Under the pieces are notes generated by a model. That model saw only the letters and a list, made by a program, of their open reading frames with translations, had not been told where the DNA came from and did not search any database. Below are positions 1-41,686 of a stretch of 41,686 nt of DNA, piece by piece. Origin of the DNA: Desulfobacteraceae bacterium (GTDB lineage: Bacteria; Desulfobacterota; Desulfobacteria; Desulfobacterales; Desulfococcaceae); contig JAABSQ010000565.1 in the NCBI GenBank assembly GCA_011390315.1, forward strand, positions 1 through 41,686, given 5' to 3'. Within the stretch, counting starts at the first letter, position 1, and every line of letters begins with the position of its first letter. The position numbers and the translations under genes were made by a program.

Positions 1-109
1 ACCGCCCGTGAGCGGAGCATTCCGGTGATCGGCGAAATCGAACTGGCCTCCCGGTTTGTGAAGGCGCCTATTCTGGCGGTCACCGGCACCAACGGCAAAA
101 CCACCACCA
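1..109 (+). repeat. Near-identical copy of an internal murD segment (copy 1, at window edge)
   Basis: Bases 1-109 match 4093-4201 in the same orientation at a constant offset of 4092. I find only two differences, at 78 (g versus t) and 90 (c versus t). The match ends just after the P-loop codons shared by MurD and MurE. Upstream of the P-loop the encoded residues (ARERSIPVIGEIELASRF) are MurD-like, while everything downstream is MurE. Both mismatches lie in the part that could come from the real murE P-loop, so the switch point is probably at or before base 78. An assembly join at a contig end or a murD-to-murE gene conversion could both produce this. Confidence 0.95.
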
Positions 110-1275
110 GCCTGCTGATCGAGCATATCCTTGCCGCCGCCGGATTTCAGGTCGGCGTGATCGGCACCATCGACTACCATTACGCCGGAAAAAGCTTTCC
201 GAATCCGGTGACCACTCCGGAATCCCTCGATCTGCAGCGGATTCTGGCCGAAATGAGAGATCACGGCGTCACCCATGCGGTGATGGAGGCCTCTTCCCAT
301 GCCATCGATCTGGACCGCATCCAAAGCTGCTGGCTGGATCTGGGGGTCTTTACCAACATCAGCCAGGACCACCTCGATTATCACGGCGACATGGAACGGT
401 ACTGGGCCTGCAAAAAAAGCCTGTTTACCCGTCACCTGGTATCGGGGCCCAAAAAAGATCGCGCCGCGGCGGTGATCAACTTCCAGGATTCCAGGGGGAG
501 GGTTCTGGCCGAGACGCTTTCTACTCCCTGCATCCGGGTCGGGCAGGAACCCGATTGCGACGTTCGACCCGACGGAGTCCGGTATGACCTGACCGGGCTT
601 GCCGGGCGTATTCTCACCCCCGAGGACGGGTTCGATCTGTCCTCCAACCTGATCGGGGCCCATAATCTGGAAAATATCCTCTGTGCGGCGGGTGTGGGAA
701 GCGCGCTGGGATTGCCTCCGTCCGTGATCCAATCGGGAATTGAATCCCTGCGGTGCGTTCCCGGGCGCCTGGAGCCGGTGGAAAACGGCTTCGGCCGGTT
801 TGTTTTCGTGGATTACGCCCACACCCCCGCCGCTTTGGAGAATGTGCTGACCGCTTTAAAAGACCTCGGCGGTCACCGGATTATCTGCATCTTCGGATGC
901 GGGGGAGATCGGGACCGGGACAAGCGGCCTCGAATGGGCGAGGTGGTGGGCCGCCTCGCGGATCTGGCGGTGGTCACCTCGGACAACCCGCGGACCGAAC
1001 CGCCGCTGTCGATTGTGGAGGCGATCATCCCCGGAATTCGAAAAAGCTCTCCCCGATGCTATGACCCGGTCGATGTGGCCGACGGGTTTGAAAACAAAGG
1101 GTTCTTGGTGGAGCCGGATCGACGGCGCGCCATCTCCATCGGCATCTCGGCTTCCCGAGCCGGGGACATCGTTCTGCTCGCGGGCAAAGGACATGAAACT
1201 TACCAGGAGGTGGGGGGCCGAACCCTCCATTTCGACGACCGGGAAGAAGCCAAGCGCGCCCTGGAGGTTTTATGA
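1..1275 (+). CDS. murE: UDP-MurNAc-tripeptide synthetase MurE, 5'-partial and chimeric at its N-terminus
   Basis: MurE is the cytoplasmic ATP-dependent ligase that adds the third residue, here probably meso-diaminopimelate, to UDP-MurNAc-L-Ala-D-Glu. The ATP P-loop GTNGKTTT, the central ligase domain (MEASSHAIDLDRI, NISQDHLDYHGDMERYW) and the C-terminal domain are present. The motif DNPRTEPP is the signature of meso-DAP-adding enzymes. The frame is open to base 1, so the GTG at 25 given by the ORF track is not a real start. The roughly 100-residue UDP-substrate domain is missing from the window, and what precedes the P-loop is MurD sequence (see repeat). The stop overlaps the murF start by 4 bases (ATGA). 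Identity downstream of the P-loop is secure; the 5' end is not trustworthy. Confidence 0.93.
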   Translation, partial: TARERSIPVIGEIELASRFVKAPILAVTGTNGKTTTSLLIEHILAAAGFQVGVIGTIDYHYAGKSFPNPVTTPESLDLQRILAEMRDHGVTHAVMEASSHAIDLDRIQSCWLDLGVFTNISQDHLDYHGDMERYWACKKSLFTRHLVSGPKKDRAAAVINFQDSRGRVLAETLSTPCIRVGQEPDCDVRPDGVRYDLTGLAGRILTPEDGFDLSSNLIGAHNLENILCAAGVGSALGLPPSVIQSGIESLRCVPGRLEPVENGFGRFVFVDYAHTPAALENVLTALKDLGGHRIICIFGCGGDRDRDKRPRMGEVVGRLADLAVVTSDNPRTEPPLSIVEAIIPGIRKSSPRCYDPVDVADGFENKGFLVEPDRRRAISIGISASRAGDIVLLAGKGHETYQEVGGRTLHFDDREEAKRALEVL

Positions 1276-2696
1276 AGAAAACGGCCTGGCGGGCGTCGGA
1301 CCTTCTCTCGGCCACCGGGGGAGAATGGCTGGGGGGAAATCCGGAACACCGCTTTTCCGCCATCTCCATCGATTCCCGCACATTGCCGGCGGACGCCCTG
1401 TTTTTTGCGGTCCGAGGGGAGCGCCTCGACGGCCACGACTATATCGACCAGGCCGTCGTCCGGGGAGCTTCTGGAATCGTGGTGGAACGGGATAAAACCG
1501 GTGTTCTTTCCATTCGAAAATGGACCGAACAGGGAATCGCCTGCGTGGCGGTGACCGATACCACCGATGCTTTGGGGGATCTGGCCCGATTCCACCGCCG
1601 GCGGATCGGATGCCGGATTGCCGCCATTACCGGTTCCAACGGAAAAACCACCACCCGGGCCATGGCCGCCTCGGTATTGGAAAGGCGGTTCGTCACCCTG
1701 GCCACCCGGGGAAATCTCAACAACCAGTTCGGGCTTCCCCTGACCCTGTTTCGCCTGACCCCCGAGCACCGGACGGCGGTGTTGGAACTGGGGATGAATC
1801 ATGCCGGTGAAATCCGCAAATTGACCCGGATCTGCGAACCGGACCTCGGGGTCATCACCAACATCGCGCCGGCCCATCTTCACGGGGTCGGATCATTGGA
1901 GGGGGTGATGAACGCCAAGGGGGAACTTCTGGAGGAGATGCCCGACCGGGGAACCGCAGTGCTCAATGGAGATGATTCCCGATGCCGGGAACTGGCCCGA
2001 AGGTGGCCCGGCCGGCTGGTGCTCTTCGGAACCGCCTCCGAATGTACCCTTCGAGCCGAATCGATTGAAGAATCGAAAACCGGAATCTCCTTTGTACTGA
2101 AATTTCCAGGTGAAGAACGGCTGGTCCGGCTTCCCGTTCCCGGCCGTTTCATGGTCTCCAACGCCCTTGCGGCGGCTGCCGTCGGATATGAATCGGGTCT
2201 GAAACCGTCGGAAATTCGAGACGGCCTCGAAGGCTTCGCGCCGGTTCCCGGGCGCATGAACCTGCTGAACACCCGCCGATCCATCCGCTTGATCGATGAC
2301 ACCTACAACGCCAATCCCGCCTCCATGAAAGGCGCCATCCGGTCTTTCGGATTTCTCAAGGGAAAGCGACGCGGTTTTCTGGTCCTGGGGGATATGCTGG
2401 AACTGGGCGATGAGGCCGCGGCCCTGCACCGCGAGGTGGGAACGGAGGCTGCTCAATCGGCGGCAACCATGCTGATGGCTTTCGGAAGCTTTGCCGAATC
2501 GATTCGAGAGGGCGCCCTGGAAGGGGGAATGGCCTCCGCCCAGGTCTTTCTCGGTTCCCGGGAGGAGATCACCGCCGCCCTGAAAGCCGTCCTGCAGCCG
2601 GAAGACTGGGTTCTGGTCAAGGGCTCCCGGGGCATGGCCATGGAAAAAATCCTCAATGCAATCAAAGACTGGGCTGATCAATCGGAAGACGCCTGA
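1272..2696 (+). CDS. murF: UDP-MurNAc-tripeptide--D-Ala-D-Ala ligase MurF
   Basis: MurF adds D-Ala-D-Ala to the UDP-MurNAc-tripeptide, the last cytoplasmic step of precursor synthesis. The 474-residue protein has the usual three-domain Mur-ligase layout and length. It has an N-terminal substrate domain (SIDSRTLPADALFFAVRGE), a P-loop ITGSNGKTTT, the central motif ELGMNHAGEI, and a C-terminal domain with DDTYNANPASMKGAI and VLGDMLELG. The ATG overlaps the murE stop by four bases and is preceded by GGAGG, so the two are probably translationally coupled. mraY begins 12 bases after the stop. Confidence 0.97.
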   Translation: MKKTAWRASDLLSATGGEWLGGNPEHRFSAISIDSRTLPADALFFAVRGERLDGHDYIDQAVVRGASGIVVERDKTGVLSIRKWTEQGIACVAVTDTTDALGDLARFHRRRIGCRIAAITGSNGKTTTRAMAASVLERRFVTLATRGNLNNQFGLPLTLFRLTPEHRTAVLELGMNHAGEIRKLTRICEPDLGVITNIAPAHLHGVGSLEGVMNAKGELLEEMPDRGTAVLNGDDSRCRELARRWPGRLVLFGTASECTLRAESIEESKTGISFVLKFPGEERLVRLPVPGRFMVSNALAAAAVGYESGLKPSEIRDGLEGFAPVPGRMNLLNTRRSIRLIDDTYNANPASMKGAIRSFGFLKGKRRGFLVLGDMLELGDEAAALHREVGTEAAQSAATMLMAFGSFAESIREGALEGGMASAQVFLGSREEITAALKAVLQPEDWVLVKGSRGMAMEKILNAIKDWADQSEDA

Positions 2697-2708
2697 ACTC
2701 ACTGCGAT

Positions 2709-3788
2709 ATGCTATATCATCTTCTCTATCCGCTCCATACGACGTTTACGGTATTCAATGTTTTCCGGTATATCACCTTCCGGACCATTTATGCCAGTTT
2801 GACCGCCTTTCTGATCTGTTTTGTTCTGGGTCCCTGGGTGATTCGCAAGTTGAGCCGAATGCAGGTGGGGCAATATGTGCGGGACACCGGTCCCCAGAGT
2901 CATTTTAAGAAGAACGGCACCCCCACCATGGGGGGCGCCCTGATCATTTTTTCCGCGGTGGCATCCATCTTTCTCTGGATGGATCTTACCAATCTCTATG
3001 TCTGGATCGTTCTGCTGGTGCTGGTCGGATACGGGGCCATCGGGTTTTACGACGACTATCTGATGCAGGTGAAAAAGCGAAGCAAGGGGTTGAGCGCCCG
3101 GGATAAACTCCTGATGCAGACCGGTCTGGCACTGGTGATAGGGCTATTGTTCTATCTTTCGCCGGGGTTCGACACCCATTTGACCATTCCTTTTTTCAAA
3201 CGGATTTACCCGGACCTGGGTTTGGGTTATATCCTGTTTGCAGCTCTGGTCATCGTGGGGACCTCCAATGCGGTCAATTTGACCGACGGCCTGGACGGCC
3301 TGGCCATCGGGCCGGTCATCGTGGCGGCGGTTACGTATATGATCTTTGCCTATGTGACGGGGCATATCCGAATTGCCGAATACCTTCAGATCAATTTTGT
3401 TCCAGGCAGCGGCGAGATCAGCATTTTCTGCGGCGTTTTGGTGGGCTCGGGGCTCGGATTTCTCTGGTTCAACGCCTATCCGGCCCAGGTCTTCATGGGG
3501 GATGTGGGGTCTCTGGCGCTGGGTGCCGCCATCGGAACGGTGGCGGTGATCACCAAACAGGAGATTATGCTGCTTCTGGTGGGGGGGTTGTTCGTCATCG
3601 AAGCCCTCTCGGTGATTTTTCAGGTGGGATTTTTCAAGATGACCAACGGTCGCCGGATTTTCAGAATGGCTCCGCTCCACCATCACTTCGAACTCAAGGG
3701 ATGGCCGGAACCCAAAGTCATCGTCCGGTTCTGGATCATCTCCATCGCCTTGGCCCTGGTATCTCTCAGCACCCTGAAATTGAGGTAG
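2709..3788 (+). CDS. mraY: Phospho-N-acetylmuramoyl-pentapeptide transferase MraY
   Basis: MraY is a polytopic inner-membrane enzyme that moves phospho-MurNAc-pentapeptide from UDP onto undecaprenyl phosphate, forming lipid I. The 359-residue length is normal for the family. Hallmarks are GTPTMGGAL after the first cytoplasmic loop, the aspartate-rich [25 protein letters not shown], the [12 protein letters not shown]-type segment, and the cytoplasmic [13 protein letters not shown] motif. About ten hydrophobic segments are visible. It sits in its usual place between murF and murD. Confidence 0.97.
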
Positions 3789-3830
3789 CCGAATGACCCG
3801 ATGCCGTATCCATCTCATTTTTGAAGCTGA

Positions 3831-5223
3831 ATGAAACAGGTGAACCCTGCGGGAATGAATCTTTCCGGTAAACAAGTGGCGGTGGTCGGCATGGGACGGA
3901 CCGGCCTGTCCTGTGTGCGATTCCTCTGCGGTCAAGGGGCTTTTGTGATCGCCAATGACGGGCGAGTGGGTGGATGAGGCCCGTGCCCTGGGCGCACGAC
4001 CGGTGTGGGGCGATCATCCGCCGGATCTGTTCGCCCAAGCGGATCTCGTGGTGGTGAGCCCCGGCGTCCCCCACACCCTCGGTTTCCTTCAAACCGCCCG
4101 TGAGCGGAGCATTCCGGTGATCGGCGAAATCGAACTGGCCTCCCGGTTTGTGAAGGCGCCTATTCTGGCTGTCACCGGCACTAACGGCAAAACCACCACC
4201 ACGACCCTTCTGGGCGAAATGCTGAAGCAGTCCGGATTCGAGGTGTTTGTGGGGGGCAATATCGGCACCCCGCTGATCGATTATGTTGCAGAACAAAAAC
4301 CGGCCGACCGGGTGGTGGTGGAGGTGAGCAGTTTTCAACTGGATACCATCGTCTCTTTCCGACCGTCTGCGGCGGTGTTGCTCAACATCACCGAAGATCA
4401 TATGGATCGGTACCCGGATTTCGCTGCCTATGTTCACAGCAAGGGGCGTATTTTCGAAAATCAGACGGCGGAGGACACCGCCATTCTCAACGGGTCCGAT
4501 TCCCGGGTCCTTGCCGCCGCCGACCGGATCAAAAGCCGGAAATGGTTTTTCAACAGACCGGATGGACACCCCCCGGGCGCCGTTGAGAAGGGAGGCCGTC
4601 TGGACATTCAGGCCGGCGGAAACGGGTTCTCCCTGGATCTCTTCAAGACGCCCCTCGAAGGTGCTCACAACCGGGAGAATATTGCCGCCGCCGCCTTGGC
4701 GGCCTTGGCTGCCGGAGGGACGCCGGCCGGCATTCGAACCGCCCTGGTCCGATTCCGGGGGTTGCCGCATCGGCTCGCCTATGTGGAAACGGTGAACGGG
4801 GTCCGGTATTATGATGATTCCAAGGGAACCAATGTGGACGCGGTGGTCCGGGCGCTGGAAACCTTTCAAGAGCCGGTGATTCTGATCATGGGCGGCAGGG
4901 GAAAGGGAGGCGGATATGGCCCTCTCAAACATCCCATCGGGCGCGGCGTAAAACAATTGATCGCCATGGGCGAAACCCGGGAGGCGATAAAATCGGAACT
5001 GGGTCCGGTCTGCGCCCGCGGGGCGGAGATCGTCGCCTCCATGGAGGATGCGGTGCGGTCCGCCGCCGAAGCAGCCGAACCCGGCGACGTGGTGCTGCTT
5101 TCGCCTTCCGGATCGAGTTTTGATATGTTCACCAGCTACAGCCATCGGGGGGAATGCTTCTGCCGGGCGGTTCAAGCACTGAAAAAAAAGGAGGAACATG
5201 CGGCCTTATCTGCCGGGGTATAG
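3831..5223 (+). pseudogene. murD: UDP-MurNAc-L-alanine--D-glutamate ligase MurD, interrupted by a frameshift
   Basis: MurD adds D-Glu to UDP-MurNAc-L-Ala. The N-terminal Rossmann start (NLSGKQVAVVGMGRTGLSC) is in one frame from ATG 3831 or ATG 3855 and runs into TGA at 3975-3977. The rest is in the next frame, tracked as an ORF from 3955, and carries WVDEARALG, the UDP-site segment VVVSPGVPH, the P-loop GTNGKTTTTT, NITEDHMDRY and the C-terminal DDSKGTNVDA. The join at about 3954-3977 needs either one extra base in the GGG run or a deletion of 3n+2 bases. By memory of the family, several residues seem missing here, which favours a deletion. murD is normally essential, so an assembly error or a strain mixture is more likely than true inactivation. 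The 3' end overlaps ftsW by 26 bases. Confidence 0.85.
4093..4201 (+). repeat. murD segment duplicated at the window start (copy 2)
   Basis: This is the in-context copy of the 109-base segment found at 1-109, differing at 4170 and 4182. It encodes the end of the MurD N-terminal domain and the P-loop, and fits the surrounding MurD frame on both sides. It is therefore the native location, and the copy at base 1 is the displaced one. Confidence 0.95.
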
Positions 5224-6352
5224 GGGCAGTTTTCGAAGCGGATTTCATATGCCGCCGCCGTATGATCTGCGGCTCCTGTTTCCCATGCTCTTTCTGGTGG
5301 GAATCGGAATCGTCATGGTCTACAGCGCCAGTTCCGCCGTGGCTTTGAAAGATCACGGCTCCGACCAGTTTTTTCTGCGCCGACAGGCCCTGTATGTTTT
5401 TCCGGGGTTTGCGGTTCTGCTGATGTGCCGGTATTTTCCGATTCGATTTTTGCGGGCCCTGGCCTACCCGATCCTGGGGTTGTCCTTCGTCAGTCTGGTC
5501 ATGGTTCTTCTGCCCGGTTTCGGAATCAAGGCCGGCGGGGCCACCCGGTGGCTTCGGTTGGGGACGATCTCCTTTCAACCGGCCGAATTTGCCCGGTTGG
5601 CCATGGTGGTCTACCTGGCCTATTCCATGAGCAAGAAAGATTATAAACTGGAGACCTTTTCAGTGGGATTTGTGCCCCATGTGATGATTCTGCTGGTGTT
5701 TACCTTTTTGATCATGCTCCAGCCCGATTTCGGCACCGTGGTCATCCTTTTCGCCATCACCTGGATTCTGATGTTCGTGGGCGGCGTTCGCCTGAAATAT
5801 CTTCTCCTTTCGTTTCTAAGTTCGCTGCCGGTGGTGTATCTCTTTCTGATCGGATCTTCCTACCGCATGCGGCGGATCATCAGCTTTATCAATCCCTGGC
5901 GGTATGCCCATGATGAAGGGTATCAGACGGTTCATTCTCTGATGGCCTTCGGAACGGGCGGCATCTGGGGCGTCGGTTTGGGCAAAGGGTATCAGAAACT
6001 GTTCTATCTGCCCGAACCTCATACCGATTTTATTTTTTCGGTGATCGGAGAGGAACTGGGCCTGATGGGGATCCTGCTGGTGGTGGTCTGCTTCGCCTAT
6101 ATACTTTGGAACGGCGTCAAGATCGCCCGCAGCGCCGAGGATACCTTTTCAAGTTTTCTTGCGGTGGGCCTGACCGTTTGCGTCGGTCTGCAGGCCTGCG
6201 TCAATATGGGAGTGGCTCTGGCGCTGTTGCCGACCAAAGGGTTGACGCTCCCTTTTATCAGCTACGGCGGCACCTCTCTGATCATGAACATGGCCTTTAT
6301 CGGTCTGTTGATGAATATCGGCGCTTCTCAGACCCGGCAGGAATCTCCATGA
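5198..6352 (+). CDS. ftsW: Septal peptidoglycan glycosyltransferase FtsW (SEDS family)
   Basis: FtsW is the polytopic SEDS protein that polymerises lipid II at the division septum together with a class B penicillin-binding protein. The 384-residue protein has about ten membrane segments. SEDS hallmarks are VMVYSASSAVA near the N-terminus, GGATRWLRLG, the QPDFGT segment, the GLGKGYQK loop, HTDFIFSVIGEELG, and the C-terminal KGLTLPFISYGGTSL. The ATG follows AAAAGGAGGAAC, an excellent ribosome site lying inside the end of murD. The TGA overlaps the murG start by four bases. Its place between murD and murG makes FtsW a better call than its paralogue RodA. Confidence 0.95.
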   Translation: MRPYLPGYRGSFRSGFHMPPPYDLRLLFPMLFLVGIGIVMVYSASSAVALKDHGSDQFFLRRQALYVFPGFAVLLMCRYFPIRFLRALAYPILGLSFVSLVMVLLPGFGIKAGGATRWLRLGTISFQPAEFARLAMVVYLAYSMSKKDYKLETFSVGFVPHVMILLVFTFLIMLQPDFGTVVILFAITWILMFVGGVRLKYLLLSFLSSLPVVYLFLIGSSYRMRRIISFINPWRYAHDEGYQTVHSLMAFGTGGIWGVGLGKGYQKLFYLPEPHTDFIFSVIGEELGLMGILLVVVCFAYILWNGVKIARSAEDTFSSFLAVGLTVCVGLQACVNMGVALALLPTKGLTLPFISYGGTSLIMNMAFIGLLMNIGASQTRQESP

Positions 6353-7542
6353 GTCCGCTTCCGGTCCGAACCGCAGGGGGGAGTCCGACCCATCGGCCTC
6401 TGAAGCTGCTGGTGGCCGGCGGCGGCACCGGCGGGCATCTTTTTCCGGGAATCGCCGTGGCGGAAGCCTTCTGTGATTCCGATCCGCGCAACCGGGTGCT
6501 GTTCGTGAATGCCGGACGTCCCTTTGAAGTCGAGACCCTGAACCGGTCGGGATGGCCGCACCGGCGAATCACCGTTGAGGGGATCAAGGGAATCGGACGG
6601 CGGCGGCAATTGCGGGCCGGTCTGAAAATTCCGGTCGGTGTGTGGGAATCGATGGGCATCCTTCGAAAATTCAAGCCGGATCTGGTGCTCGGGGTGGGCG
6701 GGTATTCCTCGGGTCCGGTTCTGGCGGCCGCCGCGCTTCTGGGGATCAAGACGGTGCTTCACGAACAGAACTCGATTCCGGGCATTACCAATCGCATCCT
6801 GTCTCGATTTGCCGACCGGATCTGTGTATCGTTTCCCCTGAAAGCGGGACCGCTGTCCGGCAAAAGGTATCGGGGAAAAGTGCGATTGACCGGGAATCCG
6901 ATTCGCAAAGCCTTTTTCACGAATGTGGAAGGGATGGAGAACACCGAGACCGGCTCGTCGGTGAAACCGCCATTTCGAATATTGATCATCGGGGGAAGCC
7001 AGGGTGCTCATGCCGTCAACCGCGCCATGACGGATGCCGCGGCCCGTCTCGGGCAGACGGAATCGATCGGAATCACGCACCAAACCGGTCCGAATGACCG
7101 GTCGGAGGTGGAAACGGCCTACCGGCGCCTGGGGATTTCCGCAACGGTGGAGGCTTTTTTTCACGACATGAGCCGGCGATACCGAGAGGCCGATCTGCTG
7201 GTCTGCAGGGCCGGAGCCACCACGATTGCCGAGATCACCGCCGTCGGAAAGGCCGCCGTTTTCATCCCCTTTCCCTATGCAGCCGACGATCACCAGATGG
7301 TCAATGCCCGGGTCCTGGCGGATGCGGGGGCGGCCGAATTGATTCCGGAAAAGGAATTGACCGGTGAAAAACTGGCGGAGAGAATCCGGTTTTTCCAGAC
7401 GCGTCCCGAGGCGCTGTCGACCATGGCCGCCCGGGCCCGGAATTTCGGCAGACCCGATGCCGCGGAGCGGATTGTGGACGAATGCCGTCGGCTTGTAATG
7501 AACCGAGAATCGAAAAGGGCGGATACGTCCGAAGAGGATTGA
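6349..7542 (+). CDS. murG: UDP-GlcNAc--lipid I N-acetylglucosaminyltransferase MurG
   Basis: MurG is a peripheral inner-membrane GT-B glycosyltransferase that converts lipid I to lipid II. I start it at ATG 6349, overlapping the ftsW stop as ATGA, not at the track start 6106, which lies inside ftsW. That gives 397 residues, slightly long because of about 17 extra residues before LKLLVAGGGTGGHLFPG, the N-terminal glycine-rich motif. Further family motifs are VGGYSSGPVLAAA, HEQNSIPGITNR, GNPIRKAF, IIGGSQGAHAVN, and the UDP-GlcNAc-binding VCRAGATTIAEI with FPYAADDHQ. murC follows after 10 bases. Confidence 0.96.
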   Translation: MSPLPVRTAGGSPTHRPLKLLVAGGGTGGHLFPGIAVAEAFCDSDPRNRVLFVNAGRPFEVETLNRSGWPHRRITVEGIKGIGRRRQLRAGLKIPVGVWESMGILRKFKPDLVLGVGGYSSGPVLAAAALLGIKTVLHEQNSIPGITNRILSRFADRICVSFPLKAGPLSGKRYRGKVRLTGNPIRKAFFTNVEGMENTETGSSVKPPFRILIIGGSQGAHAVNRAMTDAAARLGQTESIGITHQTGPNDRSEVETAYRRLGISATVEAFFHDMSRRYREADLLVCRAGATTIAEITAVGKAAVFIPFPYAADDHQMVNARVLADAGAAELIPEKELTGEKLAERIRFFQTRPEALSTMAARARNFGRPDAAERIVDECRRLVMNRESKRADTSEED

Positions 7543-7552
7543 GAATTCAGTT

Positions 7553-8932
7553 ATGTATCTGAAGCGGTATCATATCCATTTCGTGGGCATCGGCGGCATC
7601 GGTATGAGCGGCATAGCCGAACTGCTGCTGAATCTGGGGTATAAGGTGTCGGGTTCCGACAAAAAACTGTCCGACATTACGCAGCGGCTGGAACGGTTCG
7701 GCGGACGGGTCTACGAAGGCCATGCCGAAGACCAGATCGTCGGGGCCGACGTGGTGGTCATCTCCTCGGCGGTGCCTCAGGACAATCCGGAGGTGTCGGC
7801 CGCTCGCCGGGAGTCGATTCCGGTGATCCGCCGGGCGGAGATGCTGGCCGAATTGATGCGGCTCAAGTACAGTGTGGCGGTGGCCGGAGCCCACGGCAAA
7901 ACCACCACCACCTCCATCGTATCCGCGGTTCTGGCCGGGGGCGGACTCGATCCCACCGTGGTGATCGGGGGCAAGCTCAAAAGCATCGGCTCCAATGCGG
8001 TGCTCGGTAAGGGAGAATTCATTGTGGCCGAAGCCGATGAGAGCGACGGCTCTTTCCTGAAGATGTCGCCCACCATCGCCGTGGTCACCAATATCGACCG
8101 GGAGCATCTCGATTACTATAAGGACCTGGATGAGATCAAGTCGGTGTTTCTCGATTTCATCGAACGGATCCCCTTTTACGGGCTGGCGGTCTTGTGCCTG
8201 GACAACGAGGCGGTCCAGGATCTGATCCCCCGAATTCGAAAGCGGTTCGCCACCTACGGAACCTCATCCCAGGCCGATTTTCAGGCAAGAGAACTTGCTT
8301 TCGAAGGGCTGAAGAGTCGGTTTACGGTCTACCATGAGGGACGGTCCCTCGGTCGAATTCTGCTGAACCTTCCCGGCCGACACAATGTGCTCAATGCCAT
8401 GGCCAGCATCGCCGTCGGTATCGAGCTGGACATTCCCTTCGACAGCATCAAGCATGCCTTGGAATCGATCGAAGGGGTTCAGCGCCGCCTGGAAATCAAG
8501 GGAGAGGTGAGCCGAATCCTGGTGGTGGATGATTACGGTCATCACCCTACCGAGATCAAAACCACCCTTCAGACCGCTCGGGAGAGTTGGCCGGACAGGC
8601 GCCTCGTGGCGGTGTTTCAACCCCATCGATACACCCGCACCCACGCCCTGTTCAATGAATTCACCCGAGCCTTTTACCAGTCGGATGTGCTGGTGGTGCT
8701 GCCGATCTATTCCGCGGGTGAAGCCGCAATCGAGGGGGCGAGCGGTCGAGCCTTGTTTGAGGGAATTCGACTCCACGGGCACAAGGATGTGATCTATTTG
8801 GAAGATACCCGATCGGCCGTCGACCATTTGAAGAAAATGCTTCAACCGGGCGACCTTCTGCTGACCTTGGGCGCCGGGGATATCTACCGGTTGGGAGAAA
8901 GGCTCCTGTCGGAGCTGGAATCCATTCGATAA
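7553..8932 (+). CDS. murC: UDP-N-acetylmuramate--L-alanine ligase MurC
   Basis: MurC is the ATP-dependent ligase that attaches L-Ala to UDP-MurNAc, the first amino-acid step. The 459-residue protein is the usual length. It opens with the UDP-binding HFVGIGGIGMSGIAELL, has ISSAVPQDNPEV, the MurC-type P-loop AGAHGKTTTTS, EADESDGSFLKM and TNIDREHLDYY. The C-terminal domain carries VDDYGHHPTEI and FQPHRYTRT. It follows murG closely and is followed by a 97-base gap before murB. Confidence 0.97.
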   Translation: MYLKRYHIHFVGIGGIGMSGIAELLLNLGYKVSGSDKKLSDITQRLERFGGRVYEGHAEDQIVGADVVVISSAVPQDNPEVSAARRESIPVIRRAEMLAELMRLKYSVAVAGAHGKTTTTSIVSAVLAGGGLDPTVVIGGKLKSIGSNAVLGKGEFIVAEADESDGSFLKMSPTIAVVTNIDREHLDYYKDLDEIKSVFLDFIERIPFYGLAVLCLDNEAVQDLIPRIRKRFATYGTSSQADFQARELAFEGLKSRFTVYHEGRSLGRILLNLPGRHNVLNAMASIAVGIELDIPFDSIKHALESIEGVQRRLEIKGEVSRILVVDDYGHHPTEIKTTLQTARESWPDRRLVAVFQPHRYTRTHALFNEFTRAFYQSDVLVVLPIYSAGEAAIEGASGRALFEGIRLHGHKDVIYLEDTRSAVDHLKKMLQPGDLLLTLGAGDIYRLGERLLSELESIR

Positions 8933-9029
8933 CCGGTGTTTGGAAAATATTGGATTTTAAAGCGATTCGAAAGGGCATGGGCCAAAAATATCACAGCATT
9001 CCGAAAGGATTCGGATTAATCTGGCCCGA

Positions 9030-9998
9030 TTGGAAACAGCCGTGGTTTCTTATTCCAAACTGAACAAAGCGGCCAGGGGCTGGCTCGACACCCACATGGG
9101 AGACCATATCCGATGGAATGAACCCATGGCCCGGCACACCTCCTTTCGAGTGGGCGGGCCGGCCGAGGCGTTTTTCACGCCGCCCTCGGCGGCTCATCTG
9201 GCCGATTTCGTTCAGTGGGCCGGAAAAGCCGGAATCCCGTATCGAATCATCGGAGACGGCACCAACCTGCTGGCTCCGGACCGCGGGATCGCGGGGGTGG
9301 TGATCAACCTGAGACATTTCCGGAAGATCGAGTATGCGGCGGAGGATGCGGCTTCGGCTACTGTAACGCTTCGTGCCCTGGCCGGGGTTCGGCTGAAGGT
9401 ATTCTGCCAGTTTGCCGCGCGAAACGGGCTGGAGGGGATGGCTTTTGCCCTGGGCATCCCCGGCACCGTCGGCGGCGGCATGATGATGAATGCCGGGACT
9501 CAGGACGGTTCCATGGCCGATGTGCTGGTCTCCGCAACCGTGATGGATGCGGCGGGCGCGGTTCGTGAGATTGCCCGAGAAGATTTCCGATTCGGTTATC
9601 GATCCTTTTCCTGGGAGTCTTCCGCTGCCGGGGAAAAGGCGATTCTGCTCGCCGGCGCCTTTCAGCTGCAAAAGGGGGGGCGGGATGCCCGAATGCTGAG
9701 AAAGGAAGCCCGGGATCGGCTCTGCGACCGAAGGCGAAAGCAGCCGATCGGACTGCCCAGCGGCGGCTGTTTTTTTCGGAATCCGCCCGAGGGGCCGGGG
9801 GCCGGCGCTTTGATCGATCGGGCCGGTCTGAAGGGAATGCGGATCGGGGGTGCGGAAGTCTCGGCCAAGCACGCCAACTTTATCGTCAACCGGGAAAGCG
9901 CCACCAGTTCGGATATTCTGGCCCTGGCTGCGGCGGTGCGGGATACGGTTCGCCGAAAATTCGGGGTTGACCTGAAACCGGAAATCTGTATTATTTGA
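9030..9998 (+). CDS. murB: UDP-N-acetylenolpyruvoylglucosamine reductase MurB
   Basis: MurB is the FAD enzyme that reduces enolpyruvyl-UDP-GlcNAc to UDP-MurNAc with NADPH. Visible are RHTSFRVGGPAE, the FAD-binding GDGTNLLAPD and IPGTVGGGMMMNAG, the GYRSF segment, and the C-terminal SGGCFFRNP, where the Ser is the usual catalytic proton donor, followed by AKHANFIVN. It looks like a type I MurB. The start is uncertain: the track uses TTG 9030 with no convincing ribosome site, and GTG 9042 or ATG 9096 are alternatives that keep the conserved core. Coding of the dcw cluster continues into ftsQ after 35 bases. Confidence 0.94.
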   Translation: METAVVSYSKLNKAARGWLDTHMGDHIRWNEPMARHTSFRVGGPAEAFFTPPSAAHLADFVQWAGKAGIPYRIIGDGTNLLAPDRGIAGVVINLRHFRKIEYAAEDAASATVTLRALAGVRLKVFCQFAARNGLEGMAFALGIPGTVGGGMMMNAGTQDGSMADVLVSATVMDAAGAVREIAREDFRFGYRSFSWESSAAGEKAILLAGAFQLQKGGRDARMLRKEARDRLCDRRRKQPIGLPSGGCFFRNPPEGPGAGALIDRAGLKGMRIGGAEVSAKHANFIVNRESATSSDILALAAAVRDTVRRKFGVDLKPEICII

Positions 9999-10033
9999 TA
10001 TATTCTCTAAATTAGGAGACCGGGGGCGCTATA

Positions 10034-10972
10034 TTGCAACAGAAAGAAAACAGACAGATACTGCACATCCTGATCTGGACCGCGGGGATGAGCGTGGGGC
10101 TGGTTTTTCTGTTTCTGTTTCTGATCCAGTGGGATTACCTGCGAGCGGAACGGGTGGTGGTGTCCGGGGCCGTGCGGCTTTCCGAACCCATGGTTATAGA
10201 AAAGGCCGGTCTGAGGCCGGGCGTAAACATCTTTTCCGTGAACCTGTCCAAGGCTCGCAAGCGGCTGCTTTCCCATCCCTGGATTGCCGAGGCGACGGTG
10301 GGGATCGGGTTTCCGCCGGAAATCCGGATTCGAATTAAGGAGCAGGAAGCGCTGGCCGTTTTTGAACTGGATCAAAAATACCTGGCCAATGGGGACGGCA
10401 GGATTTTTAAGGAATGGGATCCGCTCGAAACCCGAATGCTGCCGGTGGTCAGCGGCCTGCGGTATTCCGATGTGGATATCGCGGGGAAACCCGAAGGGAT
10501 GATTCGGGAAGGGCTTCAGCGGGCCGGCGCCTATCTGGAAGAGATGACGCGGAAGCTGTTGACCGAATGGAACATCCGGCGATCCTTCGAAACGGAAACC
10601 GAGCCCGAGTCCGCGGTTCTTTCCGATTCGGAGACGCTGCCTTTTAAAGCGGTGATGAATGTGCTACAATCCGGCATTGCACCGGACAGCATTCTACCCA
10701 ATCGGCTGATCCAGGATATCCGGGTGGACCGGGATATGGGGATTACCCTCATTCTGACCCCTGAAAATGAGGCGGTCGGGGTCGGCCGGATTCGACTGGG
10801 CTATCATAACTACCCTGTAAAATATTTACATCTACAGCAGTTGTTTCGCCATCTGAATCGCGAGGAGCATCATCTGAAAATCGACTCCATAGATCTGAAC
10901 AACCTGGATCGTATCGTCGTCAGCCCCATGCATACCGATTCGCTCGCCAGGGATTACAAGGAGGATATCTGA
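10034..10972 (+). CDS. ftsQ: Cell division protein FtsQ
   Basis: FtsQ is a bitopic divisome protein bridging early and late division proteins. The 312-residue protein has a short cytoplasmic N-terminus, one membrane segment (WTAGMSVGLVFLFLFLIQW), then a POTRA-like domain (ERVVVSGAVRLSEP through PPEIRIRIKEQEALAVF) and the FtsQ/DivIB beta domain with LPVVSG. A TTG start at 10034 is supported weakly by TAGGAG about 16 bases upstream. The stop lies one base before the ftsA start. Assignment rests on topology, the POTRA sequence and its position between murB and ftsA. Confidence 0.92.
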   Translation: MQQKENRQILHILIWTAGMSVGLVFLFLFLIQWDYLRAERVVVSGAVRLSEPMVIEKAGLRPGVNIFSVNLSKARKRLLSHPWIAEATVGIGFPPEIRIRIKEQEALAVFELDQKYLANGDGRIFKEWDPLETRMLPVVSGLRYSDVDIAGKPEGMIREGLQRAGAYLEEMTRKLLTEWNIRRSFETETEPESAVLSDSETLPFKAVMNVLQSGIAPDSILPNRLIQDIRVDRDMGITLILTPENEAVGVGRIRLGYHNYPVKYLHLQQLFRHLNREEHHLKIDSIDLNNLDRIVVSPMHTDSLARDYKEDI

Positions 10973-10973
10973 G

Positions 10974-12203
10974 GTGCAGGGACAGGGAGAGTTAATCGTC
11001 GGTCTGGATATCGGCACCACCAAGATCTGCGCGGTGGTGGGCGAGGTATCCGGCAACGACATCAATATCATCGGAATAGGGTCGCATCCCTCCATCGGGC
11101 TCCGCAAAGGGGTGGTGGTCAATATCGAATCCACGGTTCAGTCGATCAAAAAAGCGGTGGAAGACGCCGAACTCATGGCCGGGTGCGACATCACCTCGGT
11201 CTATGCCGGAATCGCCGGCGGGCACATCACGGGGTTCAACAGCCGGGGGATCATCGCCATCAAGGGCTCGGGCGAAATCACGCCGCTGGATGTGGACCGG
11301 GTGGTGGATGCGGCCCGGGCGGTGGCCATCCCGATGGACCGGGAGGTCATCCATGTGCTGCCCCAGGAATTCATCGTCGACGACCAGACCGGCATTCTCA
11401 ATCCGGTGGGCATGTCGGCGGTTCGGCTGGAAGCCAAGATCCATATCGTCACCGGCGCCGTCACCTCCGCCCACAACATCATCAAATGCGCCAATAAAGC
11501 CGGTCTGGATGTCAACGACATCGTCCTCGAATCCCTGGCCTCCAGCGAAGCGGTCCTGACCGACGATGAAAAGGAGCTGGGGACTGCGCTGCTGGATCTG
11601 GGCGGCGGCACCACCGATCTGGCCATTTTCGCAGGGAAAAACATCAAGCATACTTTTGTTCTGGCCCTGGGCGGAAACAACCTCACCAACGATATCGCCA
11701 TCGGACTGCGCGCTCCTTTGGCCGAAGCGGAGAAGATCAAGAAGAAATACGGGACCTGCCTTCCCGGAAACATCAGCGGGGAGGACGTCATCGAGGTTCC
11801 GGGCATGGGTGGGCGAAAACCCCGCAAGCTTTCCCGTCAGATACTGTCCGAAATTCTGGAACCGCGAATGGAAGAAATATTTTCGCTCGTGAATCGTGAG
11901 ATCTACCGGGCCGGAATGGAAAACACCATCAATTCCGGATTGGTGTTGACCGGCGGGTCTTCTCTTCTGGACGGCGTGACCGATGTCGCGGAATCGATAT
12001 TCGATCTGCCCGCCCGACTGGGCCGGCCGGGCAATATCGGCGGTCTGGTGGATGTGGTCAACAATCCCATGTACGCCACCGGCGTGGGGTTGGTCCTGTT
12101 CGGTGCGCAAAACCGCAATTCGGCCAAGTTCAAGGTCCGGGACAACAACATCTTCAACCGCCTGGTGACCCGGATGAAACGATGGTTTCAGGATATTATT
12201 TGA
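10974..12203 (+). CDS. ftsA: Cell division protein FtsA
   Basis: FtsA is an actin-fold ATPase that tethers FtsZ to the membrane. The 409-residue protein shows the actin-type nucleotide motifs VGLDIGTTKICAVVGE, LLDLGGGTTDLAIF and VLTGGSSLLDGV. It also has the family segment HVLPQEFIVDDQ and ends in a basic amphipathic tail (RMKRWFQDII), the expected membrane-targeting helix. The GTG start at 10974 follows AAGGAGG, which lies inside the last ftsQ codons. ftsZ starts 63 bases downstream. Confidence 0.97.
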   Translation: MQGQGELIVGLDIGTTKICAVVGEVSGNDINIIGIGSHPSIGLRKGVVVNIESTVQSIKKAVEDAELMAGCDITSVYAGIAGGHITGFNSRGIIAIKGSGEITPLDVDRVVDAARAVAIPMDREVIHVLPQEFIVDDQTGILNPVGMSAVRLEAKIHIVTGAVTSAHNIIKCANKAGLDVNDIVLESLASSEAVLTDDEKELGTALLDLGGGTTDLAIFAGKNIKHTFVLALGGNNLTNDIAIGLRAPLAEAEKIKKKYGTCLPGNISGEDVIEVPGMGGRKPRKLSRQILSEILEPRMEEIFSLVNREIYRAGMENTINSGLVLTGGSSLLDGVTDVAESIFDLPARLGRPGNIGGLVDVVNNPMYATGVGLVLFGAQNRNSAKFKVRDNNIFNRLVTRMKRWFQDII

Positions 12204-12266
12204 CCCCGGCATACAACAGACGGGTCTGAAATACAACAGCCGTTACTATGTAAGGAGGAGGGTTCC

Positions 12267-13508
12267 ATGTTTACCTATGTGGAAAACAATGCAACAGACA
12301 GTTCTGCCAAGATAAAAGTCATCGGAGTCGGAGGCGCGGGAGGAAACGCGATCAACAATATGATCGCATCCGATCTTCGCGGGGTCAATTTTATCGTCGC
12401 CAATACCGACATTCAGGCGCTTGAGATTTCCAAGGCCCAGGTGAGGCTCCAGATCGGGGACAAACTCACCGAAGGGCTGGGCGCGGGGGCCAACCCCCAG
12501 ATCGGAAGAGATGCCGCTCTGGAAAACGCCGAAACCATAAGAAACGCCCTGAAAGACAGTCACATGGTCTTTATTACCGCCGGGTTCGGCGGAGGCACCG
12601 GCACCGGCGCCGCGCCGGTGATCGCCGAAATCTGCAAGGAACTCGGGGCGTTGACGGTGGCGGTGGTGACCAAACCCTTCTCCTTTGAAGGTAGAAAACG
12701 GGCTCGGCAGGCCGAGGAGGGTCTGGAGGTGATCAAGGATGTGGCGGACACGGTGATTACCATCCCCAATGACCGGCTGCGCGGGCTGGCGTCCAAGAAC
12801 GCCACCATGATCGATATGTTTCGGCGGGCCGATGAGGTATTGCTCCATTCGGTCAAGGGGATCACCGACCTGATTCTTATGCCCGGTCTGGTGAACCTCG
12901 ATTTCGCGGATGTCAAAACCACCATGGAAAAGGCGGGCCTGGCCATTATGGGCATCGGCATCGGCAGCGGAGAAAATCGCGCCATCGAGGCGGCAGAGAA
13001 AGCCATTTCCCATCCGCTTCTGGAAGATCTGTCCATCGCCGGGGCCAGAGGGGTGCTGATGAACATCACCGCCACCAGCGATCTGACCATGGAGGAGATG
13101 ACCGAGGCTTCCGAGCGGATCTACAGCGAAGTGGGTGAGGATGCGGACATCATCTGGGGCACGGTGGTGGACGAAAGCCTGGGGGATGAAATGCGGGTGA
13201 CGGTGATCGCCACCGGCATCGGGGATTCCCGAACCCTTCGGGACCGTCGCCGAGATCCCCGCAGCATCAAAGGCGGACGGGATCGACAAGCGGATGAGGA
13301 CAAACAGGCCGACGGCCGCAAACCCATGCGGGATATGAAACACAAAGACCGGAACGCGGCCGTGGATTATGAGGAGCCGGCCTTTATGCGCAAGAAAAGG
13401 GCCATGGGCGAAGATGTCGAATCCGAGGAATACCCGGATTACGAAGGCAAGAATATGGACAATGAGGATCTCGAGATCCCCACCTTTCTGAGGAAAAAAG
13501 CGGATTAG
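12267..13508 (+). CDS. ftsZ: Cell division protein FtsZ
   Basis: FtsZ is the tubulin-like GTPase that forms the Z-ring. The 413-residue protein has the N-terminal IKVIGVGGAGGNAINNM, VNTDIQ-type sugar contact (VANTDIQAL), the tubulin signature GGGTGTGAAPVIAE, and TIPNDRL. A charged, variable linker follows at about 325-395. The conserved C-terminal peptide EDLEIPTFLRKK is the docking site for FtsA and other partners. The ATG follows TAAGGAGGAGG. It is the last dcw gene and is followed by a terminator. Confidence 0.98.
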   Translation: MFTYVENNATDSSAKIKVIGVGGAGGNAINNMIASDLRGVNFIVANTDIQALEISKAQVRLQIGDKLTEGLGAGANPQIGRDAALENAETIRNALKDSHMVFITAGFGGGTGTGAAPVIAEICKELGALTVAVVTKPFSFEGRKRARQAEEGLEVIKDVADTVITIPNDRLRGLASKNATMIDMFRRADEVLLHSVKGITDLILMPGLVNLDFADVKTTMEKAGLAIMGIGIGSGENRAIEAAEKAISHPLLEDLSIAGARGVLMNITATSDLTMEEMTEASERIYSEVGEDADIIWGTVVDESLGDEMRVTVIATGIGDSRTLRDRRRDPRSIKGGRDRQADEDKQADGRKPMRDMKHKDRNAAVDYEEPAFMRKKRAMGEDVESEEYPDYEGKNMDNEDLEIPTFLRKKAD

Positions 13509-13541
13509 GTTTTTCAGACAGCCTCAGACATTCGATGATTG

Positions 13542-13582
13542 AAAAGACCGGGCCGATTCCACATGGCCTGGTCTTTTGTTTT
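13542..13582 (+). terminator. Intrinsic terminator after ftsZ
   Basis: The arms AAAAGACCGGGCC (13542-13554) and GGCCTGGTCTTTT (13565-13577) form a 13-base-pair stem with one mismatch and a 10-base loop, followed by gtttta. It ends the dcw transcript. It also makes the TTG start of the track for the next gene (13576) implausible, since that would lie in the terminator. Confidence 0.85.
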
Positions 13583-13599
13583 ACGGCAGGGTAACGGGT

Positions 13600-15351
13600 A
13601 TGGCGGGAAAACGGAACAAGTACAAACCGGGGGACCGGGAGGAAACGGGGGCGGTTCGCAAGCCGTGGGCCGGACGGGTTCGGGTGGCCCTGGCATATCC
13701 CAATACCTATCATGTGGGCATGTCCAATCTCGGTTTTCAGACCGTCTATCATCTTCTCAATGAAATGGATCATCTGGTCTGCGAACGGGTGTTTCTACCC
13801 GATCGGGGTCGGCCTTCCGGCGATGCAAGACCCGTATCCGTCGAATCCGGGCGCCCCCTGACCGACTTCGATGTGATCGCCTTTTCCGTGTCTTTTGAAA
13901 GCGATTATCCGCATATCCTGTCGATTCTGGACCGGTCGGGAATCCCCCTGATATCCGAAGAGAGGGACTTGTCTCATCCCCTGGCGCTGGCCGGCGGGGT
14001 GGCCTGCTTTCTCAACCCGGAACCGATCGCCTCTTTCATCGATGGATTTCTGATCGGTGAGGCCGAGGAGATTCTGGCCCCGTTTTTCAATCGATTCGAC
14101 CCCGGGACGGATCGAACCCGCATGCTGGAGACCCTGGCCCGGGCTGTGGAGGGGGTGTACGTGCCCCGGTTTTATGATGTCGAATACGGCGGGGACGGCG
14201 CCATCCATTCTTTTGCGCCCAATCGGGAGGTTCCGGAGCAGGTCCGGCGGGTTTATCTGAAGGATCTTTCCGAGTCTCCCACCTGCTCGGTCCTGATGAC
14301 CCCGGACACCACTTTTGACCGGACCTATCTTATCGAAGTGGCCCGGGGATGCGGCCACGGATGCCGATTCTGCAGTGCCGGGTACATCTATCGCCCGCCC
14401 CGCTTTCGAACCCCCGAGGTGGTGGCGGGGTGCATGGCCGAGGGGGCCCAATCCGCTCCGCGAATCGGTCTGGTAGGGGCTGCGGTTTCCGATTTTCCCG
14501 GCATCGGCGATTTATGCGCCCGCTATTTCGGGGAAGCGGTCCGTATCTCCTTCAGCTCCCTGCGGGCGGACGCCATCTCTCCGGAGCTGTTGGACACCCT
14601 AAAACACAGCGGTGTCAAAACCGCCACCATCGCTCCGGATGCCGGGTCCGAACGGATGCGGCGGGTGATCAACAAGGGGATCACCGAGGCCGATATCCTG
14701 TCTGCCGCAGAAACACTGGTGGGGGAGGGCATTCCCAATCTCAAACTCTATTTCATGGTGGGGCTGCCCACCGAGACCGATACGGACGTGACCGGGATCA
14801 TCGACCTGTGCAAACGGATCAAACATCGATTTCTCAAATCCAGCCGGACCCGCGGACGGATCGGTGAGATCACCGTCAGTCTCAATGCCTTCGTGCCCAA
14901 ACCCCTGACCCCGTTTCAGTGGGCCGCTATGGATGAGGTCTTCACTTTGAAGCAAAAGGAAAAGAAAATCAAGGAGGGACTTCGGCGGGTGGCCAATCTT
15001 CGACTTCATCATGATGTTCCCAAACACGCCTATCTTCAGGCCCTGCTCTCCCGGGGCGACCGTCGCGTAGCCCCTCTTTTGACGGCGGCTCACGCTCACG
15101 GGGGCAATTGGGCCCGCATCTTCAAGGAATCGCCTATCCATCCCGATTTCTTTGTCTCCCGGGAGCGGTCGGCCGATGAGATCTTTCCGTGGGATTTTAT
15201 CGACCACCGGGTGGACAAAGGGTTTCTTCGAAGGGAATATGAACGGGCCCTGAAGGGGAAACCCTCACCGCCGTGTTCGCTCACCGACACCTGCACCCTG
15301 TGCGGAGCCTGTGCGGAGGCGACTGTTGATGCCGGCCGCGGTTCGGTTTAA
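13600..15351 (+). CDS. B12-binding/radical SAM protein (TIGR03960-like), function unknown
   Basis: The N-terminal part (about residues 20-150) looks like a cobalamin-binding-like Rossmann domain (VALAYPNTYHVGMSNLG, DVIAFSVSFESDYPHIL, ALAGGVACFLNPEP). The radical SAM core follows, with the cluster motif CGHGCRFC inside IEVARGCGHGCRFCSAGY and downstream SSLRADAIS, TIAPDAGSERMRR and KLYFMVGLPTETD. The C-terminus adds another cysteine group, CTLCGAC. The layout resembles the uncharacterised TIGR03960 family, here without an attached DUF2344 domain. I use ATG 13600 (583 residues) instead of TTG 13576. The stop overlaps the stop of the convergent next gene by two bases. The substrate is unknown. 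Confidence 0.85.
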   Translation: MAGKRNKYKPGDREETGAVRKPWAGRVRVALAYPNTYHVGMSNLGFQTVYHLLNEMDHLVCERVFLPDRGRPSGDARPVSVESGRPLTDFDVIAFSVSFESDYPHILSILDRSGIPLISEERDLSHPLALAGGVACFLNPEPIASFIDGFLIGEAEEILAPFFNRFDPGTDRTRMLETLARAVEGVYVPRFYDVEYGGDGAIHSFAPNREVPEQVRRVYLKDLSESPTCSVLMTPDTTFDRTYLIEVARGCGHGCRFCSAGYIYRPPRFRTPEVVAGCMAEGAQSAPRIGLVGAAVSDFPGIGDLCARYFGEAVRISFSSLRADAISPELLDTLKHSGVKTATIAPDAGSERMRRVINKGITEADILSAAETLVGEGIPNLKLYFMVGLPTETDTDVTGIIDLCKRIKHRFLKSSRTRGRIGEITVSLNAFVPKPLTPFQWAAMDEVFTLKQKEKKIKEGLRRVANLRLHHDVPKHAYLQALLSRGDRRVAPLLTAAHAHGGNWARIFKESPIHPDFFVSRERSADEIFPWDFIDHRVDKGFLRREYERALKGKPSPPCSLTDTCTLCGACAEATVDAGRGSV

Positions 15352-16592
15352 AGAAGAATCAGTACAAACAGCAGAAACAGCAAGGCGATGGTGACAGGAA
15401 GAAGCATCAGGAAACCTTTCCGGTAATCGAACCCCTCCGGTTCCTTGGATGCCGCAACAGCCCCCGCAGGAGGCGGTTTGCCGATGCCGGTGGAATTCAT
15501 GAACCGTTCCACATCCCGGGCCATGATCCGCTGGCCGTGGGCTGTGAAAATATCCCGGTATTTTTTCAATTTCCGGGCCGCGTTTTTTTGCTGACTGTCG
15601 GCGCTCAGCTCCCCCCGGGCGAACATCTCTTTCATCTCCTGAAAACGGGCATAGGCATCATTGACTTCCCGCTGCTGTTTTTCGGAGATGCGGGCCTCAG
15701 CAGCCTTTTGTCTTTCCACTTCCGCCTGAAGATTTTGAAGGGTTCCGTCCAGGGCGGCGATAAACCGCTGAATCCGGTATTTCCGGTCTTCATCCCCCAG
15801 GCTGTCGAAGATCTTGAGGTAGCGCAACAGATCTTCTTTCAGTTCCATAAAGGACTGGATATGGGACAGATCTGAAGGAGTGGTTTTATAGGTCTGGAAT
15901 AAGATTGCGGCTTGGTCGAACAAGAATTCCGCGGCTTTTTTTTCTTTTCGGGCGATCGATTTTCCGGCGGAGTGGACGGTCTGGCGAAGCCGGCGGTAGC
16001 CTTCCGAGAGATAGGGCTCGTCTCTGAATTCCAATGCCCGGGCTTCGATGGCGCCCAGATCCGAGCGAAGCGGGGCCAGTTCTTTAAGGTAGGTGATGGC
16101 CGTCTCTTCGATACCGGGGTTGACCTGGATCGACATATCCGCTTCCTTTTTCACATGGCCGACGGCGTCGATCAGCTGAACCAGTTCCATCGCTTTGATG
16201 AATTCGGAATCGAAAAGCTTTCGTTTTTCGGTGACCAGCTCTCTCAGGTGCGGGTCGTGGACGGCCATGGCCGCGGCGGTGAACAGGGTGTCGAAACGCT
16301 CTTTTTTGTTCAGGTACTGCTCATATTGGCGTTGGCTGAGCCCCTCCGGGACGGTGTGGAGGCGACCGCCCTTCTTCATCTGAAGGTATACCGAAAAAAG
16401 GCTCGACAGTATCCCGTCGATTCGGTCGCTTTGGTGGGCTTCCACGATCTGCCGGTTTTTTTGTTCAATGATGTCGTTGACCCTGGGCAGATCGAGCTTT
16501 TTCGGGCCGCCGGACATTCGGATGTTCAACTCGGCTTGAATGATCCGGTCCAGTTCCTGCTCCAGATTCGGGTATCGGTTCTCTATCGTCAT
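15348..16592 (-). CDS. Unrecognised helical protein with a C-terminal membrane anchor
   Basis: I do not recognise this 414-residue protein. It is strongly helical and charged, with coiled-coil-prone stretches at about 195-225 and 280-345 (for example QAEVERQKAAEARISEKQQ). A Pro/Ala-rich linker (GKPPPAGAVAASKEPEG) leads to a single hydrophobic segment at the very C-terminus, FLMLLPVTIALLFLLFVLIL, with no signal peptide. This suggests a cytoplasmic protein tail-anchored in the inner membrane. It is the third gene of a three-gene minus-strand set of similar character. It converges on the radical SAM gene with overlapping stop codons and no room for a separate terminator. Confidence 0.75.
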   Translation of the reverse strand: MTIENRYPNLEQELDRIIQAELNIRMSGGPKKLDLPRVNDIIEQKNRQIVEAHQSDRIDGILSSLFSVYLQMKKGGRLHTVPEGLSQRQYEQYLNKKERFDTLFTAAAMAVHDPHLRELVTEKRKLFDSEFIKAMELVQLIDAVGHVKKEADMSIQVNPGIEETAITYLKELAPLRSDLGAIEARALEFRDEPYLSEGYRRLRQTVHSAGKSIARKEKKAAEFLFDQAAILFQTYKTTPSDLSHIQSFMELKEDLLRYLKIFDSLGDEDRKYRIQRFIAALDGTLQNLQAEVERQKAAEARISEKQQREVNDAYARFQEMKEMFARGELSADSQQKNAARKLKKYRDIFTAHGQRIMARDVERFMNSTGIGKPPPAGAVAASKEPEGFDYRKGFLMLLPVTIALLFLLFVLILL

Positions 16593-16705
16593 GGCACCAA
16601 AAAATCAGACCCGATGAAGTCACGGGGCTGATGGAAATTTACTGATCTTTCTTTCGGGAGATTACAAAAGCGATCCGGCGGAATTGAAATACGTTTGGGC
16701 TTTCC

Positions 16706-17587
16706 TCAGTGTTCGGAATCCGAATAGAGGAGAATTCGGTTCTCTCGAATATGATGATGAAAATCACGGGTTCGATCTTCGTGCTGATAGACCAGCATAT
16801 CCAGGCTTCGTTTCATCATAGGGGAATATCCCTTGGATGCGAGTTTGAGCAGCAGCTTTCCACCCCGCTTCAGATCCTTGATGCATTGTTCGATGACCGT
16901 CTTTCGGCGCTCGATTTCCGAGTAGGTCCCCTGAGTGAGCCGGTAATAGGAAGACATGGCGCTGGTAACCGGGTTCTCCTCGGCATCCCGGCGTATCCCC
17001 TCGGCGTGGGTGTTTTCAAAATCCTGGATCCGCTGAAAGGTGTCGTTGAGCTGCTGAATCTTGCGATCTCTTCCCGCCAGTCGCAATAAGGTGGTCGGGC
17101 GCCGGACAATTCGCTCCCGAATGATCGACATGAGACCGGCGGTTTTCAACAGGGTTTCCGAATGGGTCATGAGAACCGACTGCATCTTTCTGGAATGATC
17201 GATCATGCTCTGGATGATGTCGATCTCATCGGTAATGGCGGAAAGCACTTCCATCTGCTGCTTTTTGATTTTGGAAAAATAGATTTTTGTTTGGCGCTTT
17301 CGTTCGGGGATATCTCCTTGGAAATCATCGGCAGGGAAGCGGAAGTGAATCAGCCGATTGACCGTCAGAGTGGATTGTTTCTGAATACGTGATGCTTCCC
17401 GCTGGATGTCTTCATAACAGGCTTCATGGGACCGCCGCCGTTTTTCAGGCCACCCGCCGTTTTCAGAGCCCAGGGTCCGGTCTAAAACCGCCGCACTTTT
17501 GACATACCGCTCCAGCTGCACCGTGTAGCGCTTGGGATTGATAGTGCGAATGGCGTTGGCCAGATCTTCTACGGTGATCTTTTCCAT
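16706..17587 (-). CDS. Unrecognised helical/coiled-coil cytoplasmic protein
   Basis: This 293-residue protein has no motif I can name. It is basic, rich in Arg, Lys, Gln and Ile, and predicted almost wholly helical, with no signal peptide or membrane segment. A region such as SAITDEIDIIQSMIDHSRKM suggests helical bundling, and the C-terminus is His/Arg-rich (HEDRTRDFHHHIREN). It lies 56 bases downstream of the 396-residue gene and 113 bases upstream of the tail-anchored one, so the three probably form an operon and may work as one complex. The start is the longest-ORF ATG; no strong ribosome site precedes it. Confidence 0.7.
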   Translation of the reverse strand: MEKITVEDLANAIRTINPKRYTVQLERYVKSAAVLDRTLGSENGGWPEKRRRSHEACYEDIQREASRIQKQSTLTVNRLIHFRFPADDFQGDIPERKRQTKIYFSKIKKQQMEVLSAITDEIDIIQSMIDHSRKMQSVLMTHSETLLKTAGLMSIIRERIVRRPTTLLRLAGRDRKIQQLNDTFQRIQDFENTHAEGIRRDAEENPVTSAMSSYYRLTQGTYSEIERRKTVIEQCIKDLKRGGKLLLKLASKGYSPMMKRSLDMLVYQHEDRTRDFHHHIRENRILLYSDSEH

Positions 17588-17643
17588 GGGCAGCCGGGAA
17601 AAAGCAAATCAAGAACATGCGGCCGAAGGGATGATTCGGTCTT

Positions 17644-18834
17644 CTAATCCGTCTTGTTGATGAGTTTTTCGATCTCCTCCCGGTTCCCCTGGATCTGCTC
17701 CAGACGCAATCGGTCGTTTTTACGGTAGACCTCTTCGGCATCCTGAAGCGCCTTGTATTCCATCTCCCACTGGGGGCTGCTGGCCATCTGGTCTCCGACC
17801 AGGGAGGCGTATCGGCCCAGGACCTTGTTGCCGTCTTCGATGGACTCGACGATCATGATCATCGACTGGGTCACCCGGGCGACGCCGGCGCAGATCTGGG
17901 AGACATTCTCCACCGCCACCTTCATATGACCGGCGCCGGCGGCGAATTTGTCCACCATGTTGACGTGGATGTCTCCGCGTTCTTTGAAATCGTAAATGAG
18001 TTTTCGATAGCTTTTGAGGGCGTTCTGGTATTTGACCCCCATATCGATGTTGGTCTTGAATTTGAGCTCCATCCCCTGGCTTTCCCGAAGCGCCATCTCC
18101 AGGTGATCCCGAACCTTTTCGACTTCGGCGTACCGGTCGTCCACCAGGGACATCGATTCATGAATCGGGACTAATTCTTTCAACTGGTTTTCCAGTTCCC
18201 GGCTTTGGCCGACCTGGTCGTTGTAGGCCCGGCGGTCGCTGTGAATCTGATCGGTAAAGGCATCATTGACCTCGGTCAGGTTTTTGACGATGCTGTCCAC
18301 CTCCAGAACCGTATCCCGAAGGCCCTCGTTGAGCCCCTTGAGGCTGTTGATGTATTTGTCGATCATCCCCCGGAATTCGGTGATCATCACCTCGTCGGGT
18401 TTGCGGGGAACCTCTTTTTTAACGATATCGTAATCGGTGAAGGTCTCCATTTCCTGTTCTTTGAAGCCCAGGGAGACCAGAGCCTTGTCCACGATGTTGT
18501 ATCGGACGGGGCGCTGTTTTTCGACCGGTATCTTCTCCTCGACCACCTTGTTGGTTCTGGAGGCGATGATGTTTTTGATGCCGTCTTCGATGACCTTGAT
18601 TTCATCGACTACGTTCTGCAGGTTCTGGGCATTGAAAGAGCTGGATTGGATCTCACGGGTCTCGTAATAAGAAGGGGTGGGCGGTCGATATTCTGCCGGC
18701 CGGGTACCGGCTACCGTTTTTCCGGCCTCCTTGCTTTTGCCGTATTTATCCAGAATTTCATCCAATTTTTCACCGACGTCCCCGGGGGTGTCGTTTGCAT
18801 CCGGGGAATCCGGCTTGGGTTTGGCATTGAGCAT
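17644..18834 (-). CDS. Unrecognised long coiled-coil protein, first gene of a three-gene set
   Basis: This protein of about 396 residues is not one I recognise. A disordered, Pro/Lys-rich N-terminus of about 70 residues (KPKPDSPDANDTPGDVG) precedes a helical body with coiled-coil-like stretches (MIDKYINSLKGLNEGL, VEKVRDHLEMALRESQG) and a charged C-terminus. It has no membrane segment. I choose the ATG at 18834 over the track ATG at 18843, because AAGAGG lies about 9 bases before the former and directly abuts the latter. The layout recalls structural or scaffold proteins, but no function is claimed. It is divergent from the cytochrome/rnf locus. Confidence 0.72.
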   Translation of the reverse strand: MLNAKPKPDSPDANDTPGDVGEKLDEILDKYGKSKEAGKTVAGTRPAEYRPPTPSYYETREIQSSSFNAQNLQNVVDEIKVIEDGIKNIIASRTNKVVEEKIPVEKQRPVRYNIVDKALVSLGFKEQEMETFTDYDIVKKEVPRKPDEVMITEFRGMIDKYINSLKGLNEGLRDTVLEVDSIVKNLTEVNDAFTDQIHSDRRAYNDQVGQSRELENQLKELVPIHESMSLVDDRYAEVEKVRDHLEMALRESQGMELKFKTNIDMGVKYQNALKSYRKLIYDFKERGDIHVNMVDKFAAGAGHMKVAVENVSQICAGVARVTQSMIMIVESIEDGNKVLGRYASLVGDQMASSPQWEMEYKALQDAEEVYRKNDRLRLEQIQGNREEIEKLINKTD

Positions 18835-19167
18835 ATGATTCATCCTCTTATTGACAGACTTCTTTTATCGACAGGCTTCTTGAGTAAGCATATCTGGTCA
18901 TGCTTGGTGTAAAGAGCGTATTCTATTGTTTTCAAGGTAAATGGATACCTTCATACGGTGTCCGCAAATCATACACGAGATGCCGTTCATCGTCAATAGG
19001 AATGCGGGTTTTTGTTATACCCGCCACTGTCGAGGCATCCCGGGGCTGAGGGCGGGGTGAAGCAAAAAAACAACTTGAAAGTTTTGTCTCGCTGTGTTAG
19101 GCGATACCCGATTTTATTTGATTTACGCCCACTTTGGTTTAATCAAACTTGAAAGGATTTGGGGGAG
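18835..19167. other. Divergent intergenic region between the coiled-coil set and the cytochrome/rnf locus
   Basis: These 333 bases hold no credible gene. Visible structures are a hairpin GCGGGT...ACCCGC (19004-19009 with 19019-19024) and an inverted repeat TTTGATT...AATCAAA just upstream of the cytochrome ribosome site. The second may be a regulator site or a leader hairpin. TTGAAA near 19076 could be a -35 element, but no good -10 follows. The promoters in both directions must lie here; I cannot place them with confidence. Confidence 0.5.
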
Positions 19168-19590
19168 ATGAGTTCAAACAAAGAATTGAAACTGGCTTAT
19201 GGTATAGCGGTTGTTTTGCTGGTCATGGGGATGCTGAGCTATACCGCCCTTTCGGGCGAAGCTCCCGAGGAACCCCTGCGGATCATGTACCGGGGCGCGG
19301 CTGGGGGCGTTCTTTTTAATCATCAGATCCACTCGTATGATTACGGGTTTTCCTGCACCGATTGTCACCACCATCCCGAGGCTGCCGAAGAGATGCTTTC
19401 CTGCAACGCCTGCCACATCTTTCCCGAGGGAGGAGAACTGCCGGTAGCCTGCCTGGAATGCCACGGCGCCGATGAAGTCGACCTGACCGGAGTTCCCAAC
19501 AAGACCGATGCCTTTCATTCCCAGTGCATCGGTTGCCATGAGGACAGCGGAGCCGGTCCCGTCGAGTGCGCCACATGCCACATCCTGTAA
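19168..19590 (+). CDS. Multiheme c-type cytochrome (c3-like, five CxxCH motifs) heading the rnf locus
   Basis: This 140-residue protein begins with a signal or anchor segment (AYGIAVVLLVMGMLSYTAL) and is otherwise periplasmic. Five heme-attachment motifs are visible: CTDCH, CNACH, CLECH, CIGCH and CATCH. Extra histidines in FNHQIH and AFHSQC are candidate axial ligands. The first half resembles the class III (c3/c7) pattern of sulfate reducers, which usually has three or four hemes. I use ATG 19168 with AAAGGA about 9 bases upstream, not the TTG at 19159. Its place 73 bases before rnfC on the same strand suggests it exchanges electrons with the Rnf complex at the periplasmic face, as inferred for cytochromes in other rnf operons. 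Confidence 0.9.
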   Translation: MSSNKELKLAYGIAVVLLVMGMLSYTALSGEAPEEPLRIMYRGAAGGVLFNHQIHSYDYGFSCTDCHHHPEAAEEMLSCNACHIFPEGGELPVACLECHGADEVDLTGVPNKTDAFHSQCIGCHEDSGAGPVECATCHIL

Positions 19591-19612
19591 GGCAAGCGGT
19601 CTTTCACTTGCC
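19591..19612 (+). other. Hairpin between the cytochrome and rnfC genes
   Basis: GGCAAG (19591-19596) and CTTGCC (19607-19612) form a perfect 6-base-pair stem with a 10-base loop directly after the cytochrome stop. No T-run follows, so it is not a good terminator. It may be a processing or mRNA-stability element that sets cytochrome levels apart from rnfC. Confidence 0.45.
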
Positions 19613-19663
19613 GGCTTATGGTTGCCCTTTCACATTTAACGCCCAGAATAAGAAGGTTGGACT

Positions 19664-21043
19664 ATGATGAAAAGATCGTTTTTTGGACTGCAACAGCCTC
19701 GGTTTAAATACGACGCGGTCAGCAATGTGAATATCGAGCCCGTGCGGATTGCGGTTCCGGAGAAAGTGACCCTCTTCCTGAATCGACCGTTCGAGGGGAA
19801 AACGCCACGAACACTCAACGTGGGCGACCGGGTCAAGACCGGCCAGAAGATAACCCTCTATGAAGACAGCGACGCCTATGTGATTTCGTCGGTGACCGGC
19901 GTCATTCGCTCCTTCGATTCCTTCCTCGGTGATTACGGCCAGGCCCTGACCGCCATCAACATCGAGCCGGAACAGACCGATGAATTCGATGAAGCCCTGC
20001 GGAAGGCTTTGGAGGAAGACGGAATCGCCGCCGCGCGGGATTACCTTCTCTCCATCCCCGGGGGGATGCCGCCGGAGATGCTCAAAGGCGGGCACGTAGA
20101 CACCCTGGTGATTTGCGGAATCGAACAGGACCTTCTCTCGATCACCAATCAGTTCGTGACCAAATCCAAGGTATCCGCTATGAACAAGGGCGTCAGCGCC
20201 ATCAAAAAGATCACCGGGGTGCACAAGGTGGTGATGGCCCTGCCCCAGAGCCTCATCCAGGAAGCCGGCGCCATCGGCGGGGCTTCGGGCGTGGAGCTTC
20301 GGGTGATCGAGGACGAGTATCCGTCGGCCAACCCCAGGCTCATCATGCGGGACGTGATGGGTCAGGTCGTGCCGGCCGACAAAAGGCCCGAAGAGCTCGG
20401 CATCTTTTTTGTTAATGCCGAGGCGATTGCCGCCGTGGGCGAGGCGGTGGAAAAAAAGATACTGCCGGTGACCAAGACCCTGACAGTGATCAAAAAGGAT
20501 ATGACAAAGACGGTGGTGGAGGCCCGAATCGGCACCCCGTTCTCCGATATTTTCCAGGCCCTCGACATTACCCTCTTCGATCGAGACCGAATCATCGTGG
20601 GCGGCCCCATGAGCGGAACCACGGTCTACGCCGAAGACCATCCGGTGGACCCCCGCACCTTGTCCATCATGATTCAAGACAGTTCGGATGTGCCGCTGGT
20701 ATCCGATTACCCCTGCATCAATTGCGGCGAATGCGTTCGCATCTGCCCCGCCGATGTTCCGGTCAACATGCTGGTTCGGTTTCTGGAGGCGAGACAATAC
20801 GAGACCGCCGCGGATGAATATGATCTGCATTCCTGCATCGAATGCGGGCTCTGCAGCTTTGTCTGCCCGTCGAAAATTCCCGTTTTTCAGTACATTCGAC
20901 TGGGCAAATATGAACTGGACCGGATTCGTCTGGAAGAGGAAGCCGAGGCCCCGGAGACTTTAGAAGAACCGGCCCCCGAGACCGAGGAAACGACTGAGGA
21001 AGAGACAAAGACAGCGGCAGCGGCCAAGGAAGAGGAGGCGTAG
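19664..21043 (+). CDS. rnfC: Divergent RnfC subunit lacking the FMN/NADH-site motifs
   Basis: RnfC is the peripheral subunit of the ion-pumping ferredoxin:NAD oxidoreductase Rnf and normally holds FMN and the NADH site. This 459-residue protein keeps the N-terminal sandwich-hybrid part (LNVGDRVKTGQKI), the SLBB-like end (IIVGGPMSGTTV) and two 4Fe-4S motifs, CINCGECVRICP (351) and CIECGLCSFVCP (391). The region aligning with GLGGAAFPT and NGCECEPY of ordinary RnfC reads GIAAARDYLLSIPGG and VICGIEQDLLSITNQ at about 120-163. YPQGSEK reads YPSANPR at about 219. The acidic C-terminal tail is low-complexity. It probably still conducts electrons, but NADH oxidation at this subunit looks unlikely. 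Confidence 0.88.
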   Translation: MMKRSFFGLQQPRFKYDAVSNVNIEPVRIAVPEKVTLFLNRPFEGKTPRTLNVGDRVKTGQKITLYEDSDAYVISSVTGVIRSFDSFLGDYGQALTAINIEPEQTDEFDEALRKALEEDGIAAARDYLLSIPGGMPPEMLKGGHVDTLVICGIEQDLLSITNQFVTKSKVSAMNKGVSAIKKITGVHKVVMALPQSLIQEAGAIGGASGVELRVIEDEYPSANPRLIMRDVMGQVVPADKRPEELGIFFVNAEAIAAVGEAVEKKILPVTKTLTVIKKDMTKTVVEARIGTPFSDIFQALDITLFDRDRIIVGGPMSGTTVYAEDHPVDPRTLSIMIQDSSDVPLVSDYPCINCGECVRICPADVPVNMLVRFLEARQYETAADEYDLHSCIECGLCSFVCPSKIPVFQYIRLGKYELDRIRLEEEAEAPETLEEPAPETEETTEEETKTAAAAKEEEA

Positions 21044-21044
21044 A

Positions 21045-22028
21045 ATGTACAACAGGAAAAAATTCATTGTTTCACATGCGCCGTTCTGGCATGACGGCAG
21101 TTGGATTGCCCAGCGAAGCTATAACATTCTGCTGGCCGCGTTGCCGGCGGTGATCCTCAGCATCTACTACTACGGCCTGCCCGCCTTGGGAGTGGTGGCC
21201 CTGTCGGTCTCGTCGGCCATGCTGTGGGAACTTGGATTTACCCGGGTTTCCAAGACCGCCGATACCATCGGAGACGGCAGTGCGGCCGTCATCGGAATGA
21301 TGTTCGCCATGCTGTTGCCGCCGGTGGCGCCTTGGTGGCTGATCGTGGCGGGGACTTTCCTGGCGGTCGTGATCGGCAAAATGATCTACGGCGGGATCGG
21401 CGGCAATCCTTTCAACCCCGCGGTTCTTGCCTACGCTATTATCGGGGTGTCCTGGTGGGATTACCTCAATTTCGACGCCGCCATCGTAAATTACGATCTT
21501 GGCTTCATTACCATGTTTCCGCTGGCCCTGGCCAAACATGCCGGCATGCACACCGACCTGTTCAACGTCCAGCAAATCATCTCTTCTTATAACCTGACCG
21601 ACCTGTTGATGGGGCGGCAGGTGGGCGGCATCGGCGCCACCTTCGGCTTGGGGCTTTTGCTCGGCGGGATCTACCTGATCATCAGGGGCATTATCCGGTG
21701 GGAGATCTCGATCTCCTTTCTGGCGGGGGTGGGTTTTACCGCTCTGCTGTTCCAGGCCGCCGATCCCGGCCGGTATGCGGGTCCCCTGTTTCATCTGTTG
21801 ACCGGGTATACCCTGCTGGGCGCTTTCTTTCTCGCAACCGAGGACTCCTCTTCGCCGGTCAACTTCCTTCCCATGCTGATCTACGGCGCGGCCGCCGGCA
21901 TATTGACGGTCCTGATCCGTAATATCGGCGCCTATCCCGAAGGGGTCATCTTCGCTATTCTGGTGGTCAATCTCATCAACCCGCTGTTGGATAAAATCAG
22001 ACCCAAAGCATTAGGAAAGGTTACGTAA
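21045..22028 (+). CDS. rnfD: RnfD, integral membrane subunit of Rnf
   Basis: RnfD is a polytopic NqrB-like subunit that usually carries covalent FMN on a threonine. The 327-residue protein starts 2 bases after rnfC behind GAGGAGG. Family features include SHAPFWHDG near the N-terminus, GDGSAAVIGMMFAMLLPP, GGIGGNPFNPAVLAYA and the C-terminal TEDSSSPV. Where an SGATPL-type flavinylation motif is expected before LAxxK, this protein reads DLGFITMFPLALAK (about 151-164), so the modified Thr is not recognisable. The cofactor content may therefore be unusual. Confidence 0.92.
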   Translation: MYNRKKFIVSHAPFWHDGSWIAQRSYNILLAALPAVILSIYYYGLPALGVVALSVSSAMLWELGFTRVSKTADTIGDGSAAVIGMMFAMLLPPVAPWWLIVAGTFLAVVIGKMIYGGIGGNPFNPAVLAYAIIGVSWWDYLNFDAAIVNYDLGFITMFPLALAKHAGMHTDLFNVQQIISSYNLTDLLMGRQVGGIGATFGLGLLLGGIYLIIRGIIRWEISISFLAGVGFTALLFQAADPGRYAGPLFHLLTGYTLLGAFFLATEDSSSPVNFLPMLIYGAAAGILTVLIRNIGAYPEGVIFAILVVNLINPLLDKIRPKALGKVT

Positions 22029-22029
22029 A

Positions 22030-22623
22030 ATGGGCGACATGATAAAAATGGTTGTGGTGTTGACGGTGTTGAGCGCATTTTCGGGCGGACTGCTGGCCGC
22101 TATACGAGACAACACCAAAGAGCAGATCGAGGTGCAGCAGTTGACATTCGTCAAGGGGCCGGCCATTCGGGAAATTTTTAAAGATGCCGGCAATGATCCC
22201 ATTTCCGATCGATTCAAGCTTCAGTACGGTGACGAGGAACGCAGCTTTTTCGTGGGCGTCTACGACGGCAACCCCAAGGGGGTGGCCCTGGAGACTTACG
22301 GCAAGGGATACGGCGGAGATGTCGGCCTGATGGTCGGCATCGACACGGAGACCGACAAGATCATCGGCGTGAGCGTGACTACCCATGCGGAAACCCCCGG
22401 CCTCGGCGCCCGGGCCAAGGAAGATCCCGAGTTCTCCGGTCAGTTTGAAGGTCTTTCGCTGACGGACACCATTGCGGTGACCAAAGACGGGGGACAGGTC
22501 AATTCCATCAGCGGCGCCACCATCACCTCTCGGGCGGTGGCCAACGCGGCCCAGAAGGCATCGGATATCTACAAGCGGCTCAAGCCCGAAATCATCGAAA
22601 ATGCGAAAAGCATCGCCAAATAA
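22030..22623 (+). CDS. rnfG: RnfG, membrane-anchored periplasmic flavoprotein subunit
   Basis: RnfG is anchored by one N-terminal helix (MIKMVVVLTVLSAFSGGLLAAI) and exposes an FMN-binding domain to the periplasm. The 197-residue protein has the family segment TTHAETPGLGARA and the flavinylation motif SGATITS near residue 160, whose Thr would carry FMN attached by ApbE. No apbE lies in this window. It is tightly spaced after rnfD and before rnfE. This subunit is the likeliest contact for the periplasmic cytochrome encoded at the head of the locus. Confidence 0.94.
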   Translation: MGDMIKMVVVLTVLSAFSGGLLAAIRDNTKEQIEVQQLTFVKGPAIREIFKDAGNDPISDRFKLQYGDEERSFFVGVYDGNPKGVALETYGKGYGGDVGLMVGIDTETDKIIGVSVTTHAETPGLGARAKEDPEFSGQFEGLSLTDTIAVTKDGGQVNSISGATITSRAVANAAQKASDIYKRLKPEIIENAKSIAK

Positions 22624-22634
22624 GGGGGATACAC

Positions 22635-23228
22635 ATGGCTAAAACGCTTGTTCAGGAATTTACAAAAGGTCTCTGGAACGAAATTCCGCCCTTCCGCCTG
22701 GTGCTCGGGCTATGCCCCACGTTGGCGGTGACCAAATCGGTGGAAAGCGGCATCGGCATGGGGCTGGCCACCACCTTCGTTCTGGTCTGCTCCAATGTTT
22801 TGGTATCATTGTTGAGAAACGTCATTCCGCCCAAGGTTCGAATCGCTTGTTTCATTATCGTCATCGCCACTTTCGTGACGGTGGTAGAGCTGGTCATGCA
22901 GGCGTACGCCTATCCGCTGTTTCTGACCCTGGGTATCTTCATTCCGCTGATCGTGGTGAACTGTATTGTTCTGGGGCGGTCCGAGGCGTTCGCATCCAAG
23001 AACAATCTGATCCGCTCCACTGCGGACGGTCTCGGAATCGGCACCGGGTTCACCCTCTCCCTGGGCGCTCTGGGCGGTGTGCGGGAGCTGCTCGGGTACG
23101 GCACACTGCTGGGCAAAGACATCATGCCCGCTTCCTTTGAGCCGTTCTCTTTTGCCATCGAGGCCCCCGGCGCCTTTATCTGCCTCGGTCTCATGCTCTG
23201 CATCATGAATCTCATCGGAAGTAAATAG
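22635..23228 (+). CDS. rnfE: RnfE, integral membrane subunit of Rnf
   Basis: RnfE and its homologue RnfA form an antiparallel membrane pair that, in solved structures, shares an intramembrane iron-sulfur cluster. The 197-residue protein has about six helices and the two cysteine motifs expected: LGLCPTLAVTKS near the N-terminus and VNCIVLGRSEAFA in the middle. AAGGGGGATACAC precedes the ATG. It follows rnfG after 11 bases. Confidence 0.95.
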   Translation: MAKTLVQEFTKGLWNEIPPFRLVLGLCPTLAVTKSVESGIGMGLATTFVLVCSNVLVSLLRNVIPPKVRIACFIIVIATFVTVVELVMQAYAYPLFLTLGIFIPLIVVNCIVLGRSEAFASKNNLIRSTADGLGIGTGFTLSLGALGGVRELLGYGTLLGKDIMPASFEPFSFAIEAPGAFICLGLMLCIMNLIGSK

Positions 23229-23236
23229 GAGGAAAC

Positions 23237-23812
23237 ATGGGCGACTATATCGTTCTTGCCATCAGCTGCATCCTGATCAACAATATTCTTCTGGCCCAGT
23301 ACCTGGGGCAGTGCCCGTTTATGGGAACTTCTAAAAAAATGGAGACGGCCGTGGGGATGGCCATGGCGGTCATCTTTGTTCTGGTCATGGCCGGATTGAT
23401 CACATGGATGGTCAATACCTATATCCTGGTGACCTTCGGGCTCGAGTACCTGCGGACCATCGCTTTTATCCTGGTAATCGCCTCTCTGGTCCAGTTTGTT
23501 GAAATGTTCCTGAAAAAATCGATTCCGGCGCTGTATGCCGGGCTGGGTATTTTTCTTCCCCTGATCACCACCAACTGTGCGGTGATGGGGGCCTGCCTGA
23601 TTAACATTAATGAAGAATACACCTTCATGCAGGCCCTGGTAGCCTCCTTCAGCTACGCGGTGGGATTCGGACTGGCCCTGATTCTGTTTGCAGGCGTACG
23701 GGAACGGATTATTCTTGGGCGGGTTCCGAAACCCCTTCAGGATACTTCCATCGCTCTGGTGACGGCCGGCGTTCTGTCGCTGACCTTCTTCGCCTTCAGG
23801 GGAATGGTCTAA
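23237..23812 (+). CDS. rnfA: RnfA, integral membrane subunit of Rnf
   Basis: RnfA is the partner of RnfE in the membrane core. The 191-residue protein begins with NNILLAQYLGQCPFMGTSK and has TTNCAVMGACLIN, the two cysteine motifs that would bind the shared intramembrane cluster, with about six hydrophobic helices. A strong TAGGAGGAAAC ribosome site precedes the ATG. It is followed by a terminator before rnfB, which breaks the usual contiguity of rnfA and rnfB. Confidence 0.96.
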   Translation: MGDYIVLAISCILINNILLAQYLGQCPFMGTSKKMETAVGMAMAVIFVLVMAGLITWMVNTYILVTFGLEYLRTIAFILVIASLVQFVEMFLKKSIPALYAGLGIFLPLITTNCAVMGACLININEEYTFMQALVASFSYAVGFGLALILFAGVRERIILGRVPKPLQDTSIALVTAGVLSLTFFAFRGMV

Positions 23813-23854
23813 AAAACATTAAAAAATTCCAATGATTTATTGTCTTAGAAAAGT

Positions 23855-23887
23855 GGAACAACCCGAATCGGGTTGTCCCTTTTTTTT
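23855..23887 (+). terminator. Intrinsic terminator between rnfA and rnfB
   Basis: GGAACAACCCGA and TCGGGTTGTCCC form a stem of about 11 pairs with one mismatch and a very tight loop, followed directly by TTTTTTTT. This is a strong intrinsic terminator inside the rnf locus. rnfB must then depend on read-through or its own promoter in the short space before 23917, so RnfB may be made at a different level from the other subunits. Confidence 0.88.
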
Positions 23888-23916
23888 CACTCTTACCGTT
23901 TCTAGGAGGTAATAAC

Positions 23917-25998
23917 GTGACAGAAGCCATCCTGATTATGTTGGGTATCGGCGCGGTCTGCGGATCGGTGCTGAGTATTGCTTCTAAGATATTTTATGTA
24001 TGGGAGGACCCCCGCATCGCGGAGGTCGAGCGAAACCTGGCCGGCGCCAACTGCGGCGGTTGCGGCTTTGCCGGGTGCGCTTCGGCGGCGGTCGCGGTGG
24101 TGGAGGGGAAAGCCCCTCCGACGGTCTGCGTCATCGCCGGGCCGGAATCCTCGGCCGGTGTTGCCGAAGTGATGGGAATGGACCCGGGTACCGCCGAACC
24201 CTTGAGGTCTCTAAATACCTGCGACGGCGGTATTCGCGCCACCGATAAATACCATTATATGGGGGTCCAGACCTGCGCGGCCCTGACCGCTCTTTACGGC
24301 GGAAAGAGAGACTGCATGGTCGGATGCCTGGGCATGGGCGACTGCATCCGTTCCTGTAATTTCGACGCCATCCATATGGGGCCGGACAACTTCCCCATTG
24401 TGGACGAGGCCAAATGCGTGGGATGCGGCGCCTGTGAAAAGGCCTGTCCAAAATCGATTCTGACGGTGAAGACCATGTCCGAGCGGCTGCTTCATCTTAA
24501 TGAATTCGACGATGCCTTGGCGCCTTGCCAGCAGACCTGCCCGGCGGAAATCGATATTCCGACCTATATCAACTGTGTGGCCACCGGCGATTATGAAGGT
24601 GCGGTGAATGCCATTCGTGAACGGAACCCGCTGCTGCTGACCTGTGGCCGTGTCTGCCCGCATCCCTGTGAGGATTACTGCCGACGCGGCATCGAGGACG
24701 AACCGGTTTCCATCAATCAGCTCAAGCGGTTTGCCGCCGATTACGAAATGAACTCCGGCAAGCGGCTGCCTATTCCCTGCGCCCCGGCCACCGGCAAAAA
24801 GGTGGCGGTGATCGGCGGAGGGCCGGCCGGGCTGAGCGCCGCCTATTTTCTGCGGCGGGTGGGCCATAATGTCACCATTTTTGAGGCCATGCCCAAGATG
24901 GGCGGGATGATCCGCTACGGCATCCCTGAATACCGCCTTCCCAAAAAGGTGCTCGACTGGGAAATCCAGGGCATTCTGGATCTCGGCATCGAAGCCCGAA
25001 CCGGGGTCCGCTTCGGTCGGGAATTCGATATGCAGACCCTCAATAACGAAGGGTTCGATGCGGTATTTATGGGCATCGGGGCCTGGAGCGATTACACCCT
25101 CGGTGTGGAAGGGGAGGATATGAAAGGGTGCTTTACCGGCATCAACTTTCTTTCCCGAATCGCCGGCGGAGAAAAGATCCCCATCGGGAAGAAGGCGGTG
25201 GTAGTCGGCGGCGGAAACACCGCCATCGACTGTGTGCGAACCCTGGTCCGGCTGGGAGCCGAAGAGGTCACTATCCTCTATCGACGGACCCGAGCGGAGA
25301 TGCCGGCCAACGAGGTGGAGATCGTGGCCGCGGAGCACGAAGGGGTCAACTTCCAGTTCCTGGCAGCCCCCACCCGGGTGGTGGGCGAGGAGGGTCGCGC
25401 CGCCCACATCGAATACCTGAAGATGGAGCTCGGCGAACCGGATGCCTCCGGCCGGCGTCGACCGGTGCCGGTGGAAGGCTCCGAGACCCTGCTGGAAGCG
25501 GATATGATCATCAGCGCCATCGGTCAGCGACCGGACGTCTCTTTCAAGCTGAAGGACAAATCCCTGGAGGGGCTCGAGATCACCCGGTGGAACACCATCG
25601 ACAATGAACCGATTACGCTTCAGACCAGCATGCCCAGAATCTTTACCGGCGGCGATTCGGCCACCGGGGCTTCTCTGGTGGTGGAAGCCATCGGAGGCGG
25701 CAGGCGGGCGGCCCGATCCATTCACCAGTACCTGATGGGCGAAAAGATACAACCTCCCGAAAAAGTGCTGTTTAAGGAGCATATTCCGACCTCTCTGTTC
25801 GAACGGGTGGAGGGCATCATTAAGTCGCCTCGGGCGGAAATGCCTGAATTGCCGGTTAAGGAGAGAATCAAAACATTCGAAGAGGCTGATTTGGTGCTCC
25901 CTGAGTCTGCGGCTTTGGAGGAAGCCAGTCGTTGTCTCAACTGCTGTCGGCTTTGCTACAATCCGGATCTTGTCAAATCGACCCAGAAGGCTGCCTAA
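23917..25998 (+). CDS. rnfB: RnfB fused to a GltD/NfnB-like FAD-NAD(P)H oxidoreductase
   Basis: RnfB is normally a 190-330-residue iron-sulfur protein that accepts electrons from ferredoxin. This one has 693 residues. Residues 1-30 are the membrane anchor, about 45-71 the RnfB cluster CGGCGFAGC...C, and 133-177 two 4Fe-4S motifs (CMVGCLGMGDC, CVGCGACEKACP). Then come the DPYD/GltD-type cluster domain (CQQTCPAEIDIP, CGRVCPHPCEDYC; 204-255), an FAD site VIGGGPAGLSAAYF (298), an NAD(P)H site VVGGGNTAIDC (430), and a C-terminal cysteine group CLNCCRLC. GTG follows CTAGGAGG. All domains are in one frame with motifs intact. I infer that pyridine nucleotide reacts here; whether NADH or NADPH cannot be read from sequence. 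Confidence 0.92.
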   Translation: MTEAILIMLGIGAVCGSVLSIASKIFYVWEDPRIAEVERNLAGANCGGCGFAGCASAAVAVVEGKAPPTVCVIAGPESSAGVAEVMGMDPGTAEPLRSLNTCDGGIRATDKYHYMGVQTCAALTALYGGKRDCMVGCLGMGDCIRSCNFDAIHMGPDNFPIVDEAKCVGCGACEKACPKSILTVKTMSERLLHLNEFDDALAPCQQTCPAEIDIPTYINCVATGDYEGAVNAIRERNPLLLTCGRVCPHPCEDYCRRGIEDEPVSINQLKRFAADYEMNSGKRLPIPCAPATGKKVAVIGGGPAGLSAAYFLRRVGHNVTIFEAMPKMGGMIRYGIPEYRLPKKVLDWEIQGILDLGIEARTGVRFGREFDMQTLNNEGFDAVFMGIGAWSDYTLGVEGEDMKGCFTGINFLSRIAGGEKIPIGKKAVVVGGGNTAIDCVRTLVRLGAEEVTILYRRTRAEMPANEVEIVAAEHEGVNFQFLAAPTRVVGEEGRAAHIEYLKMELGEPDASGRRRPVPVEGSETLLEADMIISAIGQRPDVSFKLKDKSLEGLEITRWNTIDNEPITLQTSMPRIFTGGDSATGASLVVEAIGGGRRAARSIHQYLMGEKIQPPEKVLFKEHIPTSLFERVEGIIKSPRAEMPELPVKERIKTFEEADLVLPESAALEEASRCLNCCRLCYNPDLVKSTQKAA

Positions 25999-26021
25999 AC
26001 CGCCACCCGTTCTTGCCTTAA

Positions 26022-26074
26022 AATAAAAGCCGCATCCGTCCCCGTCTAAGAGGGGCCGGATGCGGCTTTTATTA
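26022..26074. terminator. Bidirectional intrinsic terminator between rnfB and the thioesterase
   Basis: AAAAGCCGCATCCG (26025-26038) and CGGATGCGGCTTTT (26057-26070) pair perfectly over 14 bases, with an inner CCCC/GGGG stem. A-rich and T-rich flanks on both sides allow termination of rnfB on the plus strand and of the convergent minus-strand operon. Confidence 0.92.
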
Positions 26075-26127
26075 TCGGTGCTCGCTTTTTCGCGGGGCGG
26101 GTCGTAGTGGTTTGAACTTGAAGAACC

Positions 26128-26556
26128 TCAGGACGGAGCCAAAGCCGATTGAAACCGCTCCGGTACCGATGTCGTCTTTCGGGTATTGTAGTTCAGGAAT
26201 ACAATGCCGGTTTTGGCTCGGGCCACCTCTTTTCCGGTCTCGCGAAGGGTCAGCCGGTAATAAAAATCACACCCCTTTTTGACCCACTCCGCCGGGGTTA
26301 CCTCGACGGTGATCACGTCTCCGTAGAATGCTTCCGCTTTGTACACGACAGCCGCATCCGAGATGACGATTCCGATGCCGTCCGGATTCAACTCGGCCAG
26401 TCCGTACTTGCGCAGACATTGAAGTCGCGCTTCATGGATGATGGACAGCACCGCGTCATTGGCCAAATGGCCTCCGTAATTGATATCGTCGATTCGGACG
26501 GGGATCTCGGTGGAAAAGATGAAGGTGTCGGGCAGTTCCAGTTTTATTCGGGCCAT
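26128..26556 (-). CDS. Acyl-CoA thioesterase-like hotdog protein (4HBT/YbgC type)
   Basis: This 142-residue protein fits the single-hotdog thioesterase family. The segment RIDDINYGGHLANDAVLSIIHEAR carries the Asp/Asn and Gly-His pattern of the 4-hydroxybenzoyl-CoA thioesterase active-site helix, and the length is typical. Family members hydrolyse acyl-CoA thioesters in the cytoplasm; the substrate here cannot be told. Its ATG lies inside the 3' end of the rluD-like gene (13-base overlap), so the two are probably translationally coupled although functionally unrelated. Confidence 0.82.
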   Translation of the reverse strand: MARIKLELPDTFIFSTEIPVRIDDINYGGHLANDAVLSIIHEARLQCLRKYGLAELNPDGIGIVISDAAVVYKAEAFYGDVITVEVTPAEWVKKGCDFYYRLTLRETGKEVARAKTGIVFLNYNTRKTTSVPERFQSALAPS

Positions 26557-27524
26557 GAGGTTTCTTTCTCCGTATAAATTCGAAGGCGTTGAATGAGTCG
26601 GCGCATATCCGCCGGGGGCGGGGATTGAAAGGACAAGGGAAGATCGGTCCGGGGATGTTTAAATCCGATTCGCTCGGCGTGGAGCATCTGTCGTGAGGGC
26701 GATCTCAGAAGATGAGATATCCTGCCGGGAAGATGCCGATCGGGCCGACCGCCGTATACCGGGTCACCGACTACCGGATGATGGATGGCCGCGCAGTGAA
26801 CTCGAATCTGATGGGTCCTGCCGGTCATTAAATCGATATCGAGGAGGGCGGCGCCGGTGTATCGTTCCCGAACCGTCCAAAGGGTTTTTGCCGGTCTCTC
26901 GGATCTGCTGATGGTGGACATCCGTTTGCGATCTGTGGGATGGCGGCCGATGGGAAGGGTGATGCTTCCGGAATTTTTCTTCATTACTCCATGCACCAGG
27001 GCCAGATACCGCTTCCGGACGGTCCGGGCTTTAAACTGTGCGGCCAATTCGGCCAGCGCCGGACCGTTTTTTGCCACCACCAGAATGCCGGAGGTATTCT
27101 TATCCAGGCGATGAACGATCCCCGGCCTCAATTCCCCGCCGATCCCCTCCAGGTCCGGGCAATGGTGAAGCAGCCCGTGGACGATGGTGCCGCTGTCATG
27201 TCCGGGAGCGGGGTGAACCACCTGACCGGGGGCCTTGTCGAGGACGATGAGATCACGGTCTTCAAAAAGAATGTCGAGAGGAACAGGTTCGGGCTCACAG
27301 GAGATCGTTTTCGGCTTTGGAATGCATCCGCGGATAACCTCTCCCGGTTTGGGGCGGTAGCCGGGCTTTTTGGTGTCGGTTCCCACCCGAATGAGGCCTT
27401 TGCGGATCAAGTCGGCCGCCAGGGACCTGGAACACTCTTTCAGGTGGGCGCTGACCAACGCATCCAACCGCTGGTTGGCATCCCCCAGGTCGGAAAGGGT
27501 AAAGCAGTGGTCATCATCGGTCAT
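26544..27524 (-). CDS. RluA-family (RluD-like) ribosomal RNA pseudouridine synthase
   Basis: The enzyme isomerises specific uridines in large-subunit rRNA to pseudouridine. The 326-residue protein has an N-terminal S4-like RNA-binding domain (LDALVSAHLKECSRSLAADLI), then the RluA catalytic core with HRLDKNTSGILVVAK, whose Asp is catalytic, followed by KRYLALVHG and the GRTHQIRVH motif. Length and domain order match RluD best, but RluC- or RluA-type specificity cannot be excluded. It lies 18 bases downstream of carD and overlaps the thioesterase gene. Confidence 0.9.
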   Translation of the reverse strand: MTDDDHCFTLSDLGDANQRLDALVSAHLKECSRSLAADLIRKGLIRVGTDTKKPGYRPKPGEVIRGCIPKPKTISCEPEPVPLDILFEDRDLIVLDKAPGQVVHPAPGHDSGTIVHGLLHHCPDLEGIGGELRPGIVHRLDKNTSGILVVAKNGPALAELAAQFKARTVRKRYLALVHGVMKKNSGSITLPIGRHPTDRKRMSTISRSERPAKTLWTVRERYTGAALLDIDLMTGRTHQIRVHCAAIHHPVVGDPVYGGRPDRHLPGRISHLLRSPSRQMLHAERIGFKHPRTDLPLSFQSPPPADMRRLIQRLRIYTEKETSWPE

Positions 27525-27542
27525 GGCCGGGAAAGAAAAGAA

Positions 27543-28075
27543 TCAGGATGCGAACAGGGTTTCGATTTCGGAAAGAATGGTTTTTTCGTCGGTGTCTTTT
27601 GCGGTGGACAGCTCTCGAACCAAGAGAACTTGGGCGGTATCGTAGAGTTTACGTTCACCGAAAGAAAGATCTTTGGTCATTTTCAGGAGAAAAAGGTCTC
27701 GGAATACTTCGGCCACCTCATAAAGGGAGCCTGTCTTGATTTTGTCCATATATTCTCGGTAACGCCGGTTCCAGGTTTGATTGTCACCGGGGCCGTTATG
27801 TTTTTCCTGCATTACCTTGTAAATTTCAGGCACCTCCTTCTTGCTGATGATCTCCCGAAGACCCACCGATTCAACATTCGAGGTCGGAATCATAATGACC
27901 ATGTCGTTTTCCAAAACCTTCATGATGTAAAAATCGTGGGTCTCCCCCGCCACAACTTTGCTTTCAATGGATTCGATACGCCCCACCCCGTGCGCGGGGT
28001 ATACCGCCAGATCCCCAACTTGAAATCGCTGCATATTTTTTCTGATCGCCTGTTCTTGTGAATTTTTTGTATCCA
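27543..28075 (-). CDS. carD: CarD/CdnL-family transcription regulator
   Basis: CarD-family proteins bind the RNA polymerase beta subunit and stabilise open complexes, especially at rRNA promoters. The protein has the Tudor-like RNAP-interaction domain at the N-terminus (FQVGDLAVYPAHGVGRIESIE, then DFYIMKVLENDMVIMIPT) and a helical DNA-binding C-terminal domain (WNRRYREYMDKIKTG, LYEVAEVFRDL). I use ATG 28075 (177 residues), with GAAAG upstream, in preference to the GTG at 28091. It heads a minus-strand carD-rluD-thioesterase set driven from the promoter at 28220-28248. Confidence 0.9.
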
Positions 28076-28219
28076 TAATGTTGTCTTTCACCGGTTAAAA
28101 CGTTGAGCTGGTAATTATCATTCCTCACGCTAACCCGTGGGGGTGCAAAAGGTAAGTTTGGTTCTTACGGAAAAGGTGGCTTCCTGATCGTCAGGGAAAT
28201 CCTCTGTAAGGATGCTTAA

Positions 28220-28248
28220 ATCATACCATACAATATGATAACAATCAA
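28220..28248 (-). promoter_or_regulatory. Probable sigma70-type promoter of carD
   Basis: Read on the minus strand, TTGATT (28248-28243) is followed after 17 bases by TATGAT (28225-28220), a good -35/-10 pair at ideal spacing. It lies immediately downstream of the T-run of the hppA terminator. It would give a leader of roughly 135 bases before the chosen carD ATG. Confidence 0.55.
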
Positions 28249-28286
28249 ATAAAAAAGGATTGACGCGGTTTCCCGCGCCAATCCTT
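28249..28286 (-). terminator. Intrinsic terminator downstream of hppA
   Basis: On the minus strand AAGGATTGGCGCGG and CCGCGTCAATCCTT form a 14-base stem with one mismatch, followed by TTTTTT. It lies about 100 bases past the hppA stop and ends that transcript just before the carD promoter. Confidence 0.85.
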
Positions 28287-28303
28287 GCTTTTATGCTTCT
28301 GTC

Positions 28304-28332
28304 GGGCCGGGTATGTCCTGACCGGCCCTTTT
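28304..28332 (+). other. GC-rich hairpin followed by TTTT in the hppA 3' region
   Basis: GGGCCGG (28304-28310) and CCGGCCC (28322-28328) pair perfectly with an 11-base loop, then TTTT on the plus strand. No plus-strand gene precedes it nearby. It could stop antisense transcription into hppA, or on the minus strand act as a 3' stability stem. Confidence 0.45.
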
Positions 28333-28384
28333 GCTGTGATCCTGTGTTTGTGGATCCCCTTAGCTCAGGTTTCCGCCCGGAAGA

Positions 28385-30427
28385 TTATACCAGGAAGGGC
28401 ACCATCAGAAGGGCCACCACGTTGAGGATCTTGATCATCGGGTTTACTGCGGGGCCGGCGGTATCCTTGTACGGATCGCCTACGGTGTCGCCGGTAACAG
28501 CGGCTTTGTGGGCATCGCTGCCCTTGCCGCCGAGATGACCGTCTTCGATGTACTTTTTGGCGTTGTCCCATGCGGCGCCGCCGGTAGTCATGGACAGGGC
28601 CACGAAAACACCGGTGATGATACTTCCGATGAGCAGACCGCCCAAGGCTACTTTGCCGAGGAAAAGTCCGACCAGAACCGGAGCGACGACCGGCAGCAGA
28701 GCCGGAACCAGCATTTCTTTGAGTGCGAACTTGGTGACGATGTCAACGCATGCACCGTAATCAGGCTTCCCGGTACCTTCCATGATTCCGGGGATTTCGC
28801 GGAATTGTCTGCGAACTTCGTCCACAACTGCGCCGCCTGCAGCCCCGACGGCATTCATGGCGATGGAGGCGAACAGGTAAGGCAAAAGACCGCCGATGAA
28901 CAGACCGATAATCACATTCACATCACCCAGGTCGAAGCGGATGCCTTCACTCCCGCCATGGAATGTGAATTCTTGCACATAGCAGGCAAACAGAACCAGG
29001 GCGGCCAGTGCGGCAGAGCCGATGGCGTAACCCTTCGTGACCGCTTTGGTGGTATTTCCGACCGCATCCAGGGGATCGGTTACGGCGCGGACGCTTTCAT
29101 CCATTTCAGCCATTTCGGCGATGCCGCCGGCATTGTCGGTGATGGGGCCGTAAGCATCGATGGCGATGACCATACCGGTCATGGACAGCATGGAGATGGC
29201 CGCGATGGCGATTCCGTAAAGACCGGCCATGTTATGGGCCACGTAGATACCCAGGCAGATGGCCAGAACCGGTGCCGCGGTGGCCTGCATGCTGACGCCG
29301 AGACCGGCAATGATGTTGGTGCCGTGACCGGTCGTAGAGGCTTCGGCGACCGCCTTCACCGGACCGTAGATGCCGGTGTAGTATTCGGTGATGATCACGA
29401 TGACCACGGTGAGAACCAGGCCGACCAGCGCTGAATAGTAAAGCGCCATTACGCTGATCTCGCCGCCCAGACCGTCTTGGCCGAGAACCAGGTTGGTGAC
29501 ATAGTAGAAGGCGATGGCGGCCAGAATGGCGGAACCGAACATGCCTTTGTAGAGAGCGCCCATGATATATTCGCTTTTCCCCAGTCGAACGAAGAAGATC
29601 GCGATCATGGAGCAGACGATTGATACGGCGCCCAGAATCAGGGGATACTCGGTGGCGATGGGGATTTTGGGGAAGAGCAGATTGCCGATGAGCATCGCCG
29701 CAACGGCAGTTACCGCATAGGTTTCGAACAGGTCCGCGGCCATACCGGCGCAGTCGCCCACGTTGTCGCCCACGTTGTCGGCGATAACAGCCGGGTTTCT
29801 CGGGTCATCCTCGGGAATACCGGCCTCGACTTTACCCACCAGGTCGGCGCCCACATCCGCGCCTTTGGTGAAGATGCCGCCGCCCAACCGGGCAAAAATC
29901 GAGATGAGGCTTCCACCGAATCCGAGGGCCACCAGTGCGATGACCGCTTCCCGCGGTTCAACGCCGGTTTTCAGCAGAGCGGTATAGTAGCCGGCCACAG
30001 AGGTCAAGGCCAGACCTGCGACCATCATACCGGTCACGGCGCCGCCCTTGAAAGCCAGGCTCAGGCCTTTGGCCAGACCGCCCTTGGCCGCCTCTGCCGT
30101 CCGAACGTTGGCGATAACGGAAACCCGCATCCCCACATAGCCGGCGATAAACGACGCCGTGGCGCCGATGAGAAAACCGACCGCGGTTTTGGCCCCGAGG
30201 GTGGCGAAAATAATGATAAAAATAATGCCGCCGGCAACAGACATCGATTTCAGCTGACGGTTCAGATAAGCGATGGCGCCTTCCTTGATCGCATCCGCAA
30301 TTTCGGTCATCTTCTTGTCGCCCGCCGGGGCGCCCTTGACTACCCCCGCAAGAATGATAGCAAAGAGAACTCCCACTACACCTACCAGAGTACAAATCAA
30401 CGGCAGATTGTTCAATACAGTTTCCAT
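28385..30427 (-). CDS. hppA: Membrane-bound K+-independent proton-translocating pyrophosphatase
   Basis: HppA couples pyrophosphate hydrolysis to ion pumping across the membrane. The 680-residue protein has about 16 hydrophobic segments and the catalytic block [20 protein letters not shown], then [19 protein letters not shown] and a second acidic site, [18 protein letters not shown]. The diagnostic [10 protein letters not shown] has Lys (461) and Thr (464) at the positions that mark the K+-independent, H+-pumping class, so I infer H+ and not Na+ pumping. GGAGG precedes the ATG. It lies 18 bases after pth on the same strand and has its own terminator. In sulfate reducers it can recover energy from the PPi made by sulfate activation. 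Confidence 0.96.
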
Positions 30428-30445
30428 TTTACCTCCGTCTGAAAC

Positions 30446-31039
30446 TTAGCGTCCTAGGTTAACGTCTTTCCGGTTATACTCTCTCATACCTTCCGTTGTG
30501 CCTTTGGTCAGCACCATAGCCACCGCATCCCGGGCTCGGATCAGGAGTGGTTCGAGCGCTTCGCTTTCAGCGGGGCTGAAACGGCTCAGCACATGATCCA
30601 CGACACTGTCATTGGTTTCGGGACGTCCGATGCCTACCCGAAGACGAACAAACCGGTCGTCTTCAAAAACCTCCATCAAAGATCGAATTCCTTTGTGTCC
30701 CCCGTGCCCTCCTTTCTCTTTGATTTGAATTCTTCCAAAGTCCAGATCAATGTCGTCGTGGATAACCAGTATATCCTCGACAAATATTCCAAAATGCCTG
30801 CAAAGTTCGAAGATCGGCGGTCCGCTTCGGTTCATGAAGGCCAGCGGTTTGGCCAATATCGCCATTTTTCCTTCGATCCGGCCCCGGCCGAATGCGCACT
30901 CGAACCGGTTTTCCGATATCGGAATGCCATGCGACTCCGCCAGTTTGTCGATGATCATGAACCCTGCGTTATGGCGCGTGCGTCGATATTCCAGGCCGGG
31001 ATTTCCCAGCCCGGCCACCAATCGAACCCCCTCGGGCAT
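30446..31039 (-). CDS. pth: Peptidyl-tRNA hydrolase
   Basis: Pth releases tRNA from peptidyl-tRNAs that drop off ribosomes. The 197-residue protein has the family core: LVAGLGNPGLEYRRTRHNAGF, with the catalytic His in RHNAGF, then KPLAFMNRSG and ILVIHDDIDLDFG with the catalytic Asp. GGHGGHKGIRSL and RLRVGIGRP follow. It is encoded 6 bases after rplY and 18 before hppA. The rplY-pth order is a common bacterial arrangement. Confidence 0.96.
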   Translation of the reverse strand: MPEGVRLVAGLGNPGLEYRRTRHNAGFMIIDKLAESHGIPISENRFECAFGRGRIEGKMAILAKPLAFMNRSGPPIFELCRHFGIFVEDILVIHDDIDLDFGRIQIKEKGGHGGHKGIRSLMEVFEDDRFVRLRVGIGRPETNDSVVDHVLSRFSPAESEALEPLLIRARDAVAMVLTKGTTEGMREYNRKDVNLGR

Positions 31040-31045
31040 GACCGA

Positions 31046-31711
31046 TTATTCTTCCGGTTCTTCTTCTTCGCCGGCGGCGGATTCTTCGCCCTCTTCACCG
31101 GCCTCCAGGCCCTCTTCAAGCTCTTCTTCACCTTCTTCGGGAAGTTCTTCCCGATGAGGTACGGATACAGTGACCACGGTGAAGTTGACTTCGGCCGGAA
31201 ATTCCACCCCTTCGACCTCGATATCCTCGATGTGAACTGAATCTCCGATCTCCATATCGGTAACATCCACGATGACTGAATCGGGGATCTTATTGGGATA
31301 GCAGTAAGCTTCCAGTTCCCGCCGCACCACCTGAAGAATTCCGCCTTCCTCAACTCCCTTGGAGAGGCCGGTGGTGGTGACCGGAACGGTCACGTGGATC
31401 TTGCGATCCATAGAAATAGCGTAAAAATCGGCATGAATCGGGAACCGGGTTACCGGATGCACCTGCAATTCCTTCAGCATGACCGAGTGGTTGGCTTGGC
31501 CGCCGTTTTCCACCACCAGGTTCACCAAAAGCTGGCTGCCCTTGCTTTTTTTGATGATGTTTTGAAGGTCATGGGCGCTGACGGAGAGCTTGGTATTCTC
31601 TGTATCCGGCCCATACAAAACCACCGGGAGTTTGCCCTCCCGTCGCAAGGTTCGGGCCGGACCATTGCCCGTTTCTGCTCTCAAAGATGCTTTTAATTCA
31701 ACTAGTTCCAA
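31046..31711 (-). CDS. rplY: 50S ribosomal protein L25 (general stress protein CTC family)
   Basis: L25 binds 5S rRNA. This is the long CTC-type form of 221 residues: an N-terminal 5S-binding domain (ELKASLRAETGNGPARTLRREGKLPVVLYG), a beta-rich C-terminal domain (HADFYAISMDRKIHVTVPV), then a very acidic, disordered tail of about 30 Glu-rich residues. AGGAGG stands upstream of the ATG. The prs terminator lies just before it, so it needs read-through or its own promoter. Confidence 0.95.
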   Translation of the reverse strand: MELVELKASLRAETGNGPARTLRREGKLPVVLYGPDTENTKLSVSAHDLQNIIKKSKGSQLLVNLVVENGGQANHSVMLKELQVHPVTRFPIHADFYAISMDRKIHVTVPVTTTGLSKGVEEGGILQVVRRELEAYCYPNKIPDSVIVDVTDMEIGDSVHIEDIEVEGVEFPAEVNFTVVTVSVPHREELPEEGEEELEEGLEAGEEGEESAAGEEEEPEE

Positions 31712-31729
31712 GATTAATCCTCCTTCAAT

Positions 31730-31770
31730 CTAAAAAACCGGGTTTCCTGTAAGAAACCCGGTTTTCAATT
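31730..31770 (-). terminator. Intrinsic terminator between prs and rplY
   Basis: AAAACCGGGTTTC (31734-31746) and GAAACCCGGTTTT (31753-31765) form a perfect 13-base-pair stem with a 6-base loop. T-rich flanks occur on both sides, TTTTTT in the minus direction. It starts immediately after the prs stop. Confidence 0.9.
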
Positions 31771-31772
31771 TT

Positions 31773-32711
31773 TTACACAAACAGGGAGGTGACGGAATCA
31801 CCCCGGTGACTTCGTATAATGGCTTCGCCGATCAGGGCGGATATGCTGAGTACTTTAATTTTATCGCATTGTCGGGCTTCGGGCCCCAGCGGAATGGTAT
31901 CGGTGACCAGCAGGCTTTTGAGCTCCGAATCGGTAATTCGATCCACGGCAGGCCCGGACAGGACCGGGTGTGTGCAGCAGGCGTGAGCCTCCCGGGCGCC
32001 GTTTTTGATCAGAGCCCCGGCGGCTTCCGTCAGGGTGCCGGCGGTGTCCACCATGTCGTCCAGGATCACCGCGGTTTTGTCGGTGACGTTTCCGATGACC
32101 GCCATGGCTTTGGCTTCATTGGGCACATCCCGGCGTTTGTCGATAATGGCGAGTCCGGCGTCCAGCCGTTTAGCAAATGCCCGGGCCCTTTCCACCCCGC
32201 CGGCATCCGGGGATACGACGATGAGATCGTTCGTAAAATTTTTTCGAATGTAATCGAGAATCACCGGGGCGGCAAAGAGATTGTCTACGGGTATATTGAA
32301 AAAACCCTGGATCTGTGCGGCATGAAGGTCCATGGTAATCACCCGGTCGGCTCCGGCTTTGGTGATCATGTCGGCCACCACCCGGGCGCTGATGGGCACG
32401 CGGGGGGCGACTTTTTTGTCCTGCCGGGCATACCCGTAGTAGGGGAGGACCGCTGTGATCCGACTGGCCGACGCCCGGTTGCAGGCATCCAGCATCAGAA
32501 GCAGCTCGACCAGATTGTCGTTGACCGGTGAACAGGTGGGTTGGATGACGAACACATCCCGGGATCGAATGTTTTCATATATTTCGATCTGAATCTCTCC
32601 GTCGCTGAAGGTCTTGACCGTGGATCCCCCCATCGGGGTGTCGAGGTAGGTGCAGATTTGATGGGCCAGATCGGGATTGGCGTTCCCCGAAAAGATGGTG
32701 ATCTCCCGCAT
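31773..32711 (-). CDS. prs: Ribose-phosphate pyrophosphokinase (PRPP synthetase)
   Basis: Prs makes PRPP from ribose-5-phosphate and ATP for nucleotide, His and Trp synthesis. Motifs include [35 protein letters not shown], the ATP-loop [12 protein letters not shown], the metal site [19 protein letters not shown], and the PRPP-binding [14 protein letters not shown] start at ATG 32711 (312 residues, MREITIFSG), which gives the standard N-terminus. The track GTG at 32750 adds 13 residues not typical of the family. tRNA-Gln lies 63 bases upstream on the same strand. Confidence 0.96.
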
Positions 32712-32774
32712 TCGCGTTCCGTTCTTGTAATTATAAGGCTGCACTTGCACTGGTGATCCATTACCTTTTAAAAT

Positions 32775-32849
32775 TGGCTGGGGCGGGAGGATTCGAACCT
32801 CCGAATGCAGGAACCAAAATCCTGTGTCTTACCGCTTGACGACGCCCCA
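32775..32849 (-). tRNA. tRNA-Gln (anticodon TTG)
   Basis: On the minus strand the 75-base cloverleaf begins TGGGGCG and ends CGCCCCAG followed by an encoded CCA. The anticodon arm CAGGA-TTTTGGT-TCCTG gives anticodon TTG, and the T arm GGAGG-TTCGAAT-CCTCC is perfect. The position between ispE and prs is commonly seen for tRNA-Gln in deltaproteobacteria. Confidence 0.97.
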
Positions 32850-32897
32850 GCAAAATTGTGGTGACTATCGACCTTCCCCGGACGGAAGGCTTTGGTT

Positions 32898-33743
32898 CTA
32901 AAGAAGCATTTCAACCCGGAAAGGGCGCCATCCCTTCACTGTGGAAAGGGCGGACTCGGCTTTTCGGGCCCGCGTTTCATCCGGGAACAGACCGAATACG
33001 GTGGGCCCGCTGCCGGACATCAACGCCCCCGCGGCGCCCTGATCCATGAGCGCCTGCTTGGCCGTTTCGATCTCCGGGCGCCAAGCCGAGGTCACCGTTT
33101 CCAGGTCATTGCACAGACAATCGACAGCATCCCATGTTTGTGCTTTAAGAAGAAGACTTTTATGTATTTTTCGGCATTTTGTCAATCCCAAATTCAGATT
33201 TTTATATATTCGGGCGGTGGAAACGCTGAAATCGAACCCGATCAAGAGCACCGAATAGGGGATGATCCGTCCGCAACACGCGAGGTTTTCACCGATGCCG
33301 GTGGCCAGGGCCGGACGCCGATACACGAAGAAAGGCACATCCGCTCCCAGGGTAAGGCCCATCTCCATCAACCGGTCGGTTGTAAACGGTTCTCCGTGGC
33401 GCCGGTTCAATGCCGTCAATACCGCGGCCGCATTGCTGCTGCCGCCTCCGAGGCCCGCACCCACCGGAATGTGTTTGTCGATGGATATGGAGAGCGGATG
33501 TCGAATACCCGATTCCCTGAAAAAAAGATCCGCGGCCCGATAAACCAGATTGGTTTCGTCATCGGGCACCCCGGGATGGGAACAAAACACCCTCAGCCCT
33601 GTTCCGGAAAAGGAAAGGGTGAGGGTGTCGTATAGAGAAACCGGGCACATCAGGGAGATTAATTCATGATACCCGTCGGCCCTTTTTCCGGTCACATGAA
33701 GAAACAGGTTGATCTTTGCCGGCGACAACAGGTCCAAGTTCAT
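32898..33743 (-). CDS. ispE: 4-diphosphocytidyl-2-C-methyl-D-erythritol kinase IspE
   Basis: IspE is the GHMP-family kinase of the MEP isoprenoid pathway. The 281-residue protein has the N-terminal SPAKINLFLHVTGKRADGYHEL, the ATP-binding GHMP loop PVGAGLGGGSSNAAAVL, LGADVPFF, and the C-terminal LMSGSGPTVFGLF. It starts 53 bases after the degP-type gene and precedes tRNA-Gln and prs. Length and motifs are complete. Confidence 0.96.
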   Translation of the reverse strand: MNLDLLSPAKINLFLHVTGKRADGYHELISLMCPVSLYDTLTLSFSGTGLRVFCSHPGVPDDETNLVYRAADLFFRESGIRHPLSISIDKHIPVGAGLGGGSSNAAAVLTALNRRHGEPFTTDRLMEMGLTLGADVPFFVYRRPALATGIGENLACCGRIIPYSVLLIGFDFSVSTARIYKNLNLGLTKCRKIHKSLLLKAQTWDAVDCLCNDLETVTSAWRPEIETAKQALMDQGAAGALMSGSGPTVFGLFPDETRARKAESALSTVKGWRPFRVEMLL

Positions 33744-33796
33744 GACAAAAAATCACCCGCCGTGCCTATAATGCAAGTCGGCGGCGCGGGGTTCTG

Positions 33797-35230
33797 TTAT
33801 TTGGTGATTTTGATCACCAGGAATCCCCGGTTGATCCTTCGAATAAACAGATTGATCGGTTCGCCTTCGTCCACCTCGTCTATGATCCGGCCGAAATCCT
33901 CGACGCTGCCGATGGTTTCATGATTGATCTCCTTGACGATGTCCCCGGCCATCAACCCGGCCGCTTCGGCCTTGCTGCCGGATTCGACATCCATGACCAT
34001 GACCCCGTCTTTCTCGGAAATGCTGTAACGCCGGGCGATCTCCGGAGAAATTTCGGATACCCGAATGCCCAGGTTTTCTTCTTTTTTCCGATCCTCGCCT
34101 TTTCGGGACAGAATCTTTTCTTCCTCCCGCCGGGCGATGGTGACCTCGAAGGTTTCCCGTCTCCCGTTTCGCAGCACTTTTACGGCGGCCTTCTGCCCGA
34201 CGCTGAGACCGGCGATCAGACGGGTCAGGTCCCGGGTGTCTTCAACGGGTCGGCCGTTCACGGAGGTGATGATGTCCCGGGCTCGAATCCCGGCTTTTTC
34301 CGCCGGATCACCCTCGAACGCCTCGGTCACCAATACCCCTTTTTCTTCCTCGATCCCGTAGTATTCCGCGATTTCCGGGGTGATGTCCTGGATCGCCACG
34401 CCGAGCCAGCCCCGGGTCACTTCTCCGCTTTCCTGAAGCTGGTCGATAATGCCCTTGGCCAGGTTGATGGGCACCGCAAAGCCGATCCCCTGTCCGCTGG
34501 CGATGATGGCGGTGTTGATGCCCACCACCTCCCCCTTTGTGTTGAGGAGAGGGCCGCCGCTGTTGCCGGGGTTGATGGAGGCGTCGGTCTGAATGAAATC
34601 ATCATAGGGTCCGGAGCCGATCACGCGGCCCTTGGCGCTGACGATCCCTGCGGTTACCGTATGTTCGAGGCCGAAGGGATTGCCCATGGCGACCACCCAT
34701 TGGCCGATCTTGAGGGTATCCGAATTGCCGAGCGTCACGACCGGCAGATCCGCATCCTGAGTGATTTTGATCAGGGCGATATCGGTGTTGGGGTCCCGGC
34801 CCACGATTTCGGCGTCGTATTCTTCACCGTTGCTCAGGCGGACTCGAATTTCGTCCGCCCCTTCAATGACATGGTTGTTGGTGACGATATACCCGGACTT
34901 GCCGATAATAAAGCCGGAGCCCAGGCTTCGTTGCTTGAATTCCCGGTCCGGATCACCGCCGAAAAAGCGTTCAAACATATCAAAAGGATCTTCATCCCCG
35001 AAGGGACCGCCGAAATGGCGAAAGACGCGTCCGCCGCCCTTGACGCTTTTTTCGGTTCGAATGTTGACCACGGAGGGGGTCACCCTTTCCGCGATGTCGC
35101 TGAAGCTCTCCGGCGCGGTCAAAGCCCGGGCGGGAAGAACGTGGGCCGAGCCTATCGCCAAAAGGATCAGCAGGCCGGCCACTGCGATGACCCGAGTCAA
35201 GGGTGAGATCGAAAGCATTCTTTTTGCCAT
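33797..35230 (-). CDS. DegP/DegQ-type periplasmic serine protease (Do family)
   Basis: Do-family proteases degrade or refold damaged envelope proteins. The 477-residue protein has a signal peptide (VIAVAGLLILLAIGSAHVLPARA), then a trypsin-like domain with the triad His in TNNHVIEGA, Asp in DPNTDIALIKI and Ser in DASINPGNSGGPLLN. Two PDZ domains follow (WLGVAIQDITPEIA; LGIRVSEISPEIARRY). I start at ATG 35230, preceded by AAGGAG at 10 bases, not at the track GTG 35269. It lies 63 bases downstream of the DUF1844 gene. DegP and DegQ cannot be separated by sequence alone. Confidence 0.94.
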   Translation of the reverse strand: MAKRMLSISPLTRVIAVAGLLILLAIGSAHVLPARALTAPESFSDIAERVTPSVVNIRTEKSVKGGGRVFRHFGGPFGDEDPFDMFERFFGGDPDREFKQRSLGSGFIIGKSGYIVTNNHVIEGADEIRVRLSNGEEYDAEIVGRDPNTDIALIKITQDADLPVVTLGNSDTLKIGQWVVAMGNPFGLEHTVTAGIVSAKGRVIGSGPYDDFIQTDASINPGNSGGPLLNTKGEVVGINTAIIASGQGIGFAVPINLAKGIIDQLQESGEVTRGWLGVAIQDITPEIAEYYGIEEEKGVLVTEAFEGDPAEKAGIRARDIITSVNGRPVEDTRDLTRLIAGLSVGQKAAVKVLRNGRRETFEVTIARREEEKILSRKGEDRKKEENLGIRVSEISPEIARRYSISEKDGVMVMDVESGSKAEAAGLMAGDIVKEINHETIGSVEDFGRIIDEVDEGEPINLFIRRINRGFLVIKITK

Positions 35231-35293
35231 GGTTGATTTACTCCTTACCTGTTGACGCCCGTTGTGCAATACCGTCGGTTCCGAAGCCGAAGC

Positions 35294-35644
35294 CTACTTT
35301 AATTCCCTGACATACATCAGCCGTAAATCATACAGGATATGTTTGAGCATATCCTCTTCTTCTTTGGTCAGGTTCCCTTTAGTTTTCTGCTCCAGCATGC
35401 CCAGGATGTCGATGGTCTGCTTGGCCGCGGCGGTGTTTTTGGATTTCTGGCCGGTGGACGGATCTTCCAGCAGCCCCAGGTGAACCAGGGCCGAGGAATT
35501 GAGCGAGAAGATGAACATGGAAAAGTCCATCTTGGGAAGCTGGGGACCGCTTTCCTGCCGCTTGGCGGAGTCGTAATCCCGGGCCACCTCCTCGGCGCTT
35601 TTGCCTGTGTGAAGATCTCCCTTGGTATCTTTCTCTTCTGCCAT
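35294..35644 (-). CDS. DUF1844 family protein
   Basis: This 116-residue protein resembles the DUF1844 family of unknown function. Typical features are the central MDFSMFIFSLNSSALVHLGLLEDP and the helical C-terminus with QTIDILGMLEQKTKGNLTKEEEDML. The N-terminus is charged and probably disordered. It is cytoplasmic, with no signal peptide. It lies between serA and the degP-type gene on the same strand, 63 bases before the protease. No function is claimed. Confidence 0.85.
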   Translation of the reverse strand: MAEEKDTKGDLHTGKSAEEVARDYDSAKRQESGPQLPKMDFSMFIFSLNSSALVHLGLLEDPSTGQKSKNTAAAKQTIDILGMLEQKTKGNLTKEEEDMLKHILYDLRLMYVRELK

Positions 35645-35758
35645 GTCCTTTCCTCCCTAATGATGCTTCAATGTAAAGGGTTTCCGGAAATTCCCGTCCC
35701 GGCCGGATTTCGATGTCGTGATGCAGGCTGTTCAAAAATTCGATTCTACAGTTCGATT

Positions 35759-37339
35759 CTAAAGTTCCAGGGGAATCACCGAGTTGACCAGGGGAAGGGC
35801 GCGAAGCTGTTCCACCACGTCCGGGGGAATGGGGGTATCGGTACGCAGAAAAATGATGTTGCGATCCCCTTCCTCCTCCTGGCCGACCTGCATTCGGCCG
35901 ATGTTGATATTGTTGTCCCCCAGGGTGGTGCCGATGCTGCCGATGGCGCCGGGAACGTCCTTGTTGTGGATGATCGCCGAATGGCCGTGGGGGATCATCT
36001 CCAGCCTGAAATGATTGATCTTTACGATTCGGGGATCGTTTTTGCCGAACACCGTGCCGTCCAGAGAGGTGCTTTTTTCCGGGGTTTTGGCCCGGACCCG
36101 AATCAGGTTGATATAATTCTCGGCATCCGCCTGCCGGGTCTCCGATACCTTGATTCCCCGCTCTTTGGCGATGATCGGGGCGTTGACCGAGTTGACCATG
36201 TCGCTGATCATGGGGGTCAGCAATCCTTTTAAAATCGCCGTGGAAATGGGGGAGAGATCCAGCCCCTGAAAATCGCCCATGTACTCGATGCCCACCTCTT
36301 CCACCGGCCCCTCGCAGAGTTGGGCCATGAGGCACCCCAGGCGGTCTCCCAGGGAAAGATAGGGCCGCAGTTTTTCCAGCAATTCTCCGGTCACCGAGGG
36401 GGTGTTCACCGAGTTGATGACGGTGCCGGTGGTCAGATAGGCGATGATCTGTTCGGCCACCGCGATGGCCACATTGGCCTGGGCTTCCTGAGTGGAGGCC
36501 CCCAGATGCGGGGTGCAGATGAAGTTGTCCAGTTCAAACAGGGGGGATGCTTCCGGCGGTTCGGTTTCAAAGACATCCAGTGCCGCGCCGGCCACCTTGC
36601 CCGACTTCATGGCCTCGTACAGGTCCGCTTCATTGACGATGCCGCCCCGGGCGCAGTTGATGAATCGAACCCCGTCTTTCATGCGCTCGAAAATCGATTT
36701 GTTGATGAACCCCTGGGTTTCTTTGAGTTTGGGCACATGCACGGTGATGTAATCGGCTCTTTTGAGCAGATCATCCAGGGACACGCTTTCGAAACCGGCC
36801 TTTTCAATCTGTTCGGAGGTGACATGGGGATCATGGATGATGACCTGCATCCTGAGCCCTTTGGCCCGATCCGCGACAATGGAACCGATTTTGCCGAAGC
36901 CGATGACCCCGAGGGTTTTATTGAAGATTTCCTGGCCCTGGAGCTTTTTCTTTTCCCACCGTCCGGATTTGAGGGTGGCGGTTCCCTGGGGAATGTTCCG
37001 GGTCAACGCCAGCATCATGGCCACCGCATGCTCGGCGGTGGTGATCACATTCCCGGTGGGGGTGTTCATCACCACCACGCCTCGTTTGGCGGCGGCGGGG
37101 ATGTCCACATTGTCGAGGCCGATGCCGGCCCGGCCGACCACCTTCAGATTGGAGGCCGCCTCCAGCAGGTCCTCGGTGACCCTGGTGGCGCTGCGGATCA
37201 CCAGGGCATCATAGGGACCGATGATCGATTTGAGTTCATCCGGGGAGAGCCCGGTCTTGACATCCACTTCAATTCCTGCCGCTTCCTGAAACATCCGAAT
37301 TCCGACTTCGCCCAGATTGTCACTCACGAGAACCTTCAT
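35759..37339 (-). CDS. serA: D-3-phosphoglycerate dehydrogenase (long form with ACT domain)
   Basis: SerA oxidises 3-phosphoglycerate to 3-phosphohydroxypyruvate, the first step of serine synthesis. The 526-residue protein is the long type. It has a substrate domain (VLVSDNLGEVGIRMF, VIRSATRVTEDLL), the NAD-binding fold GVIGFGKIGSIVADRAKG, INCARGGIVNEADL with the catalytic Arg, and CTPHLGASTQEAQ with the catalytic His. An allosteric-substrate-binding domain and a C-terminal ACT domain (NIIFLRTDTPIPPDVVEQL) follow, the latter the usual site of serine inhibition. GAGGAG precedes the ATG. Confidence 0.97.
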   Translation of the reverse strand: MKVLVSDNLGEVGIRMFQEAAGIEVDVKTGLSPDELKSIIGPYDALVIRSATRVTEDLLEAASNLKVVGRAGIGLDNVDIPAAAKRGVVVMNTPTGNVITTAEHAVAMMLALTRNIPQGTATLKSGRWEKKKLQGQEIFNKTLGVIGFGKIGSIVADRAKGLRMQVIIHDPHVTSEQIEKAGFESVSLDDLLKRADYITVHVPKLKETQGFINKSIFERMKDGVRFINCARGGIVNEADLYEAMKSGKVAGAALDVFETEPPEASPLFELDNFICTPHLGASTQEAQANVAIAVAEQIIAYLTTGTVINSVNTPSVTGELLEKLRPYLSLGDRLGCLMAQLCEGPVEEVGIEYMGDFQGLDLSPISTAILKGLLTPMISDMVNSVNAPIIAKERGIKVSETRQADAENYINLIRVRAKTPEKSTSLDGTVFGKNDPRIVKINHFRLEMIPHGHSAIIHNKDVPGAIGSIGTTLGDNNINIGRMQVGQEEEGDRNIIFLRTDTPIPPDVVEQLRALPLVNSVIPLEL

Positions 37340-37419
37340 TGTACCGTCTCCTCAAATCAAACACACAGAAATAGGCCGCTTTTTCAGGCAACCCCGTTCA
37401 CCGGTAAAAAATTTTTCTA

Positions 37420-37447
37420 AACATATTTACGGAACCGCCGTTGTCAA
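37420..37447 (-). promoter_or_regulatory. Possible sigma70-type promoter of serA
   Basis: On the minus strand a consensus TTGACA (37447-37442) is followed after 16 bases by TATGTT (37425-37420), four of six to the -10 consensus. It lies about 80 bases before the serA start in an AT-rich stretch. Confidence 0.45.
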
Positions 37448-37592
37448 GAATCGGAAGGTTTTATTTCCCCGGCTGATGGACTTTCGCTTCATGCCTATGA
37501 TTCCTTTGATTTTGACAGGCTTTGGGATATAGTGTGGGAAATTGGTGAATTCATTATTTCCATTGAAAATTTTGAGATCAGGAGGAAAACAG

Positions 37593-38504
37593 ATGATGAA
37601 AATTGAACCTGGAAAGACCCGGATCGGATGGATCGGCACGGGGGTGATGGGCCGCTGGATGTGCCAGCATGTGATGGACCGCGGATTTTCCGCCGCCGTT
37701 TACAACCGAACCCGGGACAAGGCAGGGCCGCTTCTGGATGCAGGGGCGGAATGGGCGGATTCACCCCGGGCGGTTGCCTCGGTTTCGGATGTGATCTTCA
37801 CCATGGTCGGATTTCCGAAGGATGTCCAGGAGGTCTATTTCGAAGACCGGGGCGTTCTGGCGGGCGCCGCGGCCGGCAGTATTCTGGTGGATATGACCAC
37901 CACCCGGCCCAGCCTGGCCCGGGAAATCGATCAGGCCGCCGCCCAGCAGGGCCTCCATGCGGTGGATGCCCCGGTCTCCGGCGGGGATGTGGGGGCCCGG
38001 GAGGCCAAACTCTCCATCATGGTGGGCGGCGACCGCTCGGCGGTGGATGCGGTCATGCCGCTGTTTGAGATTATGGGGCAAAAAATCGTCCACCAGGGAG
38101 CGGCGGGCAGCGGGCAGGATACCAAGATGTGCAATCAGATCGTCATTGCCGGCACCATGATCGGGGTCTGCGAGTCGCTGCTTTACGGTTACCGGGCCGG
38201 ATTGGACCTGGAGGTGATGCTCTCTTCCATCTCGGGCGGGGCCGCGGCCTGCTGGAGCCTGGACAATCTGGCCCCCCGGGTGCTGAGGCGGGAATTCGAC
38301 TCCGGGTTTTTCGTCGAGCACTTTATAAAGGATATGGGAATTGCACTTCGGGAGGCCCGACAGATGGGGATCGTTCTGCCCGGCCTTGCCCTGGTTCACC
38401 AGATGTATCTCTCGGTGGCGGCCAACGGCGGGCAGCGCCTGGGCACCCAGGCGCTGATGCGGACCCTGGAACAGATGAGCAATCTTCAGCCGGATTCAGA
38501 ATAG
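37593..38504 (+). CDS. NAD(P)-dependent beta-hydroxyacid dehydrogenase (3-hydroxyisobutyrate dehydrogenase family)
   Basis: The family reduces or oxidises beta-hydroxyacids such as 3-hydroxyisobutyrate, tartronate semialdehyde or glyoxylate-type substrates. The protein has the Rossmann motif IGWIGTGVMGRWMCQH, VYNRTRDKA, the substrate-binding DAPVSGGDVGAREAKLSIMVGG, and QDTKMCNQI with the catalytic Lys. I start at ATG 37593 behind AGGAGGAAAACAG, giving 303 residues. The track start at 37542 adds a non-family N-terminus. The exact substrate is not clear. The 3' end overlaps the convergent FTR gene by 9 bases. Confidence 0.88.
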   Translation: MMKIEPGKTRIGWIGTGVMGRWMCQHVMDRGFSAAVYNRTRDKAGPLLDAGAEWADSPRAVASVSDVIFTMVGFPKDVQEVYFEDRGVLAGAAAGSILVDMTTTRPSLAREIDQAAAQQGLHAVDAPVSGGDVGAREAKLSIMVGGDRSAVDAVMPLFEIMGQKIVHQGAAGSGQDTKMCNQIVIAGTMIGVCESLLYGYRAGLDLEVMLSSISGGAAACWSLDNLAPRVLRREFDSGFFVEHFIKDMGIALREARQMGIVLPGLALVHQMYLSVAANGGQRLGTQALMRTLEQMSNLQPDSE

Positions 38505-38828
38505 CAGCTTTTCCGGCGGCCGTCGTTCGGGGACGTACTCATGGGGGGTTTCGGCCTCATTCCATTCTTTGGATACGTAGAGGCTGCAATAGCAGCTCCC
38601 GTATTCCTCGACATCGGGGGCGCGATACACGCAGGGGCAGATGATGTCTTTGTCGTGGTCCCGGTCCCCGGCGGCCAGCCGGCAGGGGCAGACCATGTAG
38701 CCGTAGCGCTCCTTGTTGGTGATCAGCCCCTTGAGCAGCTCCAGGGTTCGCTCTTTGTCCTGGTTGAAGTAGTATCCCTTGGCTTCCTGGATCTTCTTCA
38801 GTTGTTCATACAGTTTTTCAGCATCCAT
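38496..38828 (-). CDS. Ferredoxin:thioredoxin reductase catalytic (beta) subunit-like protein
   Basis: FTR passes electrons from ferredoxin through a 4Fe-4S cluster to an adjacent disulfide and on to thioredoxin-type partners. The 110-residue protein has the full cysteine pattern: MVCPCRLA, IICPCVYR and SCYCSLYVS, matching CPC-CPC-CxC. No variable (alpha) subunit is present, as expected outside phototrophs. I start at ATG 38828, one base after the glutaredoxin stop. AAGGAGG, in the last glutaredoxin codons, lies about 15 bases upstream. The immediate coupling suggests the glutaredoxin is its partner. Confidence 0.92.
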   Translation of the reverse strand: MDAEKLYEQLKKIQEAKGYYFNQDKERTLELLKGLITNKERYGYMVCPCRLAAGDRDHDKDIICPCVYRAPDVEEYGSCYCSLYVSKEWNEAETPHEYVPERRPPEKLLF

Positions 38829-38829
38829 A

Positions 38830-39126
38830 TCAGAGTCCCAACGCCTCCTTGATTTCGTCTTCCTTGTATCCGACAATCACCTTGTCTCCGATGATGATGG
38901 TGGGAAAGGAGCATCTCGGGTTGAATTTTTTGACATCCTCGATGATGGCTTTACGTTCGTCTCCGTCCAGCAGGTCCACATCGATGACATGGTATTTGAT
39001 CGTGCATTCGTCCAGAAACTGCTTGGTCGCCTTGCAGTGGCTGCACGTGCTCAATCCGTACAACTGGACCTTGGCATCCTTTGCCGTATTGGCTTCCGTG
39101 TTGGCATTTTCTTTTTCGTCAGACAT
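38830..39126 (-). CDS. Glutaredoxin-like protein coupled to FTR
   Basis: This 98-residue protein is a glutaredoxin/NrdH-type thioredoxin fold with a redox site CSHC in LYGLSTCSHCKATKQFL, the cis-proline loop RCSFPTIIIG, and a C-terminal helix (KEDEIKEALGL). The first 18 residues are a polar extension. No signal peptide is seen, so it acts in the cytoplasm. Its stop is separated from the FTR start by a single base. I infer that ferredoxin, reduced by fermentative or Rnf-linked reactions, drives disulfide reduction through FTR to this protein. Confidence 0.9.
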   Translation of the reverse strand: MSDEKENANTEANTAKDAKVQLYGLSTCSHCKATKQFLDECTIKYHVIDVDLLDGDERKAIIEDVKKFNPRCSFPTIIIGDKVIVGYKEDEIKEALGL

Positions 39127-39183
39127 ACCCTTTCAGTCCTTTCCTCTCTTCTTTGGCATTTTCGATTGAAAACTCGAATGGGT

Positions 39184-39849
39184 TTAGTTAAAACCCATTT
39201 TCGACAGATATGCAAGAGTATTCGGGGCATTCCGTCGAGAATACGGGTTTTTACTCAGCGCCTTCAAATTCACCACGGTATCGATATCCTTCCAGATCGG
39301 CAGCAGGTGGCAGCTGCGCCCGAGTGCTTCCAGAATATTCCGGGTTTGCTCCAGAACCGAGGGGGTGCTCCAGGAAATTTTCTTGAACACCTCCGGAATG
39401 AAGGAGTCGGTTCGAAAGCCGATCAGATAGTACCCCCCGTCTTCGGCCGGGCCGAGTACGACCGGATGATCGGTCAGCCCGGAAAAAGCCTCCCGAAGAA
39501 ACGCCGGCGGAAGATCCGGAATATCGGTTCCGATCAGCACCGCCCGGTCGAATCCGCGAGAAAAACAATTCCGAAAGGCATCGGCCATTCGCTCCCCCAG
39601 ATCGCCGGCATGCTGAGGCATCAGCGGATGCCGATTCCCGAGCCAGCGGCGTATCGCCTTCGGATCATCCGGCGGGTCATGGCAGAGAATAATGGAATGG
39701 CCCGTCTTTTCCAGGGTGGAGAGAATGTCCGAGACAAAGCATCGGTAAAGGTCGACCCCGGTGCGGGGATCCAGGTCTTTGGAAAGCCGGGTTTTTACCC
39801 GCCCTATTTCAGGGGTTTTCAAGAAAAGAAGCACGCATTGATTTTCCAT
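39184..39849 (-). CDS. TIGR04282-like (DUF2064) glycosyltransferase family protein
   Basis: The protein fits the TIGR04282/DUF2064 family of GT-A-like nucleotidyl or glycosyl transferases. Marks are FLKTPEIGRVKTRLSKDLDP near the N-terminus, GERMADAF, and VLIGTDIPDLPPAFL with VVLGPAEDGGYYLIG, which carry the metal/nucleotide-site acids. I use ATG 39849, preceded by GAGGA at about 9 bases (221 residues), not GTG 39870. The family's usual glycosyltransferase partner is not seen here. The substrate is unknown. Confidence 0.85.
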   Translation of the reverse strand: MENQCVLLFLKTPEIGRVKTRLSKDLDPRTGVDLYRCFVSDILSTLEKTGHSIILCHDPPDDPKAIRRWLGNRHPLMPQHAGDLGERMADAFRNCFSRGFDRAVLIGTDIPDLPPAFLREAFSGLTDHPVVLGPAEDGGYYLIGFRTDSFIPEVFKKISWSTPSVLEQTRNILEALGRSCHLLPIWKDIDTVVNLKALSKNPYSRRNAPNTLAYLSKMGFN

Positions 39850-39924
39850 TCCAAAAATCCTCGTTATCACTTGCTGATTCCACGGGGTGCGTGTTCAATA
39901 GGTAAGGCGATTCGGGTAAGTTAG

Positions 39925-39984
39925 AATACCATCCGAACGCCGCCGGGGGATGAATCCCCCGGCGGCGGGCATGGTATTTTTATT
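39925..39984 (+). terminator. Strong orphan terminator-like hairpin
   Basis: GCCGCCGGGGGA and TCCCCCGGCGGC form a perfect 12-base-pair stem with a 4-base loop, enclosed by AATACCAT and ATGGTATT and followed by TTTTTATTTC on the plus strand. No plus-strand gene ends nearby. It could end antisense or unannotated transcription, or insulate the second rnf promoter. Confidence 0.7.
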
Positions 39985-40256
39985 TCGACAAACCGCCTGA
40001 GGCTTTCTCTCCGCTGCCCGGAGGGTACACCTTCCAAGGTTCGAACCCGGGTGTCGGCGTATCGAATACAATAGAACATGCCGACCGGAGCGTCAAACCG
40101 ACTTCCAGAGGGAATCTCAATAATAAGGAAGGGAAAAATACAATTTCGTATTCTCCAGTCTTTTATCCGGGGTAAATTTAAATTGAGAATAAAAATTAAA
40201 TTTTGTGATATATAAGTGGCTTATGATGAGAAAAGCCGAAATTTAATTTTTCTATC

Positions 40257-40283
40257 TTGACAGACGGAGAAAAATTCTATAAT
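40257..40283 (+). promoter_or_regulatory. Probable promoter of the second rnf locus
   Basis: Both hexamers are consensus, TTGACA (40257-40262) and TATAAT (40278-40283), but the spacer is only 15 bases. An AT-rich block resembling an UP element lies directly upstream. The start of rnfC is about 80 bases downstream. Confidence 0.6.
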
Positions 40284-40365
40284 TCCCTCTGCTGATTTTT
40301 ATAAAATGCTTGAACAGGCCGCGCCGACCGGCGCCGGCTTTCCGAGGAAATTTCAAGGAGAACTT

Positions 40366-41686
40366 ATGGCACTTTTTTTCAAAGGCTCGGCAAGCGGCGG
40401 CACTTTCCCCCGCGGGGTCCATCCGCCCGAATGGAAGACCTATTCCGAGGACGCGGCCATCGAGGTGGTTCCGCCGCCGCAGAAGGTCATGCTGCCTCTG
40501 CTTCAGAATGTCGGCGCACCCAGCAAGCCGATCGTCAAGCCCAAGACCATGGTCGCCTTCGGGGAAAAGGTCGCCGACGGGGGCGCATTCGTGTCCGCGC
40601 CGCTTCATGCCCCCATCGCCGGCAAGGTGTTGAAGACCGGGGTCACCACCCTGGCCAACGGCCGGCACGTCAGCGCCATTCCCATCAAGGCGGACGGGGA
40701 GCAGCTTTCCGGGCAAGCCCTCTATGATGAAATCCTGGGGGGAGAATGGCCCAAGGAGGGTTTTGAAAAATACGATATCCAGGAGATCGTCGACGCCATT
40801 CAGGGGGCCGGTATCGTGGGGCTCGGCGGAGCCGCTTTTCCCACCCATGTGAAGTATGTTCCCAATGAGAAGAAGCCGATCCATACGGTCCTGATCAACG
40901 GATGCGAATGCGAGCCTTATCTCACCTCCGATTACCGCCTTATGCTGGAGGCCCCTGAAGCCATCGTCAGCGGCGCACTGATCGCCGGCCGGGTCACCGG
41001 GGCCAAGGAGATCTTCATCGGCATCGAAGACAATAAACCCAAGGCGGTCGAAGCCCTGCGGAAGGCGGCGGCCGGCGCCTCCATTCAGGTGGCCGTACTC
41101 AAGACCAAATACCCCCAGGGCAGCGAAAAACAGCTGATCCTGGCCCTGACCGGCAAAGAGGTGCCGATGGGCGGTCTGCCCCTGGATGTGGGCATCGCGG
41201 TGAGCAACGTGGGCACCGCCGCAGCCATGGCCCGGGCCGTGCTTCGGGGAAAGCCCCTGACCCATCGGGTGGTGACGGTGACCGGCGGCGGCATCAAAAC
41301 CCCCAAGAACCTGCTGGCCCCGATCGGGATTCCTCTGGGGGAACTGATCGATTTCTGCGGCGGACTCACCGATGACGCGGCCCGAATGATCTCCGGCGGT
41401 CCCATGATGGGCTTTTCCTTTACCGACCTCGATTCTCCGGTCACCAAGGGAACCAGCGGGGTTACCATTCTCACGGCGGCGGAGGTCAAAAAGGCCGAGG
41501 AGACCACCTGTGTCCGATGCGGCCGATGCGTGGACGTCTGCCCCATGAACCTGGTGCCTACCAAGCTGGCCTTGGCCTCCCGGCATAAGGATATCGAGTT
41601 GGCCAAACGATACAACATCATGGCCTGTTTCGAGTGCGGCTCCTGTGCGTATATCTGTCCGGCCTCCATCCCGCTGGTTCAGCTGG
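40366..41686 (+). CDS. rnfC: Canonical RnfC (second Rnf locus), 3'-partial
   Basis: This is an ordinary RnfC cut by the window end after 440 codons. It begins after AAGGAG with FPRGVHPPEWK, has VSAPLHAPIAGKV, the FMN/NADH-site motifs GIVGLGGAAFPT (149) and NGCECEPYLTSD (178), and YPQGSEKQLI (249). GGPMMGF with VTKGTSG follows, then two 4Fe-4S motifs, CVRCGRCVDVCP (382) and CFECGSCAYICP (421). The ORF track omits it because no stop lies in the window. The rest of a second rnf operon presumably lies beyond the edge. It serves as an in-window reference for the divergent RnfC at 19664. Confidence 0.96.
   Translation, partial: MALFFKGSASGGTFPRGVHPPEWKTYSEDAAIEVVPPPQKVMLPLLQNVGAPSKPIVKPKTMVAFGEKVADGGAFVSAPLHAPIAGKVLKTGVTTLANGRHVSAIPIKADGEQLSGQALYDEILGGEWPKEGFEKYDIQEIVDAIQGAGIVGLGGAAFPTHVKYVPNEKKPIHTVLINGCECEPYLTSDYRLMLEAPEAIVSGALIAGRVTGAKEIFIGIEDNKPKAVEALRKAAAGASIQVAVLKTKYPQGSEKQLILALTGKEVPMGGLPLDVGIAVSNVGTAAAMARAVLRGKPLTHRVVTVTGGGIKTPKNLLAPIGIPLGELIDFCGGLTDDAARMISGGPMMGFSFTDLDSPVTKGTSGVTILTAAEVKKAEETTCVRCGRCVDVCPMNLVPTKLALASRHKDIELAKRYNIMACFECGSCAYICPASIPLVQL

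What the first reader, a model, noticed from the sequence alone, without database searches (positions are those of the whole stretch)
20018..20400. RnfC that lost its FMN/NADH signatures, with an intact paralogue in the same window
GLGGAAFPT, NGCECEPYLTSD and YPQGSEK in the RnfC at 40366 are replaced by unrelated residues at the corresponding places of the RnfC at 19664. Both 4Fe-4S motifs and the GGPM segment are kept. Loss limited to the nucleotide site argues for a change of role and not for general decay.
Basis: seen in the sequence. Interest (0 to 1): 0.65.

Follow-up and report, generated by a model that had tools for sequence, protein, structure and literature searches.

The report
Rnf2-type RnfC lacking NADH site
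This is the RnfC subunit of a second, already described kind of ion-pumping Rnf complex ('Rnf2') found in most sulfate-reducing Desulfobacterales; it has lost the pocket that binds FMN and NADH while a neighbouring subunit carries a new nucleotide-binding module, so the complex probably does not do the ferredoxin-to-NAD reaction it is annotated with.

Summary
In the RnfC at 19664-21043 the three FMN/NADH motifs are replaced (one also shortened), both 4Fe-4S motifs and GGPM are kept, and a canonical RnfC lies at 40306-41685 on the same contig. It is neither decay nor a local duplicate. Orthologues occur in about 170 of 192 genomes of the class. dN/dS is about 0.1-0.3. A tree of the membrane subunits alone puts all motif-less operons in one clade (SH-aLRT 100, a single change). 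Where the operon is complete it runs cytochrome c - rnfCDGEA - rnfB, with RnfB fused to a GltD/NfnL-like FAD-NAD(P)H module. The type is already published: 'D. toluolica Tol2-type' Rnf, now 'Rnf2', co-localised with a canonical rnf1 in Desulfococcus multivorans (genome G005 here) and seen in proteomes. What I add is the single origin, the reversal of constraint inside RnfC (nucleotide domain least conserved, Fe-S domain most), new conserved residues at the old site, and evidence that the RnfC loss probably came before the RnfB fusion. Most likely RnfC is now an Fe-S relay to a protein partner and nucleotide chemistry sits on RnfB; the electron route is untested.

The parts
19159..19590 (+). 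five-haem c-type cytochrome (143 aa; Cytochrom_CIII / cytochrome c7), N-terminal hydrophobic segment, first gene of the operon
   Evidence: Pfam PF02085 and PF14522; five CxxCH; conserved directly upstream of rnfC in nearly all Desulfobacterales loci
19664..21043 (+). divergent RnfC (459 aa) of the Rnf2 type
20051..20083 (+). place of the GGAxFPT loop: SIPGGMPPEML, five positions shorter; P132 and G133 conserved in the divergent family
20114..20149 (+). place of NGxECEPYLTxD: CGIEQDLLSITN; family consensus GxDxDLLxxTN, D156 invariant in 44 orthologues
20315..20347 (+). place of KYPQGxEKQLI: EYPSANPRLIM; family consensus YPxxLPxMIM, P220 invariant in 44 orthologues
20594..20617 (+). kept GGPM segment (IVGGPMSG)
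20714..20749 (+). first 4Fe-4S motif, kept (CINCGECVRICP)
20834..20869 (+). second 4Fe-4S motif, kept (CIECGLCSFVCP)
21045..22028 (+). RnfD
   Evidence: TIGR01946 241 bits
22030..22623 (+). RnfG with SGAT flavin site; NCBIfam exception model RnfG_DVU2794, 260.8 bits, cut-off 205
22635..23228 (+). RnfE
   Evidence: TIGR01948; membrane-cluster cysteines kept
23237..23812 (+). RnfA
   Evidence: TIGR01943; membrane-cluster cysteines kept
23917..25998 (+). RnfB (aa 1-190: TM helix, Fe-S clusters) fused to a GltD/NfnL-like FAD and NAD(P)H module (aa about 200-610) with a C-terminal Cys cluster
26025..26070 (+). hairpin with T tail just after rnfB, probable end of the operon
   Evidence: read from the sequence printed; inference
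40306..41685 (+). canonical RnfC with intact GGAAFPT, NGCECEP, YPQGSEK (first gene of an rnf1-type operon cut off by the contig end)
   Evidence: complete rnf1 operon seen in G005, L197

Best explanation
19159-25998 is a complete operon for the Rnf2 (D. toluolica Tol2-type) complex. SHOWN: RnfC keeps its fold, its two 4Fe-4S motifs and its place in the operon but has lost the FMN/NADH motifs once, in the ancestor of a clade spread through the phylum; the pump-core cysteines and flavin-attachment motifs are kept; RnfB carries a complete GltD/NfnL-type module with intact FAD and NAD(P)H motifs. INFERRED: RnfC no longer reduces NAD+. It is an Fe-S relay that takes electrons from (or gives them to) the RnfD flavin and hands them to a protein partner. 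Pyridine-nucleotide chemistry, probably NADP(H), now sits on RnfB, on the electron-input side as in Nqr where NqrF takes NADH and NqrA has lost its cofactors. The neighbouring five-haem cytochrome is a possible extra entry or exit on the periplasmic side. The complex would then be a NAD(P)H- and/or ferredoxin-driven ion pump with an acceptor other than NAD+. My confidence: Rnf2 type about 0.95; no NAD chemistry at RnfC about 0.9; NAD(P)H at RnfB as input about 0.4.
For: Motif table of 148 RnfC: 35 intact, 113 lost or degraded; of the intact, 27 have a plain RnfB in reach, none a fused one, and none has a cytochrome c upstream; of the lost, 67 have a fused RnfB in reach and 99 have at least three haem motifs upstream. 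Membrane-subunit tree made without RnfC: lost operons are one side of a branch, SH-aLRT 100, 1 change against 21 in shuffles. Constraint inverted: mean pairwise identity, nucleotide domain 0.54 and Fe-S domain 0.47 in intact RnfC, 0.34 and 0.64 in lost RnfC. New invariant residues at the old site: G133, D156, P220, E253. dN/dS mostly 0.1-0.3, site region included. AF2 model pLDDT 85 matches RnfC (TM 0.73) and NqrA (0.61-0.64). RnfB model pLDDT 86 matches NfnL (TM 0.83 by target); its FAD and NADPH motifs and Fe-S cysteines are invariant or nearly so in 47 sequences. Literature: the same two differences described for D. toluolica and D. multivorans (PMC5109826); Rnf2 in the Desulfobacteraceae core genome and abundant in six strains (PMC11887813).
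Against: No biochemistry exists. Motif loss has a single origin, so its co-occurrence with the fusion and the cytochrome is not independent evidence. Some members have a plain RnfB (L071, L146-L160), so the fusion cannot be what every motif-less RnfC depends on. Some members show no cytochrome upstream (L157, L159, L161, L169, L177). The acidic pair ExE of the FMN site is mostly kept as DxD, so a modified ligand site is not excluded. In D. alaskensis the operon cytochrome DhcA had no fitness effect under most conditions (PMC4215793), although that Rnf was not shown here to belong to this clade.
Confidence: 0.6

Rival explanations
1. Relocated output: ferredoxin still enters at RnfB, electrons cross the membrane core and reach the RnfC Fe-S clusters, then pass to the GltD-like module of RnfB, which reduces NAD(P)+. 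The overall reaction stays ferredoxin:NAD(P)+ with the nucleotide site moved to another subunit.
For: Loss in RnfC and gain on RnfB occur in the same complex in most members; the RnfC Fe-S domain is the most conserved part; RnfB and RnfC lie side by side in solved structures (PMC11889175).
Against: The module is fused to the input subunit by an unbroken series of Fe-S motifs, so it would short-circuit ferredoxin to NAD(P)+ without pumping (inference). The closest RnfB-RnfC clusters are over 30 A apart in A. woodii (PMC11889175). Lineages with plain RnfB also lack the RnfC site, and parsimony puts the RnfC loss before the fusion.
Confidence: 0.2
2. Methanosarcina-like: ferredoxin enters at RnfB and electrons leave on the periplasmic side through RnfG to the operon cytochrome c; RnfC is a side branch and the GltD module an auxiliary port.
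For: A multihaem cytochrome gene directly precedes rnfC in 99 of 113 motif-less loci, including plain-RnfB lineages; the M. acetivorans Rnf does not react with NAD(P) and is linked to cytochrome c (PMC4023990).
Against: M. acetivorans RnfC scores above the canonical TIGR01945 cut-off, so it is not shown to share this loss; several members lack the cytochrome; the RnfC Fe-S domain is conserved more, not less; M. acetivorans MmcA is dispensable on acetate (PMC6703419).
Confidence: 0.2
3. The altered pocket still binds FMN and NAD(H) through different residues.
For: The acidic pair is kept as DxD in most sequences (E167 to D in 102 of 113, E169 to D in 96 of 113), and YP and several residues nearby are kept; deep-branching members retain part of the motifs, e.g. 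NGVDLEPG and KFPQG.
Against: The glycine loop is shortened by about five residues and K149, E207, N209, K210, E241, N268 and T271, invariant or nearly so in 35 canonical RnfC, are gone in most; the nucleotide domain is now the least conserved part.
Confidence: 0.1
4. Decaying or purely structural RnfC, as NqrA is.
For: The model also resembles NqrA (TM 0.61-0.64), which carries no cofactors (PMC12174285).
Against: The Fe-S motifs and domain are the most conserved part; dN/dS is about 0.1-0.3; five Rnf2 subunits are found in proteomes under all tested conditions (PMC5109826).
Confidence: 0.05

Closest known systems
Rnf2 ('Desulfobacula toluolica Tol2-type' Rnf) of Desulfobacteraceae; rnf2 of Desulfococcus multivorans
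   Same: RnfB of about 700 aa with added nucleotide-binding sites, RnfC without the NADH and soluble-ligand-binding domains, a cytochrome gene in the cluster, and co-location with a canonical rnf1 (PMC5109826; G005 is that 4,455,399-bp chromosome, with the two rnfC genes at 3.100 and 3.119 Mbp)
   Different: nothing found; the window operon is an orthologue (RnfC 60% identical to D. multivorans)
canonical Rnf (A. woodii 9ERI, C. tetanomorphum 7ZC6, A. vinelandii 8AHX)
   Same: same six subunits, gene order rnfCDGEA-B, pump-core cysteines and flavin sites, RnfC fold and two 4Fe-4S motifs
   Different: RnfC lacks the FMN/NADH motifs and SLBB; RnfB carries a GltD module; cytochrome c gene in the operon
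Na+-NQR (NqrA, NqrF)
   Same: RnfC/NqrA lost its nucleotide site while the subunit on the input side carries an FAD-NAD(P)H module
   Different: NqrA also lost the Fe-S clusters; NqrF is a different (FNR-like) family; here RnfB itself is kept and extended
NfnL / StnC / NfnA and glutamate synthase small subunit
   Same: RnfB aa 200-610 has the same fold, with FAD and NADP(H) motifs
   Different: fused to a membrane-anchored RnfB instead of a soluble bifurcating enzyme
Methanosarcina acetivorans Rnf with MmcA
   Same: Rnf with a cytochrome c, not NAD(P)-dependent (PMC4023990)
   Different: its RnfC scores above the canonical cut-off; no comparison of its motifs could be made here

Membership tests
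Rnf2 (Tol2-type Rnf) | RnfC lacking the NADH/FMN (51K) motifs and the soluble-ligand-binding (SLBB) domain | tested here: met
Rnf2 (Tol2-type Rnf) | RnfB of about 700 aa with an additional nucleotide-binding module | tested here: met
   693 aa; Pyr_redox_2, Fer4_20; model
Rnf2 (Tol2-type Rnf) | orthology to the D. multivorans rnf2 cluster | tested here: met
   G005 is the 4,455,399-bp D. multivorans chromosome; RnfC 60% identical; membrane-subunit tree groups them
Rnf2 (Tol2-type Rnf) | cytochrome c gene in the cluster | tested here: met
   19159-19590, five CxxCH
canonical ferredoxin:NAD+ Rnf | RnfC with FMN and NADH binding site | tested here: not met
canonical ferredoxin:NAD+ Rnf | pump core: two Cys each in RnfA and RnfE, SGAT flavin sites | tested here: met
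canonical ferredoxin:NAD+ Rnf | ferredoxin:NAD+ oxidoreductase activity coupled to Na+ or H+ transport | not testable with these tools
   no biochemistry; an in-vitro attempt with Desulfovibrio vesicles failed (PMC4841214)
NfnL/GltD-type flavoprotein module (on RnfB) | FAD GxGxxG, second dinucleotide motif GGGNTAxD with YRR, 4Fe-4S cysteines | tested here: met
NQR | NqrF-type FAD/2Fe-2S subunit and cofactor-free NqrA | tested here: not met
   no NqrF; RnfC keeps two 4Fe-4S motifs

The most novel reading that the evidence does not exclude
The nucleotide port of Rnf moved from the output subunit (RnfC) to the input subunit (RnfB), giving an NADPH-fed, protein- or cytochrome-linked ion pump. It would be a second solution, beside Nqr, to turning Rnf around, and the main Rnf of Desulfobacterota sulfate reducers rather than a ferredoxin:NAD+ enzyme.
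Probability: 0.35. Interest if true: 0.65.

Novelty: already known. Interest (0 to 1): 0.33.

Why it matters
Rnf complexes in sulfate reducers are routinely drawn as ferredoxin:NAD+ pumps in energy budgets of marine sediments and of methane-oxidising consortia. If the widespread form lacks the NADH site in RnfC, those budgets use the wrong reaction. The type itself is published, but its reaction is still unknown, and the conserved new residues (P132-G133, D154/D156, Y219-P220, E253) and the intact RnfB nucleotide site are direct mutagenesis targets.

Tried and rejected
Pseudogene or general decay: rejected (proteomics in PMC5109826). Motifs present elsewhere in the protein: none found in profile, alignment or model. 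Recent in-genome duplication: rejected, the two Rnf systems are anciently separate. Fusion as the necessary cause of the loss: not supported, since plain-RnfB members branch deepest in the lost clade and fusion needs 2 changes against 1 for motif loss. Statistical association of loss with fusion or cytochrome: not independent, only one contrast. M. acetivorans and D. vulgaris sequences could not be fetched by name; D. vulgaris is placed only indirectly by the RnfG_DVU2794 model, which scores 198-228 bits on seven lost-clade RnfG and 260.8 on the window's, against 125.8 on one canonical RnfG. PMC11887813 instead assigns Desulfovibrionaceae Rnf to Rnf1, so this is unresolved. A search for a recurrent partner gene downstream of rnfB found none.

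Full report
OBSERVATION. The RnfC at 19664-21043 (459 aa) and the one at 40306-41685 share 26% identity over 273 aligned residues. The second has full-strength Complex1_51K (177.5 bits), RnfC_N (88.9) and SLBB (56.9). The first has 36.8, 30.6 and no SLBB match, and falls below the TIGR01945 cut-off (195.8 against 245.95). In an alignment with the three solved RnfC chains, the GGAxFPT loop is shortened by about five positions and replaced, NGxECEPYLTxD reads CGIEQDLLSITN, and KYPQGxEKQLI reads EYPSANPRLIM, while GGPM and both CxxCxxCxxxCP motifs are kept. The claim that loss is limited to the nucleotide site is too narrow, since SLBB is also gone.

NOT DECAY. A protein search found a match in 175 of 192 genomes of the class. 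Nearly all best hits are orthologues at 39-64% identity, but the counts also admit genomes whose only match is another RnfC, so I say 'about 170'. Eighty named loci come from Desulfobacterales or deltaproteobacterial MAGs and isolates. Pairwise dN/dS over close pairs is mostly 0.1-0.3 in the whole gene and in the former nucleotide region. An AlphaFold2 model (pLDDT 85) is closest to solved RnfC (TM 0.73), then NqrA.

ONE CLADE. A tree of concatenated RnfD, G, E and A, made without RnfC, separates the motif-less operons from the intact ones by one branch (SH-aLRT 100; 1 change, shuffled mean 21). The two RnfC of this window therefore belong to two old, complete Rnf systems and are not a recent duplicate pair. 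Of the 192 class genomes, 172 have an RnfC-family match and 66 have one over the canonical cut-off, so in most of them the divergent form is the only RnfC found.

WHAT CHANGED WITHIN RnfC. In 35 intact sequences the nucleotide domain is the most conserved part (mean pairwise identity 0.54; Fe-S domain 0.47). In 113 motif-less sequences it is the least conserved (0.34) and the Fe-S domain the most (0.64). The site is not free, however: G133, D156, P220, E253 and A254 are invariant in 44 orthologues and P132, Y219 and P224 nearly so. The old acidic pair ExE is mostly kept as DxD, so a modified ligand site is not excluded.

THE REST OF THE OPERON. The gene before rnfC codes for a five-haem c-type cytochrome with an N-terminal hydrophobic segment. 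RnfB is 693 aa: an RnfB part with TM helix and Fe-S motifs, then a GltD/NfnL-like module whose Fe-S cysteines are conserved and whose FAD GGGPAG and second dinucleotide motif GGGNTAID...YRRTR are invariant or nearly so in 47 sequences; its model matches NfnL with TM 0.83. That YRR points to NADP(H) rests on my knowledge of NfnL and DPD and was not tested. The pump-core cysteines of RnfA and RnfE are kept. Where the operon lacks an adjacent rnfB, a fused RnfB was found elsewhere in most such genomes checked. Exceptions exist: L071 and L146-L160 have plain RnfB, and L157, L159, L161, L169 and L177 show no cytochrome upstream. Fewest changes on the tree: motif loss 1, fusion 2, cytochrome 5. Because plain-RnfB members branch deepest, the RnfC loss probably came before the fusion.

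KNOWN. This is a published type. PMC5109826 describes for D. [quoted passage not shown] It reports in D. multivorans a canonical rnf1 and this rnf2 side by side at 3.09 and 3.11 Mbp, with a cytochrome in the rnf2 cluster and subunits of both complexes in proteomes. G005 is that genome: one contig of 4,455,399 bp, canonical rnfC at 3.100 and divergent rnfC at 3.119 Mbp, in the same order as in the window. PMC11887813 calls the complex Rnf2, puts it in the Desulfobacteraceae core genome and finds it abundant in six strains. PMC11434368 independently notes an FAD-dependent oxidoreductase 'instead' of rnfB in many Desulfovibrionaceae. No paper found here reports the single origin, the inverted constraint or the conserved replacement residues; the original D. 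toluolica paper and Pereira et al. 2011 were not held, so I cannot exclude that parts appear there.

MECHANISM. Shown: site lost in RnfC, Fe-S path kept, nucleotide module on RnfB, pump core intact. Inferred: RnfC relays electrons between the RnfD flavin and a protein partner, and nucleotide chemistry is on RnfB. I favour the module as an input port because it is fused to the input subunit through a continuous series of Fe-S motifs, and a nucleotide output there would bypass the pump. This parallels Nqr (PMC4014512, PMC12174285). The identity of the acceptor (cytochrome, quinone, a soluble Fe-S protein) is open, and I put the input model at about 0.4 against relocated output and ferredoxin-to-cytochrome at about 0.2 each.

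VERDICT. Correct and well-spotted observation; the type is already known; the reaction is unknown. Interest is moderate to low as a finding, higher as a pointer to an untested enzyme.

Noticed in passing
window 23858-23876: A strong hairpin followed by a T run lies between rnfA and rnfB (ACAACCCGAATCGGGTTGT, then CCCTTTTTTT), which could lower expression of the fused rnfB relative to rnfCDGEA.
   Followed up: no
L151:14325-16998 and L194 (downstream of rnfB): Directly after rnfB::GltD lies a NuoG-like formate dehydrogenase/molybdopterin oxidoreductase alpha subunit, recalling the GltD-plus-molybdopterin architecture of StnC and NfnA.
   Followed up: partly
L102 and L115, downstream of rnfB: The next gene resembles a periplasmic [NiFe] hydrogenase small subunit; both loci also carry canonical rnf genes on the opposite strand next to the Rnf2 operon.
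   Followed up: no
L146, L149, L150, L154-L156, L160: A deep subgroup with plain RnfB, mostly with a four-haem cytochrome upstream, keeps part of the RnfC motifs (NGVDLEPG, KFPQG, NAMDIEP), a possible intermediate state of the loss.
   Followed up: partly
L151 (6825-7575) and L186: The operon cytochrome has eight CxxCH motifs instead of three to five.
   Followed up: no
L157 and L165, downstream of rnfB: An ApbE/RnfF-like gene follows the fused rnfB, the order reported for Desulfovibrio alaskensis (rnfCDGEABF), suggesting that Desulfovibrio Rnf may belong to this clade although PMC11887813 assigns it to Rnf1.
   Followed up: partly
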